DNA of 64,000 nucleotides from Oceanospirillales bacterium (GTDB taxonomy: Bacteria > Pseudomonadota > Gammaproteobacteria > Pseudomonadales > Balneatricaceae): contig JAAEYW010000008.1 in assembly GCA_018223185.1 (NCBI GenBank), forward strand, positions 62,001 to 126,000, in the 5' to 3' direction. The translations under genes and the position numbers were made by a program. This document shows, in pieces, positions 1 to 64,000 of this stretch; positions within the stretch are counted from its first letter, which is position 1, and each line of letters begins with the position of its first letter. A model generated the notes under the pieces. The model made no database searches and was not told the DNA's origin. It saw only the letters and a program-made list of their open reading frames with translations.

Positions 1-399
1 TCTGCAGGGCATCATCTGGTTGCGGTAGATTTTGCTGTTGAAGGGCTCAGGCGCCTGCAACAGTTTGCTGCTGACTTGAATGTTGAGGTGGAAACCCAGG
101 CGCTTGACCTGAACGACAGTGATGCCCTTAGCGAGCTGGGCCGCTTTGATAATATTGTTATAGTGCGTTATCTGCCAGATCAGACGCTGCTGGGCACGCT
201 TCCTGAGCTGATGAAACCCGGTGCCCGCCTGTTGATTATCACCTTCAATCCGGACCATCACCGGCAAACAGGGTTTCCCGGACGGTTTTGCTTACAACCG
301 GAAGAACTGATAGACAAGTTGCCCCAGCTTACCCTGATCAGCTATGACAACGGCAGTTTAAAGGGCAGTGTATTTGATAGTTATCTTTTTACTATTTAA
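1..399 (+). CDS. SAM-dependent methyltransferase, C-terminal part (5' end outside window)
   Basis: The reading frame is open from base 1, so the ORF-track TTG start at 76 is only an artefact of where ORF calling began. About 132 residues are visible. An acidic strand-end motif (VAVDFAVEG) and a later hydrophobic strand after a KPGARLL turn match the SAM-binding Rossmann core of class I methyltransferases, where the acidic residue contacts the SAM ribose. The tail (SVFDSYLFTI) resembles the last beta strands of small TehB-like enzymes. The substrate cannot be told. It lies upstream of rraA on the same strand with a gap of about 90 bp. Confidence 0.7.
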   Translation, partial: SAGHHLVAVDFAVEGLRRLQQFAADLNVEVETQALDLNDSDALSELGRFDNIVIVRYLPDQTLLGTLPELMKPGARLLIITFNPDHHRQTGFPGRFCLQPEELIDKLPQLTLISYDNGSLKGSVFDSYLFTI

Positions 400-491
400 T
401 GTCATCTTTTCCGCCTATGGTGCAAGTGCAAAAACACGTAAGATAAGTGATTATACAGACCCGTTAACGGTTTAATTTAAGGAGCATACTC

Positions 492-983
492 GTGGACGAT
501 TTATTACCTGAACTTTGTGACCAGTTTCCCGATCTGGTACAGGTTGTAGAGCCGATGTTTGGTAACTTTGGTGGTCGTGAACGTTTTGGTGGCGAAATTG
601 TCACGCTGAAAGCGTTTGAAGACAACTCTCTGGTCCGTGAACAGGTTGCTTTGCCTGGTGAAGGGCGTGTTCTGGTTGTTGACAGTGGCGGCTCTATGCG
701 ACGCGCAATGCTGGGTGATATGCTGGCTGAAAAGGCGGTTCTTAATGGCTGGTCAGGGATTATCATTTATGGTTGTATACGTGATGTGAATGCGATCGGA
801 GAACTCGATCTTGGCGTTCAGGCGCTGGGGGCAAACCCGATGAAAACCGATAAGAAAGGCATTGGGGAGCTGAATGTAGACCTGACGTTTGGAGGTGTGA
901 CCTTCAAGCCAGGCCATTATGTTTACGCCGATAACAATGGCATTCTTGTCTCGCCTGAAAAGCTTGAGCTGAGTGAAAGCTGA
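492..983 (+). CDS. rraA: RraA-family regulator of RNase E / aldolase-fold protein
   Basis: 163 residues, close to the usual length of RraA. The protein carries the family core [13 protein letters not shown] followed by [10 protein letters not shown], the fold shared with 4-hydroxy-4-methyl-2-oxoglutarate aldolases. In E. coli RraA binds RNase E and inhibits RNA decay in the cytoplasm; some homologues are metal-dependent aldolases, so both labels are used. The start is GTG, chosen because GGAG sits at good spacing upstream and the N-terminus matches the family. It is monocistronic, ending at a strong hairpin shared with the convergent paaI unit. Confidence 0.9.
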
Positions 984-1014
984 TTTTAAGTATTGAACGA
1001 CTTACCTGATAAAA

Positions 1015-1036
1015 AAAGGCCGCAAACGCGGCCTTT
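1015..1036. terminator. Bidirectional intrinsic terminator between rraA and paaI
   Basis: Perfect 9-bp stem AAAGGCCGC / GCGGCCTTT with a 4-nt loop, preceded by a run of seven A and followed by T-rich sequence. It can terminate rraA (plus) and the paaF-paaG-paaH-paaI unit (minus). Confidence 0.85.
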
Positions 1037-1054
1037 ATGCTGTTGAATAAAGAC

Positions 1055-1507
1055 TCAGTCTTCCGGTATTAATGTGCCTTTGATCTGATAGCTCTTGCCG
1101 CGAAAGAAGGCGAGCTCATCACCCTTCTGGTTGTAGAGGGTTATATCATAAACGCCGGTACGACCGCTGCGGCTGCGTTCCTGTGCAACCGCGGTCAGAA
1201 CGTCACCCTCGAAGCCGGGGGCGATATATTCAATGCTGCAGCCGCTGGCAACGGTTGACCGGTTGTAGGTGTTGCACGAATGTGCAAATGCCGTGTCGCA
1301 CAAGGTGAACATACAACCGCCATGACTGATCGCATGCCCATTGAGCATATCTTTTCGCACTGGCATCGATAGTTTGGCATAACCCGGTGCGATCTCTTCA
1401 ATGGTCATCCCCATCGCCTGAGCCGCCTGGTCACCACTGTGCAGTGCCTCACTACAGGCTTCAGCCAGCTGTTGCGGTGTCATTTCACTGGTTTTCATCT
1501 CAGGCAC
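1055..1507 (-). CDS. paaI: Hydroxyphenylacetyl-CoA thioesterase PaaI
   Basis: 150-residue hot-dog-fold thioesterase. The motif NGHAISHGGCMFTLCDTAFA holds the conserved HGG and Asp of PaaI enzymes, which hydrolyse ring-hydroxylated phenylacetyl-CoA thioesters and so free CoA trapped in dead-end products. It is the last gene of a four-gene minus-strand unit and overlaps the end of paaH by 8 bp, which suggests translational coupling. The neighbouring paaH, paaG and paaF make the phenylacetate assignment firm; a related general acyl-CoA thioesterase is the only real alternative. Confidence 0.9.
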   Translation of the reverse strand: MPEMKTSEMTPQQLAEACSEALHSGDQAAQAMGMTIEEIAPGYAKLSMPVRKDMLNGHAISHGGCMFTLCDTAFAHSCNTYNRSTVASGCSIEYIAPGFEGDVLTAVAQERSRSGRTGVYDITLYNQKGDELAFFRGKSYQIKGTLIPED

Positions 1508-3014
1508 CTCCGGCCACTTTTCTTAATAACAGGGGCGATGCCCGGTAACGGTCTTCACCGTAAGCATCCATCAGATTATCCAGAACATCCAGCGCATAGC
1601 TCAGCTCGAGATTATTTACCCATTCAATCGGGCCGCAGGGGTAGTTCACGCCACCTTTCATTGCGATATCAACCGCCTGTTCATCACAGACCTGTTGGTT
1701 TACGGCATCGAATCCCTCATTGGCCAGCATACAGACCGTACGCATTACCACCATGCCGGGGATATCATCAATAATGCTGACAGACTTGCCGATCGCCTGA
1801 AACAGACCAACGGCCGCCTGAACGGCTTCGGCTGATGCCTGATCTGCAGGCGCCAGTGCTATGCGGGATGCACTGTTATAATCCAGAGCCAGATCAAAAT
1901 TGATCAGATCCGGACGGAGGGTTTCACCGGCTCTCATCGTGGTGAACTGACCGTTTGTCAGCATTACCGTGGCGTCGCCTACAGTGATCATCCCTTCCAC
2001 TTCATCATTATCAACCCGGTTAACTCTGATGCCGGCTTGTTCAAACAGTGGGACGAGGCTTTCTGCAACGCCCAGCTCACCCTCTACGGTGATTGATTCG
2101 GGCGCCGGGCAGGGATCTGCCGTTTTCGCTGCGGGTTTAACCGCATTGTCACTGTAATCATAAAATCCACGTCCGGTTTTACGACCCAGATGACCGGCAT
2201 CTACCAGCTCTTTCTGCATCAGTGATGGCAGGAAACGCTGATCATTATAGAATGCAGAAAAGACCGAGCAGGTTACCGCGTAGTTGACGTCATGGCCGAT
2301 CAGGTCCATGAGTTCAAATGGCCCCATACGGAATCCGCCGCACTCACGCATCAGGGCATCGATAGTGGCGATATCGGCACCGCCTTCCTGACAGATCCGC
2401 AGACCTTCGGCATAAAAGGGACGGGCGACACGGTTAACGATAAAGCCAGGCGTCGACTTTGCCAGTACCGGTTGCTTACCCCAGCTGGCAGAAAGCGCAT
2501 AGATATCCGCAGCAATCTGAGGGTCGGTATCGAGGCCGCTGATCACTTCTACCAGCTTCATAATCGGCGCGGGGTTGAAGAAGTGCATACCAACCAGGTT
2601 TTGTGGTCGTTTCAGTGTAGAGCCAATGGCGGTTACTGATATCGAGGAGGTATTGGTAGCTATCACTGTGTTCTCAGCACAGATCTCTTCCAGCTGACCA
2701 AAAACCTGCTGCTTAATATCCAGGCGTTCGACAATTGCTTCGATAACCAGGTTAGCCGATGCCAGATCGGTTAATGCATCAACAGGGTTCAGGCGGGATA
2801 GCAGGGCGTCTGCATCCGACTGGGTCATTTTGTTTCGTTCAACCAGTTTAGCCAGTCCTTTCGCGGTATTATCAATACCCCGTTTGGCTGCGCCTTCTGC
2901 GGCATCATACAGCAGTACCTGATGGCCTGCGTTTGCTGCTACCTGTGCAATTCCGGCACCCATTGTGCCTGCACCGATAACGGCGATGACTGAGTCATTT
3001 GTAAAACGGCTCAT
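1500..3014 (-). CDS. paaH: 3-hydroxyacyl-CoA dehydrogenase PaaH
   Basis: 504 residues. An N-terminal Rossmann domain has GAGTMGAGIAQ for NAD binding. The catalytic-His motif MHFFNPAPIMKLVEV is present, followed by a helical dimerisation domain and a second 3HCDH C-terminal domain (around GMVVMRTVCMLANEG). This two-domain layout fits PaaH (formerly PaaC), which oxidises 3-hydroxyadipyl-CoA to 3-oxoadipyl-CoA in phenylacetate degradation. It lies between paaG and paaI on the minus strand, 14 bp after paaG. The following step needs PaaJ thiolase, which is not in the window. Confidence 0.92.
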   Translation of the reverse strand: MSRFTNDSVIAVIGAGTMGAGIAQVAANAGHQVLLYDAAEGAAKRGIDNTAKGLAKLVERNKMTQSDADALLSRLNPVDALTDLASANLVIEAIVERLDIKQQVFGQLEEICAENTVIATNTSSISVTAIGSTLKRPQNLVGMHFFNPAPIMKLVEVISGLDTDPQIAADIYALSASWGKQPVLAKSTPGFIVNRVARPFYAEGLRICQEGGADIATIDALMRECGGFRMGPFELMDLIGHDVNYAVTCSVFSAFYNDQRFLPSLMQKELVDAGHLGRKTGRGFYDYSDNAVKPAAKTADPCPAPESITVEGELGVAESLVPLFEQAGIRVNRVDNDEVEGMITVGDATVMLTNGQFTTMRAGETLRPDLINFDLALDYNSASRIALAPADQASAEAVQAAVGLFQAIGKSVSIIDDIPGMVVMRTVCMLANEGFDAVNQQVCDEQAVDIAMKGGVNYPCGPIEWVNNLELSYALDVLDNLMDAYGEDRYRASPLLLRKVAGGA

Positions 3015-3028
3015 ATCTGTTTACTCCG

Positions 3029-3820
3029 TTACTTACCAGTAAATTGTGGTGCGCGTTTGGTCATAAATGCGCTGACCCCTTCACGATAATCGTCTGTACG
3101 TCCCGCCAGCGTTTGCAAATCCCTTTCCAGATCAAGCTGCTCATCAAAGCTGTTGTTGGCGGAGGACTGCAGCGCGCGTTTAATCAGTGCAAGGCCTTTA
3201 GTGGGTTGGGTGGCCAGCTGCTTAGCCATGGCGAGTGCCGCATCTTTTAATGCGTCAGGCTCGTATGTTTTCCAAATCATGCCCCATTGCTCAGCCTGTT
3301 CCGCAGAGAGTTTTTCACCCAGCAGCGACAGCGCCATGGCGCGTGGGAATCCGATTGCGCGGGGCAGTGTCCAGGTGCCACCGGAGTCGGGAATCAGACC
3401 GATCTTGCAGAACGCCTGGATAAAACTGGCTGTTTTTGATGCCACGACAATGTCGCAGGCCAGTGCAATATTAGCCCCTGCGCCCGCGGCTACACCATTC
3501 ACAGCGCATATTACCGGCATCTCCAGTGAGGCGATAGTGCGGATCATGGGGTTGTAGTTTTTTTCGATTGATTCACCCAGATTCGGTACCTCGGCATCCG
3601 GATCTACTGCCCGGTCGCTGAGATCCTGACCGGCACAGAAGCCCCGGCCATTACCGGTGATCAGCAGGCAGCGAACTGCCTCATCTGTTCTGACCTGCTT
3701 AAGTGCATCGCGAACCTCGGCATGCATCTCAGTGTTGAAGCTGTTGAGACTTTCCGGCCGGTTCAGTGTCAGGACAGCGACTCCCTGGGTAATCTCAAAC
3801 TCAATATTGTTATATGACAT
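3029..3820 (-). CDS. paaG: 1,2-epoxyphenylacetyl-CoA isomerase PaaG
   Basis: Crotonase-fold protein of 263 residues from the start chosen here. The longer ORF-track version carries 45 extra N-terminal residues read out of paaF DNA; the ATG at 3820 has an AGGA ribosome site (CGAGGAAAATAACAAG) and starts the family sequence MSYNNIEFE. Oxyanion-hole motif GFCAGQDLSD and IPDSGGTWTLPRA, with the Asp typical of PaaG, are visible. PaaG converts ring-1,2-epoxyphenylacetyl-CoA to oxepin-CoA and also shifts double bonds later in the pathway. It follows paaF by 4 bp. Confidence 0.9.
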   Translation of the reverse strand: MSYNNIEFEITQGVAVLTLNRPESLNSFNTEMHAEVRDALKQVRTDEAVRCLLITGNGRGFCAGQDLSDRAVDPDAEVPNLGESIEKNYNPMIRTIASLEMPVICAVNGVAAGAGANIALACDIVVASKTASFIQAFCKIGLIPDSGGTWTLPRAIGFPRAMALSLLGEKLSAEQAEQWGMIWKTYEPDALKDAALAMAKQLATQPTKGLALIKRALQSSANNSFDEQLDLERDLQTLAGRTDDYREGVSAFMTKRAPQFTGK

Positions 3821-3824
3821 CTTG

Positions 3825-4604
3825 TTATTTTCCTCGAAAGTCAGGTCGACGTTTTTCCATGAAGGCTGCGATGCCTTCGTTTCTATCTTCTGTAGCTGCC
3901 AGCAGGGTAAATGATTTGCGCTCCAGATTGAGTCCGGTTTCCAGTGTTGTCTCATACGCTTTCAGCAGCGATTCTTTTGCCAGGCGTACTGCAAGGGGGG
4001 GCTTTCGGGCAATATTCTTTGCCAGCTTCAACGCCCGGTTATAACTCATTTCAGGGATGGTTATCTCGCTTACCAGACCAAAGTCCCGGGCCTGCTCTGC
4101 ATTGATGAATTCACCGGAGAGCACCAGTTGCATCGCCATTGATTTGCCTACGGTTCTGAGTAATCGCTGCGTGCCACCAGCACCGGGAATGATTCCCAGG
4201 TTTATCTCTGGCTGTCCAAATTGAGCATTATCACCTGCTATAACAATATCGCAGTGCATCATCAGCTCGCAGCCTCCACCCAGAGCGAAGCCGTTCACTG
4301 CAGCAATAATCGGTTTGGGGTATTGTGCGATACGCCGCCAGTAGCTGGGGCGAATATCATTCATTACCCCGACCGCATCCAGTTCCGCCATCTCTTTGAT
4401 GTCTGCTCCAGCGGCGAAAACGTGTTCGCCTCCGGTAATTACCACGGCTTTGATGCTGTCATCGTTGATGGTGGAGTCCAGAGTCTCTGCTATCTCACGC
4501 AACAGGTTATTGCACAGAGCATTACGTGCTTCAGGGCGGTTCAGGGTAATGGTGATTACGCCTGAATCAGGCGCCGTGACCAGAATATCTTGATAATCGG
4601 GCAT
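3825..4604 (-). CDS. paaF: 2,3-dehydroadipyl-CoA hydratase PaaF
   Basis: 259-residue enoyl-CoA hydratase with AAGADIKEM (oxyanion hole), GGGCELMMHCD (first catalytic Glu region) and GIIPGAGGTQRL (second catalytic Glu region). In the paa pathway PaaF hydrates 2,3-dehydroadipyl-CoA. It is the first gene of the minus-strand paaF-paaG-paaH-paaI unit and is divergent from paaN. A generic short-chain enoyl-CoA hydratase would look the same, so the specific role rests on context. Confidence 0.88.
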   Translation of the reverse strand: MPDYQDILVTAPDSGVITITLNRPEARNALCNNLLREIAETLDSTINDDSIKAVVITGGEHVFAAGADIKEMAELDAVGVMNDIRPSYWRRIAQYPKPIIAAVNGFALGGGCELMMHCDIVIAGDNAQFGQPEINLGIIPGAGGTQRLLRTVGKSMAMQLVLSGEFINAEQARDFGLVSEITIPEMSYNRALKLAKNIARKPPLAVRLAKESLLKAYETTLETGLNLERKSFTLLAATEDRNEGIAAFMEKRRPDFRGK

Positions 4605-5100
4605 GGTTTATCTCAGCATAATGGGTATCGAAAGTGGCTGTCAGCTTAAGCGCTTCAGGCTAGTGTTTATTATTCTAGTGGAGAACTCTCTTTGTCGGTT
4701 TGTGAACCAGAAAACTGAGAGTTTCACGGTTCTGTCAGCATGCCTGCAAACACAGGCATCATCGTTTTAACCAGTAATGCACAGGTTACCGTAAAATGAC
4801 AAAGGGATACAAATATAATATGGATAAATTATCTTTTCGTATCACTTTGTTTGGTGTATCTTTTACAAATATAGAAAATCGTCAGTTAGTTAAGCCCCGG
4901 TTGTAACAAAGTCTGCTTTAATTAAGATCTGAAATTAAGCACTGGGAAACTAAGTACTGGGAAACAGAGTCACCTAACAACCGGGCTGGGCGATTTTAAC
5001 CATTATAAAACCTATGCAGGCAGAACGACTTAGTTTGATAACAGGCCGTTCTGCTAAGAGATAAAGCCCTCCGGGCCAAATAAAAGAAAGAGAATCTTGT
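4605..5100. promoter_or_regulatory. Divergent control region between paaF and paaN
   Basis: 496 bp without a convincing gene; the long minus ORF here is a shadow. It must hold promoters for both paa units. A perfect 7-bp inverted repeat (ATGCCTG at 4740-4746, CAGGCAT at 4753-4759) and a direct repeat of TAAG-C/T-ACTGGGAAAC (about 4935-4966) are the visible structures. I saw no clear PaaX or PaaR operator. Both repeats are candidate regulator sites only. Confidence 0.45.
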
Positions 5101-6780
5101 ATGAGCCAAACCCTGTTTGATCTGCACAAAGCAAAACTTGATGCCGCGCTGAACGCGATCCGTACCCGTGATTATTACAGTGCGTATGCAGAAAGCCCAA
5201 GCCCACGCAAATATGGTGAAACCGCCGATAAGGACGGGCAGGCAGCATTTAAGGCACATCTGAATGGTTCTTTTGCCCTGGATATGCCAGGCATCGCCGG
5301 TGAGGCAGGTAGTGAGGTGTCCCCTTATGGCTTTGATCTTGGCATAAAATACCCCACTGTTGATATTGATGTTCTGTTGCCGGCGATGAATGAAGCACGC
5401 AAAGTGTGGCGTGATATTGGTGTTGAAGGTCGTACAGGGATCTGTCTCGAAATTCTCAAGCGAATCAATCAGCGCAGCTTCGAGATTGGTTATGCCGTGA
5501 TGCATACCTCTGGTCAGGGCTTTATGATGGCTTTCCAGGCAGGCGGTCCTCATGCTCAGGATCGCGGTCTTGAAGCGGTAGCCTATGGTTATGATGCGAT
5601 GACACATTCGCCTGCAGCATCAACCTGGACGAAGCCTCAGGGTAAGCATGACCCGCTGGTGATGAAAAAAACCTATACCGTTGCCGGACGCGGTGTTGCT
5701 CTGGTGATCGGTTGTTCAACCTTCCCGACCTGGAATACCTATCCGGGTCTGTTTGCATCACTGGTTACCGGCAACCCGGTAGTGGTTAAGCCACATCCTG
5801 CCGGCATTCTGCCTGCAGCAATCAGTGTAAAAATTGCCCAGGAAGTGTTGAGTGAACAAGGCCTGCCGCCGCATATCGTTTCGATGGTTATCGATGCCGA
5901 TCCTGCTCACCCCTGCACCAAAGAGCTGGCGCAGCGAGACGAAGTGAAGCTGATCGACTTCACCGGTAATACCCCGTTCGGCGACTGGCTGGAGCAGAAC
6001 TGTCATCAGGCACAGGTTTACACTGAGAAAGCCGGTGTTAATACCATCATCATCGACTCAACCGACAATTTTAAAGGGATGATTCAGAACCTCTCGTTTA
6101 CGCTGAGTCTCTATTCCGGCCAGATGTGTACCACGCCACAGGATATCTTTATCCCGGCTGAGGGCATCGATACAGATCAGGGCCACAAGAGCTTTGATGA
6201 CGTTGCCGAAGCGCTAAGCACCGGCATTACCCGTTTTCTCTCTGATCCGGAGCGTGCAGGGATGGTGCTGGGCTGCATTCAGGCCGACGTTACTGATAAG
6301 CGAGTCGACAGCGCCCGCGAACTGGGTGAAAAGATCGGTACAGTGGTACGCGAATCTGACCGTCCTGAGAATCCGTGGTTTAAAGAGGGGCGGATGCGCA
6401 GTCCACTGCTGATCGCCGTTGATGCGGATAAAGAAGATGCCTATATGGAAGAACTGTTCGGTCCGATCAGCTTCCTGGTACGCACTGACAGTACGAACCA
6501 CTCAATCGAACTGGCTCACAAGGCCGTTAAGAATCACGGTGCGATTACCATGGGCTGTTACTCGACCAGTGTTGCAGTGCTGGATCAGATTGAAGAGGCT
6601 GCACTGGATGCCGGGGTTGCGCTTTCTATCAACCTGACGGCGGGTGTCTATGTTAATCAGAGTGCGGCATTCAGTGATTTCCATGCCACCGGCTGTAACC
6701 CGGCAGCTAACGCTTCACTGTCAGACCTGGCTTATGTAGCGAATCGTTTCCGCGTTATCCAGAGCCGCAAGCACGCCTGA
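5101..6780 (+). CDS. paaN: Phenylacetate degradation aldehyde dehydrogenase PaaN
   Basis: 559-residue aldehyde-dehydrogenase-superfamily protein of the PaaN type. The catalytic Cys lies in YSGQMCTTPQDIF, and LFGPISFLV is the usual late ALDH motif. PaaN/PaaZ proteins act at ring opening, oxidising the semialdehyde formed after oxepin-CoA hydrolysis. Classical PaaZ has about 680 residues with a C-terminal MaoC hydratase; that domain is absent here, so hydrolysis must come from another protein. The ATG at 5101 follows AGAAAGAGAATC. It starts the plus-strand paa unit. Confidence 0.85.
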   Translation: MSQTLFDLHKAKLDAALNAIRTRDYYSAYAESPSPRKYGETADKDGQAAFKAHLNGSFALDMPGIAGEAGSEVSPYGFDLGIKYPTVDIDVLLPAMNEARKVWRDIGVEGRTGICLEILKRINQRSFEIGYAVMHTSGQGFMMAFQAGGPHAQDRGLEAVAYGYDAMTHSPAASTWTKPQGKHDPLVMKKTYTVAGRGVALVIGCSTFPTWNTYPGLFASLVTGNPVVVKPHPAGILPAAISVKIAQEVLSEQGLPPHIVSMVIDADPAHPCTKELAQRDEVKLIDFTGNTPFGDWLEQNCHQAQVYTEKAGVNTIIIDSTDNFKGMIQNLSFTLSLYSGQMCTTPQDIFIPAEGIDTDQGHKSFDDVAEALSTGITRFLSDPERAGMVLGCIQADVTDKRVDSARELGEKIGTVVRESDRPENPWFKEGRMRSPLLIAVDADKEDAYMEELFGPISFLVRTDSTNHSIELAHKAVKNHGAITMGCYSTSVAVLDQIEEAALDAGVALSINLTAGVYVNQSAAFSDFHATGCNPAANASLSDLAYVANRFRVIQSRKHA

Positions 6781-6820
6781 AAAACGGCTGAAAAGAAAGA
6801 GTAACGGACAAGGGCTTGTT

Positions 6821-7606
6821 ATGAACTACCATTGCATTCTGACGGAAGTGACACAGGGGGTTGGGATTATTACGCTCAACCGTCCTGACGTGATGAACGC
6901 GCTTAACGAAACGTTATGTCGCGAAGTGGGTGAGGCGATCGACCGGTTTGAAGCGGATGATAGCATCGGCTGTATCATCATCACGGGTGGCGCACAGGTG
7001 TTTGCTGCGGGGGCTGATATTAAGGAAATGAAGGATCAGTCCTTTGCCGATCTGCACCGTAAAGACTTTCCCCGGATTCAGCGTGATTGCTGGCGAGCCA
7101 TTGAAGATGCCCGTAAGCCGGTTATTGCCGCGGTTGCTGGTTTCGCGCTGGGCGGTGGTTGTGAAATGACCATGGCCTGCGATTTTATAATCGCCGCGGA
7201 TACGGCTAAGTTTGGCCAGCCAGAGATCGCTATTGGCACGATGCCGGGTGCCGGAGGCACTCAGCGGATGACCAAAGCGGTGGGTAAGGCTAAGGCGATG
7301 GAGATGTGCCTGACCGGCCGGATGATGGATGCCGAGGAAGCTGAAAGGGCGGGCCTGGTTGCCCGTATTGTGCCCGCTGAGGCTCTGGCCGAACAGGCAC
7401 TCAAAACAGCGTCTAAGATTGCCTCAATGTCACAGCCTGCGGTTATGTTGATTAAAGAGAGTGTTAACATGGCGGTGAGTTGTTCGCTCGAAGATGGTTT
7501 GCGTTTCGAGCGCCGGGCATTTGAAGCCACTTTCGCCTTTGAGGATTGTTCAGAAGGGATGAACGCTTTCGCAGAAAAACGTAAACCGGTATTCAAAAAC
7601 CGCTGA
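6821..7606 (+). CDS. Enoyl-CoA hydratase/isomerase family protein, paa-linked
   Basis: 261-residue crotonase with AAGADIKEM, GGGCEMTMACD and GTMPGAGGTQRMT, so both glutamate regions of a true hydratase are kept. It is closely related to paaF upstream and lies 40 bp after paaN, so the two are probably co-transcribed and end at the hairpin at 7632. It may be a second 2,3-dehydroadipyl-CoA hydratase or act on another intermediate of the ring-opening branch. Its crotonase fold differs from the MaoC hydratase missing from PaaN, so direct replacement is only a guess. Confidence 0.8.
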   Translation: MNYHCILTEVTQGVGIITLNRPDVMNALNETLCREVGEAIDRFEADDSIGCIIITGGAQVFAAGADIKEMKDQSFADLHRKDFPRIQRDCWRAIEDARKPVIAAVAGFALGGGCEMTMACDFIIAADTAKFGQPEIAIGTMPGAGGTQRMTKAVGKAKAMEMCLTGRMMDAEEAERAGLVARIVPAEALAEQALKTASKIASMSQPAVMLIKESVNMAVSCSLEDGLRFERRAFEATFAFEDCSEGMNAFAEKRKPVFKNR

Positions 7607-7631
7607 TAAAGAGCCGTAAAACCGTTCTGAT

Positions 7632-7663
7632 AAAGCCGCCATGACATTTCACTGGCGGCTTTT
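7632..7663 (+). terminator. Intrinsic terminator after paaN-hydratase unit
   Basis: Stem AAAGCCGCCA / TGGCGGCTTT with an 11-nt loop and a short T tail (TTTTGTG), 25 bp after the hydratase stop. Confidence 0.85.
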
Positions 7664-7722
7664 GTGTTTCTGGAAACGGTATACTGCTATTCATTATTCA
7701 GACAAATATCAGAGTGAGTGTT

Positions 7723-8469
7723 ATGAAACTATCAGGTAAAACTGCCTGGGTTACCGGAGCCAGTTCCGGTATAGGCCGGGCAACAGCAAGGTTGTTAGCC
7801 GCTGAAGGTGCCGATCTGGTGATCAGTGCCCGGCGTGAAGACCGGCTTCAGCAGCTGGCGGAAGAGATAACTGCGCTGGGGCGCAAAGTCACTATCGCCA
7901 CTGTCGATGTATCTGACCGTGAGGGTATGCAGGCCGTGGCTGAGATGATCGCTTCACTGGGCGGTGTCGATATCCTCATTAATAATGCCGGAACCATGCC
8001 GATCAGTCCTATCATCAATGGCCGGGTGGATGAGTGGGAGCAGATGATCGATACCAATATTAAAGGGGTGCTGTATGCGATTCACGGGGTCTATCCCGGC
8101 ATGGCTGAGCGTAAACAGGGTCATATCGTTAATATCAGTTCGGTTGCAGCCCGTCTGACCTATCCCAGCGCCGGAGTCTATGCCGGAACCAAGCATGCGG
8201 TACGGGCGATCTCTGATACCCTGCGTAAAGAGGCTATCCGATACGGCGTGCGGGTTACCGATATTCAGCCAGGGGCTGTCGATACCGAACTGGCCGACAG
8301 TATTGTTCATGAGAAGATCCGTGCTGCCGTGAAAGACAATATGTATGGTGAAGATATGCTCAATCTCACGCCTGAGGATATCGCTAACGCCATTCTGTAT
8401 GCGCTCACTCAACCGGCACATGTGGATGTCAGCGAACTGCTTATCCGCCCGTTGGTACAGGAAAATTAA
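7723..8469 (+). CDS. Short-chain dehydrogenase/reductase
   Basis: 248 residues from ATG 7723; the track's GTG at 7714 is only three codons upstream and is less likely, as the stretch before ATG holds the GAGTG ribosome site. Classical SDR features are clear: TGASSGIGRA for NADP binding, NNAG, then Ser in VNISSVAA and YAGTK for the catalytic Ser-Tyr-Lys. The substrate is unknown. An Arg-containing ARRED loop after the second strand suggests NADPH preference. It stands between the paa terminator and a HAD gene on the same strand. Confidence 0.85.
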   Translation: MKLSGKTAWVTGASSGIGRATARLLAAEGADLVISARREDRLQQLAEEITALGRKVTIATVDVSDREGMQAVAEMIASLGGVDILINNAGTMPISPIINGRVDEWEQMIDTNIKGVLYAIHGVYPGMAERKQGHIVNISSVAARLTYPSAGVYAGTKHAVRAISDTLRKEAIRYGVRVTDIQPGAVDTELADSIVHEKIRAAVKDNMYGEDMLNLTPEDIANAILYALTQPAHVDVSELLIRPLVQEN

Positions 8470-8558
8470 GTGGTTTTAACGGCTAAGGTTATCTTTATTG
8501 TGCTATTAACGTAAGATCTGTTTACGGGTTTTACGAATAACAGCTTTGGATATCTATT

Positions 8559-9221
8559 TTGTACAAGTTACTTATTTTTGACTGGGACGGCACCATCATT
8601 GACTCAGCTGCACGGATCGTTTCCAGTATGCAAAAAGCCGCGCGCGATCTGAATCAGCCAGAGCTGACTGATGAGGCTGTGCGTAACATCATTGGTCTGG
8701 GATTACCGGAAGCGATTCAGGCGCTGATTCCCGGGGTTGACGATGCCCTCATTCCGCAATTGCGAGAGCGCTACGGTCATTATTATCTGCATGCTGACGA
8801 GACGCCGGCGGCGCTGTTTGAGGGGGTGGAGCAAACACTGGTTAACCTTAAGCAGAAAGGTTTCCGGCTGGCGGTTGCCACCGGCAAAAGTCGTCGTGGA
8901 CTGCAACGTATATTTACCGATACGGGGCTTGAATATCTGTTTGAAACATCCCGTTGTGCCGATGAAACCACCTCTAAACCTCATCCGCATATGCTTGAAG
9001 AGATTCTTGAAGAGACCGGTTTAAATCCATCTGATGCGGTCATGATCGGCGATACTGAATTTGATCTGGAAATGGGTGTCAGAGCAGGTATGGATACTAT
9101 TGCAGTCAGTTATGGTGCGCATCATATTGACCGCCTGAGACCGTACAATCCGGTATTGGTGATGCACCGTTTTCCTGAACTGGAAAGCTGGTTAACTCAG
9201 GCATCACTGAATCATTCGTAA
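8559..9221 (+). CDS. HAD-superfamily phosphatase (phosphoglycolate phosphatase-like)
   Basis: 220 residues with all four HAD motifs: DWDGTIIDS (nucleophile and acid Asp), the Thr motif AVATGKS, Lys in SKPHP, and GDTEFDLEMG for Mg2+. A cap domain lies between motifs I and II. In related genomes this gene sits between rluC and sppA, and it precedes sppA here too; rluC itself is absent. The apparent start is TTG (TTGTACAAG), since no ATG gives the family N-terminus. The physiological substrate is uncertain. Confidence 0.85.
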   Translation: MYKLLIFDWDGTIIDSAARIVSSMQKAARDLNQPELTDEAVRNIIGLGLPEAIQALIPGVDDALIPQLRERYGHYYLHADETPAALFEGVEQTLVNLKQKGFRLAVATGKSRRGLQRIFTDTGLEYLFETSRCADETTSKPHPHMLEEILEETGLNPSDAVMIGDTEFDLEMGVRAGMDTIAVSYGAHHIDRLRPYNPVLVMHRFPELESWLTQASLNHS

Positions 9222-9263
9222 TTCAACTACGTTAAATTTTTTAGGCATATTAAGGAGAACTGC

Positions 9264-10268
9264 GTGGGCTCAAATCCCTGGGAAGCTGAAAACAGCAAGG
9301 AAACTGAAGCTGTAAAACCAAACGAGAGCAAAACTAAAGAGTGGCGACTGATAGAGAAAACCATGATGGGGCTGCAGAAAGAGCAGCGTGCAGCCCGTCG
9401 CTGGGGGATCTTTTTCAAACTACTGACATTTGGCTATCTGTTTGTGGTCCTCGGTATTTACCTGTTCGCGGACTCTTTCTCCCCTGATATGGATGAGGGA
9501 GGAGAGCACACCGCTGTGGTTCAGGTGAATGGTGTGATTGCCGATGGTGAAGATGCCAGTGCCGATAATATTATTGGCGCGCTGCGCAGAGCCTTTGGTG
9601 ACGAGGATAGCAAAGCGGTTATTCTGCGAATCAACAGCCCTGGCGGCAGTCCGGTGCAGTCGGGCTATGTCTATGATGAAGTAAAGCGTCTGCGGGCGCT
9701 TCATCCTGAGAAAAAAGTCTACGCGGTTATCCTGGACATCGGCGCATCAGGAGCGTACTACATTGCCGCATCTGCCGATGAAATTTACGCGGATAAAGCC
9801 AGTCTTGTGGGCTCCATTGGCGTGGTATCTTCCGGTTTCGGTTTTGTCGATCTGATGGAGAAGGTCGGGGTTGAGCGTCGTAATCTTATCTCTGGCGAGA
9901 ATAAAACCTTCCTTGATCCGTTTTCACCGTTGCAGGATAAAGATCGCGCTTTTTGGCAGACGGTGCTGGACACCACCCATAATCAGTTTATCGATCAGGT
10001 GCGTAAAGGGCGGGGCGATCGCCTGAAAGAGAATGACCAGTTGTTCAGCGGTCTGGTATGGACAGGCGAACAGTCACTGGATCTCGGGCTGATCGATGGT
10101 CTCGGCAGCAGCAGTTACGTTGCCAGAGATATTGTCGGGGCAGAAAAAATGGTGGACTACACACCTAAAGGCTCACCACTTGAGCAGTTGATTGACCGGC
10201 TTGGCGTTACCTTTGGTAAAACCATAGCCACCCAGCTGGGCCTCAACAACTCAGTACAATTACGCTGA
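9264..10268 (+). CDS. sppA: Signal peptide peptidase SppA (S49 family)
   Basis: 334 residues, the short single-domain SppA form. A charged N-terminal tail of about 45 residues precedes one membrane segment (LLTFGYLFVVLGIYLFA), placing the catalytic domain in the periplasm. The catalytic Ser is in DIGASGAYYIAA and the Lys-type region is DKASLVGSIGVV. It degrades signal peptides left in the inner membrane. GTG start with a strong AAGGAG site. It ends at a terminator into whose T tail a mobile element has inserted. Confidence 0.92.
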   Translation: MGSNPWEAENSKETEAVKPNESKTKEWRLIEKTMMGLQKEQRAARRWGIFFKLLTFGYLFVVLGIYLFADSFSPDMDEGGEHTAVVQVNGVIADGEDASADNIIGALRRAFGDEDSKAVILRINSPGGSPVQSGYVYDEVKRLRALHPEKKVYAVILDIGASGAYYIAASADEIYADKASLVGSIGVVSSGFGFVDLMEKVGVERRNLISGENKTFLDPFSPLQDKDRAFWQTVLDTTHNQFIDQVRKGRGDRLKENDQLFSGLVWTGEQSLDLGLIDGLGSSSYVARDIVGAEKMVDYTPKGSPLEQLIDRLGVTFGKTIATQLGLNNSVQLR

Positions 10269-10286
10269 AAATCAAAGTCTGAATCT

Positions 10287-10319
10287 AAAGGCCGTTACAG
10301 AGATGCAGCGGCCTTTTTT
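10287..10319 (+). terminator. sppA intrinsic terminator
   Basis: Stem AAAGGCCG / CGGCCTTT with six T. The T tail forms part of the 8-bp target duplication (TTTTTTAT) of the adjacent element. Confidence 0.85.
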
Positions 10320-10321
10320 AT

Positions 10322-10623
10322 GGCTCTTCGCGTGTTATGGGGAAGGATATAGAAATATCGATATCTTCATGGTTAAGCCCGGTTAGCGAGCTCTCCAGGC
10401 AAGAACCCCTGCAGAGCGATCTTTCATTGGGGATACCCTATCGTTGCAGGACGTCGCGCCAAAACCAACTGGCGGAGGTCTGAACGCTTGACGCTAAAAA
10501 GCGTTTTACCATAGCCCCCTGGGTACTGTGGTGAGTCTGTTTTAGATTCTAAGGGCCCCTGCAATATATAGCTCCACGACTATCTACCACGATGGAATCC
10601 TTTCCTGGTAAAGCGCGAAGGGC
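10322..10623. mobile_element. MITE-like element, copy 1 (302 bp)
   Basis: Non-coding. Its left end GGCTCTTCGCG...AAGGAT is an imperfect inverted repeat of its right end (reverse complement GCCCTTCGCG...AAAGGAT). It is flanked on both sides by the identical 8-bp sequence TTTTTTAT (10314-10321 and 10624-10631), as expected for a transposition target duplication. A second, closely similar copy lies at 11810. GGYTCTT ends with 8-bp AT-rich duplications recall the ISL3 family, so this may be a non-autonomous derivative; no transposase gene is present in the window. Confidence 0.8.
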
Positions 10624-10631
10624 TTTTTTAT

Positions 10632-11017
10632 TATCTGTGTGTGGGTTTAACCGTGTTAATTAAACATCTATGGCCTAAGCTGGTTAGGTTAGAACAACCT
10701 GATTAGGTTGCTGAACCACGGGCACTATTCACAAAGGGCACTCTTCGCGTCTGAACACAGAACTGAATAGAGATTTATCTGTATTACAACAGTTTAATTG
10801 TTTCGCAGGCCGGGAAGAAGACAGCTGAAACTGACTGTCACAGTGTTTGTAACTGAATCGCCCTTTGTCATTGATCAGTTTCACAGAGAACCCCACAGCT
10901 AAGTCGCTGCGGCAGCAAAATGCGCCAAACAGACTACCCGATATTTACCAGGCAGGTTATGGCTTGGTTTACGATCCGGCAGGCATACATTTAGCCGATA
11001 AATAAAGGTAAATCCGC
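10632..11017. other. Intergenic region before the cupin gene
   Basis: About 390 bp with no recognised gene. A 50-codon open stretch on plus (10853-11005) ends in TAA just upstream of the cupin ribosome site and reads as plausible protein (DIYQAGYGLVYDP), but it has no start codon with a ribosome site; it may be the remnant of a lost gene. The cupin ribosome site AAAGG lies at the right edge. Confidence 0.35.
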
Positions 11018-11404
11018 ATGCGAATAGCTAAAGACGATATTGATGTAAAGATGGAGATCCCAGGGGCTGTGATTCGTCAGCAAACTGAATTTGGCGACGC
11101 CACCGGGCTTGGGAAAATCAGTGGTGAGTACTTCAGTCTGTCGGCCGGTGTCGATACTACGCCGCTTTTTCTGGGGCTGGATGGTGATATGTGTCAGTGT
11201 CCACACTGGGGTTTTGTGATTAACGGCGAGCTGACCACCACTGACGCCAGTGGTAAACAGGAAACCGTCAGCGCTAACGATCTGTTTTACTGGCCGCCGG
11301 GTCACAATGTAAAAGTCACCGCCGACGCCGAGATTGTTATGTTCAGCCCTCAGAATCAGCACAGTCATGTGATCAGCCATATGATAGATAAAGTAAGTGC
11401 CTGA
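11018..11404 (+). CDS. Cupin-domain protein
   Basis: 128 residues. The single cupin barrel shows PHWGFVINGEL as motif 1 and DLFYWPPGHNVKV as motif 2, with a His in each, though the canonical metal set is incomplete. An N-terminal extension carries CQCP. Small cupins of this type bind metals or small ligands; the function is unknown. ATG 11018 follows AAAGG at good spacing. The gene sits alone between the two MITE-like elements. Confidence 0.75.
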   Translation: MRIAKDDIDVKMEIPGAVIRQQTEFGDATGLGKISGEYFSLSAGVDTTPLFLGLDGDMCQCPHWGFVINGELTTTDASGKQETVSANDLFYWPPGHNVKVTADAEIVMFSPQNQHSHVISHMIDKVSA

Positions 11405-11656
11405 ACATGAAGGTTTAAACCGGTCTGATTGAGAGTTATCGGAAGCGCCCTGTATCTATTATGGGGTGCATTTCTATCAATAGTTTGAGCGGTTTGAAGG
11501 GGAGATGCTGAGATCGAACAACCTGCTGAATTAGCCAGTGATAGCGTTAACGGCTCAGAATAATTGATTTTCAATAAGTCTTATCTGCACCGATCGGGTA
11601 GGAGATTTAAATACCGGTCTGTGTTTGTTACTTCAATCCTCTTTTCCGATTTGTCT

Positions 11657-11728
11657 TTTCTATTCAGATCAAAGTTTCTATTTAGGTAACAGTTTCTATT
11701 CAGGTCACAGTGTCTATCCAGGCCTGCG
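11657..11728. repeat. 18-bp tandem repeat, four units
   Basis: Units TTTCTATTCAGATCAAAG, TTTCTATTTAGGTAACAG, TTTCTATTCAGGTCACAG and the more diverged TGTCTATCCAGGCCTGCG follow one another without gaps. The overlapping ORF calls (11625-11840) are translations of this repeat, not genes. Confidence 0.85.
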
Positions 11729-11809
11729 CTTCCATCAGGTTATCGCTGTTAAGTGGTGGTATCGATTGAAGCGCGACAGGTCGTTATATCGCTTCTATAC
11801 GCTTTTTTT

Positions 11810-12146
11810 GGTTCTTCGCGGGTTATGGGGAAGGATATAGAAACATCGATATCTTCATTGTTAAGCCCGTTTGGCGAGCTCTCCAGGCAAGAACCCTGCA
11901 GAGCAATCTTTCATTGGGGATACCCTATCGTTGCAGGACCCCACGCCAAAACCAACTGGCGGAGGTCTAAAAAAATCGTTTACCACAGAGTGCACAGAGG
12001 ACACGGAGAAGCACAATTAATCAGGTTTCTCTGTGCTCTCCGTGTCCTCTGCGGTGAGTCTGTTTTAGATTCTAAGGGCCCCTGCAATATATAGCTCCAC
12101 TACTATCTACCACGATGGAATCCTTTCCCGGTAAAACGCGATGAAC
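11810..12146. mobile_element. MITE-like element, copy 2 (337 bp) with internal hairpin
   Basis: Ends GGTTCTTCGCGGGTTATGGG and its imperfect inverse (reverse complement GTTCATCGCGTTTTACCGGG). Identical 8-bp CTTTTTTT flanks lie at 11802-11809 and 12147-12154. The outer parts match copy 1 closely, including GGCGAGCTCTCC-type and TTTCATTGGGGATACCC segments. The middle differs: copy 2 carries a longer hairpin (about 11981-12057). The ORF 11753-12094 read across it is spurious. Confidence 0.8.
11981..12057. repeat. Inverted repeat of the widespread CACAGAGGACACGGAG type
   Basis: Arms CACAGAGGACACGGAGAAGCAC (11993-12014) and CTGTGCTCTCCGTGTCCTCTGCGG (12031-12054) pair over roughly 22 bp with small bulges. 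Sequences of this kind recur in many unrelated bacterial genomes and yield the well-known false translation HRVHRGHGE...LCALRVLCGE, present here in the ORF track. Confidence 0.8.
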
Positions 12147-12154
12147 CTTTTTTT

Positions 12155-12415
12155 TTGTACCCGGGCTACCCGTCAGGTGACATAGTTATTGTGTTGGCTG
12201 TTATGGTGCATGCAAACTGTTTTACCTGCCATTATCTCTGGAATTCAGGGTGGGGCAGGCTGATGTTACTGTTTATGTACATCTGTATTATTCGGATATG
12301 ACTGTTGCAGTTCTGAAAGGCTGACGGCCCGGCATGATTTAACCGGCACAAATGGAGTAAAGAGATCCGTTCTGATATATAGTTTTTCATGCTGTTTTTA
12401 ATACAAGGGCTGGTT
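12155..12415. other. Intergenic region between element copy 2 and a hypothetical gene
   Basis: About 260 bp with no gene, RNA or clear hairpin recognised; it must carry the promoter of the downstream gene. Confidence 0.4.
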
Positions 12416-12697
12416 ATGAATCTGGATAAAGCAAGAAAGCGTATCGAAAAACACGTTAAAAAGGGATTCAGGGGTTATCCGCTGATTTCACTGAGCTATT
12501 CAGGGGAGGCCGCAGATTGCGCCACCCGGGTTGTAATTCAGTTTGTTGTTGAGGAGGGAGCACAGCCTCAGGAACAGTCGTTTACTGCCAAAACCGATGT
12601 CAGAAAGGATGAGGTTATCCAGACAACGTTGTTAAAAATCATCGAGCGGGCAGAGGCGCATACCGTTACTGAAACAGAGGCTGTTGAGCTTATATAG
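12416..12697 (+). CDS. Conserved-looking hypothetical protein, 93 residues
   Basis: Not recognised. The ATG at 12416 (AAGGGC ribosome site) is preferred over the track start nine codons upstream. The protein begins with a basic helix (LDKARKRIEKHVKKGFRG), continues as mixed strands (YPLISLSYSG, RVVIQFVVEEGA) and ends in an amphipathic helix (VIQTTLLKIIERAEAHT). There is no signal peptide or membrane segment, so it is likely a small cytoplasmic alpha/beta protein. It lies 46 bp before a GNAT gene on the same strand. Confidence 0.65.
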   Translation: MNLDKARKRIEKHVKKGFRGYPLISLSYSGEAADCATRVVIQFVVEEGAQPQEQSFTAKTDVRKDEVIQTTLLKIIERAEAHTVTETEAVELI

Positions 12698-12743
12698 TTT
12701 TGCTCGTGACCTGCCTCGAAAATTATGAAAAAGGATGTCTGGC

Positions 12744-13289
12744 ATGACAGGAACCTATCTTCAGCCAACACTGACAGGAAAAATGATAACGCTTCGTCCA
12801 CTGTTGGCAGAGGATTTTGATGCGTTGTATGAGGCTGCTTCCGATCCTGTCATATGGGCAATGCATCCCGACTCGCAGCGCTACGAGCGTGATATTTTTG
12901 AGCAACGTTTTTTTAACGGCGCAATTAGTAGTGGCGGTGCTCTGGCTGTTGTCGATAATCGCTCAGGTAGAGTGATCGGTTCATCCCGCTATTATGACTG
13001 GAACCCTGAGTTGCGTGAAATTGCGATAGGCTTTACCTTTATTGAACAGGCCTGCTGGGGAAAAGGGGTCAATGCCGAGATGAAAGCGCTGATGCTGAAC
13101 CATATTTTTGATTATGCTGATACTGTCTGGTTTCATATTGCTGAGGAGAATATCAGATCTGTCAGAGCAGTTGAAAAACTTGGCGCAGACTACTCGCATA
13201 AAGAGGATAAAGCGGTTGAAGACAAGCCATTTGTGCAGCTGTATTACACGCTGACACTACCGGCATATCGCGAGGCGTGTGGGGCGTAA
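12744..13289 (+). CDS. GNAT-family N-acetyltransferase (RimJ/RimL-like)
   Basis: 181 residues from ATG 12744; AAGGA at 12731-12735 fits this start, whereas the ATG at 12735 overlaps that site. It begins LTGKMITLRPLLAEDF, typical of the RimL-like branch, and has the acetyl-CoA pyrophosphate-binding region QACWGKGVNAEMK (Q-x2-G-x-G/A type), then EENIRSVRAVEKLGA, the usual C-terminal motif. The acceptor (protein N-terminus or small amine) is unknown. It is probably co-transcribed with the GFA-type gene 38 bp downstream. Confidence 0.82.
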   Translation: MTGTYLQPTLTGKMITLRPLLAEDFDALYEAASDPVIWAMHPDSQRYERDIFEQRFFNGAISSGGALAVVDNRSGRVIGSSRYYDWNPELREIAIGFTFIEQACWGKGVNAEMKALMLNHIFDYADTVWFHIAEENIRSVRAVEKLGADYSHKEDKAVEDKPFVQLYYTLTLPAYREACGA

Positions 13290-13327
13290 GCGATGTTTAT
13301 TAATTGATGACAAAGAGGGCGAACAGT

Positions 13328-13735
13328 ATGACCTATCCAATAGAAGGTTCTTGCCAGTGTGGCGGGGTAAAGTATCGGCTTTTAAAAGAGCCCATGATGG
13401 TGATTGCTTGCCATTGTAAAGAGTGCCAGAAGCTCTCGACCAGCGCCTTCAGTATCACGGCGATGGTGAATGCCTCTGATGTCGAATTTGAAGGTGAGAT
13501 GGCAGAATGGAGCCGCTTAGCGGATAGTGGAAATACCAGCGCTGCTAAATTCTGCCCGACCTGCGGTAACCGCATCTACCATTTTAATCCTGCTGAGCCT
13601 GACAAAATTAAGCTCAAGCCATCCAATCTTTCCGATACCAGTATTATCAAACCTACTGCTCATGTCTGGGTGAGTGAAAAACAGGACTGGTTCACCATAC
13701 CGGAAGGTGTAAAAGTGTTCGATAAACAGCCATAA
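13328..13735 (+). CDS. GFA/CENP-V family zinc protein
   Basis: 135 residues from ATG 13328, with AGAGGG upstream; the TTG start in the track lacks a site. Zinc-binding cysteines are arranged as SCQCGGVKY, CHCKECQK and FCPTCGNRIYH, the signature of the glutathione-dependent formaldehyde-activating (GFA) fold. Most members have no proven activity, and a role in formaldehyde or thiol-adduct handling is only possible. It follows the GNAT gene and ends before a convergent hairpin. Confidence 0.85.
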   Translation: MTYPIEGSCQCGGVKYRLLKEPMMVIACHCKECQKLSTSAFSITAMVNASDVEFEGEMAEWSRLADSGNTSAAKFCPTCGNRIYHFNPAEPDKIKLKPSNLSDTSIIKPTAHVWVSEKQDWFTIPEGVKVFDKQP

Positions 13736-13851
13736 GACGCTAATTAAGCGCAGAGGGTAATAACGCGACTATCTGAGACCGCGCCTATCTGAGACTGCTC
13801 CAGTCGATGGATTCGTTCTGCTGATTGAACTCTTTATACCGCTGTAAAATT

Positions 13852-13877
13852 TCCGGTCTCCCTGATGGGAGACCGGA
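13852..13877. terminator. Hairpin between GFA-type gene and cti
   Basis: Perfect 11-bp stem TCCGGTCTCCC / GGGAGACCGGA with a TGAT loop. On the minus strand it is followed by AATTTTAC, so it can end cti transcripts; on plus the T tail is poor. Confidence 0.7.
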
Positions 13878-13960
13878 TTAGTAAATGATAAATACTTGTT
13901 CAGACCTCGTGAGTTAATACCCCCGCGAAACCGGAACTGGCATTCAGCCCCGGCATTTGT

Positions 13961-16372
13961 CTACCAGTGACCATAGCGGTTCATGTCATACACTCCGGCT
14001 TCCAGAGGGTTCGTCAACTGCATATAGTCTCTGAAACTGTGAAATACCTGCCAGAACTGCGGACTCATCCGCCCAACCCCCCAGCGTTCTACAAACCGGT
14101 TGAATGATCTGTCGGAATCGACATTCTCAAACGATGTCACAAACTCATCCAGCTGTGACTGGTTAAGCTGAAAAATCAGGTTGGGATAGCTGCCAACCGG
14201 CTCTGGCAAGATAGTCAGGCTATCAAGATCCTCCTGATAACGTAACGATTCCCCTAACAGAAAGGCGACGCTGCTATGGCGACGGTTACGAAGCAGGGTG
14301 TAAACCTGAAATTTTTCACCAGACGCCTGGCCTTCTGAGTTTTCATCCAGGTTGATACGAACAAAACTGACCTCAGGGAGCCACTTTATTGCCGCTAATG
14401 CTGATGCCGATTTGGCGGCAATTTTTTTAAGTGCGAGGCTGGAACGCTTTTCGGGAGATAAGCCTTTCTGGTCATTGCAGGTGTTGCAGCGGTGTATGAT
14501 GTCTGTGCCGGTCAGGGCTGGATACCGGTTTAGCAGTGTCTGTAATAGTTCCTCTTTGGGCTGTTGGCCGGAGAAGGAAATATTGGTGGGCGTTTTTGTA
14601 TCCAGATTGTGGTAAGTGATTTTTGCCTTAATTTTTGCCGAGGACTGATACCAGTCTGCGTATATTGCCTGCCGTGATGCCGCGGGCATAAAACGCAGAA
14701 AGTTGGTTTCAGAGCCATTTCTGATCAGATCGAAATAGAGACGGGTCTGTGCCTGGTGGGAAACGCTGCCAAACACGTCGAAGTTAACGACCAGTTCGTA
14801 ATAGGTTCTTTCCAATAGAGGGTAGCCCATAACCCAGGCGGTAAGGGGAATCTCTCCTTGCCAGCCGCTGGTCACGGATGCGCTGTTGTGATGTCGGAAG
14901 ACCGTTAAAAAGGCGTTATTATTGTTTCCATCTCCGTCCCAGATCTGATCCAGTGCTGCGCCGGATGGGTATGCCTGCTTATAAGCTTTCTGACGCATAT
15001 CCAGATACATGTTTCGCCTATTATTATAGGTGTACCACTGACTGCCGAAATCCAGCAGCGAGCTCCTTTCACCAGGCAAGCCCAAATAGTCGTTCACCGA
15101 TGACTGATACTGTGGATTGTTGCTATAGAGTTCAGAAACCGGGGATTCAAACATCACCCAGAACTGGTCGCGGATGACGTTCGTAGCGATCTGCCCTCGG
15201 CAGACAGGTCCGCGGATAAAGTTTCTGACAAAGAAACGGGCATCATCCAGCAAAAAGCGGTATCGGAGTTTTGCCGGAATCGCAGCAAAGGTGATAAAGG
15301 GGTTAGATCTGTCATGATAACCATAGCCGGGGAGTGTTTCTGCCTTCCAGCCGGAACTGTAGAACAGCTGCTGATAGCGCTTAAGCCTTTCTGAGTCAAA
15401 ACGGTAGGTTATATGGGTTTTGTGTACGATGGTGCCGGGTAAGGGGGCCAGCCGGTAATAAAATAGCTTATGAGGATCATCATTGGGCCGGACGGTCGGC
15501 ACAATTTCAGGCGCTTCTCCCGGCGGGGTATAGGACCGAATAAGCTGATAAAACCGGGGGGCTGTGTTGCCTGAGTCGTCGGGGTGGCTGACGCTGTTCA
15601 GATACAGATGTCCCAGAAACAGATGTTCGTAGAGGTAACGGGATAGCAGTTTTGAGCGTTTATCACTCTGATTTAACCAGGCCTCCCAACGACTGATCAT
15701 CAACTGATCCTCGTCACTGATGACGACCGGTTGAGAGTCGATCTCAGCGCCCTGTTCGAGCCAGGTGGACAGAGTTTTATATTCATTTTTATTCAGACCT
15801 GAAACCGCCAGCGGCATTCCTCCGTGGGGGAATTTGTCGGCATAGTCATCAAACTCTCCCGGTGCCGGGCAGTAGTTGATACGATCAAACCCCAGCTGAA
15901 TATCGTCCGGCACCCGGGTATTTTCCGGTAACGGGTTATTCTGGCCCAGATCCAGCATCCGTTGCATCAGCGGTGGTGTAGATGTATCCCCTTTCTGGCT
16001 GTACTCCGAGAGTACTGAATAGAAGCCTTTTTTGTACCACTCCCCGGGTGTCTGGGCATCAATATAGAGACGGGTAGGCGGTGTATCCTGGAGTCTGCCG
16101 CCGTCGTAGACGCGAAGTTTTGAGGCGCCGCGATCAATACCCTGGAATGACTCCATTTTCAGCTGGCAAGGCGCATCGTAACACGAATGGCATGCAAGGC
16201 ATTTGGTCTCCAGTATGGGGTTGATGTTTTTCGAAAAACTATAGGTCTGAGTCTCTGAAATTACCCGAGGCTTTACCTGTTTCTCCTGTTGCTGATTAGC
16301 GGGAAACAGAAAGATGCTGCTTATGAAAAGAATAACGATCGCGTAGGTGCTTCCCCGGACTAATTTTTTCAT
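13961..16372 (-). CDS. cti: Fatty acid cis/trans isomerase Cti
   Basis: 803 residues, the usual Cti length. An N-terminal hydrophobic export signal (YAIVILFISSIFLFPA) is followed by a haem c motif CLACH at residues 58-62, as in the periplasmic cytochrome-type Cti of Pseudomonas and Vibrio. Cti isomerises cis-unsaturated acyl chains of membrane phospholipids to trans, stiffening the membrane under solvent or heat stress. The long region behind matches the family in length and Trp/Tyr richness. It is a single-gene unit, with a perfect inverted repeat 35 bp before the start codon that could be an operator. Confidence 0.9.
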   Translation of the reverse strand: MKKLVRGSTYAIVILFISSIFLFPANQQQEKQVKPRVISETQTYSFSKNINPILETKCLACHSCYDAPCQLKMESFQGIDRGASKLRVYDGGRLQDTPPTRLYIDAQTPGEWYKKGFYSVLSEYSQKGDTSTPPLMQRMLDLGQNNPLPENTRVPDDIQLGFDRINYCPAPGEFDDYADKFPHGGMPLAVSGLNKNEYKTLSTWLEQGAEIDSQPVVISDEDQLMISRWEAWLNQSDKRSKLLSRYLYEHLFLGHLYLNSVSHPDDSGNTAPRFYQLIRSYTPPGEAPEIVPTVRPNDDPHKLFYYRLAPLPGTIVHKTHITYRFDSERLKRYQQLFYSSGWKAETLPGYGYHDRSNPFITFAAIPAKLRYRFLLDDARFFVRNFIRGPVCRGQIATNVIRDQFWVMFESPVSELYSNNPQYQSSVNDYLGLPGERSSLLDFGSQWYTYNNRRNMYLDMRQKAYKQAYPSGAALDQIWDGDGNNNNAFLTVFRHHNSASVTSGWQGEIPLTAWVMGYPLLERTYYELVVNFDVFGSVSHQAQTRLYFDLIRNGSETNFLRFMPAASRQAIYADWYQSSAKIKAKITYHNLDTKTPTNISFSGQQPKEELLQTLLNRYPALTGTDIIHRCNTCNDQKGLSPEKRSSLALKKIAAKSASALAAIKWLPEVSFVRINLDENSEGQASGEKFQVYTLLRNRRHSSVAFLLGESLRYQEDLDSLTILPEPVGSYPNLIFQLNQSQLDEFVTSFENVDSDRSFNRFVERWGVGRMSPQFWQVFHSFRDYMQLTNPLEAGVYDMNRYGHW

Positions 16373-16406
16373 CTGCTGCTTTATGCCACTCTGATGGAAG
16401 AGGAAG

Positions 16407-16428
16407 ATTAATAAATACGTTTATTAAT
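16407..16428. promoter_or_regulatory. Perfect inverted repeat upstream of cti (candidate operator)
   Basis: ATTAATAAA-TACG-TTTATTAAT: 9-bp arms and a 4-nt centre, 35-56 bp upstream of the cti ATG, where a regulator or promoter would lie. Confidence 0.6.
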
Positions 16429-16594
16429 CTGTCAGGTTATCATGACGCACAGCTTTTCTGCTAAGTAATGAGCCCCAATCTGGCCACTAAAACGGGTTTT
16501 GGCGGTATATTGCGCTTGAAATGATAGGGCCTGTACTGACATATTAAGGAAGATCTTTGTTGCAAAGGCTTTCAACGCTAAATGATACCGGTGT

Positions 16595-16639
16595 AAGACA
16601 TTCAGAGACAAGCCATTAAGAGATAAGCCATTCAGGGAA
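16595..16639. repeat. 15-bp tandem repeat, three units
   Basis: AAGACATTCAGAGAC, AAGCCATTAAGAGAT and AAGCCATTCAGGGAA in tandem, just upstream of the CDF exporter. Confidence 0.8.
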
Positions 16640-16663
16640 AAGTCGGGCGCGTTCAGGAGTTGT

Positions 16664-17587
16664 ATGAGTCATAACCATCGTCATAACCACAGTCATCAGG
16701 TCACAAATTACAACTGCGCATTTGCGATTGGTATCGCCCTGAATCTCATATTTGTTGTGATTGAAGTGATGTATGGGGCGTTATCAGAATCCCTTGCGCT
16801 GATTGCTGACGCAGGACATAACCTGAGTGATGTTTTTAGTCTGGTGCTTGCCTGGGGCGCAAGTTATCTGGCTAAAAAAGCCGCCACCGAAAAAAGGACC
16901 TATGGTTTACGTAAAGCTACCGTTATGGCCTCTCTCGGCAGTGCTATTCTGTTGCTGATTGCGCTGGGCGGGATCGCCTGGGAAGCGATTAATCGTGTGT
17001 CCGATCCTGCGCCTGTAGAGGGGATGACAGTGATAGTGGTAGCGTCCATCGGCGTCGTTATTAATACACTGACTGCGCTGCTGTTTTTTAGCGGTCAGAA
17101 GGATGATCTGAATATCAAGGGCGCCTTCCTGCATATGGCCGCTGATGCTGTGGTCTCGCTTGGTGTGGTCGTTGCAGGTCTGTTTATTATGTTTAAAGGA
17201 TGGTTGTGGATCGATCCGGTGATCAGTCTGGTGATCGTAGCTGTCATTCTGGCCGGAACCCTCGGTTTACTGAAAGACTCCATGAACTATGCACTGGATG
17301 CGGTGCCGGACGGGATTGATATCCCTGAGCTGAAGCAATACTTTTCCGGTCTGGAGTCAGTGGAACGTATCCACGATCTGCATGTCTGGCCATTAAGTAC
17401 CACTGAGATCGCACTGACAGTCCACCTCGTGGTCAATACTAATGAACTGGATAACCGCTTTCTGCGTGATCAGCAGCAACACCTTCATGATCATTATGGT
17501 ATAGCGCATGCCACCCTCCAGATTGAATCGTCCACAGATGAGCAGAGGTGTATGCTGGATAACGTGAAGCCACAAAAGCATGCATGA
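16664..17587 (+). CDS. Cation diffusion facilitator (Zn/Cd/Co exporter)
   Basis: 307 residues. A His-rich N-terminus (MSHNHRHNHSH) leads into six membrane segments. The metal-site residues of CDF proteins are visible as ADAGHNLSD in segment 2 and HMAADAVVSLG in segment 5 (HxxxD motifs, ZitB/CzcD type). The C-terminal cytoplasmic domain (from SVERIHDLHVWPLS) is the metal-sensing ferredoxin-like fold. It exports divalent metal, most likely zinc, in exchange for protons. ATG follows AGGAG. It is divergent from cti. Confidence 0.9.
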   Translation: MSHNHRHNHSHQVTNYNCAFAIGIALNLIFVVIEVMYGALSESLALIADAGHNLSDVFSLVLAWGASYLAKKAATEKRTYGLRKATVMASLGSAILLLIALGGIAWEAINRVSDPAPVEGMTVIVVASIGVVINTLTALLFFSGQKDDLNIKGAFLHMAADAVVSLGVVVAGLFIMFKGWLWIDPVISLVIVAVILAGTLGLLKDSMNYALDAVPDGIDIPELKQYFSGLESVERIHDLHVWPLSTTEIALTVHLVVNTNELDNRFLRDQQQHLHDHYGIAHATLQIESSTDEQRCMLDNVKPQKHA

Positions 17588-17596
17588 ATATTTCGT

Positions 17597-18196
17597 TTAT
17601 ACGGAAGAGTATATGGTGTTCAGCTGAGTATCATTAATCTGACTTGCCGGAGTAAGTGTCTGACGTTTCCAGGGAATAAACCCCAGAAACCAGCAGCGCC
17701 AGAAACCTACCGATGCCTGAGGATTTTCTTCCAGTAACTGCTCGAGTGTCTGTGCTTTGCCCAACTCAATGCCTAAAGCATCTTTATACACCAGATGCAC
17801 AAACTTAGAGCAGAACTGACGCTCAGAATTGAAATCGAATCCCAGATGATACAGCGTGGTAGAGAGTGTTGCGGACAGCGTGTCTGCAGATCGTTTTAGC
17901 CGGTCAACCTCTGTAACAGAGAGAGGTTGTTTCAGCCGGCGCACCATTGCTTCGCCATTACAGGTTCGGCTGAGGAATTTACGTAACGGGGTTGTACTAA
18001 CGAACGGAACCTTACTTTCTATCACCATCCACTGATTATTGTCCTTTACAACAAAGCCAACATGGGAGCACCAGCTCCCCGTGCCCCTGGCAACCTGTTT
18101 ATACAGGAAGGCATCTATAGAGATAAACAGAATATCGCCTTCCTGAAGCGTGGCGGAGACCTGTTCTACGAGGCGGTTAAGGTTAGTGTTTTTCAT
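17597..18196 (-). CDS. YiiX/YebB-like papain-fold (NlpC/P60-related) protein
   Basis: 199 residues from the inner ATG, which has GGAA at proper spacing; an in-frame ATG four codons upstream (18208) is the alternative. Features of the permuted NlpC/P60-like group are EGDILFIS, the His in SHVGFVV (general base) and the Cys in RQFCSKFVHLVYK (nucleophile candidate). These enzymes are amidases or lipid-thioester hydrolases; the substrate is unknown. No export signal is seen. It converges with the CDF exporter, only 9 bp apart. Confidence 0.75.
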   Translation of the reverse strand: MKNTNLNRLVEQVSATLQEGDILFISIDAFLYKQVARGTGSWCSHVGFVVKDNNQWMVIESKVPFVSTTPLRKFLSRTCNGEAMVRRLKQPLSVTEVDRLKRSADTLSATLSTTLYHLGFDFNSERQFCSKFVHLVYKDALGIELGKAQTLEQLLEENPQASVGFWRCWFLGFIPWKRQTLTPASQINDTQLNTIYSSV

Positions 18197-18360
18197 GTTC
18201 AGTTCCATCGTTAAGTTATTTGATGGAGTTGATTCTGATCACGTTGGGCGATGTTTTGAATCTGGAGAAAAAAGGTAGCATATATTGATACCTGTTGGCT
18301 CAGATAGTGAATTGATTGGTCGTACTCATCCCTAAATCTCATCCCTAAATCTCATACATA

Positions 18361-18390
18361 AAAGGCCGGTACAGAGCTGTACCGGCCTTT
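18361..18390. terminator. Bidirectional hairpin downstream of the homocysteine methyltransferase
   Basis: Near-perfect stem AAAGGCCGGTACAG / TGTACCGGCCTTT. It lies 37 bp after the stop of the minus-strand gene at 18427 and ahead of the next minus gene. Confidence 0.8.
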
Positions 18391-18426
18391 CCTGAGGAAG
18401 GTTTAACCTGATAGAAGAAGGCTCTG

Positions 18427-19332
18427 TCAGGTCAGTGTTTCACTCAGTACCCGGATATGATCCGGTCCAATGCCGCAACAGCCGCCAATCAGATCAGCGC
18501 CGAGTTCTTTCCATTTTTGTGCCGACTGAAGATAGGTGACAGGCGTCAGATCAGCACGCAGTTCATCAAGCCCGTCATTGGCCGTGGCATTTTTCGGCTG
18601 AGGCGGGAATGCATTTGCATAGGCGCCAATTCTGATCGTTTTAGCGTAGTGAGCCAGCTCCTGCCTGGTCACTTCAATCGCTTCGGCAATGATCTCCGGC
18701 TGGCTGCAATTAAACAGGATCGCATCAACGCCTGCCTGAGCCATCGATTGAACCGCCGCAATCACGGTTTCACCAGAACGGAGTAGTGGCTGCTCTGTAG
18801 CTTCAGCGTCTTCAAGCGTGAAGGATACCCAGAACGGTTTGTGGTCAGTGTCGATGCGGTCAACCAATGCTTTGATTGCCAGAGATTCTGTAATCAGGCT
18901 CTGAGTTTCATTCAGCCATATATCGATATGGGGGTTAAGCGCAGTGATCAGGGGGATAGCAATCTCTTCAACCCGTTCAGGCTGATACAGATCTGCACGG
19001 TAGGAGCCAAACAGAGGTGCCACCGATCCGGCGACCAGCACATGATCTTTGCCTGTTTCATTAATGGCTTCACGGGCGACGATTGCCGATAGCTCGGCCA
19101 GCGCTGCGCCGCGTTCTTTAAAGCAGGCTTCACCGATATGAAAAGGTACCAGCGCGTAACTATTGGTGGTGATGATTTCAGAACCGGCAGCGATGTAAGC
19201 CTTGTGCACCTCTTTGACAATCTCGGGCGCTTCCATCATCGCCAGTGCTGACCATTCCGGTTGTTTAAATGGTGCACCCAGACGCTCAAGCTCTCTGCCC
19301 ATCCCGCCATCAAGTATTGTGACTTTTCTCAT
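18427..19332 (-). CDS. Homocysteine S-methyltransferase family protein (MmuM-like)
   Basis: 301 residues, a TIM-barrel methyltransferase. It opens with the family start ILDGGMGREL; the zinc ligands are the Cys in LFNCSQPE and the Cys pair in GGCCGIGPDHI. Such enzymes move a methyl group from S-methylmethionine or a related sulfonium to homocysteine, giving methionine. It is divergent from a PLP trans-sulfuration gene and an amino-acid importer, which supports a role in sulfur amino-acid use. The actual methyl donor is not known. Confidence 0.88.
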   Translation of the reverse strand: MRKVTILDGGMGRELERLGAPFKQPEWSALAMMEAPEIVKEVHKAYIAAGSEIITTNSYALVPFHIGEACFKERGAALAELSAIVAREAINETGKDHVLVAGSVAPLFGSYRADLYQPERVEEIAIPLITALNPHIDIWLNETQSLITESLAIKALVDRIDTDHKPFWVSFTLEDAEATEQPLLRSGETVIAAVQSMAQAGVDAILFNCSQPEIIAEAIEVTRQELAHYAKTIRIGAYANAFPPQPKNATANDGLDELRADLTPVTYLQSAQKWKELGADLIGGCCGIGPDHIRVLSETLT

Positions 19333-19419
19333 AGCACTTTTATCCAGTCAATTCAGAATTGGCGCAATTCTATCCTCACGGAAAAAGGATTCAAACAGGA
19401 TTAGCCTGATTCCCCCTGA

Positions 19420-19446
19420 ATAATGCTAATTAGTTATTAGCCATTA
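19420..19446. promoter_or_regulatory. Inverted repeat in the divergent 18427/19572 control region
   Basis: AATG-CTAAT ... ATTAG-C-CATT around TAGTT, an imperfect dyad in the 240-bp gap between the methyltransferase and the PLP enzyme. It is a candidate operator, possibly for the LysR-type regulator encoded downstream. Confidence 0.45.
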
Positions 19447-19571
19447 AAAAAACAGACCCTAAGCCGCAGATAAGATGGCTACTCGATGCTTAAACTTTTG
19501 GCTATATTGGTTTAGCTGTTGGTTCCACGCCGTTCATGGTGCCATTTCAATCTATTATATGAGTCATATGA

Positions 19572-20792
19572 ATGAAACACAGATCCATCGGGAATGAGCT
19601 TGAAAAAGCGGGTGCAGGCACAAAGACTGTGTGGGGTGGTGAGCAGGTTCAGCATCCTTACAATGCTACCCAGGTCCCTATAGTGACGAGTGCTGCGCAT
19701 AGTTATAACGATATTGACCACTGGTATAACGTAGCCCTTGGCGAGGCGTCGGGGTTTATTTATAGCCGTATGGGCAACCCAACGGTCGAGGCACTGGAAG
19801 CAAAGCTCTGTGCCCTTGAAAATGCGGAATCTGCCGTTGCCTTCAGTAGTGGCATGGCAGCAATCAGCAGTGTGCTATATACCTTTTTATCTAATGGCAA
19901 AAGAGTCGTTTCGACGAAGGATAGCTACGGTGGAACCAATAAAATCTTTGAAGAATTTCTCCCCCGAATGGGGGTAAGCGTTTGTCTCTGTGAGACTGCT
20001 GATCATGAAGATATTGAGCGTGAGATCACCATGGGTTGCGATGTTCTTTATCTTGAAACGCCCACTAATCCAACCCTGAAAATTATTGATATCAAGCGGC
20101 TTGTGAAAGCTGCACAGGCGGCAGGCGCACTGGTGATCGCGGATAATACGTTTGCGACCCCTTTGAATCAGCAGCCGTTATCGCTGGGTGTGGATCTGGT
20201 GGTTCACAGTGCAACTAAGTTTCTCAGTGGTCACGGTGATGTGCTGGGTGGTCTGGTGTGCGGTAAAGAGTCCCTCATCAGTCAGGTGCGTCATTACCGG
20301 GAAATTAACGGCGCAACACTAGACCCCTTTGCCGCCTATATGATTATCCGGGGAATCAAAACCCTGGCGCTACGAATACGTCAGCAGCAGAGCAGTGCCC
20401 AGAGAATCGCTGAGTATCTGTTAACCGAACCTTTGGTCGCATCGGTCAACTATCCGGGTTTACCAGAGCATCCCAATCACGAAATAGCCTGCCAACAGAT
20501 GACGGGCTTTGGCGCCATTGTCAGCTTTGTTGTCCATGGCGGAATGGAGACGGTGAAGGTGTTACTGCCACAGCTGAAGTATGCACATTGTGCGGGGAAT
20601 CTGGGTGCCGTTGAGACGCTTTATGGGCCGGCGAGAACCACCAGTCATGTGGAAAATACTCCAGAGGAGCGGTTAGCGCTGGGGATATCAGAAGGGTTGG
20701 TGCGCATCTCCGTTGGGATTGAAGAAACGGATGATCTGCTGGGAGATCTGACACAGGCATTTGCAGCGGTAAGGCGCCGACAACAAGAATGA
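19572..20792 (+). CDS. Cys/Met-metabolism PLP enzyme (cystathionine gamma-synthase family)
   Basis: 406 residues with the family features YSRMGNPTVEALE, SSGMAAIS (phosphate binding), DNTFATP and the PLP lysine in SATKFLSGHGD. Members include cystathionine gamma-synthase, gamma-lyase, methionine gamma-lyase and O-acyl-homoserine sulfhydrylase; sequence alone does not decide between them. The neighbours (homocysteine methyltransferase, amino-acid ABC importer) would suit methionine or S-methyl amino-acid breakdown or salvage. The start lacks a good ribosome site, so a few residues either way are possible. Confidence 0.82.
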   Translation: MKHRSIGNELEKAGAGTKTVWGGEQVQHPYNATQVPIVTSAAHSYNDIDHWYNVALGEASGFIYSRMGNPTVEALEAKLCALENAESAVAFSSGMAAISSVLYTFLSNGKRVVSTKDSYGGTNKIFEEFLPRMGVSVCLCETADHEDIEREITMGCDVLYLETPTNPTLKIIDIKRLVKAAQAAGALVIADNTFATPLNQQPLSLGVDLVVHSATKFLSGHGDVLGGLVCGKESLISQVRHYREINGATLDPFAAYMIIRGIKTLALRIRQQQSSAQRIAEYLLTEPLVASVNYPGLPEHPNHEIACQQMTGFGAIVSFVVHGGMETVKVLLPQLKYAHCAGNLGAVETLYGPARTTSHVENTPEERLALGISEGLVRISVGIEETDDLLGDLTQAFAAVRRRQQE

Positions 20793-20872
20793 TCTGCTCC
20801 GGCTATCGGTCTGCTTGCCTGGTTTGATTTTATCCTGGCGCAGTCAGGTGCGAACGCTGTTCGAAGTCGTTA

Positions 20873-20901
20873 AGATAGCGCGCTTTCTGCCTGCGCTATC
20901 T
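20873..20901. other. Intergenic hairpin before the ABC importer
   Basis: Perfect 9-bp stem AGATAGCGC / GCGCTATCT with an 11-nt loop and no T tail. It may stabilise or process mRNA between the PLP enzyme and the importer genes. Confidence 0.5.
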
Positions 20902-20954
20902 GCGCAATGATCCGTCGATTAATTATCAATACGTTAAACATGAGAGATCTGAGA

Positions 20955-21761
20955 ATGAAAAAAATGATAGCAGCGGCCGCAATGATATTTATGGCCGGGG
21001 CAGATAGTGCATCTGCCACTGAACTGTGGGAACAATCGGCCCTGAATCAAGTGTTACAGCGTGGCGAACTGCAGGTATGTGTGGAAGCGGGTTATATGCC
21101 GTTCGATATGCGAAATAAGAAGGGCGACATTGTTGGCTTTGATGTCGATATCGCCAAAACCATGGCCAAAGCGATGGATGTAAAACTGGATCTGCGAAAC
21201 ACTGCCTGGGATGGAATCATCCCGGCACTGCTGACCGGTAAGTGTGACATCATCATTTCAGGTATGACGATTAATCCTGAGCGCAACCTGAAAGTTAACT
21301 TTACAGATCCTTACATTATTGTTGGTCAGACCATTCTCCTCAGCCCTGCGCTAAAGGATAAAGTTAAAACCTATAAAGACCTGAATGATGAAAAGTATCG
21401 CATCACTACCAAGCTTGGTGCAACCTCAGACTACGCAACTAAAAAATATATGAGCAAAGCTAAGCTTAATCTGTTTGAAACTGAATCAGAGGCGGCTCTT
21501 GAAGTGATCAATGGAAACGCAGATGCCTTTATTTATGACCTGCCGTACAACGCAATCTATTCATCACAGAATGTCGGCAAAGTGATTCACCTGGATCAAT
21601 CATTTACCTATGAACCTCTGGGTATGGCCGTGCGTAAAGGTGATCCGGACTTCCTTAACTTCCTGAATAACTACCTGGCTCAGATTAAAGGCGATGGTAC
21701 CTACGAAAAGATCTACAATAAATGGTTTGTCAGTGATAGCTGGATTAAAACTGTTCAGTGA
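20955..21761 (+). CDS. Amino-acid ABC importer, periplasmic binding protein
   Basis: 268 residues from ATG 20955, which has a GAG-rich site and opens a proper signal peptide (MKKMIAAAAMIFMAGADSASA); the track start adds 16 non-family residues. It is a family-3 solute-binding protein: GELQVCVEAGYMPFDM, VGFDVDIAKTMAKAM, CDIIISGMTINPERN and the late Asp in AFIYDLPYN. The ligand is a polar amino acid, not decided by sequence. It is followed by permease and ATPase genes. Confidence 0.88.
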   Translation: MKKMIAAAAMIFMAGADSASATELWEQSALNQVLQRGELQVCVEAGYMPFDMRNKKGDIVGFDVDIAKTMAKAMDVKLDLRNTAWDGIIPALLTGKCDIIISGMTINPERNLKVNFTDPYIIVGQTILLSPALKDKVKTYKDLNDEKYRITTKLGATSDYATKKYMSKAKLNLFETESEAALEVINGNADAFIYDLPYNAIYSSQNVGKVIHLDQSFTYEPLGMAVRKGDPDFLNFLNNYLAQIKGDGTYEKIYNKWFVSDSWIKTVQ

Positions 21762-21896
21762 GCGGGCTCTTTTTATACATCGTGTTTTATACCTCGTGGA
21801 GGCGCAGAGATGCGCCACCCGTTTCCTCTGCGTTAAACCTTGGTAAGACACTGTAAGTCTGCTAACGAAGGCAGTCGTCATTATTAGAAATCAGTC

Positions 21897-22868
21897 ATGG
21901 GGAATCGTTCTGTAATGCAGACGCAACATAACCAGCTTTTTTGGAAAGCGGTTTTTATTCTGATTATGCTTTGCTTGGGCGTTGGCATCTATGTGTCCAG
22001 TAAGGCCATTGATTATACCTGGCGCTGGGAACGTATCCCCCAGTATCTTATCAGTATCGAGCCGCTGGAGATTCGTGCCCCGTTTGATGGCAGTGTCTCT
22101 CAGGTGGATGAGAAGCGCCATCGTATTACCCTTGATTCTGACTATGGTGATGATCCATTTGTCGTGGAAAACTTTGATGATCTGCACGTCAGTGAAGGTG
22201 ATATTGTTTTTGAGGGCGATATTATTGCCCGGCAGGAACACTGGAATCTGGGTCCGCTTTCCTGGGGGCTGATCATGACCCTCAAGATATCAGCAGTCTC
22301 GTTGGTCTTTGCGATGATTATCGGACTGTTTGTCGGGCTTGCACGTCTCTCATCCAACCCGGCACTGCGATACCTGTCAGTCACTTATATAGAGTTGATT
22401 CGTGGTACGCCTTTGTTGGTGCAGATTTTTATCTTTTATTTCTTTATCGGTACTGTTCTTGATCTGGATCGGTTTACCGCCGGAGTTGCTGCACTGGCGG
22501 TGTTTACGGGGGCTTATATTGCTGAGATTGTGCGCTCCGGGATTCAGTCAATCAATCCGGGGCAGATGGAAGCTGCCCGCAGCCTTGGCATGAACTATGT
22601 GCAGGCTATGATCTACGTGATTTTACCGCAGGCGTTCAAACGCACACTGCCGCCTCTGGCGGGACAGTTTATCAATCTGATAAAAGATTCATCACTGGTC
22701 TCCGTTATTTCTATAACCGATCTGACTAAAGCGGGACGTGAAGTTGTCAGCTCCACGTTTGCGCCATTTGAAGTCTGGTTTGCCGTGGCGTTGTTATATC
22801 TGGTGCTGACAGGTGCGCTGTCCTGGGCAATTCAAAAGCTGGAAAAGAGGTTAGCTGCCAGTGACTAA
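21897..22868 (+). CDS. Amino-acid ABC importer permease with an extra beta-rich N-terminal insert
   Basis: 323 residues, about 100 longer than standard His/Glu-type permeases. Segment 1 (about 15-38) is followed by [14 protein letters not shown], then an insert (about 52-112) with [13 protein letters not shown] and [13 protein letters not shown], a pattern typical of lipoyl/biotinyl-like sandwich folds. The standard five-helix permease follows, with the EAA loop ([21 protein letters not shown]) that docks on the ATPase. An inner ATG at 21915 is an alternative start. Its last 8 bp overlap the ATPase gene. Confidence 0.87.
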
Positions 22869-23607
22869 TGCAGATAATAAAAGCATCATTGTCGCCATCG
22901 ATGTCGATAAGATCTATCCCAATGGCTGCCATGCACTTAAAAAAGTATCGTTGACGGTAGAGAAAGGTGAGGTGGTGGTGATTATTGGCCCGAGCGGTTC
23001 GGGTAAGTCCACTTTCCTGCGTACCCTGAATCAACTGGAAACCATTTCCAGTGGCTCTATTGTGGTGGATGGTTTTGATCTGAACAGTAAGCACACCAAT
23101 ATCAACAGAGTGCGTGAAAAGGTCGGAATGGTATTCCAGTCTTTTAATCTTTTTCCGCATAAAACGGCTCTTGGTAATGTGATGCTGTCGCCTCGTAAGG
23201 TATTAAAAAAGCCTGAGCAGCAAGCAGAAGAGGAGGGGCGTGAACTGCTCTATAAAGTTGGCCTTGCGGACCGGATGGATAACTTTCCATCTCATCTGTC
23301 CGGCGGGCAGCAGCAGCGGGTAGCTATCGCCCGGGCACTGGCGATGATGCCTGATATTATGTTGTTTGATGAACCAACCAGCGCCCTTGATCCTGAAATG
23401 GTGGGAGAGGTTCTTGATGTCATGAAGACCCTTGCCGCGGACGGCATGACCATGGTAGTAGTAACCCATGAAATGGGCTTTGCCCGGGAAGTGGCTGATC
23501 GGGTTGTATTTATGGAAGAGGGTGAGCTGGTGTTTGAAGAACAGCCAGATCGCTTCTTCAGCTCTTCTAATTCACGTTTACAGCGCTTTCTTGGGCAGGT
23601 TCTCTGA
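22861..23607 (+). CDS. Amino-acid ABC importer ATPase (GlnQ-like)
   Basis: 248 residues. Walker [11 protein letters not shown]-loop FQSFNLFPH, signature [15 protein letters not shown], Walker [15 protein letters not shown] and the switch His in VVTHEMG are all intact. It powers the permease encoded just upstream, whose 3' end it overlaps by 8 bp, starting at GTG. Placement and sequence fit the polar amino-acid (family 3) importer group. Confidence 0.92.
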
Positions 23608-23675
23608 TAGCCTATCCGGGTAAAGCACTGTCCTGAGCTGCAGCAACCGTCCGGGCGGATATTTAGGAACTGGCA

Positions 23676-24590
23676 ATGAATCACAAGGCGTTACCCCCGT
23701 TAAACTGGCTCTGTACCTTTGAGGCGTCTGCCCGGCGACTGAACTTTACCCACGCCGCTCAGGAGCTCTGTCTGACTCAGGGCGCAGTCAGTCAGCAGAT
23801 GCGTCTGTTAGAAGACCATCTGGGGGTGACTCTGTTCAAGCGTTTGCCACGTGGGCTTGCCCTGACCGAAGAGGGGCAGTCCTATCTGCCGGTGGTACAG
23901 GATGCCATATCCCGGTTGGCGGCGGGCACGACTGAGCTGTTCAGTCAGAGTGACAACCCGCCCATAAAGATTCGCGGCAGTCTCTCTTTCTTTGTTCACT
24001 GGCTGGCTCCCAGGCTCGCCGAATTCAAGGCTTATCACCCGCACATAGATATCCGGTATATCAGTAATCTCTGGGTTAAGGATATTGATGATGAAGATGA
24101 TCTGGAGATCCGTTGGGGTAATGGTCGCTGGCCAGGTCTTATCACCCACCGGCTTACCTGGGATGAGTTGTTTCCGGTCTGTTCACCTGCTTTGGCTGAT
24201 CGTCTTCCGATCAGAGGCAGTGCTGATCTTGCTCAACACACGCTGTTGCACGTGCTGGGTTATGAGGAGGGCTGGGGTTACTGGCTATCAATGGTAGGGG
24301 AGGGTCGGGTCGATCCTTCCAGAGGAATGCAGTTTGATACCTTACTGGCATCTCTGCGAATTGCAGAGCTGGGGCAGGGGGTTGCGCTGGGCCGGACTTC
24401 GATGGTTGATAGTCTGATAAAGGAGGGGCGTTTAGTTGTACCCTTGGATCAGCGGGTAGAGGCCGGGGAGTCATTCTATCTGGTACAACGCTCTGGCATT
24501 GAGCTGCATCCGGACACCAAACTGTTTGCCGACTGGTTAGTCGAAGAAGCTATACGCCCGGTCAGTGCGCCGCTACCTGATACCCTCTGA
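23676..24590 (+). CDS. LysR-type regulator (GcvA-like)
   Basis: 304 residues. The N-terminal winged helix reads LNWLCTFEASARRLNFTHAAQELCLTQGAVSQQ, typical of the GcvA branch; the effector domain follows from about residue 95. It lies 68 bp after the ABC ATPase on the same strand, so it likely controls the importer and PLP enzyme genes. The effector is unknown. ATG 23676 follows AGGA. Confidence 0.88.
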   Translation: MNHKALPPLNWLCTFEASARRLNFTHAAQELCLTQGAVSQQMRLLEDHLGVTLFKRLPRGLALTEEGQSYLPVVQDAISRLAAGTTELFSQSDNPPIKIRGSLSFFVHWLAPRLAEFKAYHPHIDIRYISNLWVKDIDDEDDLEIRWGNGRWPGLITHRLTWDELFPVCSPALADRLPIRGSADLAQHTLLHVLGYEEGWGYWLSMVGEGRVDPSRGMQFDTLLASLRIAELGQGVALGRTSMVDSLIKEGRLVVPLDQRVEAGESFYLVQRSGIELHPDTKLFADWLVEEAIRPVSAPLPDTL

Positions 24591-24599
24591 TTTTCTATT

Positions 24600-24793
24600 C
24601 TGAAAAAAAACTCAAAAATCAGGTGTCTGAGCCCTGTGTTACCGGTGCCCTGATGAAAGCGTCGGTGCCAGAATGTATTGATCTGTGGTGGCGGAATATC
24701 GACCGGGTGAAGATGTAGCACCAATCCCGGTTTTTCTGCGGTTTGCAGCGCCCGTTTTTCAGTAACGATGGCGATCAGGTCATCCAGCGATAC
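24600..24793 (-). pseudogene. Remnant of a second LysR-type regulator (C-terminal end only)
   Basis: The minus strand reads, without a stop, SLDDLIAIVTEKRALQTAEK, then a PPP-Q-INTFWHRRFHQ stretch ending GLRHLIFEFFF. The WHRRF...LRxLIF tail is characteristic of the effector-domain end of many LysR proteins. There is no upstream DNA-binding domain; the sequence breaks off into short tandem repeats at 24797. I call it a decayed gene fragment. The homology is by eye only. Confidence 0.5.
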
Positions 24794-24796
24794 TCT

Positions 24797-24882
24797 CTTC
24801 TATTGTGGCCAGGCTTCTATTGTGACCAGGCACACGATTGTAACTAATCTCCTATTGTAACTAAGCTCTGATGTAACTAAGG
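24797..24882. repeat. About 17-bp degenerate tandem repeat, five units
   Basis: CTTCTATTGTGGCCAGG, CTTCTATTGTGACCAGG, then CACACGATTGTAACTAAT, CTCCTATTGTAACTAAG and CTCTGATGTAACTAAGG. It directly abuts the LysR remnant. Further right, TAAGGAGGT occurs twice in tandem (about 24941-24960). The rest of the gap up to maf holds nothing recognisable. Confidence 0.75.
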
Positions 24883-25062
24883 CAGAAAGCGGTGTTATAA
24901 CTGACGGCAGTATAGAGCTGGCAGTAACTAGTTGTAAGTACTAAGGAGGTTAAGGAGGTTATCCGATCTTAGTCTGCTGATCACTGGAGCTGAAAAAGCG
25001 CGTTATATTTAACCTCCTGGCCACAATATTGAGCCGCTCAGATCAGTGTCTCCGGAATTGTC

Positions 25063-25641
25063 TCAGATAATTCTGAGGCCCTGGTTTTCAAGCATCCGAA
25101 TCAGGCGAATCAGCGGTAGTCCAATCAGGGTGTTAGGGTCATCACCCTCAAGTCTGTCGAACAGGGCGATTCCCAGCCCTTCTGATTTAAAACTGCCGGC
25201 ACAGTTATAGGGCTGCTCCGCTGTAAGGTAGTTTTCAATCATCGATGGGGTTAAGGTGCGAAAATGTACATGAAACGGAACGAGCTCTGTTTCGCAGGCA
25301 CCGCTGTGGCTGTTTAGCAAAGACAGTCCGGTCAGAAACGTAATCTTCTGACCAGAAGCATCGGACAGCTGCCGGAATGCGTTTTCAAAGTTTCCGGGTT
25401 TGCCGATGGTTTCACCATTTATAATGGCAGTCTGATCTGAGCCGATAATCAGCGCGTCAGGGTAGTCTGTCTGCAGTGCTTCAGCTTTTTCTCTGGACAG
25501 GCGGGCGACATACTGTTGTGGCGATTCAGAATCTAAACGTGTTTCATCAATATCTGGAGATACAGCCTCGTAGGTGACGTTGATTTTGTCCAGAATTGCT
25601 TTTCTGAAAGGTGAGCTGGACGCCAGAATTAGTCGGGTCAT
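25063..25641 (-). CDS. Maf-family nucleoside triphosphate pyrophosphatase (YceF-type)
   Basis: 192 residues. Starts LILASSSPFRKAIL, the Maf signature, with DETRL and IIGSDQTAII (catalytic Asp). The YceF branch removes m7GTP and related modified nucleotides from the pool. In relatives the gene neighbours sppA and yceD; here it is on the minus strand, divergent from yceD with a 120-bp gap, and separated from sppA by almost 15 kb. Confidence 0.9.
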   Translation of the reverse strand: MTRLILASSSPFRKAILDKINVTYEAVSPDIDETRLDSESPQQYVARLSREKAEALQTDYPDALIIGSDQTAIINGETIGKPGNFENAFRQLSDASGQKITFLTGLSLLNSHSGACETELVPFHVHFRTLTPSMIENYLTAEQPYNCAGSFKSEGLGIALFDRLEGDDPNTLIGLPLIRLIRMLENQGLRII

Positions 25642-25724
25642 GCCTGATTTTCTCCAAAACAGTAAGAGTTGCGCTAAGCTGCAGATATTAGCCTGTTTTT
25701 TTCGCTTTAAAAGCCTTATTTCCT

Positions 25725-25753
25725 TTGACAGACTGGTTTTTGATCCCTAGAAT
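25725..25753 (+). promoter_or_regulatory. Sigma-70 promoter of the yceD-rpmF-plsX operon, near-leaderless
   Basis: -35 TTGACA, a 17-bp spacer and -10 TAGAAT. Initiation would fall about 3-6 bases before the yceD ATG at 25763, and no ribosome site is present between them. Confidence 0.8.
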
Positions 25754-25762
25754 TGCGCGCTT

Positions 25763-26278
25763 ATGTCGAACGCCCCATTACCAAAGAAAATTGACCCGCG
25801 TAAGCTTGCTGATCGGGGAGTACGGATTGAAGGTGACGCCGAGCTTGCTCTGCTGCCGAATCTGGTCACAATGCTGACTGATTCGCAGGGAAAAGTCTCT
25901 GTTGATCTGCAGTTTGATCTTGATGAACTGCGTATCCGTACAATTAAAGGCACTGCTGATACTAAGGTTTATATGGCCTGTCAGCGCTGTCTCGAGCCAG
26001 TTGAGGTCGACGTCGAAGCGAAGTTCAATTTGGCTATTGCTCCTACTGAGGAGCATGCAAAGAATCTACCCAGGTACTATGATCATCTGATTGTAGCGGG
26101 TGATGAGCTGGAGTTGTTGCCGATGGTGGAAGAGGAGTTGATTCTATCGCTTCCTATTGTGCCATTTCATAATGACTGCAGCGTGCAGACTTCCTTCGGT
26201 GAAGCGGCTACGACTGACAATGAAACTGATAAACCGAACCCTTTCAGTGTATTAGCCTCACTGAAGGCTGATAAGTGA
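25763..26278 (+). CDS. yceD: YceD / DUF177 23S rRNA accumulation protein
   Basis: 171 residues with the DUF177 core CQRCLEPVEVDVEAKFNLAI and the acidic C-terminal part (VEEELILSLPIVPFH). In bacteria and plastids the family is needed for normal 23S rRNA accumulation. It precedes rpmF, as almost everywhere in proteobacteria. The ATG has no Shine-Dalgarno site and lies right after the promoter, so the message is probably leaderless. Confidence 0.9.
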   Translation: MSNAPLPKKIDPRKLADRGVRIEGDAELALLPNLVTMLTDSQGKVSVDLQFDLDELRIRTIKGTADTKVYMACQRCLEPVEVDVEAKFNLAIAPTEEHAKNLPRYYDHLIVAGDELELLPMVEEELILSLPIVPFHNDCSVQTSFGEAATTDNETDKPNPFSVLASLKADK

Positions 26279-26296
26279 AATAGGAGCTATATACCC

Positions 26297-26479
26297 ATGG
26301 CAGTACAAAAGAGCAAAGTAACTCGTTCACGTCGCGGACAGCGTCGTTCACACGATGCACTGGGCAACCCAACTCTTTCCGTAGAAGCAACTACTGGTGA
26401 AACTCACCGTCGTCACCACGTAAGTGCTGACGGTTTCTACCGTGGTAAGCAGGTTGTTGCACAGCAAGACGACGAGTAA
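26297..26479 (+). CDS. rpmF: Ribosomal protein bL32
   Basis: 60 residues, full length. Starts [21 protein letters not shown], and [11 protein letters not shown] is typical of gammaproteobacterial L32; this is the Cys-free form lacking the zinc ribbon. TAGGAG lies 9-14 bp before the ATG. It is co-transcribed with yceD and plsX. Confidence 0.97.
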
Positions 26480-26481
26480 GC

Positions 26482-27513
26482 TTGTCTGACGGCATTTGCA
26501 TCGCGATTGACGCGATGGGCGGGGACTTCGGTCCCCGCGTTGTTATTCCCGCCTCAGTGGACGCTTTAAGGCGTCATCCTCAGCTGACCCTGCAACTGGT
26601 TGGTCAGCAAGCTGTTATCGCACCGTTATTAGCTAAGGTGTTGAGCAAACGTTCTGATAAAGACCTGTTGTCGCGTCTCACAATTATTGATGCTGAGAAC
26701 GTTATAGCCAACGATGAAAGACCCTCTCATGCGTTACGCAAGCGGGCGGACACGTCGATGTTCCGCGCCATCACTCAGGTGGCTGAAGGCAGTGCTCAGG
26801 CGTGCGTGAGTGCAGGAAATACCGGTGCACTGATGGCGTTAGGCCGGTTTACACTGAAGATGCTTCCGGGGATTGATCGTCCGGCAATTATTACAGCTAT
26901 TCCCTCTGTCTGTGGCGTTAGTTATATGCTGGATCTCGGAGCCAATGTCGATTGCAGTGCTGAGCATCTGTTGCAGTTTGCCATCATGGGATCGGTAATG
27001 ACCCGGGCTGTTGAGGCGATCTCAGAGCCGCGTATAGGATTGCTGAATGTCGGAGCCGAGGAGACTAAAGGCAATGAGCAGGTTAAGCTCGCATCTCGTC
27101 TTATCCGTGAGCATGGCGGGCTGAACTACGTTGGCTTTATTGAAGGTGATGATATATTTACCGGCAAGGTGGATGTGGTCGTATGCGATGGTTTTGTCGG
27201 TAATATTGCCTTGAAGAGCAGTGAAGGGGTAGCGCGTCTGATTGGTCGTCAGTTGCGGGTTAGCTTCAGCCGCTCTCTGTTGCGCCGCATGATGGCTGTG
27301 CTTGTGAGTCCTGTGCTTGAGGAGATTCGTGCCCATATTGATCCTGCCCGGCGTAACGGTGCGAGCCTGCTTGGATTGCAGGGTATTGTGGTAAAAAGCC
27401 ACGGTTCTGCAAACCGGAAATGCTTTGGTTATGCCATTGATCAGGCTGTTGCTGAAGTCAGAATGGATGTTCCTGGTAGTATCAATCGTCAGCTTGAGTC
27501 TCAGATCGGCTGA
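26482..27513 (+). CDS. plsX: Phosphate acyltransferase PlsX
   Basis: 343 residues. DAMGGDFGPRVVIPA at the start and NTGALMALG, then CDGFVGNIALKSSEG, identify PlsX, which makes acyl-phosphate from acyl-ACP for phospholipid synthesis. The start is TTG, two bases after the rpmF stop, so translation may be coupled to rpmF. It is a peripheral membrane enzyme. Confidence 0.95.
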   Translation: MSDGICIAIDAMGGDFGPRVVIPASVDALRRHPQLTLQLVGQQAVIAPLLAKVLSKRSDKDLLSRLTIIDAENVIANDERPSHALRKRADTSMFRAITQVAEGSAQACVSAGNTGALMALGRFTLKMLPGIDRPAIITAIPSVCGVSYMLDLGANVDCSAEHLLQFAIMGSVMTRAVEAISEPRIGLLNVGAEETKGNEQVKLASRLIREHGGLNYVGFIEGDDIFTGKVDVVVCDGFVGNIALKSSEGVARLIGRQLRVSFSRSLLRRMMAVLVSPVLEEIRAHIDPARRNGASLLGLQGIVVKSHGSANRKCFGYAIDQAVAEVRMDVPGSINRQLESQIG

Positions 27514-27620
27514 CGTTTCAATAAATATCTGAACACAAAGACAAACGTTTTAATTCATAGCGATTCCTGTAAACTACGACCTTTAAATTGTTATGCGTTT
27601 ATCTGTACATTGAGGTAACA

Positions 27621-28553
27621 ATGCCACAACCCCTCGCTTTTGTTTTCCCCGGTCAGGGCTCTCAGCACCTGGCCATGCTGGCCGAACTGGCCGCAGAACA
27701 CTCTGTTATTCAGGAAGCCTTTGCCGAAGCCTCTGAAGTGCTCGGTTATGATCTCTGGGAGTTAACTCAGAATGGTCCTGAAGCTGATCTGAATCAAACC
27801 GACCGCACTCAGCCTGCTCTGCTTACTGCAGGTGTGGCATTATGGCGTCTCTGGAAGCAACAGGGTGGTGCTATGCCGGCAATGATGGCGGGGCATAGTC
27901 TTGGGGAGTATACCGCTCTGGTCTGTGCCGGTGCGATTGATTTTAAAGATGCAGTGAATCTGGTCAGGCTGCGCGGTGAATTTATGCAGCAGGCGGTTCC
28001 GGCCGGTACTGGTGCAATGGCAGCAATTCTTGGTCTGGCTGATGATGCAATCGAGGCGGCCTGTATTGCGGCGGCAGGTGATGAAGTGGTTTCGCCGGTT
28101 AACTTTAACTGTCCGGGGCAGGTCGTCATTGCCGGCAATAAGGCGGCGGTTGAACGAGCTATTGAAGGCTGCAAAGAGGCTGGCGCGAAGCGGGCTATAC
28201 CTTTGCCGGTCAGTGTTCCTTCGCACTGTGTGCTGATGAAACCAGCGGCAGTGCAGATGGCTGAAGAGTTGAAGAAAATCAATATCAGCATGCCTGAAAT
28301 TACTGTTGTTCAGAACTTTACAGCCAAAGAGCCTGCCAGTGTGGATGAGCTGGTTGAAAACCTGCTGGCGCAGCTTTACAGTCCGGTTCTGTGGACTGAT
28401 TCGGTGCAGAATATGATTCAGCAGGGTATAGAAAGTACTGTTGAGTGTGGTCCTGGTAAGGTTCTTTCTGGTCTGAATAAGAAGGTTCAGCGTACTCTTG
28501 CAGTGGCTGCAATCAATGACCCTGCTGGTCTTGAGAAGGCGCTCAGCGCGTAA
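27621..28553 (+). CDS. fabD: Malonyl-CoA:ACP transacylase FabD
   Basis: 310 residues from ATG 27621 (AGGT site); the track adds 11 upstream residues not in the family. FVFPGQGSQ at the N-terminus, nucleophile Ser in GHSLGEYTAL and His in VPSHC are the conserved residues. It loads malonate on ACP. The gap from plsX is 107 bp, so it may have its own promoter. Confidence 0.95.
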   Translation: MPQPLAFVFPGQGSQHLAMLAELAAEHSVIQEAFAEASEVLGYDLWELTQNGPEADLNQTDRTQPALLTAGVALWRLWKQQGGAMPAMMAGHSLGEYTALVCAGAIDFKDAVNLVRLRGEFMQQAVPAGTGAMAAILGLADDAIEAACIAAAGDEVVSPVNFNCPGQVVIAGNKAAVERAIEGCKEAGAKRAIPLPVSVPSHCVLMKPAAVQMAEELKKINISMPEITVVQNFTAKEPASVDELVENLLAQLYSPVLWTDSVQNMIQQGIESTVECGPGKVLSGLNKKVQRTLAVAAINDPAGLEKALSA

Positions 28554-28576
28554 TCTCTGAATTAAAGGAAAAGAAT

Positions 28577-29320
28577 ATGAGTATCGAAGGCAAGGTTGCA
28601 CTGGTTACGGGTGCTACTCGGGGTATCGGTAAAGCGATCGCGCTTGAGCTGGGTCGTCAGGGTGCTGTCGTTGTTGGAACGGCGACCAGTGACAATGGCG
28701 CAGCTGCTATTGCAGAATATCTTAAAAATGCAGGCGTAAGTGGTACTGGTTTATGTCTTGATGTAGGTTCAAATGAATCCGTTGAAGAAGTGCTGAAAAG
28801 TATTCAGGATCAGTTTGGTGCGGTAACGATCATCGTTAATAATGCTGGCATCACCCGTGATAACATCATGTTACGCATGAAAGAGGACGAGTGGGATTCT
28901 GTTCTGAATACCAATCTCAAATCTGTCTATCGGGTGGTGAAGGGCTGTTTGCGCGGCATGACTAAAGCGCGCTGGGGTCGCATCATCAATGTTTCATCTG
29001 TTGTTGCTTCAATGGGTAACGCTGGCCAGGCAAACTATGCCGCGGCAAAATCAGGCATGGAAGGTTTTAGTCGGGCGCTGGCTCGCGAAGTGGCCTCACG
29101 TAATATCACGGTTAACTGTGTGGCCCCCGGTTTTATCGACACCGATATGACCAGCGGGTTGCCGGAAGAGCACAAGGAAACGCTGCAAAAACAGATCCCG
29201 ATGGGCCGCTTAGGGCAGCCTGAAGAGATCGCTGCTGTTGTTGGTTTTTTAGCCAGCGATGCTGGCGGATATGTCACCGGAGACACGATTCATGTCAACG
29301 GCGGCATGTATATGTCGTAA
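28577..29320 (+). CDS. fabG: 3-oxoacyl-ACP reductase FabG
   Basis: 247 residues. SDR with TGATRGIGKA for NADPH, NNAGITRDN, catalytic Ser in NVSSVV, YAAAK, and the FabG end DTIHVNGGMYMS. It reduces beta-ketoacyl-ACP in elongation. It lies 23 bp after fabD, with an AAAGGA site. Confidence 0.96.
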   Translation: MSIEGKVALVTGATRGIGKAIALELGRQGAVVVGTATSDNGAAAIAEYLKNAGVSGTGLCLDVGSNESVEEVLKSIQDQFGAVTIIVNNAGITRDNIMLRMKEDEWDSVLNTNLKSVYRVVKGCLRGMTKARWGRIINVSSVVASMGNAGQANYAAAKSGMEGFSRALAREVASRNITVNCVAPGFIDTDMTSGLPEEHKETLQKQIPMGRLGQPEEIAAVVGFLASDAGGYVTGDTIHVNGGMYMS

Positions 29321-29480
29321 AGATTTTCCCTAGGGAATTGTTTTTTTTGCAAAAGTGTTGATAATGAGCCGCAGCTCACTGGAGAAATGTCGCCGTCAGG
29401 CTTGATCCATAGCGGCGGATTCTAATAAAATCCCTGTTCACATCTTCGGGTGTGGATGTCGATAAATAATAGGAAGAGTT

Positions 29481-29714
29481 ATGAGCAACATCGAAGAGCG
29501 CGTAAAGAAAATCATTGCTGAACAGCTTGGTGTGAAAGAAGAAGAAGTGACTATTGAAGCTTCTTTCGTTGAAGACCTGGGTGCAGACTCTCTGGACACT
29601 GTAGAGCTGGTTATGGCTCTGGAAGAGGAATTCGAAACTGAAATTCCTGATGAAGAGGCAGAGAAGATCACTACTGTTAAGCTGGCAATCGATTACATTA
29701 ACGCACATCAGTAA
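29481..29714 (+). CDS. acpP: Acyl carrier protein
   Basis: 77 residues, acidic and helical, with the phosphopantetheine Ser in [12 protein letters not shown]. The central carrier of fatty-acid synthesis. A 160-bp gap upstream may hold an extra promoter, as is common for acpP. Followed by a terminator hairpin, so it may be expressed apart from fabF. Confidence 0.98.
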
Positions 29715-29735
29715 TCGACACACCCAGATTACCGA

Positions 29736-29773
29736 GAAGCCGCAACTATAGTGATATAGTGCGGCTTTTCTTT
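29736..29773 (+). terminator. acpP terminator/attenuator
   Basis: Stem AAGCCGCAACTATA / TATAGTGCGGCTT (one bulge) with TTTTCTTTT behind it. It lies between acpP and fabF. Confidence 0.8.
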
Positions 29774-29802
29774 TGTTAGACCGGTAAACCAGGAGGATTT
29801 TG

Positions 29803-31041
29803 ATGTCTCGCAGAAGAGTCGTTGTTACTGGTATGGGGATGCTGACCCCGGTAGGCAGCACTGTCCAGGAGACATGGACCAGTATTCTTAACGGCAAGAG
29901 TGGCGCAGCAGAAATTACCCACTTTGATCCTACGCCGTTTGGTACCCGTTTTTCCGCCTCTGTTAAAGAGTTTGATCTTAGTGCTTATATGAGCCCTAAG
30001 GATGCCCGAAAAATGGACCTGTTTATTCAGTACGGAATGGTTGCTGCTATTCAGGCAGTTGAAGATGCCGGGCTGGATGTGACCGAAGAAAATGCTCCCC
30101 GCATCGGTGTAGCAATTGGTTCAGGGATTGGTGGCTTGCCGATGATTGAGGCGACCCACGATATTCTTAATAAAAGTGGTCCGCGACGGATTTCGCCGTT
30201 TTTTGTGCCCGGTAGTATTATCAATATGATCTCAGGTAATCTGGCGATCAAATATGGTTTCAAAGGGCCAAATATTGCAATCACTACGGCCTGTACAACC
30301 GGTACCCATAATATCGGTTTTGCTGCCCGGATGATTCAGAACAGCGATGCGGATGTGATGATTGCCGGCGGTGCCGAGATGGCAACTACTCCTTTGGGAG
30401 TCGGTGGTTTCTCTGCTGCGCGGGCACTTTCTACCCGTAATGATGATCCTCAGGCTGCCAGCCGGCCATGGGACAGAGACCGCGATGGCTTTGTTCTTGG
30501 AGATGGTGCCGGGGTGATTGTGCTGGAAGAGTACGAAGCCGCTAAGGCCCGTGGTGCAAAAATCTATGCTGAGCTGGTTGGCTTCGGTATGAGTGATGAT
30601 GCTTATCATATGACATCTCCACCGGAAGATGGTGCGGGTGCTGCGATGTCGATGGCAAATGCAATTAAAGATGCGGGGCTTAATCCGGATCAGATTAGTT
30701 ACATTAACGCCCATGGCACATCAACACCTGCGGGAGATATTGCCGAATCCAATGCTGCTAAGCTGGTATTAGGCAATGCTGCTGATAATGTTCGCATGAG
30801 TTCAACCAAATCTATGATCGGCCACTTGTTAGGTGCTGCGGGGGCGGTTGAAGCGATCTTTTCAGTATTGGCAATCCGGGATCAGGTGGCTCCGCCTACC
30901 ATTAACCTGGATAACCCGTCTGAAGGCTGTGACCTGAACTATGTTCCTCATACGGCTCAGGAAACTGAAATTGAGGCTGCGGTATCCAACTCTTTCGGTT
31001 TCGGTGGTACCAACGGTACCCTGGTATTCCGTAAGATCTGA
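29803..31041 (+). CDS. fabF: Beta-ketoacyl-ACP synthase II FabF
   Basis: 412 residues from ATG 29803, with AGGAGG upstream. [13 protein letters not shown] start, active-site Cys in [13 protein letters not shown], His in [11 protein letters not shown] and [11 protein letters not shown], and the end [14 protein letters not shown]. It condenses acyl-ACP with malonyl-ACP and adjusts membrane unsaturation with temperature. Confidence 0.97.
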
Positions 31042-31077
31042 GTATACGGGCGCGTACTGTGCGCGCCCGTCCTCCCT

Positions 31078-31935
31078 ATGAGATCCTGTATCCTCATTAA
31101 TGGTTTGTCAGAGCACTCACTTCCGGTCACTGACCGGGGGTTTGCCTATGGGCATGGTCTGTTCGAAACCATCGCCGTTAACCTTTCGGCACCGGTTGCA
31201 TGGCAGGCTCATCTCGACCGCCTCAGAGACGGCGCTAAACGTCTTGCAATCCCTCTGCCTGTCGATATTCAACACCTACTTGAGCAGGATCTGGCAAAGC
31301 TTCTCCGGCTGCAACAGAATGCTCCAGAGCGCCAGGTGCTGAAAATAACCATCACCCGTGGATGTGGTGGGCGTGGATATGCGGTCGATGAGGCTGTTCC
31401 GATCAACAGAATTGTTCAGCTGACCCCCTTTCCTGAATATCCTGATCAGCCATCTCAGATGGGTATTACGGTCACCCAATGTCAGACCCGGCTTGCGTTA
31501 TCGCCTCAGCTGGCTGGTATTAAACATCTCAATCGTCTTGAGCAGGTGCTGGCGCGGGCAGAGTGGAATGATACCCGGATTCGCGAAGGTGTGGTGCTTG
31601 ATAGCGAGGGGTTCCTGGCTGAGGGAACGATGAGTAATCTGTTCTGGTTACAGGGAGGCGTTCTCTATACCCCTCAGCTGGATCGTTGTGGCATTAAAGG
31701 GATTATTCGGCAAAGAGTGATCAGCATTGCTGAGCAGTGCGGGATAGCGGTAAGTGAAGGCTTGTATACACCCGATGCGCTGGCTGATGCTGATGAAATT
31801 TTTGTTTGTAACAGTATTATCGCTATCTGGCCGGTGACCGGATTTATCACGGATCAGAAGCGATACCCTGAATGGTCCATTGGACCGATAACCCGTATGT
31901 TGCAGTCCCGGTTGTTAGCTGAAGGAATTTATTAG
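31078..31935 (+). CDS. pabC: Aminodeoxychorismate lyase PabC
   Basis: 285 residues of the fold-type IV PLP class. DRGFAYGHGLFET is the family start, the PLP Lys is in GIKHLNRLEQVLARAEW, and EGTMSNLFW binds cofactor phosphate. It releases pyruvate to give p-aminobenzoate for folate. Fixed position between fabF and mltG, and it overlaps the mltG start by 1 bp. Confidence 0.92.
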   Translation: MRSCILINGLSEHSLPVTDRGFAYGHGLFETIAVNLSAPVAWQAHLDRLRDGAKRLAIPLPVDIQHLLEQDLAKLLRLQQNAPERQVLKITITRGCGGRGYAVDEAVPINRIVQLTPFPEYPDQPSQMGITVTQCQTRLALSPQLAGIKHLNRLEQVLARAEWNDTRIREGVVLDSEGFLAEGTMSNLFWLQGGVLYTPQLDRCGIKGIIRQRVISIAEQCGIAVSEGLYTPDALADADEIFVCNSIIAIWPVTGFITDQKRYPEWSIGPITRMLQSRLLAEGIY

Positions 31936-32966
31936 TGCGTAAAGTTGTTCTCTCTTTTGTAATAACGCTGGTTGTGGTTATTGCATTTGCCTATGGTGGC
32001 TGGCGTTCATTGCAGTCATATCTCGATACCCCTTTGAATCTGACCCAGCCGCGGATTGTTATGGTTGAGTCGGGAAGTAGCTTTAACCGGGTTGCCGGTC
32101 GGCTCGCTGCTGATGGGGTTATGGAAAAGCCGGATTGGTTTGCGTTTTTTGTTCGCATCAACAAAGCAGGTCATCTCCTGAAAGCGGGCGAGTATGAGTT
32201 GGTTCCCGGTACTACACCACGAACCCTGCTGGCTCAGTTGATTGCAGGAAAAATCATTACATATAATTTCACCATCATAGAAGGCTCTACTTTCAGTCAG
32301 TTACGAGAACAACTTAAAGCGAATGAGCAGATAAAATTCACACTGCAGAATCAGAGTGATGCCCAGTTGATGGCCTCTCTGGGGCTTGAAGGACAACACC
32401 CGGAAGGGATGTTTCTTGCCGACACCTATCAGTTTCACCGGGGTATGAGTGATTTTGATCTTCTCAAACGAGCCAATGCCTTGCTGCTGTCTGAGCTGGA
32501 AAAAGCCTGGCAGGAAAGGGCTAAAGAGTTACCCTACACGTCTGCTTATGAAGCACTTATTATGGCCTCAATCGTGGAAAAAGAGACTGCACTGAGCAGT
32601 GAGAGACCCGCTATTGCAGGTGTTTTTGTTCAACGGCTGCATAAAGGTATGAAGTTACAGACTGATCCCACGGTGATTTACGGTATGGGGGATCGCTATA
32701 AAGGTAATATCCGTCGTGCAGACCTGCGCCGGCCCACTCCTTATAACACGTACGCTATCAACGGCTTGCCTCCTACGCCGATCGCGATGGTGGGGCGGGA
32801 AGCGATTTTGGCTGCTTTGCACCCGGAGAAGGGGGAATGGTTGTACTTTGTGGCAAAAGGAGATGGCAGTCATCAGTTTTCGGCAACCCTGGCAGAGCAT
32901 AACAGGGCGGTTAAGCAGTATCAGTTAAAGCGTCGGAGTGATTATCGCTCCAGTCCGGATCAATAA
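31935..32966 (+). CDS. mltG: Endolytic murein transglycosylase MltG
   Basis: 343 residues. One N-terminal membrane segment (VVLSFVITLVVVIAFAYGG), then a LysM-like part and the YceG catalytic domain with the Glu in SIVEKETAL and LQTDPTVIYG. It cuts nascent glycan strands in the periplasm and sets their length. GTG start overlaps the pabC stop by one base. Confidence 0.95.
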   Translation: MRKVVLSFVITLVVVIAFAYGGWRSLQSYLDTPLNLTQPRIVMVESGSSFNRVAGRLAADGVMEKPDWFAFFVRINKAGHLLKAGEYELVPGTTPRTLLAQLIAGKIITYNFTIIEGSTFSQLREQLKANEQIKFTLQNQSDAQLMASLGLEGQHPEGMFLADTYQFHRGMSDFDLLKRANALLLSELEKAWQERAKELPYTSAYEALIMASIVEKETALSSERPAIAGVFVQRLHKGMKLQTDPTVIYGMGDRYKGNIRRADLRRPTPYNTYAINGLPPTPIAMVGREAILAALHPEKGEWLYFVAKGDGSHQFSATLAEHNRAVKQYQLKRRSDYRSSPDQ

Positions 32967-32993
32967 CTCCGGACCCCTTAAGTATTTGTTTGA

Positions 32994-34662
<1,669 letters not shown>

Positions 34663-34758
34663 CTGGCCTGGCAGGATATACAGCGGCATAAAGCGATAGT
34701 AAGATATAAGCCAGTCTGAATTTAGGATGAAATAAGTACTAGGGAGGCTATACGGCCT

Positions 34759-35109
34759 ATGTCAGTTGTACCCCGCATGAGTCATGGAATTCTCTCCCTG
34801 GCAATTGAGACCAAGGAGGATCTCTATAAATCATATATGCCGTTTATCAAAAATGGCGGGTTATTCATTCCTACTACCCGAACCTATCAGCTTGGCGAAG
34901 AGGTGTTTATGTTGCTGAGTCTGATTGATGAAGACGACAAGATTCCGGTCACCGGGAAGGTTATCTGGGTCACTCCCCGGGCAGCTCAGGGGGGGCGTAT
35001 ACCGGGCATCGGTATTCAGCTGTCTCAGGATGATGCTACGCTGATCTCCAAGATTGAAACCTATATTGCGACACTGCTGAATTCGGGCCGACGCACCAAT
35101 ACGATGTAA
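34759..35109 (+). CDS. pilZ: Type IV pilus PilZ protein
   Basis: 116-residue PilZ-domain protein with FIKNGGLFIPTTR and VTPRAAQGGRIPGIGIQL. This holB-linked class, like Pseudomonas PilZ, is required for type IV pilus function and lacks the full c-di-GMP-binding RxxxR motif; I do not see RxxxR here either. GGGAGG lies upstream at good spacing. The gap from holB is 96 bp. Confidence 0.92.
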   Translation: MSVVPRMSHGILSLAIETKEDLYKSYMPFIKNGGLFIPTTRTYQLGEEVFMLLSLIDEDDKIPVTGKVIWVTPRAAQGGRIPGIGIQLSQDDATLISKIETYIATLLNSGRRTNTM

Positions 35110-35123
35110 TTCTGAGTTACCCC

Positions 35124-35906
35124 ATGTTTGTTGATTCTCACTGCCATCTTGACAGGCTCGACCTGTCAGCCCGTGATAACGGCCTTCAGTCAGTCATTGA
35201 TGCTGCCTCAGATAAAGATGTTTCCCGCATGCTGTGTGTTGCGATCGACCTGCAAACATTGCCAGAGATGCTGGAAATCGTTAAGCAATTCGATAACGTT
35301 TACGCATCCGCCGGGGTTCATCCGCTTCATGTTTCAGACGGGGTGCCTGAGATTGACACGTTGCTCGGTTATGCTGCTGATTCAAACGTGATTGCTCTGG
35401 GTGAAACCGGGCTGGATTATTTTTACCAGAAGGACACAGTCGAGCAGCAACGGGAAAGTTTTGTACACCATCTGAAGGCATCAGCTGAATCGCGCTTGCC
35501 GGTCATTGTGCATACCCGCGATGCCCGTGAAGACACCATCAGCATACTGCGTCGGCATGTTGATACCGGGGTTGCTGGCGTGCTGCACTGTTTTACCGAG
35601 AACTGGGAGATGGCGCAACAGGCGATGGACCTGAATTTCATGATCTCTTTTTCCGGAATTATTACTTTCCGTAATGCTGCTGAGCTCAGGGACGTTGTCC
35701 GTCAGGTGCCGATGGAAAACCTGTTGATTGAAACAGATTCCCCTTATCTGGCCCCGGTGCCCTATCGGGGTAAGTCCAATGAGCCGCAGTATGTTGTTGA
35801 AGTCGCGCAGTGTGTTGCCGATATTAAAGGTCTTCGCATTGAAGAGGTCGCAGAGATAACCAGTAATAACTTCGACCGTATGTTTAATAAAGCGGTCAGC
35901 GGCTGA
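35124..35906 (+). CDS. TatD-family metal-dependent deoxyribonuclease (YcfH-like)
   Basis: 260 residues. Metal ligands in FVDSHCHLDRL, HTRDA, HCFTEN and ETDSPYLAPVP are those of TatD nucleases. The holB-pilZ-tatD order is standard in pseudomonads and their relatives. Likely involved in DNA or damaged-nucleic-acid turnover in the cytoplasm; no export signal. Confidence 0.92.
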   Translation: MFVDSHCHLDRLDLSARDNGLQSVIDAASDKDVSRMLCVAIDLQTLPEMLEIVKQFDNVYASAGVHPLHVSDGVPEIDTLLGYAADSNVIALGETGLDYFYQKDTVEQQRESFVHHLKASAESRLPVIVHTRDAREDTISILRRHVDTGVAGVLHCFTENWEMAQQAMDLNFMISFSGIITFRNAAELRDVVRQVPMENLLIETDSPYLAPVPYRGKSNEPQYVVEVAQCVADIKGLRIEEVAEITSNNFDRMFNKAVSG

Positions 35907-35908
35907 CA

Positions 35909-36817
35909 ATGAGCGGGTCTCCGGTAAGCCCTCCAGTCAGCTACATCGAGCCTTTGTTTCGTCCGCCCAGTGAGGCAAACTCCCTTATTCTTCAGGTGAC
36001 CAATGGTTGCAGCTGGAACCGTTGTACTTTCTGCGAGATGTATATCGATCCTCAGAAGCAATTTAAGCTTAAAAGTGAAACCCTGCTGCTTGATGAGATC
36101 GTTCGCTGTGGTCAGCAATTGTCCGGCGTAAGACGAGTTTTTCTCGGCGATGGTGATGCGATGGTGTTATCGTTCCGGCGCCTGAAAACCATTCTGGAAG
36201 CTATTCGTACCCATCTGCCCGGCGTCACCCGGGTGTCTGCTTATGCTCTGCCGTCCAATCTCAAACATAAAACAGTGGAAGAGCTGCAGTCGCTTCGCGA
36301 CCTGGGTCTGACGCTGATCTACGTGGGCGCTGAGAGTGGCGATGATGAAGTGCTGCGTTGTATCGACAAAGGGGAGACCTTTCAGAGTACAGTTGACGGG
36401 CTGCTTAAAGCCAGACAGGCGGGGATTAAAACATCTGTAATGCTGATCAACGGTCTGGGTGGTGTGCGTATGAGTGAGCAGCATGCCCGGGCATCGGCAA
36501 AACTGATTAACGCGGTTCAGCCCGAGTACCTCGCAACGCTGGTGCTGTTTTCCCGGCGCGGAAACCGGCGTGTCTCAGAAGGGTTTGGTGATGATTTTAC
36601 CCCGCTGAATCAACGCCAGCTGTTTCAGGAGATGGAGATGTTTCTCTCTGATCTAAGGCTTAAGGGCACCATATTTCGCAGCGATCACGCCTCTAACTTC
36701 CTGGTGTTGAAAGGTGTCCTTAACCGGGATCTTGATGCAATGCTTATGCAGCTGCGTACCGCAATTGAAACGCCTGAACGGGTGTTTCTGCGACAGGACT
36801 ATCAGCGCGGTTTATAA
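35909..36817 (+). CDS. Radical SAM protein, CX4CX2C type
   Basis: 302 residues. The cluster motif CSWNRCTFC has four residues between the first two Cys instead of the usual three; it is followed by aromatic EMY and the GGE-like GDGDAM region. A single core domain with a short C-terminal tail and no B12 domain. The substrate is unknown. It starts 2 bp after the tatD stop, so it is co-transcribed and perhaps translationally coupled. Confidence 0.82.
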   Translation: MSGSPVSPPVSYIEPLFRPPSEANSLILQVTNGCSWNRCTFCEMYIDPQKQFKLKSETLLLDEIVRCGQQLSGVRRVFLGDGDAMVLSFRRLKTILEAIRTHLPGVTRVSAYALPSNLKHKTVEELQSLRDLGLTLIYVGAESGDDEVLRCIDKGETFQSTVDGLLKARQAGIKTSVMLINGLGGVRMSEQHARASAKLINAVQPEYLATLVLFSRRGNRRVSEGFGDDFTPLNQRQLFQEMEMFLSDLRLKGTIFRSDHASNFLVLKGVLNRDLDAMLMQLRTAIETPERVFLRQDYQRGL

Positions 36818-37026
36818 GACGCACCTGTCTGTTTATCATCAACGTTGTCAGTATCAATCACGACTACACTGAAGCTCTCAGGCAGACGCATTAACGGTGT
36901 TTTTCCTGTTCAGTGTTCAGCCGGTTACGGGGCCATTCACTGTTCTCTGAACGTCATATGCCTTTGCTAATGTATTTTTGTCTATTCTATGAATAGCACC
37001 TGTAACGACAGGATCAGGCAGGCTGT

Positions 37027-38229
37027 ATGCAAACAGATGGCACAAGATCTTCTCTGAGTCAGATTCCGACAGGGATCTGGATACTCGGTTTTGTCAGCCT
37101 GCTGATGGATGTATCCTCTGAAATGATCCACAGTCTGTTGCCGATGTTTATGGTGACTGCGCTGGGTGCCAGCGCTTTAGAGGTTGGACTAATCGAAGGG
37201 CTGGCCGAATCTATAGCGCTGATTGTCAGGGTTTTCTCCGGCCCTCTGAGTGATTATCTGGGCAGGCGTAAGGGGCTGGTCGTGTTGGGTTACAGTCTGG
37301 CTGCGGTATCGAAGCCAATGTTTGCTATTGCGCCAGGGATCGGAACGTTGTTCTCGGCGCGCATGCTCGACCGGATAGGTAAGGGGATTCGTGGTGCCCC
37401 CCGTGATGCACTTGTGGCTGATATCACCCCGTCGCTGTTGCGCGGGGCTGCGTTTGGCTTGCGACAATCGCTTGATGCTGTGGGAGCCTTTTTCGGGCCG
37501 TTGCTTGCGGTGGCGTTGATGCTGTTGTGGGCCAACGACTTTCGCGCGGTTTTCTGGGTTGCTACCATCCCTGCCTTCGCTGCTGTCGGTTTGCTGGTCT
37601 TCGGCCTGCATGAGTCCGCACCTTGCAGAGATAATCCGCGCAGTAATCCGATTCGCCGGGAGAGTCTTTTACGGCTCAGTCAATCCTATTGGTGGGTCGT
37701 GGCTGTTGGTGCTTTATTTACGCTGGCCCGGTTCAGTGAGGCATTTCTGGTATTGCGGGCCCTGCAAGGGGGAATCCCTGTAGCCCTGGTGCCGCTGGTC
37801 ATGGTGCTCATGAGTCTGATCTATTTTCTTTCAGCATACCCGATTGGCAGGCTGTCTGACCGGATGAACCATAGTAAATTGCTGGCTATTGGTCTTGTCG
37901 TACTAATTGCTGCCGATCTGGTGCTTGCTCTCAATGATCACTGGTTGTTTGTTGTGCTCGGCGTTTCTCTCTGGGGGCTTCATCTGGGGATTACACAAGG
38001 GCTGCTTGCAACAATGGTGGCCAATACGGCACATGCAGACCTGCGTGGCACAGCGTTTGGTCTCTTCAATCTAACCTGCGGTGTTGCCATGTTGCTGGCG
38101 AGCGTTATTGCCGGATTGCTGTGGGATCGCTTCGGTGCATCGGTCACCTTTTATGTCGGGGCAGGGTTCTGTGTGATGACGCTTATTGGTCTGATAGGGA
38201 ATTCGGCCCGGCTAAAAGCAGAAGCCTGA
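37027..38229 (+). CDS. MFS transporter
   Basis: 400 residues with about 12 hydrophobic segments in two halves. The loop 2-3 motif GPLSDYLGRRKG and its counterpart YPIGRLSDRMNHSK in the second half are the MFS gating signatures. RMLDRIGKGIRGAPRDALVAD is typical of a branch of uncharacterised exporters. The substrate is unknown. The upstream 208 bp shows no clear gene. Confidence 0.85.
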   Translation: MQTDGTRSSLSQIPTGIWILGFVSLLMDVSSEMIHSLLPMFMVTALGASALEVGLIEGLAESIALIVRVFSGPLSDYLGRRKGLVVLGYSLAAVSKPMFAIAPGIGTLFSARMLDRIGKGIRGAPRDALVADITPSLLRGAAFGLRQSLDAVGAFFGPLLAVALMLLWANDFRAVFWVATIPAFAAVGLLVFGLHESAPCRDNPRSNPIRRESLLRLSQSYWWVVAVGALFTLARFSEAFLVLRALQGGIPVALVPLVMVLMSLIYFLSAYPIGRLSDRMNHSKLLAIGLVVLIAADLVLALNDHWLFVVLGVSLWGLHLGITQGLLATMVANTAHADLRGTAFGLFNLTCGVAMLLASVIAGLLWDRFGASVTFYVGAGFCVMTLIGLIGNSARLKAEA

Positions 38230-38442
38230 CATGCTGGTTTGTGCTTCCTCAATATTGCACTTTTCGTTGTCGCGTTGGGGTCGTTTTTTGTCAATCTGAC
38301 AGCGAGCCTTTGCTGTATTCTAATGATATATCAATCTGTTATAAATAATCCTCATTGGGTAGTAGTTACATCCGAAACCCATTGATTTATACTTTTGTAT
38401 AAGAGCTTGCTCTCATAAGTATATAACAAAAGGTAATAAACC
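38230..38442. promoter_or_regulatory. Leader region of the malate dehydrogenase gene
   Basis: A dyad-rich segment near the gene: AGAGC-TT-GCTCT nested within ATACTT...AAGTAT (about 38390-38425), plus a T-rich start. Likely promoter/operator sequence; no factor assigned. Confidence 0.35.
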
Positions 38443-39543
38443 ATGAGAAGACCCGTACGGATTGCTGTAACTGGTGCTGCAGGCGCGATCAGTTATAACC
38501 TGTTATTTAAAATTGCTGCAGGGGAGATGATGGGGCGCGATCAGCCGGTTATTCTTCAGCTGATTGAGATTCCAGAAGCCATGGAAGCCCTTCGTGGTGT
38601 TGCCATGGAGTTGGAAGATTGTGCTTACCCTTTGTTGCATACGATTACTCTCCACGATAACGTCGAAGAAGGCTTTAGTAACTGTCACTATGCATTGCTG
38701 GTCGGTGCGCGTCCACGTGGGCCGGGTATGGAGCGGAGCGACCTGCTTGAAGTGAATGCTGAAATTTTTGCCCGTCAGGGTAAGGCGCTTAACGACTTTG
38801 CCAACCGCGATGTAAAAGTGCTGGTGACCGGCAACCCTGCAAATACTAATGCTCTGATTGCCAGTCGTAATGCACCGAACCTGAGCCCCTCTCAGTTTAC
38901 CTGTCTGACACGTCTGGATCATAACCGGGCTAAAGGTATGCTGGCGAGTCAGTGTGGCGTAACTGCCCGTGATATTCAGAATATCATTATCTGGGGCAAC
39001 CATTCTCCGACTCAGTATCCGGATCTTCATCATGCCACAGTGTTCGGTCAGCCAGCGATGGGACAGATTGATACTTCCTGGTATCGTAATGAATTTATTC
39101 CCCGGGTTCAGGAGCGTGGCAGCGAGATTATTAAAGCGCGAGGCTTATCCAGTGCTGCTTCTGCAGCCCAGGCGATTGTTGACCAGATGCATAACTGGAC
39201 TCAGGGTACTGATCCGGGCGAAGTTGTCAGTATGGGTATTCTGAGCGATGGCAGTTATGGCATTGAGAAAGGGGTTTTCTTCTCCTTCCCGGTACGTTGT
39301 AACTATGGTCGTTATCAGATTGTGCATGGTTTGGAGATTAGCGATTTCAGTCGCAAGAAGCTCACGGCTACAGAGCTTGAACTGCTTGAGGAAAAGGCAG
39401 TAGTCGATCACCTGTTGCCAAAAGAAACTGAGGAGTCTCACATGAATCTGACTATCTGTCTGAAGTCAGGAGTGACTCTCTATGCCGATGGTACAGGACC
39501 AAGCCAGGAAAGTAAGTTCCTTAATAACAACCGGGTGCTCTGA
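38443..39543 (+). CDS. mdh: Malate dehydrogenase (NAD, Mdh type) with C-terminal extension
   Basis: 366 residues against about 327 for this family. NAD site [13 protein letters not shown], substrate-binding loop [24 protein letters not shown] and catalytic His in [11 protein letters not shown] are intact, and the normal core ends near [11 protein letters not shown] further 40 residues or so ([16 protein letters not shown]...) follow without a stop and have no function I recognise. Converts malate and oxaloacetate in the TCA cycle. Single-gene unit with a terminator. Confidence 0.9.
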
Positions 39544-39570
39544 TACCTGGTTTTTCTGACACACTCAATA

Positions 39571-39607
39571 AAGCCCTGCCTGAATCATTTCGGCGGGGTT
39601 TTTTTTT
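39571..39607 (+). terminator. mdh terminator
   Basis: Stem AAGCCCTGCC / GGCGGGGTT (with G-T pairs) followed by nine T. Confidence 0.82.
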
Positions 39608-39622
39608 GATGGATTGATACCG

Positions 39623-40027
39623 ATGGTAGAGATAATCAGCATAGAAACCCGGGGGCAGGGGTTATATGAATTTACCGATCAGATCAGGCATTTACTCAAT
39701 AGAAGTCTGGTGCAAGAGGGCCTCTGCAGCCTTCTGATTCAGCATACCAGCGCCAGTCTGACCATTCAGGAAAATGCAGACCCCAGCGCTCAGCATGATC
39801 TGGAAAACTGGCTGAACCGTCTGGTGCCTGAGGGTGACCCGCTTTATACCCATGTGTTCGAAGGCCGGGATGATATGCCGGCACATATCAAAGCAGCCCT
39901 GACGGCAACCACGCTATCGATTCCGGTAAAGGCTGGGCAATTGATGCTGGGAGCCTGGCAGGGTGTTTATTGCTGGGAGCATCGCCACGGTCACCAGGTA
40001 AGATCAGTTGCCGTGCATATCGGCTGA
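39623..40027 (+). CDS. YjbQ/UPF0047 family protein
   Basis: 134 residues from ATG 39623. Conserved SLTIQENADPS and GAWQGVYCWEHRHGHQVRSVAVHIG define the family, a trimer with a metal-binding His cluster; some members have weak thiamine-phosphate synthase activity, but the true role is open. Stands alone between mdh and nhaC. Confidence 0.88.
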   Translation: MVEIISIETRGQGLYEFTDQIRHLLNRSLVQEGLCSLLIQHTSASLTIQENADPSAQHDLENWLNRLVPEGDPLYTHVFEGRDDMPAHIKAALTATTLSIPVKAGQLMLGAWQGVYCWEHRHGHQVRSVAVHIG

Positions 40028-40347
40028 GTCAGACGTTAAACCTGCACACCGGCTCTGAATTGACTGACCGTTCATGACAGAGCCTGCTCTTTTCTCGATA
40101 TTCAAAAAACTCTTTTGGCTATGATTAGTCTCAATCACTCTATAAAAGCGCATATATAGCCATTTATATGACTAAATATAGGTTTTTAGAGCCATCCTCC
40201 AGGCTAATTGTCTAATAATTAACCTGTTGGACTAACAAAAATAATATTCAGATTTGATCAACAGGAATACCTCATAAACAACAGTCTAAAAGACCTTTAG
40301 TCTGATGGGTGGAATGTTGTGATATCTGTCAGAAGAGAGGTACATTT
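40028..40347. other. AT-rich region upstream of nhaC
   Basis: 320 bp, clearly richer in A and T than its surroundings, with no gene. It probably contains the nhaC promoter and leader. I looked for lysine-riboswitch core motifs, known before some nhaC genes, and did not find them. Confidence 0.4.
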
Positions 40348-41860
40348 ATGAATGACCGTTCACACATTTCTGACGTGAAAAAGCCAGGGCTGGCATTAGC
40401 TCTGATTCCCGTAGTTCTCACCCTGCTTGTTCTGGGTGTGCAGCTGTTCTATTTTGGTGATTTTACCCCGCACATTCCGCTTGCAATCGGTTTAGCGATA
40501 ACCGGTTTAGTTGGCATCAGGCTGGGCCTTAAATGGAAAGATATAGAAGAGGGTGTTTTCCATGTAATTCATGTTTCACTGCCGTCAGTTTCTGTTCTGA
40601 TCTGCGTAGGCATGATTATTGGTGTATGGATCGCCAGTGGTACGGTGCCAACGCTGATCTATTATGGCCTGACGTTATTGTCTCCACAGATATTCCTGGC
40701 GGCTGCTATGGTGCTTTGCTCGGTTGTATCTGTGTCTCTTGGTACGTCCTGGGGAACCGTAGGAACAGTGGGTCTTGCACTGATGGGGATAGGGGCAGGT
40801 TTTGATATTCCGGTATACTGGACCGCTGGTGCAGTGGTGTCCGGTGCCTTTTTTGGTGATAAAGTTTCGCCTCTGTCAGATACAACCAATCTTGCTCCGG
40901 CGGTTACCGGTACCGATGTGTTTTCGCATATCAAAAACATGATGCCGACTACAATACCCGCTATGCTGATCGCGTTTACCATCTATCTGGTGGCGGGATT
41001 TACTCTGATTGATGGAGAGGGGGGCTTCATTTGAGAAGATTACTGCGATTACTACGGCTCTTGAGTCGAACTTCACTATCTCAGCATGGCTTCTGTTGCC
41101 CGCGCTGTTGGTCATTGTGCTTGCTGTAAAGCGTATGCCGCCCATTCCATCGCTGTTTGCCGGGGTGCTGGCGGGTGCGGTTGCTGCGATGATAACCCAG
41201 GGGGCAGGTATCCATCAGTTGCTCACCTTTGCGAATAGTGGTTATTCCATTGATACTGGTATCAGCACTATCGACAGTCTGTTGAATCGCGGTGGTATAC
41301 AGTCAATGATGTGGACCATCTCTCTGGTGCTTATTGCACTGGGCTTTGGTGGTGCTCTGGAGAAGACCGGTTGTCTGGAAGCCATTATTGCATCCATTAT
41401 GACCCGGATTAAAGGGTTTAAAGGTGTACAGACAGCGGCAGTTTGTACCTCTATTTCGACCAATCTTGTTGCCGGCGATCCCTATTTATCAATCGCTTTG
41501 CCGGGTCGTATGTACGCGCCTATCTATCGGGGCATGGGGTATTCTACGCTAAACCTTTCCCGGGCGATTGAAGAGGGCGGCACGCTTATTTCGCCGCTGA
41601 TCCCCTGGAATGCCGGCGGTGCATTTGTCATCAGCGCGCTGGGGCTGGGTATTGCGGACGGCAATATAGAAAATCTGCTGTATATTCCGTTGGCATTTGC
41701 CTGTTGGATATCACCTGTTATCGGGCTGATCTATGCCCAGACAGGGCTGTTCTCACCTAAAGCGACAGATGAAGAACGTCGTATGTGGGAGCATCAGGGA
41801 GAGATTATTGCGACTGAAACGGTAGAGGATAGCTTTGCTAAGAAGGAAGTAACAGTGTAA
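40348..41860 (+). pseudogene. nhaC: Na+/H+ antiporter NhaC-family gene, broken by a frameshift in a G6 run
   Basis: Two overlapping ORFs together form one NhaC-type membrane protein. The first (ATG 40348, AGAGAGG site) gives 228 residues up to TGA 41032-41034; the second runs in another frame from 41009 to 41860. The frames join at GAGAGGGGGGCTTC (G6 at 41019-41024): removing one G reads IDGEGASFEKITAI and gives about 503 residues. Motifs on both sides (SLGTSWGTVGTVG, DTTNLAP; NLVAGDPYLSIALPGR, GGTLISPLIPWN) are intact, so the break is recent, phase-variable or a sequencing error. Confidence 0.85.
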
Positions 41861-41883
41861 TTCTGAGAAAAGCAGCAGCTGTT

Positions 41884-41910
41884 AAACCCCGGCATTGTCC
41901 AGGGTTTTTT
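41884..41910 (+). terminator. nhaC terminator
   Basis: Stem AAACCC / GGGTTT across a 12-nt loop, with six T. Confidence 0.7.
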
Positions 41911-41981
41911 ATTGCATATATTTTGACGAGGATCGTATGGCAGGCCCGAGGCGCAGCCTCCTGAGCGGGAGGCGGGCTCTG

Positions 41982-42536
41982 TTATTGTTCCTGCTCGGGT
42001 TGTACTGCTTTGAAACCCGCCAGCATCCGGTCCAGATCCAGCAGAATGATAAGCTGATCATCCCGGTAACAAACGCCCTGAACAAACTGACGCTGGGAGT
42101 CTTCACGCATTACCCCGGGGGCGCGCTCTGTTTCGCTTTCCGGCAAATTGAGAACTTCATCCACTCCGTCAACCAGAATTCCCAGAACCTCCTGTCCATC
42201 AAACTCAACAACCACTATGCGGGTGTTGTGATCGATCTCTTTATCTTCCAGTTTAAATAGTGTCCGGGAATTAATTACAGTAACGACACTGCCACGGAGG
42301 TTAATGATGCCGAGAATACCCTCCGGGGCACCCGGAACAGGCGTTATATCAGTAAAACGCAGCACCTCTTTGACTTGCATAACATCAATGGCATATAGCT
42401 CATCAGCAATCGAAAAGGTTGCCCACTTACGATAAGCCTCCTGAGATTCGCCATTTTTTTTATGCTGTTGCTGAACCTCAGTGCTAAGTTCTGACTGGAT
42501 CTGCTGTAGTTGTGTAGCTGCGTCTTCAAGACCCAT
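41982..42536 (-). CDS. CheW-like chemotaxis coupling protein
   Basis: 184 residues. A Gln-rich, probably coiled N-terminal extension of about 38 residues precedes a standard CheW domain (WATFSIADELYAIDVMQVKEVLR, GIINLRGSVVTVINSRTLF, LGILVDGVDEVL). CheW links receptors to the CheA kinase at the membrane. There are no other chemotaxis genes nearby, so it may be an orphan coupling protein. ATG 42536 follows AGAGAG. Confidence 0.88.
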   Translation of the reverse strand: MGLEDAATQLQQIQSELSTEVQQQHKKNGESQEAYRKWATFSIADELYAIDVMQVKEVLRFTDITPVPGAPEGILGIINLRGSVVTVINSRTLFKLEDKEIDHNTRIVVVEFDGQEVLGILVDGVDEVLNLPESETERAPGVMREDSQRQFVQGVCYRDDQLIILLDLDRMLAGFKAVQPEQEQ

Positions 42537-42547
42537 AGGTTACTCTC

Positions 42548-43324
42548 TTATGCTATCTGTTTCAGCCAGCAAAGGCTTTGGGCTGTGCTGACAGAGGGAT
42601 TATATTCCAGGCTTGTTATACCTGAGTATCCCATATCATCCAGAGCTTTAAAAATATTGATGAAGTTTAGTTCACCAGTTTGTGGTTCATGTCTTCCCGG
42701 AACATCTGCAAACTGTATATGGCCAATTTTATCCAGGTTATTTCGCAAGGTCTGAATCAGATTGCCCTCCATAATCTGCATATGATAGATATCATATTGC
42801 AATTTGATATTGGTATGACCAGCGGCTCGAAACAGCTCAAACGCCTGGCGGCTGTTGTTGAGAAAGAAACCCGGAATATCCTGCGTGTTGATTGCTTCAG
42901 CAAGCAGCTGAATATCCTCTTTAGCACAGGCTTCAGCACAGAATTTCAGGTTATCGATAAAGGTTTGTTTAACTAGATTTTCATCATAACCAGCAGGAGA
43001 TATGCCTGATAACACATTGATATTATTGCAGTTAAGCTGTTTTGCATAATCGATGGCCAGACTGATTCCCTGACGGCACTCAGCAACCTTGCCAGGATGA
43101 CAGGCGATACCCCTGTCACCGGCAAGCCAGTCGCCAGCCGGGGCATTTAAGAGCACCAGTTGCTGTTTATTTTGTCGCAGCAGGTCGAGAATCTGAGCGG
43201 CAGGCAGTTCATAAGGAAACTGAATTTCGACCTTGCTGAATCCATGTTCTGCTGCTGCGGAAAATCGTTCTGCCAAAGGTACCTCTGTGAATAGCATACT
43301 CAGGTTTACAGCAAAATCTGGCAT
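42548..43324 (-). CDS. hyi: Hydroxypyruvate isomerase
   Basis: 258-residue TIM-barrel protein of the xylose-isomerase-like group. KVEIQFPYELPA at the start, EAINTQDIPGFFL (catalytic Glu), QYDIYHMQIMEGNL (metal-binding Asp/His), HIQFADVPGRHEPQTGE and SLEYNP (second catalytic Glu) match Hyi. It interconverts hydroxypyruvate and tartronate semialdehyde. Adjacent to a tartronate-semialdehyde-reductase-like gene upstream; ribosome site GGGAGAT. Confidence 0.9.
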   Translation of the reverse strand: MPDFAVNLSMLFTEVPLAERFSAAAEHGFSKVEIQFPYELPAAQILDLLRQNKQQLVLLNAPAGDWLAGDRGIACHPGKVAECRQGISLAIDYAKQLNCNNINVLSGISPAGYDENLVKQTFIDNLKFCAEACAKEDIQLLAEAINTQDIPGFFLNNSRQAFELFRAAGHTNIKLQYDIYHMQIMEGNLIQTLRNNLDKIGHIQFADVPGRHEPQTGELNFINIFKALDDMGYSGITSLEYNPSVSTAQSLCWLKQIA

Positions 43325-43351
43325 GACTTATCTCCCGGCTAATGATCTGGT

Positions 43352-44272
43352 TTATGGATGGTCTGGCTGATTGTAGGGTGAGGTGGTGGGTTTATCATTC
43401 AGTGTCCGGTTATCGTTGAGCATTTCAAGTTGCAGCAGCAAGCCGCTGTGATCAACCTCTTCATACCCTTTGTCTACCAGTTCCTGATACTGATCGAAGG
43501 TTTGTTGTACCAGTGGCAAAGTCAGGTCCTCAGACTGTGCAGTATCCAGAATCGTACGCAGGTCTTTAAGCTGAACACGCGATGTCGCACCTGGATTAAA
43601 TTCCCGGTCTATCATGCGCTGTCCATGCAGCTCCAGAATCCTGCTGCTGGCAAATCCGCCCAGCAGGGCCTCGCGGACTGCCGCCGGGTCGGCGCCGCCT
43701 TCTGCTGCAAGCAATAGTGCTTCTGCTACCGCTCCGATAGTGATTCCAACAATCGCCTGGTTGGCACATTTCGCCAGCTGCCCCGAGCCCGCAGGACCGA
43801 TATAGGTCGCTTTACCGAGAGCGCTAAATATCGTCTGACAGTTTTCGAAAACCGCTTTTTCGCCCCCCGCCATTATAGAAAGGGAGGCTTGTTGTGCGCC
43901 TACAGTGCCTCCAGACACCGGAGCATCCAGATAGTTAACGCCGATATCTTTGAAGCGGGCGAAATGTTGTTTGGCCAGTTGCGGGGGCACAGAGCTCATA
44001 TCGATCACCGTGCAGCCCTGTTTAAAGCTGGCGGGAAGCTCTTTGTTAAACAGCACCTGATCAACGATCGGGCCGTTTTCCAGCATGGTAATTATGATAT
44101 CTGCATCAGCTATTGCCTGTGCCGGTGTCTCAGCAACATCAGCGCCATGCCTGATAAGGGCTTCGGCTTTGCTTCGGGTGCGGTTCCAGAGGGTCAGCTG
44201 AAAGCCCGCCTGAAGTAGATTTACAGCCATCGGCTGCCCCATCAGGCCGATTCCGAGAAAAGCTATTCTCAT
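43352..44272 (-). CDS. glxR: Tartronate semialdehyde reductase-type dehydrogenase
   Basis: 306 residues of the beta-hydroxyacid dehydrogenase family: LGIGLMGQPMAVNLL (NAD(P) site), DAPVSGGTVGAQ (substrate loop) and GSGQLAKCANQ with the catalytic Lys. The pairing with hyi points to 2-hydroxy-3-oxopropionate reductase. The glyoxylate carboligase expected in this route is not in the window. An AGGGAG site lies upstream. A family sister lies at 50589. Confidence 0.85.
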   Translation of the reverse strand: MRIAFLGIGLMGQPMAVNLLQAGFQLTLWNRTRSKAEALIRHGADVAETPAQAIADADIIITMLENGPIVDQVLFNKELPASFKQGCTVIDMSSVPPQLAKQHFARFKDIGVNYLDAPVSGGTVGAQQASLSIMAGGEKAVFENCQTIFSALGKATYIGPAGSGQLAKCANQAIVGITIGAVAEALLLAAEGGADPAAVREALLGGFASSRILELHGQRMIDREFNPGATSRVQLKDLRTILDTAQSEDLTLPLVQQTFDQYQELVDKGYEEVDHSGLLLQLEMLNDNRTLNDKPTTSPYNQPDHP

Positions 44273-44285
44273 CGAAAAGACTCCC

Positions 44286-44621
44286 TTATAAGCAGTTTGT
44301 TGGTTTTGGCAGGCCTGCTATTTTACTGGCAAGCTTCGCCGGGCTACCTGGAAAAAGGGACATCAGATAGATGCTTTTGCCTTTATCTGAACCGAGTTCT
44401 GAGGTAATCGCTTTTATCAGAGGGCGCATTGCCGGGGACATCTCATAGGTCTGATAAAAATTACGCAAGAGTTGCAGAATTTCCCAATGCGCTTCAGTCA
44501 GCTCAATCCGTTCCTGTTGCGCCAGCTGTTCAGCAACCGGGCGACTCCAGTCTTCCAGGTTGCGCAGATAACCTTCGTTATCGACGGGTATTATCTGTCC
44601 GTTTACATGTAAATTTTCCAT
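44286..44621 (-). CDS. tusE: Sulfur relay protein TusE (DsrC family)
   Basis: 111 residues. DEGYL-type start (NEGYLRNLEDWSRPVAEQLA), LTEAHWEILQLLRNFY, and the conserved penultimate Cys (PTNCL) that carries the sulfur. TusE takes persulfide from TusBCD and hands it to MnmA for 2-thiouridine in tRNA. Last gene of tusDCBE on minus, 1 bp after tusB. Confidence 0.93.
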   Translation of the reverse strand: MENLHVNGQIIPVDNEGYLRNLEDWSRPVAEQLAQQERIELTEAHWEILQLLRNFYQTYEMSPAMRPLIKAITSELGSDKGKSIYLMSLFPGSPAKLASKIAGLPKPTNCL

Positions 44622-44622
44622 A

Positions 44623-44916
44623 CTAGAACCAGCTCACCACTTTGCTGTAGCGACAACTCAACTCGACAAATTCGTCATAGTCGATGTGGCGAAACTCCTG
44701 ATTGAGGTCTTTCAGGCCGCGGGCCTGGACATCATTCTCCAACAGATAGCATTGCACAGATCCTGGCAGGCGGGTAAACAACTCTGCATAGCCGGGCATT
44801 GCGGCGTACACCCCATTTTCAATGAGTAACAGGGCATCACCTTCGCTCACGGCTGACAGGCTACTGCTCAGTGCGCTGCTTTCCGATGGCGTTTTGTTAA
44901 TCAGATGAAGTGTCAT
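44623..44916 (-). CDS. tusB: Sulfur relay protein TusB
   Basis: 97 residues from ATG 44916 (MTLHLINKTPSE); the track start 42 codons upstream is an extension into tusC. DALLLIENGVYAA is the DsrH/TusB signature. Part of the cytoplasmic TusBCD complex. Adjacent to tusC (2-bp gap). Confidence 0.9.
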   Translation of the reverse strand: MTLHLINKTPSESSALSSSLSAVSEGDALLLIENGVYAAMPGYAELFTRLPGSVQCYLLENDVQARGLKDLNQEFRHIDYDEFVELSCRYSKVVSWF

Positions 44917-44918
44917 AA

Positions 44919-45287
44919 TCAGAAACTCAAAACCTGATCCTGTTGTTTGATCAGTGCGGCAATACCGCGCTGATCCAGCAGGGTAATATTTAATTTGATG
45001 TCGGCTGGGCGGACACCCCGTTGTTCCAGAGCCTGGCTGCAAACATATAGCTGATCAATATCATACATCTCCAGCATCGCCAGATTTGCAGAAAGATTTT
45101 TCTGACCAATTGCTGCGGCGTTATGTTCCGGCAGTAGCTGTAACACTCCATCCTCTATGAATAGCAGGCTCAGGGGTTGCTCAAAGACAGAGATGGTAAG
45201 TGCTACATCCAGTGCATCGCGGGCGGCGCTGCTGCCGTAAGGGGCTTTACGATTGATAATCAGGAATGACTTTTTATTATCGCTCAT
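44919..45287 (-). CDS. tusC: Sulfur relay protein TusC
   Basis: 122 residues. KAPYGSSAARDALDVALT and LSLLFIEDGVLQLL are the DsrF/TusC features. It forms the TusBCD heterohexamer. Two bp after tusD. Confidence 0.93.
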   Translation of the reverse strand: MSDNKKSFLIINRKAPYGSSAARDALDVALTISVFEQPLSLLFIEDGVLQLLPEHNAAAIGQKNLSANLAMLEMYDIDQLYVCSQALEQRGVRPADIKLNITLLDQRGIAALIKQQDQVLSF

Positions 45288-45289
45288 TA

Positions 45290-45682
45290 TCAGGCTCCAA
45301 ACGTCACAACGCGGTCAGACAGGATGCCGGCTTCGACCAGCTGCCCCAGTCCGGAGAGGTTAAAATTGGGACTCAGGTTATGGCCCTTTTTTTCATAACG
45401 ACGGGCTTCATTTTCATCCAGTACACCTCGCCTGACAGCGGCCGCGATGCAGACAACCAGATCGAGTTCATGCTCACGGGCAAGCTCGGCCCATTCAGCC
45501 GGAATGTTGGTTTCATCCTGAGGCGGGGCAGCCAGAGCTGAGCCACTATGGACACCATCGGCGTAAAAAAACACCCGATGAATGCTGTGGCCGAGTTTCA
45601 GTGCGCTTCTGCTGAACTGTAATGCGCTGGCTGATGCCTGGGAGCTGTAAGGGGCTCCGGTTATAACAATTGAAAAAATCAT
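45290..45682 (-). CDS. tusD: Sulfur relay protein TusD
   Basis: 130 residues. FSIVITGAPYSSQASASAL start, FFYADGVHSG, and the sulfur-accepting Cys in LDLVVCIAAAVRRGV. It accepts persulfide from TusA. First gene of tusDCBE, following yccA as in pseudomonads. Confidence 0.94.
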   Translation of the reverse strand: MIFSIVITGAPYSSQASASALQFSRSALKLGHSIHRVFFYADGVHSGSALAAPPQDETNIPAEWAELAREHELDLVVCIAAAVRRGVLDENEARRYEKKGHNLSPNFNLSGLGQLVEAGILSDRVVTFGA

Positions 45683-45707
45683 AATGTATTGATTTCTGTA
45701 AACTAAA

Positions 45708-45742
45708 AAAGCCCTGCAATCTTATCAGGATTGCAGGGCTTT
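45708..45742 (-). terminator. yccA terminator ahead of tusD
   Basis: Stem AAAGCCCTGCAATC / GATTGCAGGGCTTT with a 7-nt loop; on the minus strand it is followed by TTTTTTAG. It separates yccA from tusDCBE. Confidence 0.88.
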
Positions 45743-45781
45743 GTGTGTTGTTTTCAGCAGGTGAAAACTAAACTCAAATGT

Positions 45782-46462
45782 TTAGTCGTCGTTCATGAAA
45801 CCGATAAGGCTGAGCAGATGAACAAACAGGTTAAAGATGCTTGTGTACAAGCTGACTGTTGCCATGATGTAGTTGGTATATGTGCCGTTCACAATGTTGC
45901 TGGTGTCATAAACGATGAAACCGGACATCAGCAGCACGACTGCCGCAGAAAAGGCCAGATGCAGTGCCGGAATATGAACTCCGAAGAATGGCAGGGCGAT
46001 CAGTACCACCATGGATACCAGCAAGACCATTAAGCCGGCAGCCAGGAAACCACCCATAAAGCTGAAGTCTTTTTTACTGGTCAGTACGTATGCAGACAGA
46101 CCCAGGAAGGTTGCAGCGGTCATACCCATGGCCGTCATAACGATCTGACCACCATTATTCATAGCAAGATAGGTATTGAGAATCGGACCCAGAGCAAAGC
46201 CGAACAGGCCGGTAAACGCAAAAACCAGGGGTAATGCAGCCGCGCTATTTTGTTTCTTGGATATAACAAAGGTTAAAACCATGCCGGCGATCAGCGCTCC
46301 TATAGATAAGATTACCGGAGGATTGATGACCATAGAGATGCCTGCGGTCATTGCGCTGAATACCAGAGTCATGGCGAGCAGCATGTAGGTGTTTCTTATC
46401 ACCTTGTTGGTTGCCAGAACTGACGGTTCTGAACGGACGGTCATTGTATCGATATTACGCAT
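45782..46462 (-). CDS. yccA: BAX-inhibitor-1 family membrane protein YccA
   Basis: 226 residues, about seven membrane segments, ending in IVNGTYTNYIMATVSLYTSIFNLFVHLLSL with the DTSNIV loop of the family. In E. coli YccA is a substrate and modulator of the FtsH protease; BI-1 members can be Ca2+ leak channels. It sits upstream of tus genes, as in relatives. The ATG has an AGAGGG site. An AT-rich promoter-like segment (TTGATA, then TATATA) is on the minus strand about 60 bp upstream. Confidence 0.92.
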   Translation of the reverse strand: MRNIDTMTVRSEPSVLATNKVIRNTYMLLAMTLVFSAMTAGISMVINPPVILSIGALIAGMVLTFVISKKQNSAAALPLVFAFTGLFGFALGPILNTYLAMNNGGQIVMTAMGMTAATFLGLSAYVLTSKKDFSFMGGFLAAGLMVLLVSMVVLIALPFFGVHIPALHLAFSAAVVLLMSGFIVYDTSNIVNGTYTNYIMATVSLYTSIFNLFVHLLSLIGFMNDD

Positions 46463-46677
46463 CTTATCCCTCTGAATATTAAGGCTTTAGGTGCCGTTTA
46501 AGTTATTCGGTTACCCTATATATATAGGTTTTTTTCAATATATCAAGCATACAGGTATTACGTGTTAATAAGTATGACTGGATCATCTTGTATAGGTTCA
46601 TATTATAGAGGTTCATAGGCAATCAGATGATTTATTGTTAAGCTGCGCGCCTTGAACAGAGCAGGTAAGTTATAACG

Positions 46678-47463
46678 ATGTACTCCATCCATATTGTTTT
46701 TGAAGATGAGCATTATTTCGCTATCGATAAACCGGCAGGGCTGCTGGTGCACCCCAGCCCAATCGAGCGTCGTGCGCCTAATGCAGTTGCGCTGATTCGC
46801 GAACAGATGGGAATTAAAGCGTATACCGTACACCGTCTTGACCGGCCTACCTCTGGTGTTCTCATTTTTGCTAAAACGTCTGAGGCTGCCAATAAGCTTA
46901 ATCTCTGTTTTGCTGAACGCCGGGTTCAGAAAACCTATCTGTGCGTGTGCCGTGGCTATACAGAAGAGCAGGGGGTAATCGATTATCCGCTGAAAGAGAT
47001 TATTGATAAGGTTGCCGATAAGATGGCCAACCCGAATAAACCGGCAAAGGACGCTGTGAGCCGATATCGCCGGCTGGCAACCGTTGAGTTGCCTATTCCT
47101 GTCAGCAAATACCCGGCCGCACGCTATTCTCTGGTTGAGGTGAAACCTGAAACCGGGCGTAAACACCAGATTCGTCGCCATCTGAAACACATCTTCCACC
47201 CCCTGGTGGGCGATACTCAGCACGGTGATGGTAAGCATAATACAATGTTCCGCAACACTTTCGGCCTGGACCGGTTACTGTTGATGGCAACCCGGCTTGA
47301 ATTTATTCATCCATTTACTCATCAGCCGATTGAGATCAACGCTCCGGTGTCACCCTGGGTCGACCAGCTCTTTACACAGTTTGGCTGGCAGGGGCTATAT
47401 CCGGCGCCGCAAATATCCAGCGCAGATGAGAGTTGTATCTCTCGTAGTGACAGCCCGCTTTAA
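46678..47463 (+). CDS. truC: tRNA pseudouridine-65 synthase TruC
   Basis: 261 residues of the RluA/TruC family. The catalytic Asp is in VHRLDRPTSGVLIF; GRKHQIRRHLKHIFHPLVGDTQHGDG follows, with the His typical of TruC. It modifies U65 of tRNA-Ile/Asp. The stop codon lies inside a small hairpin (CCCGC-TTTA-GCGGG) that may act in termination. Confidence 0.92.
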   Translation: MYSIHIVFEDEHYFAIDKPAGLLVHPSPIERRAPNAVALIREQMGIKAYTVHRLDRPTSGVLIFAKTSEAANKLNLCFAERRVQKTYLCVCRGYTEEQGVIDYPLKEIIDKVADKMANPNKPAKDAVSRYRRLATVELPIPVSKYPAARYSLVEVKPETGRKHQIRRHLKHIFHPLVGDTQHGDGKHNTMFRNTFGLDRLLLMATRLEFIHPFTHQPIEINAPVSPWVDQLFTQFGWQGLYPAPQISSADESCISRSDSPL

Positions 47464-47693
47464 GCGGGTATTTGCATTAGCAGGCGGTTTCAATGTGGGT
47501 GACGCTGACGGCAGATCTATACACAATTTATACGCTTAAAGCTGCCATCCTGCCCGGGTAGTGCATCACTCGAATAAAACTGATGGTTTTATTATCTTTT
47601 TCTGCTTTTAGGCTATTGTCCGCCAGTGTAATTTGCGTATCCTTAACCCTTAAAATTGATGCACTTTACACTACCCGTGATGGAATCACCTGA

Positions 47694-48452
47694 ATGACCA
47701 ACAACACCTCCTTTTCTGAGCGCCTGCACGCTCAGTCTGATCAGCTTAAAATCGGTATTATCGGCGCCATGGATGAAGAGGTCGAACTGCTGAAACAAAC
47801 ACTGGAGGAGCGTGAGGAGCATACGATTGCCGGCTATACCCTCTACTCCGGAACCATGCACGGTATAGCGGTGGTTTTGCTTAAATCCGGTATCGGTAAG
47901 GTGAATGCAGCGATCGGTACAACGCTGATGTTGCAAGAGTTTCAGCCTACCTGTGTGATCAATACCGGATCTGCAGGCGGCTTTGCCTCTGAACTGGAAG
48001 TCGGCGATGTGGTGATCTCTTCTGAAGTTCGTCATCATGATGTCGATGTGACCGTTTTTGGCTATGAACATGGACAGGTGCCAGGATTACCCGCCGCCTT
48101 TATTCCAGATAGTTTCCTTGCCGATGTCGCACAACGCTGCATCTCCCATATGGCTGGCATCAAAACAGTTAAAGGTCTGATTGCTACCGGTGATTCATTT
48201 ATGAACTGCCCTGAGCGGGTTGCCAAAACCCGGGAGCATTTTCCGTTTATGAAAGCCGTAGAGATGGAAGCGGCTGCGATTGCACAAACCTGTTATCAGT
48301 TTGATATTCCATTTATTGTGATCCGCGCCTTATCAGATATTGCCGGCAAAGAGTCCAATCTGTCATTTGATCAGTTCCTGGTTGTTGCTGCTAAGCATTC
48401 TGCTGAGATGGTCATGGCAATTGTGCAGACTATCGCGGACGAAGCAGTCTGA
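47694..48452 (+). CDS. mtnN: 5'-methylthioadenosine/S-adenosylhomocysteine nucleosidase
   Basis: 252 residues, with about 17 extra at the N-terminus. IGIIGAMDEEVELL (catalytic Glu), VINTGSAGG, ATGDSFM, AVEMEAAAIAQ and RALSDIAG (catalytic Asp) are the MTAN signature. It splits MTA and SAH, clearing SAM by-products and feeding autoinducer-2 precursors. Separated from the next aminotransferase by 64 bp on the same strand. Confidence 0.94.
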   Translation: MTNNTSFSERLHAQSDQLKIGIIGAMDEEVELLKQTLEEREEHTIAGYTLYSGTMHGIAVVLLKSGIGKVNAAIGTTLMLQEFQPTCVINTGSAGGFASELEVGDVVISSEVRHHDVDVTVFGYEHGQVPGLPAAFIPDSFLADVAQRCISHMAGIKTVKGLIATGDSFMNCPERVAKTREHFPFMKAVEMEAAAIAQTCYQFDIPFIVIRALSDIAGKESNLSFDQFLVVAAKHSAEMVMAIVQTIADEAV

Positions 48453-48516
48453 TCAGGCCGCAACATCATTAACGCTATCAGATACCCACTATAACAACGA
48501 TATAAAGGCAACGGAT

Positions 48517-49698
48517 ATGACCACCTCTTTCTATCCTCCTCAGCGTACTCTGATGGGACCTGGTCCGTCGGATGTGAACCCGCGTGTTCTGGCGGCCCTT
48601 TCCCGTCCCACCATCGGCCATCTCGATCCTGAGTTTATCCGTATGATGGATGAAGTTAAGCAGATGCTGCAGTACGCATTCAAAACCGAAAGTCCTTTGA
48701 CGATGCCAATCTCCGCACCCGGCTCTGCCGGTATGGAGGCTTGTTTTGTTAATCTGGTTGAGCCGGGTGACAAAGTGATTGTCTGCCAGAACGGCGTATT
48801 TGGCGGTCGGATGAAAGAGAATGTCGAACGCTTCGGCGGTGTCGCCGTGATGGTCGAGGATGCCTGGGGGAAGCCGGTTGACCCCGTCAAAGTCGAAGCC
48901 GCCTTTGCTGAGCACGACGATGTGAAAGTGTTGGCTTTTGTTCATGCCGAAACCTCAACCGGGGTTCTTTCTGATGCTAAAACATTGTGTCAGATTGCAC
49001 AGAAGCATGGCGCACTCACTATTGTCGATACAGTGACCTCGCTGGGAGGTAGTGAGCTGGATGTGGATGGCTGGGGCATTGATGCGGTCTATTCCGGTAC
49101 TCAGAAATGTCTTTCCTGCCCGCCGGGTATATCGCCTGTCAGCTTCAATAAGCGTGCTATTGACGTGATTGAAGCGCGCCAGAGCAAAACACCCAGCTGG
49201 TTTCTGGATCAGAAACTGGTGATGGGCTACTGGGGTGGCGGGGCTAAACGCGCGTATCACCACACTGCGCCGGTAAATTCACTGTATGCCTTTCATGAGT
49301 CGCTGGTGATGCTGGAAGAGGAGGGGCTGGAGAACGCCTGGGCTCGCCACCGTCATCATCACAACGCCCTGCGCGATGGTCTGGAGGCGATGGGGATCGG
49401 CTTCCTGGTGGAAGAACCTTACCGTTTGCCGCAACTTAACTCTGTGTTTGTACCGGAAGGTATTGATGAGGCCGACGTTCGTAGCCGGTTGCTGGCCGAT
49501 TACAGTCTTGAGATTGGCGCGGGGCTTGGAGCCCTGGCCGGTAAAGTCTGGCGTATCGGCCTGATGGGGGCTGCCTGCAACAAGAAAAATGTGCTGCTTT
49601 GTCTCAGCGCGCTGGAAAACACCCTTTCAGCCATGGGCGCAAATATCACAACTGGAAAGGCGATCGCAGCCGCAGAAGCAGTCTATAGCGCTGTGTGA
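48517..49698 (+). CDS. Alanine/serine-glyoxylate aminotransferase family protein
   Basis: 393 residues from ATG 48517; the track's longer version reads 59 codons from mtnN DNA. Fold-type I PLP class V: MGPGPSDVNPRVL start, GSAGMEA (phosphate binding), HAETSTGVLSD, IVDTVTSLGG and the PLP Lys in SGTQKCLSCPPG. Likely transfers amino groups to glyoxylate or pyruvate, which suits the hyi and glxR genes nearby. Donor not fixed. Ends before a strong terminator. Confidence 0.87.
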   Translation: MTTSFYPPQRTLMGPGPSDVNPRVLAALSRPTIGHLDPEFIRMMDEVKQMLQYAFKTESPLTMPISAPGSAGMEACFVNLVEPGDKVIVCQNGVFGGRMKENVERFGGVAVMVEDAWGKPVDPVKVEAAFAEHDDVKVLAFVHAETSTGVLSDAKTLCQIAQKHGALTIVDTVTSLGGSELDVDGWGIDAVYSGTQKCLSCPPGISPVSFNKRAIDVIEARQSKTPSWFLDQKLVMGYWGGGAKRAYHHTAPVNSLYAFHESLVMLEEEGLENAWARHRHHHNALRDGLEAMGIGFLVEEPYRLPQLNSVFVPEGIDEADVRSRLLADYSLEIGAGLGALAGKVWRIGLMGAACNKKNVLLCLSALENTLSAMGANITTGKAIAAAEAVYSAV

Positions 49699-49727
49699 TA
49701 GCGCTGAGTGATAGCGCTGTCAAAGCT
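49688..49727. repeat. 13-bp direct repeat, three units at the aminotransferase 3' end
   Basis: TGATAGCGCTG recurs as TATAGCGCTGTG, TGATAGCGCTGAG and TGATAGCGCTGTC, spanning the stop codon. Confidence 0.7.
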
Positions 49728-49741
49728 GCACTCCCTGCATC

Positions 49742-49784
49742 GGAAAAAGCATTCAGGGGCTTTATCGGTCTGAATGCCTTTTCC
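49742..49784 (+). terminator. Terminator after the aminotransferase gene
   Basis: Long stem GGAAAAAGCATTCAG / CTGAATGCCTTTTCC with a 13-nt loop. The remaining gap to 49957 holds no gene. Confidence 0.8.
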
Positions 49785-49956
49785 GGGCTCCGGTTTTCGG
49801 CTGGGTGCCCGCTTGAGGGGAATATGTAAAAAAACGCTTTAAAGCAGTTTTTACTACAACCGCTTCCTTAGACCCGCTAAGCAGACCAGCTAAACGCAGC
49901 GATCTGATCCCTGCCGGTTTATCTTTTCCCTCTGTCAATTTATCTGTCGGTTCTGT

Positions 49957-50490
49957 TTAATTCTCCGCTGATGGCTGGAGCAACTGACGCACCGCTTTGA
50001 TGTTAGCGGGGTGATCCCACTCCCGTGCTCCCATAATGACTTCAATCTGATTACCTGTTGCATCAACCAGGAAGCTGGAAGGCATCCCCTGAATGCTCAG
50101 CTGTGTAAACGCCTGGCCTTTGCTATCGAGATAAACGGGCAGGCTGAAATCAACAGATTGCTCCTTAAGAAAACGGTCAACCGTTGTCGCTGTCTGGCCA
50201 AGGTTGATCAGCACAACCCTGAATTCACTGGGATCAAACTGCTGCTGTAGCCGCTGCAGCGAGGGCATCTCTTTAACGCAGGGTGGGCACCAGGTCGCCC
50301 AGAAGTTAATCAGTACCAGGCCTCCTTTATGCTGTCCAAGATCGACACTGTTGCCCTCAAGGTCGGTCACCTGAAGGTTGTCGTAGAACGTTTCAGTCGC
50401 CGATACGGCCGGCGATAAACTACAAAGCAGTATCAGTAACAGACTGACAATGACGGCGGCTGGCCCCTGACTATATTTGCCAAAATGCAT
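49957..50490 (-). CDS. TlpA-like periplasmic thioredoxin-fold protein
   Basis: 177 residues from ATG 50490, which follows CAGGGTC; the track start is 21 codons further out and lacks the family start. An N-terminal export signal/anchor (VIVSLLLILLCSLSPAVSA) is followed by a TlpA-type fold with NFWATWCPPCVKEMPSL, the redox-active CPPC, and the cis-Pro region GMPSSFLVDATG. Probably a thiol-disulfide reductase in the periplasm, for example in cytochrome maturation; partner unknown. Confidence 0.87.
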   Translation of the reverse strand: MHFGKYSQGPAAVIVSLLLILLCSLSPAVSATETFYDNLQVTDLEGNSVDLGQHKGGLVLINFWATWCPPCVKEMPSLQRLQQQFDPSEFRVVLINLGQTATTVDRFLKEQSVDFSLPVYLDSKGQAFTQLSIQGMPSSFLVDATGNQIEVIMGAREWDHPANIKAVRQLLQPSAEN

Positions 50491-50588
50491 TGTATGACCC
50501 TGAAAATTAGTGGTATTTGTATATATACCATTAGCATAGAATAAAGTGATCATAACAATAGTCAGCGTTTGGGTGGAGAAGAAAACCT

Positions 50589-51452
50589 ATGAAAGTTGCA
50601 TTTATCGGCCTGGGAGTGATGGGCTATCCGATGGCGGGACATCTGGCAAATGCGGGTCATGATGTCACCGTATACAACCGGACGGCCGCGAAAGCTGAAC
50701 AATGGTGCCAGCAGTTTAAAGGAAGTCGGGCGACCACTCCGGCAGACGCTGCACGTGAAGCAGAGATTGTGTTTACCTGTGTGGGTAATGATGATGACCT
50801 GCGTCAGGTGGTAACAGGCACTCAGGGAGTATTCAGCGGTATGGCTCAGGGCGCGATTCTGGTTGATCACACCACAGCATCTGCTGAAGTGGCCCGTGAA
50901 CTGGCTGTTATTGCGGCAGAACAGAAATTTGAATTTCTTGATGCTCCGGTGTCAGGAGGCCAGGCCGGTGCTGAGAATGGTGTTCTCAGTATTATGATCG
51001 GCGGTGAGCAGCCGGTGTATGAGCGTGTCGCTCCGGTGATTGATTGTTATGCAAAATCCGCCAGATTACTGGGGCCGGCAGGCAGTGGTCAGCTGGCGAA
51101 GATGGTAAATCAGATCTGTATCGCAGGTTTAGTGCAGGGATTGGCTGAGGGGGTTCACTTTGCCAAGCAGGCCGGGCTTGATGCTGTCGCTGTATTTGAC
51201 GTTATTCAGCACGGTGCTGCGGGTTCATGGCAGATGATCAACCGTCATCAGACGATGATTGACGATCAGTTTGATTTTGGCTTTGCAGTCGACTGGATGC
51301 GTAAAGATCTGAAAATAACCCTTGATGAAGCGCGTAGCAACGGCGCACAGCTGCCGGTGACAGCGCTGGTTGACCAGTTTTATGCGGACGTACAGAAACT
51401 CGGTGGCAACCGCTGGGATACTTCCAGTCTGGTTAAGCGGCTGGAGTCCTAG
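50589..51452 (+). CDS. 3-hydroxyisobutyrate dehydrogenase-family oxidoreductase
   Basis: 287 residues: FIGLGVMGYPMAGHLA (NAD(P) site), DAPVSGGQAGAENG and GSGQLAKMVNQ with the catalytic Lys, then DWMRKDLKITLDEA. Same family as glxR at 43352, but the substrate could be 3-hydroxyisobutyrate, tartronate semialdehyde or a gamma-hydroxy acid. Divergent from the TlpA-like gene. Confidence 0.85.
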   Translation: MKVAFIGLGVMGYPMAGHLANAGHDVTVYNRTAAKAEQWCQQFKGSRATTPADAAREAEIVFTCVGNDDDLRQVVTGTQGVFSGMAQGAILVDHTTASAEVARELAVIAAEQKFEFLDAPVSGGQAGAENGVLSIMIGGEQPVYERVAPVIDCYAKSARLLGPAGSGQLAKMVNQICIAGLVQGLAEGVHFAKQAGLDAVAVFDVIQHGAAGSWQMINRHQTMIDDQFDFGFAVDWMRKDLKITLDEARSNGAQLPVTALVDQFYADVQKLGGNRWDTSSLVKRLES

Positions 51453-51511
51453 TTCGGGCAGGTGGGTGCAGCTCAACTCACCTGAAAATTATTAATACAT
51501 CTTTCTGGCTA

Positions 51512-51539
51512 TTGTGCCTGAGAAAGGATGCTCTATAAT
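51512..51539 (+). promoter_or_regulatory. Promoter of the small membrane protein gene
   Basis: -35 TTGTGC, 16-bp spacer, -10 TATAAT, giving about a 75-nt leader before ATG 51619. Confidence 0.7.
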
Positions 51540-51618
51540 CGCGCCTTATAACTAAAACAGATATAACCACATAAATTATCCGTATTTAATTATTACGGTA
51601 ACCAATGAGGACAGTTCT

Positions 51619-51762
51619 ATGGCCGATAAATACAGCATGATCTCTTTCGTTCCCAGCATGGCAATCGTTGCCGCGATGGTTGTTGGTACCTTCGTAGCAA
51701 TTTACTATCTGCGTAAGTGTATGGCAAAGGATGCAGCGAAAGCTGCTCAGCGCGCTGAGTAA
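51619..51762 (+). CDS. 47-residue single-pass membrane protein
   Basis: Too short for the ORF track. It has an own promoter (TTGTGC/TATAAT), a GAGG ribosome site, ATG, and a terminator directly behind it. The sequence starts MADKYSMISFVPS, runs into one membrane helix (about residues 11-31), then a basic, Ala-rich tail (LRKCMAKDAAKAA) that should face the cytoplasm. It is unknown to me. The complete transcription and translation signals make it a good gene candidate. Confidence 0.72.
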   Translation: MADKYSMISFVPSMAIVAAMVVGTFVAIYYLRKCMAKDAAKAAQRAE

Positions 51763-51776
51763 TACAAAGATTTTGT

Positions 51777-51805
51777 GAAAAAGCAGCCATTTGGGCTGCT
51801 TTTTT
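51777..51805 (+). terminator. Terminator of the small membrane protein gene
   Basis: Stem AAAAAGCAGCC / GGCTGCTTTTTT with a 5-nt ATTTG-type loop. Confidence 0.9.
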
Positions 51806-51878
51806 GTGCCTGTCGTCTGCTCTGGCGAGAGCGCTGACGATTGGATGTCACCTCAGAATGGTTAAGCTTAAGCACCTG

Positions 51879-52838
51879 TCAGGGCTGCATATTCCAGTTA
51901 TCCGGTACGATAAAGCCCCGGTCAGTCTCACGCCAGAGGCCATCCTTAAACCGTAACCGGGCGATCAGCATCGGTGTGCTAATACTGTCAGTCATTTTTG
52001 TCAGTTCGGTATTTGACAGCGTTTCCTGAAAACAGCAGCGCGCCAAAGCCATCCAGCGGGGTTTCATCAGAATAACATACTGATAATCACTCCCCAGCGA
52101 TCCCGCTTCAGCTGCTCTGATCCACCACCCCTTAAGATGTTCAGGGTTGATGGGAGCAGGAGGGGTATATTGCTGCCACTGATGATAGGGATAAAACAGA
52201 TAGCCCCGCATTAGCAGTGAATGGCGGTCTGGCAACAGACCAAGTGCATCTGCCTGGTTTTTTCCGGCCTCTGTTTTTGACAGTTGTAGCTGATGCCCGG
52301 TGAGTCGTTGCCATTTCCGGTTCAGTCTGTCGGAGCGGTTGGGGCCGATAAAATCCTTCAGGTCACAGTGGTGAATGTCATCAGATGTACACAGGTAAAA
52401 CTTTACAGCGGCCTCAATATGCACCTTGATACCGTTTTTCAATGCCATAAGAAAATCATATTCTCCTACGGTCGTCTTGTCTCTTGATACCTGAATATTA
52501 TGTTTTAAATCAGTTGGCTGGGTGAATATGTTTATGTAAAGTCGCACCAGGTCCTCGAAATAATATCCGAGCCTGAACTGAGCTTGCTGGCGTAGTTGGC
52601 TAATGAGTGGCAGGGGGTTCTGGTCGAGTATGGCAAGTTGCGCATCAATGTCCGGAGCAGTAAAAAGCCAGTCAGACGACTCGGTGTCGGGTGGTGTCAT
52701 TAACGAGGGGCTATAGATCAGCCAGTGAAGATCACGGATAACCTCTTGTTGGTAAGCTGATCCTGACTCAAGTAAACCCCGCTTTGAAATAAAACCTTCA
52801 GGTGGGTGATCAGAGCTATAGTGACGATTTGTGCTCAT
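51879..52838 (-). CDS. DUF1853 family protein, nuclease-like core
   Basis: 319 residues matching the DUF1853 family. The core shows GEYDFLMAL followed, about 12 residues on, by HIEAAVKFYLC: Asp and Glu-x-x-x-Lys-like positions reminiscent of PD-(D/E)XK nuclease folds. The function is not known. Single gene on minus, with no export signal. What follows (KDFIGPNRSDRLNRKWQRL) is conserved-looking and basic, consistent with nucleic-acid contact. Confidence 0.75.
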   Translation of the reverse strand: MSTNRHYSSDHPPEGFISKRGLLESGSAYQQEVIRDLHWLIYSPSLMTPPDTESSDWLFTAPDIDAQLAILDQNPLPLISQLRQQAQFRLGYYFEDLVRLYINIFTQPTDLKHNIQVSRDKTTVGEYDFLMALKNGIKVHIEAAVKFYLCTSDDIHHCDLKDFIGPNRSDRLNRKWQRLTGHQLQLSKTEAGKNQADALGLLPDRHSLLMRGYLFYPYHQWQQYTPPAPINPEHLKGWWIRAAEAGSLGSDYQYVILMKPRWMALARCCFQETLSNTELTKMTDSISTPMLIARLRFKDGLWRETDRGFIVPDNWNMQP

Positions 52839-52921
52839 AAATCATATATTCACAATGATGTGAAAAGCTCATAAAGTGATACGATACCCTTAACTCTACT
52901 CTACTTTAATCGGGATGTCTC

Positions 52922-53242
52922 ATGGCCCTAAATACACGTACACGCGGTAATCAGTTTGATCTTCAGCCTAATGAACAAGACCGTCACCCTCTCATGAGTG
53001 ATTCTGATATCAATACCATTATGCTTAATGGCGCTAAAATCTCGCTATCTAAGTTAAAACGTGCGCGCAGCTTCAATGCCCGACTCTATTATTATGCTGA
53101 GATCAGTGTTTATCTGGAGGTCAGTTTGTCTCGTGGCGCCGGTATATCTGACGGCACCCGCAAACAACTGGAAAAAATTCATTCAGAAGCGACCCATTAT
53201 CATATGGATGCCAATAAGTTATTGAATATTCTTGAGGAGTAG
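52922..53242 (+). CDS. Hypothetical protein upstream of uvrC
   Basis: 106 residues, not recognised. A polar N-terminus of about 30 residues leads into helices (SLSKLKRARSFNARLYYYAEISVYLEVS, GTRKQLEKIHSEATHYHMDANKLLNIL). No membrane segment or signal. ATG 52922 follows GGGATGTCTC without a strong ribosome site. It ends 25 bp before uvrC, so they may be co-transcribed. Confidence 0.6.
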   Translation: MALNTRTRGNQFDLQPNEQDRHPLMSDSDINTIMLNGAKISLSKLKRARSFNARLYYYAEISVYLEVSLSRGAGISDGTRKQLEKIHSEATHYHMDANKLLNILEE

Positions 53243-53267
53243 GACGGCGCACAGTTAAAATACCCGC

Positions 53268-55184
53268 ATGAATGATATACAGAATAAAGACGCTGGCAGC
53301 ACTGATCCTGACAACGGTGACTCACTGGCTGAACTGAATAAACAGGAAGAACAGGGCGATAGTCCGTCTTTTGACAGTAAGAGCTTTCTTTCACGACTGA
53401 CTCGCAGGCCCGGCATCTATCAGATGTTCAATAGCAGTGGTGAAATTCTGTATGTTGGTAAAGCTAAAAACCTGAAAAACCGGGTCAGTAGTTATTTTCG
53501 TCCCACGGGACTTAATCTCAAGACTCAGGCACTGGTCAGTCGTATTGCGGATATACAGGTTACAGTCACCAACAGCGAAACAGAAGCGCTGTTGCTTGAG
53601 CAGAACCTGATCAAAACTAATCGTCCGCCGTACAATATTCTGTTGCGGGATGATAAATCCTATCCCTATATCTTCGTGTCCACCGAACAGGAATATCCCG
53701 CTGTCCGTTTTCATCGTGGTGCAAAACGACAAAAAGGCCGTTATTTCGGCCCCTTTCCCAGTAGCGGTGCCGTACGCGACAGTCTGGCGATTATGCAGCG
53801 GGTATTTCGTATCCGACAGTGCGAAGAGAGCTTTTTTAAAAACCGTTCAAGGCCCTGTCTGCAATATCAGATAAAACGTTGCAGTGGTCCCTGCGTAGGT
53901 ATTCCCACGCCGGAAGCTTATCAGACCGATATTCGTCATGCGATGATGTTTCTGGAAGGGAAAAACAGCAAAATTATGGATGAGCTGGCCGGGCAGATGG
54001 ATCTGGCATCCCAGGCACTGAATTTTGAAGATGCGGCCATCTATCGGGATCAGATCTCCAGCCTGCAGCAGGTACAGGAACAGCAGCATGTCAGTGGCCA
54101 GAGTGGTGACGCCGATGTGATCGGTTGTGCGCTGCAGTCCGGAGCCGTCTGTATGCATATGCTGTTTGTCAGAGGGGGGCGGATAATCGGCAGCAAAGTG
54201 TATCATCCGCGCTTTAGTATTGAAGAAACACCGCAGGAGCTTCTGTCGGCATTTATCGCTCAGTGGTATCTGGGCAGTGGCCGGGAGATCCCTCCGGTAT
54301 TGATTACAGTCGACGAGGCTGCCGATCGTGAAGTGCTTGAAGAGGCGCTGAGTGAGCGTAGCGGGCGTAAAGTCAGTCTGGTTCACAAAGTGCGTTCCGA
54401 TAAAGCGGGCTGGCAAAAACTGGCGCAGACCAATGCAGAGCAGAACCTGCAGAGCCATCTGGCCAGTAAGCAGAATATCTACAACCGCTATCTCTCTCTG
54501 CAGGAGGCGTTCCAGCTGGATGCAATTCCTCAGCGGATGGAATGCTTCGATATCAGCCACAGTTCTGGCGAGGCAACGGTTGCCTCCTGCGTTGTTTTTG
54601 ATCGCAACGGCCCCCTGAAGTCCGATTATCGTCATTTCAATATTGAAGGCATCACGGGTGGCGATGATTATGCCGCCATGCATCAGGCGCTCACGCGCCG
54701 TTATACGCGGTTGAAAAAAGGCGAGGGTAAGCTGCCGGATATTCTGCTGATCGATGGTGGTAAAGGGCAGGTTGCTCAGGCGGTTGAGGTATTGTCTGAA
54801 CTGCAGATCAATGAGGTTTTAATCGTCGGTGTTGCCAAGGGCAGCGACCGGAAAGCCGGACTGGAAACACTGATTATGGGGGATAGCGGAGCTGAAGTGG
54901 CTTTGCGGTCTGATTCGCCGGCATTGCATCTGATTCAATATATCCGTGACGAGGCACACCGATTTGCCATTACCGGCCACCGGGCCCGACGAGGTAAAGC
55001 GCGACGTAAATCTTCCCTCGAAGGTATTCCGGGGGTGGGCCCTAAACGGCGCCGGGAGCTGCTTAAGCATTTCGGCAGCGTTCAGTCGATTGAGACCGCA
55101 AGTATTGAAGAAATTGGAAAAGTCTCTACTATAAGCCGCAAAATTGCCGAAGATATTTATGCTACCCTGCATCCTGATCCTTAA
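53268..55184 (+). CDS. uvrC: Excinuclease ABC subunit C
   Basis: 638 residues. After a 35-residue acidic extension come the GIY-YIG nuclease (PGIYQMFNSSGEILYVGKAKN), the Cys cluster CLQYQIKRCSGPC, the UvrB-binding UVR motif (about 235-265), the RNase-H-like nuclease (FDISHSSGEATVASCVVF; DILLIDGGKGQ) and C-terminal helix-hairpin-helix (GIPGVGPKRRRELLKHFGS). Makes both incisions in nucleotide excision repair. Upstream of pgsA as in most gammaproteobacteria. The usual family start would be near FDSKSFLS. Confidence 0.95.
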   Translation: MNDIQNKDAGSTDPDNGDSLAELNKQEEQGDSPSFDSKSFLSRLTRRPGIYQMFNSSGEILYVGKAKNLKNRVSSYFRPTGLNLKTQALVSRIADIQVTVTNSETEALLLEQNLIKTNRPPYNILLRDDKSYPYIFVSTEQEYPAVRFHRGAKRQKGRYFGPFPSSGAVRDSLAIMQRVFRIRQCEESFFKNRSRPCLQYQIKRCSGPCVGIPTPEAYQTDIRHAMMFLEGKNSKIMDELAGQMDLASQALNFEDAAIYRDQISSLQQVQEQQHVSGQSGDADVIGCALQSGAVCMHMLFVRGGRIIGSKVYHPRFSIEETPQELLSAFIAQWYLGSGREIPPVLITVDEAADREVLEEALSERSGRKVSLVHKVRSDKAGWQKLAQTNAEQNLQSHLASKQNIYNRYLSLQEAFQLDAIPQRMECFDISHSSGEATVASCVVFDRNGPLKSDYRHFNIEGITGGDDYAAMHQALTRRYTRLKKGEGKLPDILLIDGGKGQVAQAVEVLSELQINEVLIVGVAKGSDRKAGLETLIMGDSGAEVALRSDSPALHLIQYIRDEAHRFAITGHRARRGKARRKSSLEGIPGVGPKRRRELLKHFGSVQSIETASIEEIGKVSTISRKIAEDIYATLHPDP

Positions 55185-55239
55185 TGGCAAAGTGTACACT
55201 GCCAAATATGTCCCGCTGCAACAGGAAAACTGAACGTCA

Positions 55240-55788
55240 ATGAAAATACCTAATATCCTGACTCTGCTACGCATTGTTCTGATTCCTGTATTCGTATTGG
55301 TCTATTACCTCCCGTACGCCTGGGGGCCGATGGCGGCAGCCCTGGTATTTGCGTTCGCGGCGATTACTGACTGGTTTGATGGTTATCTTGCTCGTAAGCT
55401 GGATCAGACCTCGCCGTTCGGGGCGTTTCTGGACCCGGTAGCCGACAAACTGATGGTGGCTACAGCGCTGGTGTTGCTGGTTGATACCTACTCGGTTTTC
55501 TGGATTACCGCACCAGCCATTATCATTATTGGTCGGGAGATTGTTATCTCAGCGCTGCGTGAATGGATGGCCGAGCTGGGTAAGCGGGCAAATATTGCCG
55601 TTTCATATGTCGGTAAATTAAAAACGGCATTGCAGATGCTGTCTATTTTTATCATGTTGGCTTCGGTGCCCTATACTATGTTCTCATGGATTGGTATCGG
55701 AGCGCTGTATGTCGCATCAGTGCTGACGCTCTGGTCTATGTACGTCTATCTGAAAGCCGCCTGGCCGGACCTGACAGACGATATCTGA
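55240..55788 (+). CDS. pgsA: Phosphatidylglycerophosphate synthase PgsA
   Basis: 182 residues with the CDP-alcohol phosphotransferase motif DWFDGYLARKLDQTSPFGAF and LDPVADKL, and several membrane segments. It makes PG-phosphate from CDP-diacylglycerol. The uvrC-pgsA-tRNA order is the ancestral arrangement. Confidence 0.95.
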   Translation: MKIPNILTLLRIVLIPVFVLVYYLPYAWGPMAAALVFAFAAITDWFDGYLARKLDQTSPFGAFLDPVADKLMVATALVLLVDTYSVFWITAPAIIIIGREIVISALREWMAELGKRANIAVSYVGKLKTALQMLSIFIMLASVPYTMFSWIGIGALYVASVLTLWSMYVYLKAAWPDLTDDI

Positions 55789-55849
55789 TCAATCGGTATA
55801 CAGATCTAACTTATTAATCTGATTACATTTTTTTACAGCTGAAAAGTTG

Positions 55850-55877
55850 TTGACATAAAAGATGAGCTGTCTATAAT
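55850..55877 (+). promoter_or_regulatory. tRNA operon promoter
   Basis: Perfect -35 TTGACA, 16-bp spacer, perfect -10 TATAAT, followed by the tRNA array 23 bp later. Confidence 0.9.
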
Positions 55878-55900
55878 ACGCACCACTTCTTCGGAAGCAT

Positions 55901-55976
55901 GCGGAATTAGCTCAGTTGGTAGAGCGGAACCTTGCCAAGGTTCAGGTCGTCGGTTCGAGCCCGATATTCCGCTCCA
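55901..55976 (+). tRNA. tRNA-Gly (GCC), first copy
   Basis: 76 nt cloverleaf: acceptor GCGGAAT/ATTCCGC, anticodon loop TTGCCAA (GCC), T-loop TTCGAGC and encoded CCA. Confidence 0.97.
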
Positions 55977-56020
55977 GTCCTGCTCAGGCAGGGTTGAAAG
56001 GTATGTATGGTTTACCCAAA

Positions 56021-56094
56021 GGCGCGGTGGCAGAGTGGTCATGCAGCGGACTGCAACTCCGTGAACGCCGGTTCGATTCCGACCCGCGCCTCCA
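56021..56094 (+). tRNA. tRNA-Cys (GCA)
   Basis: 74 nt: acceptor GGCGCGG/CCGCGCC, anticodon loop CTGCAAC (GCA), encoded CCA. Confidence 0.96.
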
Positions 56095-56104
56095 TATTTG
56101 CTTT

Positions 56105-56191
56105 GCCCGGATGATGGAATCGGTAGACATAGGAGACTTAAAATCTCCCGACTGAAAGGTCGTGCCGGTTCAAGTCCGGCTCCGGGCACCA
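56105..56191 (+). tRNA. tRNA-Leu (TAA)
   Basis: 87 nt class II tRNA: acceptor GCCCGGA/TCCGGGC, anticodon loop with TAA (ACTTAAAAT), long variable arm, CCA encoded. Confidence 0.95.
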
Positions 56192-56230
56192 TTTACAGAT
56201 CATCTGATCTGGTGTAAAAAAACACGATAA

Positions 56231-56306
56231 GCGGAATTAGCTCAGTTGGTAGAGCGGAACCTTGCCAAGGTTCAGGTCGTCGGTTCGAGCCCGATATTCC
56301 GCTCCA
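56231..56306 (+). tRNA. tRNA-Gly (GCC), second identical copy
   Basis: 76 nt, identical base for base to the copy at 55901. Last gene of the tRNA array, followed by a terminator and then accessory DNA. Confidence 0.97.
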
Positions 56307-56324
56307 ATCTTGTATTGGATATAG

Positions 56325-56346
56325 ACCAGCGAGAGCTGGTTTTTTG
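56325..56346 (+). terminator. tRNA operon terminator
   Basis: Stem ACCAGC / GCTGGT with a GAGA loop and six T. Confidence 0.82.
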
Positions 56347-57062
56347 TGTCTGAAATATGATGGATTCATACAGAGGTATCTTATGCATACCCCTGAGGGT
56401 TGCCATTTACTCTTCTTATTCTACTTCTCTATTTCTTATAAAAACGACGAACAATCGATTTTCTGGACTCCGACCTTATCTTTGAAAAGCTCTTGCTGCG
56501 GTAGTGATGAGCCATGGGGTGACTCCTGTGATGAGGTGTTGCACTGGAATGAAACGTTCTTAAGCTGAACCCGGCGACCCGTTCCCAAAATGGGTAACTG
56601 TCAGATTGGGTTTGAAGTACTATATTTCCTTAGTTTAAAAATCAAAGAATCATTTAAGTTTATATACACGATTGTCGAGCAATTTCAGTTCCCGTCACCA
56701 CACAACTTCAGCCCCGTTCCCTGACCAGATACAACGCCTTGACAGCATCAGGCGTCGGTATCATCTGTGCGACGAAGATAATATCTCCACTCAATATCAA
56801 ATCTGAACTCTTCTAATCGAGATTCTGTCACGACTCGATACTAATCATAAAAACGTTAAGTCCACGTCAATTAATCATCCTCTTGCTTGAGGTGCTTTGG
56901 TTACGTCGATGCAAGCGGGAGGTTTCAGTGTGACTACCAACCTTACTCCGCTTGTTTCCATTTAGGGCAAGGTCTAACCTGAAGTAAGGAGATAACGTGA
57001 AGGTTCTGAAATTGAGAATCCCTTAAAGCATAGAAACAAATGACGCTAAAGCGGTGTGAACT
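56347..57062. other. Non-coding stretch between the tRNA array and copA
   Basis: About 715 bp. The ORF call 56344-56568 has no ribosome site or family character. A dyad AGGT-CTA-ACCT (56970-56980) and a strong AAGGAG site before a 9-codon frame are the only structured parts, all close to copA. The rest looks like decayed or imported sequence; nothing else recognised. Confidence 0.5.
56997..57026 (+). other. Nine-codon ORF with strong ribosome site (leader peptide or MerR-gene remnant)
   Basis: AAGGAG then GTG, encoding MKVLKLRIP and TAA. The first residues recall the N-terminus of MerR-family regulators (such as xxVLKIGELAK), which often control copA. It is either a decayed regulator start or a short leader before copA. 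Confidence 0.35.
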
Positions 57063-59366
57063 ATGGTTTCTTCAGCAAATGATACCCACTCAGCATGCCA
57101 TCACTCGGATAGTAAAGCCGGGCTGCATACAGCCACAACCCATGAGCTTCTTATAGAAGGGGCGGGTTGTGCCAGCTGCGTAAGCAAGATTGAAGATGCA
57201 CTCAGACGTGTCAGGGGAGTGCAGAGTGCCTCGATGAATTTTGCGCAACGAACCGTAACAGTCATTGCTGATATTACAGATGATCAGCTGATCAGAGCTG
57301 TTGAGGCGGCAGGATATAACGCCAAAGTTATTGGCAGTGAGGCAGAGAGCGATCTGCTAAAAGAGAAAGAGGAAGCTGACTGGGCATACTACAAGCGTCT
57401 GATGCTGGAGATGAGCATCGCGTTGTCGTTGGGTATTCCGTTGATGATTTACAGTCTTGTTATCGGTGAGATGACTGTGAATACCAATACGGAGCGCTTC
57501 GCCTGGTTGGTTGTCGGTTTATTCACCCTTGGCGTCATGGTTTTTTCCGGCAAGCACTTTTATATCGGGGCCTGGAAATCATTCGTCAATCACAGTGCCA
57601 ATATGGATACGCTGATAGCCTTAGGTACCGGGACGGCATGGGTCTATTCAATGGTTGTTGTGTTTTTTCCTCAAGTGGTTCCCGATATGGCTCGACATGT
57701 TTACTTTGAGGCTACCGCGATGATTATCGGCCTGATTAACTTAGGATTAGCTCTGGAAATTAAAGCGCGCGGCAGGACATCTGAAGCCATTAAACGGTTG
57801 ATTGGCTTGCAAGCTAAAACAGCCCGGGTGATTCGGGATAATCTGGAAGTCGATGTTGCTATCGAGCAGGTGCTGCTGAACGATCTGGTGCGGATTCGTC
57901 CCGGAGAAAAACTCCCTGTCGATGGCGTCGTTGTGGATGGTCATACCTCAATTGATGAATCCATGCTGACCGGGGAGCCTATGCCGGTCGAAAAAACAGT
58001 CGATAGTGAAGTTGTTGCGGGGACTCTGAACAAGACCGGCTCCATTGTATTTCGGGCAACCCGTGTCGGTAAGGATACGGCGCTTGCCCGGATCATCAGT
58101 ATGGTAAAGCGTGCCCAAAACTCCAAACCACCGATCGGCCGTCTGGCCGACGTTATCTCGGCCTACTTTGTGCCCGCGATCATGATAATCGCGGTGATCA
58201 GCGCTTTAGCCTGGCTTAATTTCGGTCCTGAACAGCAGGCTATTGCTTTTGCTATCGTATCTGCAACCACTGTGTTGATTATCGCATGTCCCTGTGCCCT
58301 GGGACTGGCTACACCGATGTCTGTAATGGTTGGGGTAGGTAAGGCGGCTGAAGCTGGGGTATTGATACGAAATGGGGAAGCACTTCAGACCGCATCAAAG
58401 ATCACTGCCATGATCCTGGATAAGACCGGCACGATCACAGAGGGAGCCCCAAAGGTAACAGAGGTGTATCTGACCGGTGGAGGCGATGAGAATAGAGTTT
58501 TACAGCTCGCGGCGAGTCTTGAAGCCGGGTCTGAACATCCGTTGGCGATTTCAATATTAGAATCAGCACAGGAACGAAGTCTTACTCTTTCACCTGTGGA
58601 ACAGTTTCAGGCCATAGCGGGTCACGGGGTACAGGGCAGGGTGGAACAACATGCTTTGTTGTTCGGCAATGAAAAGCTCATGCAGCGTTTCAGCGTTGAT
58701 ATTGATACGCATGTTGAAACGGCACAGCGGATGGCATCTGAGGCACAAACGCCAATGTATTTTTCAATTGATGGACAGTTGGCCGCCATTATTGCTGTGG
58801 CCGATCCGATAAAGGAGGACTCTATCGAGGCGATTAAGCGACTGCAGCGCAACGGTATTCGAGTGGTGATGTTGACGGGAGATAATCGTGTCACTGCCAG
58901 GGCTGTGGCTGCCAAAGCGGGTATCAGTGAGTTTTTTGCTGAGGTATTGCCCGAGGACAAGTCGGAAAAGGTGGCTGAGTTACAACAGCAGGGTGAGATT
59001 GTCGGTATGACCGGTGATGGTATTAACGATGCGCCTGCTCTGGCATTGGCCAATGTTGGGTTTGCTATTGGTACCGGCACAGACGTGGCAATTGAGAGCG
59101 CCGATGTAACACTGATGCGCGGATCATTGCACGGTCTTGCAGACGCCATTGCCGTGAGTAAAGCGACATTAAGTAACATCAGGCAGAATTTAGTGGGGGC
59201 CTTTATCTATAACGTTGCAGGCGTACCCTTTGCCGCCGGTGTGCTATATCCATTTTTCGGCCTGCTGCTCAGTCCGGTCATAGCGGGTGCGGCGATGGCA
59301 TTTTCATCCCTGACTGTGGTGAGCAATGCCAATCGGTTACGTTTGTTTAAGGCACAAGAGCATTAA
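57063..59366 (+). CDS. copA: Copper-exporting P1B-type ATPase CopA
   Basis: 767 residues. A His/Cys-containing N-terminus precedes a single HMA domain with CxxC (GAGCASC, residues 36-39). Eight membrane segments follow in the P1B layout, with MLTGEP (303-305), transmembrane CPC (409-411) and ALGLATPMS, phosphorylation DKTGT (453-457), SEHPLA, and [10 protein letters not shown]. The Cu(I) site and pattern indicate export of copper (or silver) from the cytoplasm. First of at least four co-directional genes. The ribosome site is weak (GGTGTGA). Confidence 0.93.
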
Positions 59367-59381
59367 TCAGGAAAACAGGAC

Positions 59382-59744
59382 ATGTTAGTTATTAACTTCT
59401 TGGGGTTGTTGTTGATTATCTTGATTGCCTGGTGGTTCTGGTTCTATAAGCCAGAAGAAGCCAGTGCTGAAGAAGGGGTCATTAATATTATCGTTGAGAA
59501 TGGGATTTATCAGCCGTCTCATATTCGGGTCACTGTTGGTGAGCCAGTAACGCTTAGCTTTCTCCGTAAGGATGCATCGCCCTGCGCTGCAACTGTTGTA
59601 TTCGATGATTTTGATATCAGTCAGGAGTTGCCGTTGAATAAAGCAACCAATATCAGCTTGCTGCCCAGCGCTCCAGGCAACTACGCATTCACCTGTCAGA
59701 TGCAGATGTATCGTGGTGAATTAGTGGTAGAAGCTAAAAAGTAA
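59382..59744 (+). CDS. Membrane-anchored cupredoxin-like protein
   Basis: 120 residues. One N-terminal membrane segment (VINFLGLLLIILIAWWFWFY), then a periplasmic beta-sandwich of cupredoxin type: IIVENGIYQPSHIRVTVGEPVTLSF, a Cys in ASPCAATVVF and a second Cys with Met in FTCQMQMYRG. The classical His of blue-copper sites is not evident, so it may bind Cu(I) by Cys/Met. It starts 15 bp after copA, so it is probably a copper chaperone or donor/acceptor for it. Confidence 0.82.
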   Translation: MLVINFLGLLLIILIAWWFWFYKPEEASAEEGVINIIVENGIYQPSHIRVTVGEPVTLSFLRKDASPCAATVVFDDFDISQELPLNKATNISLLPSAPGNYAFTCQMQMYRGELVVEAKK

Positions 59745-59760
59745 TCTTCGGAGGGTGAAA

Positions 59761-60051
59761 ATGGCGAAGAATTGTTTGTTTTGGTTCAGCCCGAAAGGTC
59801 TTGCCGTATTGGGAATGATTGGTGCGGCCAGTTACTTTCTACTGATGGAACATCGTGAGCATGTGGTGCAGTGGCTGCCATTCCTCATCCTGTTGCTCTG
59901 CCCATTAATGCATTTGTTTATGCATCATGGGCATAGCCATCGGCACCATCAAAAAGAGCGGACGCATAATTCTACATCGGAAGATAATGAATCCTATCGG
60001 CGCGGTTATGAGGCGGGTCAAAAGAAAGTCAAAGACGAGCGTGGACCTTAG
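59761..60051 (+). CDS. DUF2933 small membrane protein, His-rich tail
   Basis: 96 residues from ATG 59761, which fits the GGAGG site; the GTG at 59755 lies too close to it. Two hydrophobic segments (GLAVLGMIGAASYFLL; WLPFLILLLCPLMHLFM) and a His-rich stretch (HHGHSHRHHQK) match the DUF2933 type commonly found in copper clusters. Likely binds metal at the membrane. Function unproven. Confidence 0.82.
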   Translation: MAKNCLFWFSPKGLAVLGMIGAASYFLLMEHREHVVQWLPFLILLLCPLMHLFMHHGHSHRHHQKERTHNSTSEDNESYRRGYEAGQKKVKDERGP

Positions 60052-60062
60052 GGAGGGAAACC

Positions 60063-60695
60063 ATGCACGATGAAAGCGGATATGGTTTGTGGACACTGGT
60101 AATCCTTAACTCCGCAATATTTATTTTTTTCGCTTTCAGTTTCATCAAACCTCAGACCACGACGGATTGGCGTAGCCTTGGAGCGTTTTCAGCATTTGTG
60201 GTGGCACTCTTTACCGAAATGTATGGCTTTCCGCTGACCATCTACTTTCTATCAGGCTGGTTGACCAGTCGCTTCCCTGAAGTCGATTTTCTGGCTCATG
60301 ATAATGGTCATCTACTTCACTTCCTGTTCGGCTTTGAGGGTAATCCTCATTTTGATCCGTTGCATTTAGTCAGCAATCTGATCATTGTTTTGGGCTTATT
60401 CCTACTTGCATCGGCCTGGCGGATTTTGCATAACGCTCAACAGAGCAGAACACTTATCCGTAGTGGATGGTATGCCCGCTGTCGGCATCCACAATACCTG
60501 GCATTTATCCTGATTATGTCTGGCTTCTTACTACAGTGGCCTACGATACCAACCGTCATGATGTTTCCGGTTTTGATCTGGGTGTATGTGAGACTGGCCA
60601 GACATGAAGAGAGACAGTCGCTGGCTGAATTTGGTGAAGAATATCGCCGTTATATGGTCTCTACCCCGGCGTTTATTCCGAAGCTTTTTATATAA
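60063..60695 (+). CDS. Membrane methyltransferase, isoprenylcysteine/phospholipid type
   Basis: 210 residues with about five membrane segments. The C-terminal SAM-binding part shows SGWYARCRHPQYLAFIL and ARHEERQSLAEFGEEYRRY, the signature of the ICMT/PEMT family. The substrate, perhaps a lipid or protein cysteine, is unknown. ATG follows GGGAGGG. Next gene after DUF2933, so it belongs to the copper operon by position. Confidence 0.82.
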   Translation: MHDESGYGLWTLVILNSAIFIFFAFSFIKPQTTTDWRSLGAFSAFVVALFTEMYGFPLTIYFLSGWLTSRFPEVDFLAHDNGHLLHFLFGFEGNPHFDPLHLVSNLIIVLGLFLLASAWRILHNAQQSRTLIRSGWYARCRHPQYLAFILIMSGFLLQWPTIPTVMMFPVLIWVYVRLARHEERQSLAEFGEEYRRYMVSTPAFIPKLFI

Positions 60696-60746
60696 ATCAA
60701 TCTCACTCAGCCTAATAGCAAGAACCGGGAACTTAAAGAGCGACAC

Positions 60747-61014
60747 ATGACAAGACAAATCCTAGCCAGCGTTCTGGAGATTGGGATTCTGACTACTGGG
60801 TTCTGACTACAACTCCCGGTTTTGCATCGGAGAGCATGGTGATCAAAAGGAAAGGCAGCAAAATGTGAGTAGTATCTGAATGATGGGACATTAGCGAATG
60901 ATGCAAAAACATATGGAAAGTATGCAGACCGGAAGGTACATGATTGAGCATCAGGTCCAGAACCAGAGACATCAGGGTATACAAAAGCAGAGCGTGTTTC
61001 ACGGCCGGGCTTAA
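60747..61014 (+). pseudogene. Decayed Met/His-rich secreted copper-binding protein
   Basis: Begins as a signal peptide (MTRQILASVLEIGILTTGF), then a stop and frame change. A shifted frame reads TTPGFAS; the next reads GDQKERQQNVSSI-stop-MMGH-stop-RMMQKHMESMQT, then MIEHQVQNQRHQG to TAA. Two in-frame stops and at least one frameshift break it. The Met/His/Gln-rich pattern resembles small periplasmic copper proteins of copA clusters. Called by eye. Confidence 0.6.
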
Positions 61015-61146
61015 TGAAGCTTCGTGAAGATCAATTCGGACTAAGTTTTTGAAGGACAGAGAAGAAGATGAGTGATCAAAGTCCTTGATTAGGAGCTTCT
61101 GAGGTTAATTTAGTCGTAAGACACCTGAAGTTAGAAAAAGTATCTG

Positions 61147-61443
61147 ATGGAACAATGGCAAAAAATTGTTAAGGAAATTGACAAGGTATATGGGCTTGAT
61201 TCGGTGTCTTACGAAGAGAAACCGCAGATTTTACATCATACTTATGATGCGCCTCGGTTAAATATTAATGGGTTTGAAGCGCTCTTTCATCAGTATGGCG
61301 TTGAAGTAAGCCATGACTGGCGGAGCCGATTCAAGGAGGGTTATTACCGTTTTGTCGATCAGAATGTGGCAGGCAATAATAAGTATGAGCCTTGGCATTG
61401 TCACAAAAAAATAAACGAGATCAATTGGATTAGTTCATGCTGA
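61147..61443 (+). CDS. Hypothetical protein, 98 residues
   Basis: Not recognised. Soluble, rich in aromatic residues and charged (RLNINGFEALFHQYG, DWRSRFKEGYYRFVDQNVAG), with a C-terminal His/Cys group (EPWHCHKK...SSC) that could bind a metal. It sits 15 bp before the phosphorylase gene, and the two may be an operon. The start ATG lacks a clear ribosome site. Confidence 0.55.
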   Translation: MEQWQKIVKEIDKVYGLDSVSYEEKPQILHHTYDAPRLNINGFEALFHQYGVEVSHDWRSRFKEGYYRFVDQNVAGNNKYEPWHCHKKINEINWISSC

Positions 61444-61458
61444 AAACAGGAGTTGATA

Positions 61459-62961
61459 ATGCATAAACCTTATCAGATGAACGTGATCAATATGGGCATA
61501 GACACACATCAGGAACCGGTGGCTTATATGCGTGACGACTGTCATATCTGCCGGGCTGAAGGTTTCTCTGCAAGCTCTCGAGTTTGTATTCAATATGAGG
61601 GAGAAAAGATAACGGCGACGCTCAACGTGGTGGATATATCGAAGATGCCGGTAGGGTCTATTGGCTTATCCCATATTGCCTGGATGAGATTGGGGGTCAA
61701 TGCTAACGATAATGTGACGGTTACCCATGCATCAGTTGTTGATTCTGTCGGTTTCGTTCGTAAGAAAATCAATGGGGGAACGTTAACGGAAAGCGAGATC
61801 ACAGAAATTATTACTGATGTATGTGCTCATCGCTATACAGATATAGAGATTGCCGGCTTTCTGAGTGCTTGTGCCGGCAATAGGTTGAAGCTGTCAGAAA
61901 TAGTCGCATTGACACGGGCTATGGTAAATTGTGGTCAGCATCTGAGCTGGCCTGAACAGACTCGAATCTATGACAAGCACTGTATTGGTGGTTTACCGGG
62001 AAATAGAACTACACCTGTTGTAGTGGCTATCGTCAGCGCAGCGGGTCTTGTAATACCTAAGACTTCATCACGGGCAATTACGTCTCCTGCCGGGACAGCC
62101 GATACAATGTCAACCTTCACTAATGTTGACCTTACCCTTGCTGATATGAAAAGGGTAGTATCGGCTACAGGAGCCTGCCTGGCCTGGGGAGGCGCTGTTA
62201 ATTTAAGTCCTGCCGATGATTTGCTAATTCGTGTAGAACGCGCACTGAACCTGGATGCTGAAGGGCAGCTCGTAGCCTCAGTGCTATCAAAAAAAATTGC
62301 CGCAGGCTCTACTGATATTTTAATTGATATACCGATGGGGCCCACGGCAAAAGTGTGTAACAGAGCAGATGCTGTAAGACTTGCGGATCTTTTTAAGCAG
62401 GTGGGGAACGCTTTAGATGTGAGGGTTCGTTGTGTGATCACTGATGGCAGCTGCCCCATAGGCCAGGGAATTGGTCCGGTTGAAGAAGCGCGTGATGTGC
62501 TGGCGGTCTTACAGGTTATTCCTGAAGCACCAAGGGATTTACGTGACAGGGCGTTACAGCTTGCATCAAATTTACTGGATATGGCTGCGGATCAAGGAAT
62601 GGAATCGGCCAATAAAGAAGCTACCCGCATACTGGATACTGGAACGGCTTTCAAGCAGTTTCAGCGCATAGTTGAGGCGCAGGGAGTAGTAAAAACTTTA
62701 CCTGACGCGGGTTATAAGGAAGCTGTGTATGCTTCTGCAAATGGCGTTATTAATGCTATCGATAGCCGTCGTCTGGCGCGCTTAGCTAAGCTGGCGGGGG
62801 CCCCGGAAGATGTTGTAGCCGGCATACGGTTATATAAAAATGTGGGTAGCAGGGTTGAGGCAGGGGACGCTGTTTTCACATTGCTGGCCGCAAGTCCTGG
62901 GGCGCTGGAATATGCGTTGGCTTTCTACCAGGATAATGCAGACATGTTTGATATTGTTTAA
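61459..62961 (+). CDS. Archaeal-type thymidine/AMP phosphorylase family protein
   Basis: 500 residues from ATG 61459 (AGGAG site; the TTG in the track is two codons earlier). An N-terminal beta domain of about 90 residues (ITATLNVVDISKMPVGSIGLS) precedes a DeoA-like fold: DKHCIGGLPGNRTTPVVVAIV (phosphate loop), TSSRAITSPAGTADTM, AWGGAVNLSPADD and ITDGSCPIGQGIGP. This is the type found in archaeal AMP phosphorylase and some bacterial homologues. It cleaves a nucleoside or NMP with phosphate; substrate uncertain. Confidence 0.83.
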   Translation: MHKPYQMNVINMGIDTHQEPVAYMRDDCHICRAEGFSASSRVCIQYEGEKITATLNVVDISKMPVGSIGLSHIAWMRLGVNANDNVTVTHASVVDSVGFVRKKINGGTLTESEITEIITDVCAHRYTDIEIAGFLSACAGNRLKLSEIVALTRAMVNCGQHLSWPEQTRIYDKHCIGGLPGNRTTPVVVAIVSAAGLVIPKTSSRAITSPAGTADTMSTFTNVDLTLADMKRVVSATGACLAWGGAVNLSPADDLLIRVERALNLDAEGQLVASVLSKKIAAGSTDILIDIPMGPTAKVCNRADAVRLADLFKQVGNALDVRVRCVITDGSCPIGQGIGPVEEARDVLAVLQVIPEAPRDLRDRALQLASNLLDMAADQGMESANKEATRILDTGTAFKQFQRIVEAQGVVKTLPDAGYKEAVYASANGVINAIDSRRLARLAKLAGAPEDVVAGIRLYKNVGSRVEAGDAVFTLLAASPGALEYALAFYQDNADMFDIV

Positions 62962-62988
62962 TAAGCATTGTCTGTATTTGAACACTCC

Positions 62989-63075
62989 ATGATTGCACTG
63001 ATTTTGATGGCAATATTGACCGTGTTTCTGCCTCTGTTGGGCATTGCATGGCTGGTTAAGCATAAGCTTAATTAA
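62989..63075 (+). CDS. Possible 28-residue membrane peptide
   Basis: ATG to TAA reading MIALILMAILTVFLPLLGIA then WLVKHKLN: one hydrophobic helix with a basic end. It follows the phosphorylase by 27 bp and runs into the terminator. No ribosome site, so it is a weak call. Confidence 0.35.
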   Translation: MIALILMAILTVFLPLLGIAWLVKHKLN

Positions 63076-63112
63076 AAAAGTCCCTGACAGATCAATCTGT
63101 CAGGGACTTTTT
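63075..63112. terminator. Bidirectional terminator between the phosphorylase unit and cytochrome c gene
   Basis: Perfect 17-bp stem AAAAAGTCCCTGACAGA / TCTGTCAGGGACTTTTT around TCAA. Confidence 0.92.
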
Positions 63113-63120
63113 AATGACTG

Positions 63121-64000
63121 CTATTTCCGATTCAAAAGGTAATGGGCAATCGCATCCAGGTCCTGTTTCTGAAGAAAAGCTGTTCCATCACGGACCACCT
63201 CGGCCATACTTCCGCCGAAGACATCGCCATCAGGTTCAATACCGGACTTCAGGGCGTAGGAAAGATCGATCTGACTCCATCCAGCTGATTTCAATGCCTC
63301 TGGGGTAATTGCCGGGATCGAGCCTTCTCCCTCTAACATTGACTTAGATCCTGCAAAGCTATTATCTTCATCGAGTGCGCCTAACAGGTTCCGAGGGGAA
63401 TGGCATGCGGCGCAGTGGGCAGCACTTTCTACCAGATACTTACCCCGGTTGAACTGCTCTTCCTGACCTTCAGCAGGCGTATAACGGCCTGCTTTAAAAA
63501 ACAAACTTTGCCAGAGGTTCAGTCCCTCACGGACACTGTACGGGAAGCTTAGCTCATGAGGTGTACTGGCTTTGTTGACGGAAGGTACAGTCTGGAAGGC
63601 TGCCCACAGATCGGCAACGTCCTGGTCACTTAACTTTGTGTAGAAGTTATAAGGAAAGGCCGGATAATAGGGCTTTCCTTCTGGCGAAACCCCCGACCTT
63701 AGTGCTGTGGCAAAATCTTCCAGCGTCCAGTTACCTATGCCGTGCTGCTTATCTGTGGTCAGGTTAGGCGCATAGAAAGTTCCAAACGGTGTCTTTAGCG
63801 GTGCTCCGCCTGCAAGTGCGGGACCTCCGGCTTCAACATTTGTATGACAGGCAATGCAGCCTGAAGCTCTGGCCAGGTACGCCCCCCGTGCAACATTTCC
63901 TGCTTTGGCATTAATCTGTGTTTTGTCTATGTTGGCGGAAAGAGGCAAGCTGACCCATGCTGTTGCAGTCAGTGCCGTTAATGTGACGGAATAGAGTAAG
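63121..64000 (-). CDS. Dihaem cytochrome c (5' end outside window)
   Basis: The frame stays open past 63948, where the track stops at a TTG, to the window edge, reading a signal peptide (LLYSVTLTALTATAWVSLPLSA). Two haem c motifs, CIACH and CAACH, lie in tandem domains. APNLTTDKQHGIGNWT and KPYYPAFPY are typical of membrane-linked dihaem cytochromes that serve alcohol/aldehyde or sulfite-type dehydrogenases. The partner enzyme is not in the window. It probably accepts electrons in the periplasm. Confidence 0.85.
   Translation of the reverse strand, partial: LLYSVTLTALTATAWVSLPLSANIDKTQINAKAGNVARGAYLARASGCIACHTNVEAGGPALAGGAPLKTPFGTFYAPNLTTDKQHGIGNWTLEDFATALRSGVSPEGKPYYPAFPYNFYTKLSDQDVADLWAAFQTVPSVNKASTPHELSFPYSVREGLNLWQSLFFKAGRYTPAEGQEEQFNRGKYLVESAAHCAACHSPRNLLGALDEDNSFAGSKSMLEGEGSIPAITPEALKSAGWSQIDLSYALKSGIEPDGDVFGGSMAEVVRDGTAFLQKQDLDAIAHYLLNRK

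Follow-up and report, generated by a model that had tools for sequence, protein, structure and literature searches.

An 8-bp A/T-rich target duplication and ends of the GG(T/C)TCTTCG type are the norm among ISL3 insertion sequences. The named IS nearest to those discussed below is ISAeme19, a member of this family, and its group (found in Aeromonas, Pseudomonas and Klebsiella plasmids) encodes transposases that are ~72-75% identical to that of an intact IS in a relative of the genome studied here (G017). Like the IS of this genus, the ISAeme19 group has the ends GGTTCTTCGCGG...GCGATGAACC and 8-bp A/T-rich duplications; its members are full IS with a transposase, whereas the elements that we describe carry none. 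A different comparison is offered by group IIC introns, which insert next to intrinsic terminators, lack terminal inverted repeats and move by RNA-based retrotransposition. The present elements resemble them in terminator-adjacent insertion and differ from them in both of the latter respects.

MITEs that are paired with a co-resident IS are already known, an example being MITEAba12 with ISAba12 of Acinetobacter, in which the transposase-less, 113-bp MITE is flanked by 9-bp AT-rich duplications whose sequences showed no trend according to the authors (PMC6382973). The elements described here are like MITEAba12 in that their ends match a co-resident IS, the identity is limited to those ends, and the duplications are AT-rich; they differ from it in size, in having duplications of 8 bp, and in the IS involved (PMC6382973). 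Within the 64,000-nucleotide stretch of DNA that we analyzed (the window), two such sequences are very probably copies of a non-autonomous MITE family, putatively moved by a resident ISL3 IS.

Two related elements with inverted ends

The two elements (Table 1) are non-coding and measure 302 and 338 bp, with termini GGCTCTTCGCG...GCGCGAAGGGC in element 1 and GGTTCTTCGCG...CGCGATGAACC in element 2. Their terminal inverted repeats are imperfect but clear, being best in element 2, and the ends are common to both elements while the interiors differ: element 2 carries a palindrome of ~74 bp that is lacking in element 1. A mechanical open reading frame of 113 aa spans element 2, and neither copy contains a transposase ORF. 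When element 1 was compared with its own genome by BLAST, non-self copies were recovered with E-values down to 4e-86, a repeat relationship far beyond chance.

Element 1 is flanked by identical copies of TTTTTTAT. On the left of element 2 stands CTTTTTTT, and a run of eight T follows its final CC; if the last C is given to the duplication, the element becomes 337 bp long and the right flank is an exact copy of CTTTTTTT. The sequence is compatible with either length and does not decide between them. The original prediction, which described two related non-coding sequences of 302 and 337 bp with matching imperfect terminal inverted repeats, proved correct on re-reading in coordinates, lengths and ends, and the exact 8-bp flanking duplications that it reported are exact for element 1 and, with the 337-bp reading, for element 2.

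Table 1. Features of the two elements and their target sites (positions in the window)
Feature	Position	Strand	Basis or remark
Intrinsic terminator hit by copy 1, AAAGGCCGTTACA-GAGA-TGCAGCGGCCTTT + T-tract	10287..10321	+	Hairpin scoring; empty in G010
Target duplication, left, element 1 (TTTTTTAT)	10314..10321		T-tract of terminator downstream of sohB-like gene
Putative MITE copy 1, 302 bp	10322..10623	+	Genome copies; empty site in G010
Left terminal inverted repeat, copy 1	10322..10344	+	Matches IS left end
Right terminal inverted repeat, copy 1	10598..10623	-	Matches IS right end
Target duplication, right, element 1 (TTTTTTAT)	10624..10631		Sequence; G010 comparison
Target duplication, left, element 2 (CTTTTTTT)	11802..11809		Sequence
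Putative MITE copy 2, 338 bp (337 if last C in duplication)	11810..12147	+	Genome copies; end alignment
Left terminal inverted repeat, copy 2	11810..11832	+	22/23 to IS left end
Internal palindrome ACCACAGAG...CCTCTGCGGT	11982..12055		In copy 2 and most other copies; not copy 1; also outside the element
Right terminal inverted repeat, copy 2	12122..12147	-	25/26 to IS right end
Target duplication, right, element 2 (CTTTTTTT if element ends at 12146)	12147..12154		Sequence

Family copies and empty sites in relatives

BLAST searches with either element against the 4.6 Mb genome (43 contigs) resolve a family of at least 16 copies. Eleven of these are complete (two on C5, three on C41, two on C42, three on C3 and one on C15), with lengths of 199-379 bp that reflect a variable interior. 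The remainder consist of one 5'-truncated copy on C12, one copy that is split by an IS, with its halves on C18 and C20, and partial copies at the ends of C2, C6, C28, C32, C41 and C42, which, as each shows one end only, amount to 3-6 elements. The 8-bp duplications are exact in element 1, C42:142 and the outer copy of C18/C20, and match at 5-7 of 8 positions (mostly 6 or 7) in the other copies.

Several features of the interiors were observed in passing. The copy on C15 contains a long C run, perhaps a slippage tract (L031). An insert, GTACCC..GGGCATGCTAA, is located within the left palindrome arm of some copies (L032, L033) and within the right arm, in inverted orientation, of others (L034, L037), as if the palindrome arms had exchanged sequence. 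Palindromes of the type ACCACAGAG...CTCTGTGGT also occur elsewhere in this genome (C23, C14, C13 and C4), and one arm is matched exactly in at least 120 stretches of viral or metagenomic contigs; the palindrome type seen in element 2 is not specific to this MITE.

Comparison with relatives reveals sites that lack the element. G010, of the same genus, has an exact empty site for element 1, in which the sequence after the sohB-like gene runs uninterrupted (...GCAGCGGCCTTTTTTATTGTCTG) with a single copy of the duplication (TTTTTTAT / CTTTTTTAT), versus the two that surround the 302-bp element here. We also built joined flanks for ten other copies and searched seven of them, element 2 included, against four relatives. 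Junction-spanning matches were found for five (C3:114, C42:142, C3:51, C41:274 and C41:380), and a weaker junction-crossing match with 70% identity was found in G009 for C41:405; for element 2, whose flanks have diverged, the search returned no match and no clean empty site among the four relatives. Since the joined flanks match the relatives uninterrupted, these are real insertions that are absent from the relatives. Both checks that had been proposed, for further copies in the genome and for empty sites in relatives, therefore came out positive, the latter for element 1 and five other copies and not for element 2.

The terminator after sohB is occupied in two further relatives, G004 and G017, by another element whose ends are similar (GGTTCTTCGCGAGTTATGGGAAGC; L122 and L121, respectively) and which is probably a second MITE family. 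In G004, related or shortened versions of the element are additionally arrayed in tandem on C112 (L089) and C100 (L111), and in the former, consecutive units are joined via a T-tract. When named genomes were scanned for the element's left end as a pattern, it turned up only in Amphritea pacifica and A. atlantica, which makes Amphritea the most likely genus.

A probable resident ISL3 insertion sequence

A PF01610 profile search of the element's own assembled genome returned no match to an ISL3 transposase, a result that is explained by IS interiors left unassembled at contig ends. Six contig ends share an identical left-end fragment of 64 bp starting GGTTCTTCGCAGGTTATGGGGAAATAG, with one base changed in one copy, while five share an identical right-end fragment of 55 bp finishing GGTAAAGCGCGATGAACC. 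At least six IS copies thus stop at contig breaks in this draft genome, and what is seen of each end is 55-64 bp only, as expected if a repeated IS has collapsed in a short-read assembly, which is how we interpret these fragments. With the exception of the one base, the two fragments match the termini of a 1314-bp IS in G009 perfectly; in that IS, an 8-bp repeat seems to shift the transposase frame close to the C-terminus. G017 contains a related IS of 1305 bp whose transposase frame, at 400 aa, is complete.

The Pfam profiles PF01610 (239 bits), PF13542 (42.7 bits) and PF14690 (33.4 bits) all match the G017 transposase, and the first two also match that of G009, with PF14690 below the cut-off. 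By these matches, both belong to the ISL3 family, and the G017 transposase has the full set of a DDE domain, an HTH and a zinc ribbon. The partner IS likewise combines ends of the GG(T/C)TCTTCG type with an 8-bp A/T-rich duplication, and the IS that splits the C18/C20 copy is nested inside the MITE with a duplication of its own, TAAAAAAA. Close relatives of the transposase are present in three genomes among the 369 covered by a class-wide search.

The full IS with the same ends that was to be looked for is therefore found, as the 1314-bp IS in G009 and as end fragments in the genome itself. The presence at contig breaks of the same genome goes beyond what the original prediction had proposed, and the suggested ISL3-type mobilization is supported by the shared ends together with the ISL3 Pfam membership of the IS transposase. 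We favor a resident driver because an IS with near-identical ends occurs in the same genome and its counterpart in a related genome belongs to ISL3.

Insertion at intrinsic terminators

To describe target choice, we oriented 31 insertion sites of MITEs and IS, from this genome and its relatives, by their T-run and scored the upstream hairpins. A strong hairpin precedes 24 of the 26 insertion sites with T6+ runs, versus 57 of 158 control intergenic T6+ runs from 464 kb of this genome (Fisher p = 4e-8). Both the hairpin score and its threshold were defined by us, and the direction of the result was unchanged at cut-offs of 14, 16 and 18. In 19 of 24 cases, the T-run begins exactly 8 nt ahead of the insertion. 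Element 2 is among the sites that lack a good hairpin. The predominance of intrinsic terminators among the insertion sites was not part of the original prediction.

The control of all intergenic T6+ runs overstated the terminator effect, and the excess shrinks under stricter controls in which G/C is required before the T-run and orthologous sites are removed. With G/C before the run, 22/24 sites compare with 53/115 controls (p = 2e-5); a further strict version gives 20/22 versus 40/70 (p = 0.0025). The contrast is reduced to 21/23 versus 47/77 (91% vs 61%; p = 0.004) with two G/C before the run and to 15/17 versus 28/52 (p = 0.01) in the strict T7+ version. Because stricter controls reduce the contrast, much of the preference can be put down to a GC-flanked T-run, and we lean slightly towards the view that the bias reflects where such runs are located and which insertions survive, rather than recognition of the hairpin or of termination. 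Consistent with this, the plasmid-borne relatives in the ISAeme19 group, whose duplications include AAAGATTT, TTTTTTAA, TAAAAAAA and TTTTTTTA, also use plain A/T runs: four of nine distinct scored sites are at terminators (L166, L169, L170/L171 and L172), and the others are mostly in such runs. Against it, the excess persists in every matched-control version, insertion is anchored at the stem/T boundary, and one terminator has been hit by different elements in different species. The hairpin may also contribute to targeting, and selection against other sites is a confounder of the terminator bias. The stronger proposal, that some ISL3 transposases recognize intrinsic terminators (through the hairpin or the terminating RNA polymerase) and insert exactly 8 nt past the stem as a safe-harbor strategy for IS and MITEs, is one that we put forward tentatively and consider rather doubtful. 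A search of the open-access literature found no report of ISL3 elements or MITEs targeting terminators, which is not proof of absence.

Other origins of the elements

Given ends that are near-identical to those of the IS, the elements could instead have arisen by internal deletion of an ISL3 IS and not be MITEs whose interiors are unrelated to it. This is improbable, as the agreement between MITE and IS extends for ~23 bp from the left end and 25-26 bp from the right, beyond which nothing aligns above chance to either of the two genus IS compared. Because only these terminal ~23-26 bp are common with the IS, we regard the elements as transposase-less MITEs. Still less probable is a role as a functional RNA or as a regulatory element whose structure is preserved after genes: both copies fold better than shuffled sequences (z = -7.4 and -4.0), but inverted repeats alone produce such folds, the occupancy of a site varies between species, and Rfam yielded no match above threshold, with sub-threshold chance matches only. 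A reading without transposition, in which the elements would be ordinary intergenic duplications of a REP/BOX-like type or dispersed by recombination, is scarcely credible: the internal palindrome is common to repeats elsewhere and the element is arrayed in tandem in one relative, yet 8-bp duplications with precise empty sites, a nested partner IS with matching ends, and the single-duplication site in G010, an observation of the kind that would refute this reading, all speak against it.

Proposed mechanism and implications

The MITE-family reading thus rests on multiple copies, IS-like ends, 8-bp T-rich duplications and clean empty sites in relatives. The earlier proposal of transposition without a transposase in the window is borne out in that the copies, the empty sites and the shared IS ends all agree. 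In the mechanism that we envisage, the resident IS copies would produce an ISL3 transposase of ~400 aa and DDE type, which would putatively bind the 23-26 bp ends of the MITE in trans and move it, inserting it at a staggered cut with an offset of 8 bp. Targets would preferably consist of a G/C and then six to eight T, a pattern that would mostly correspond, in this genome, to the T-tract of an intrinsic terminator, with one cut at the boundary between stem and T-tract and the other 8 nt downstream. On insertion the T-tract would be duplicated, and the upstream hairpin would keep an adjoining T-tract; because of this duplication, termination is probably left intact and the cost to the host low.

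These results link a MITE family with the IS that probably drives it. A T-tract target after terminator hairpins would explain how the elements multiply without damage to genes, and if the hairpin or termination itself is recognized, this would constitute a directly testable rule of transposon targeting.
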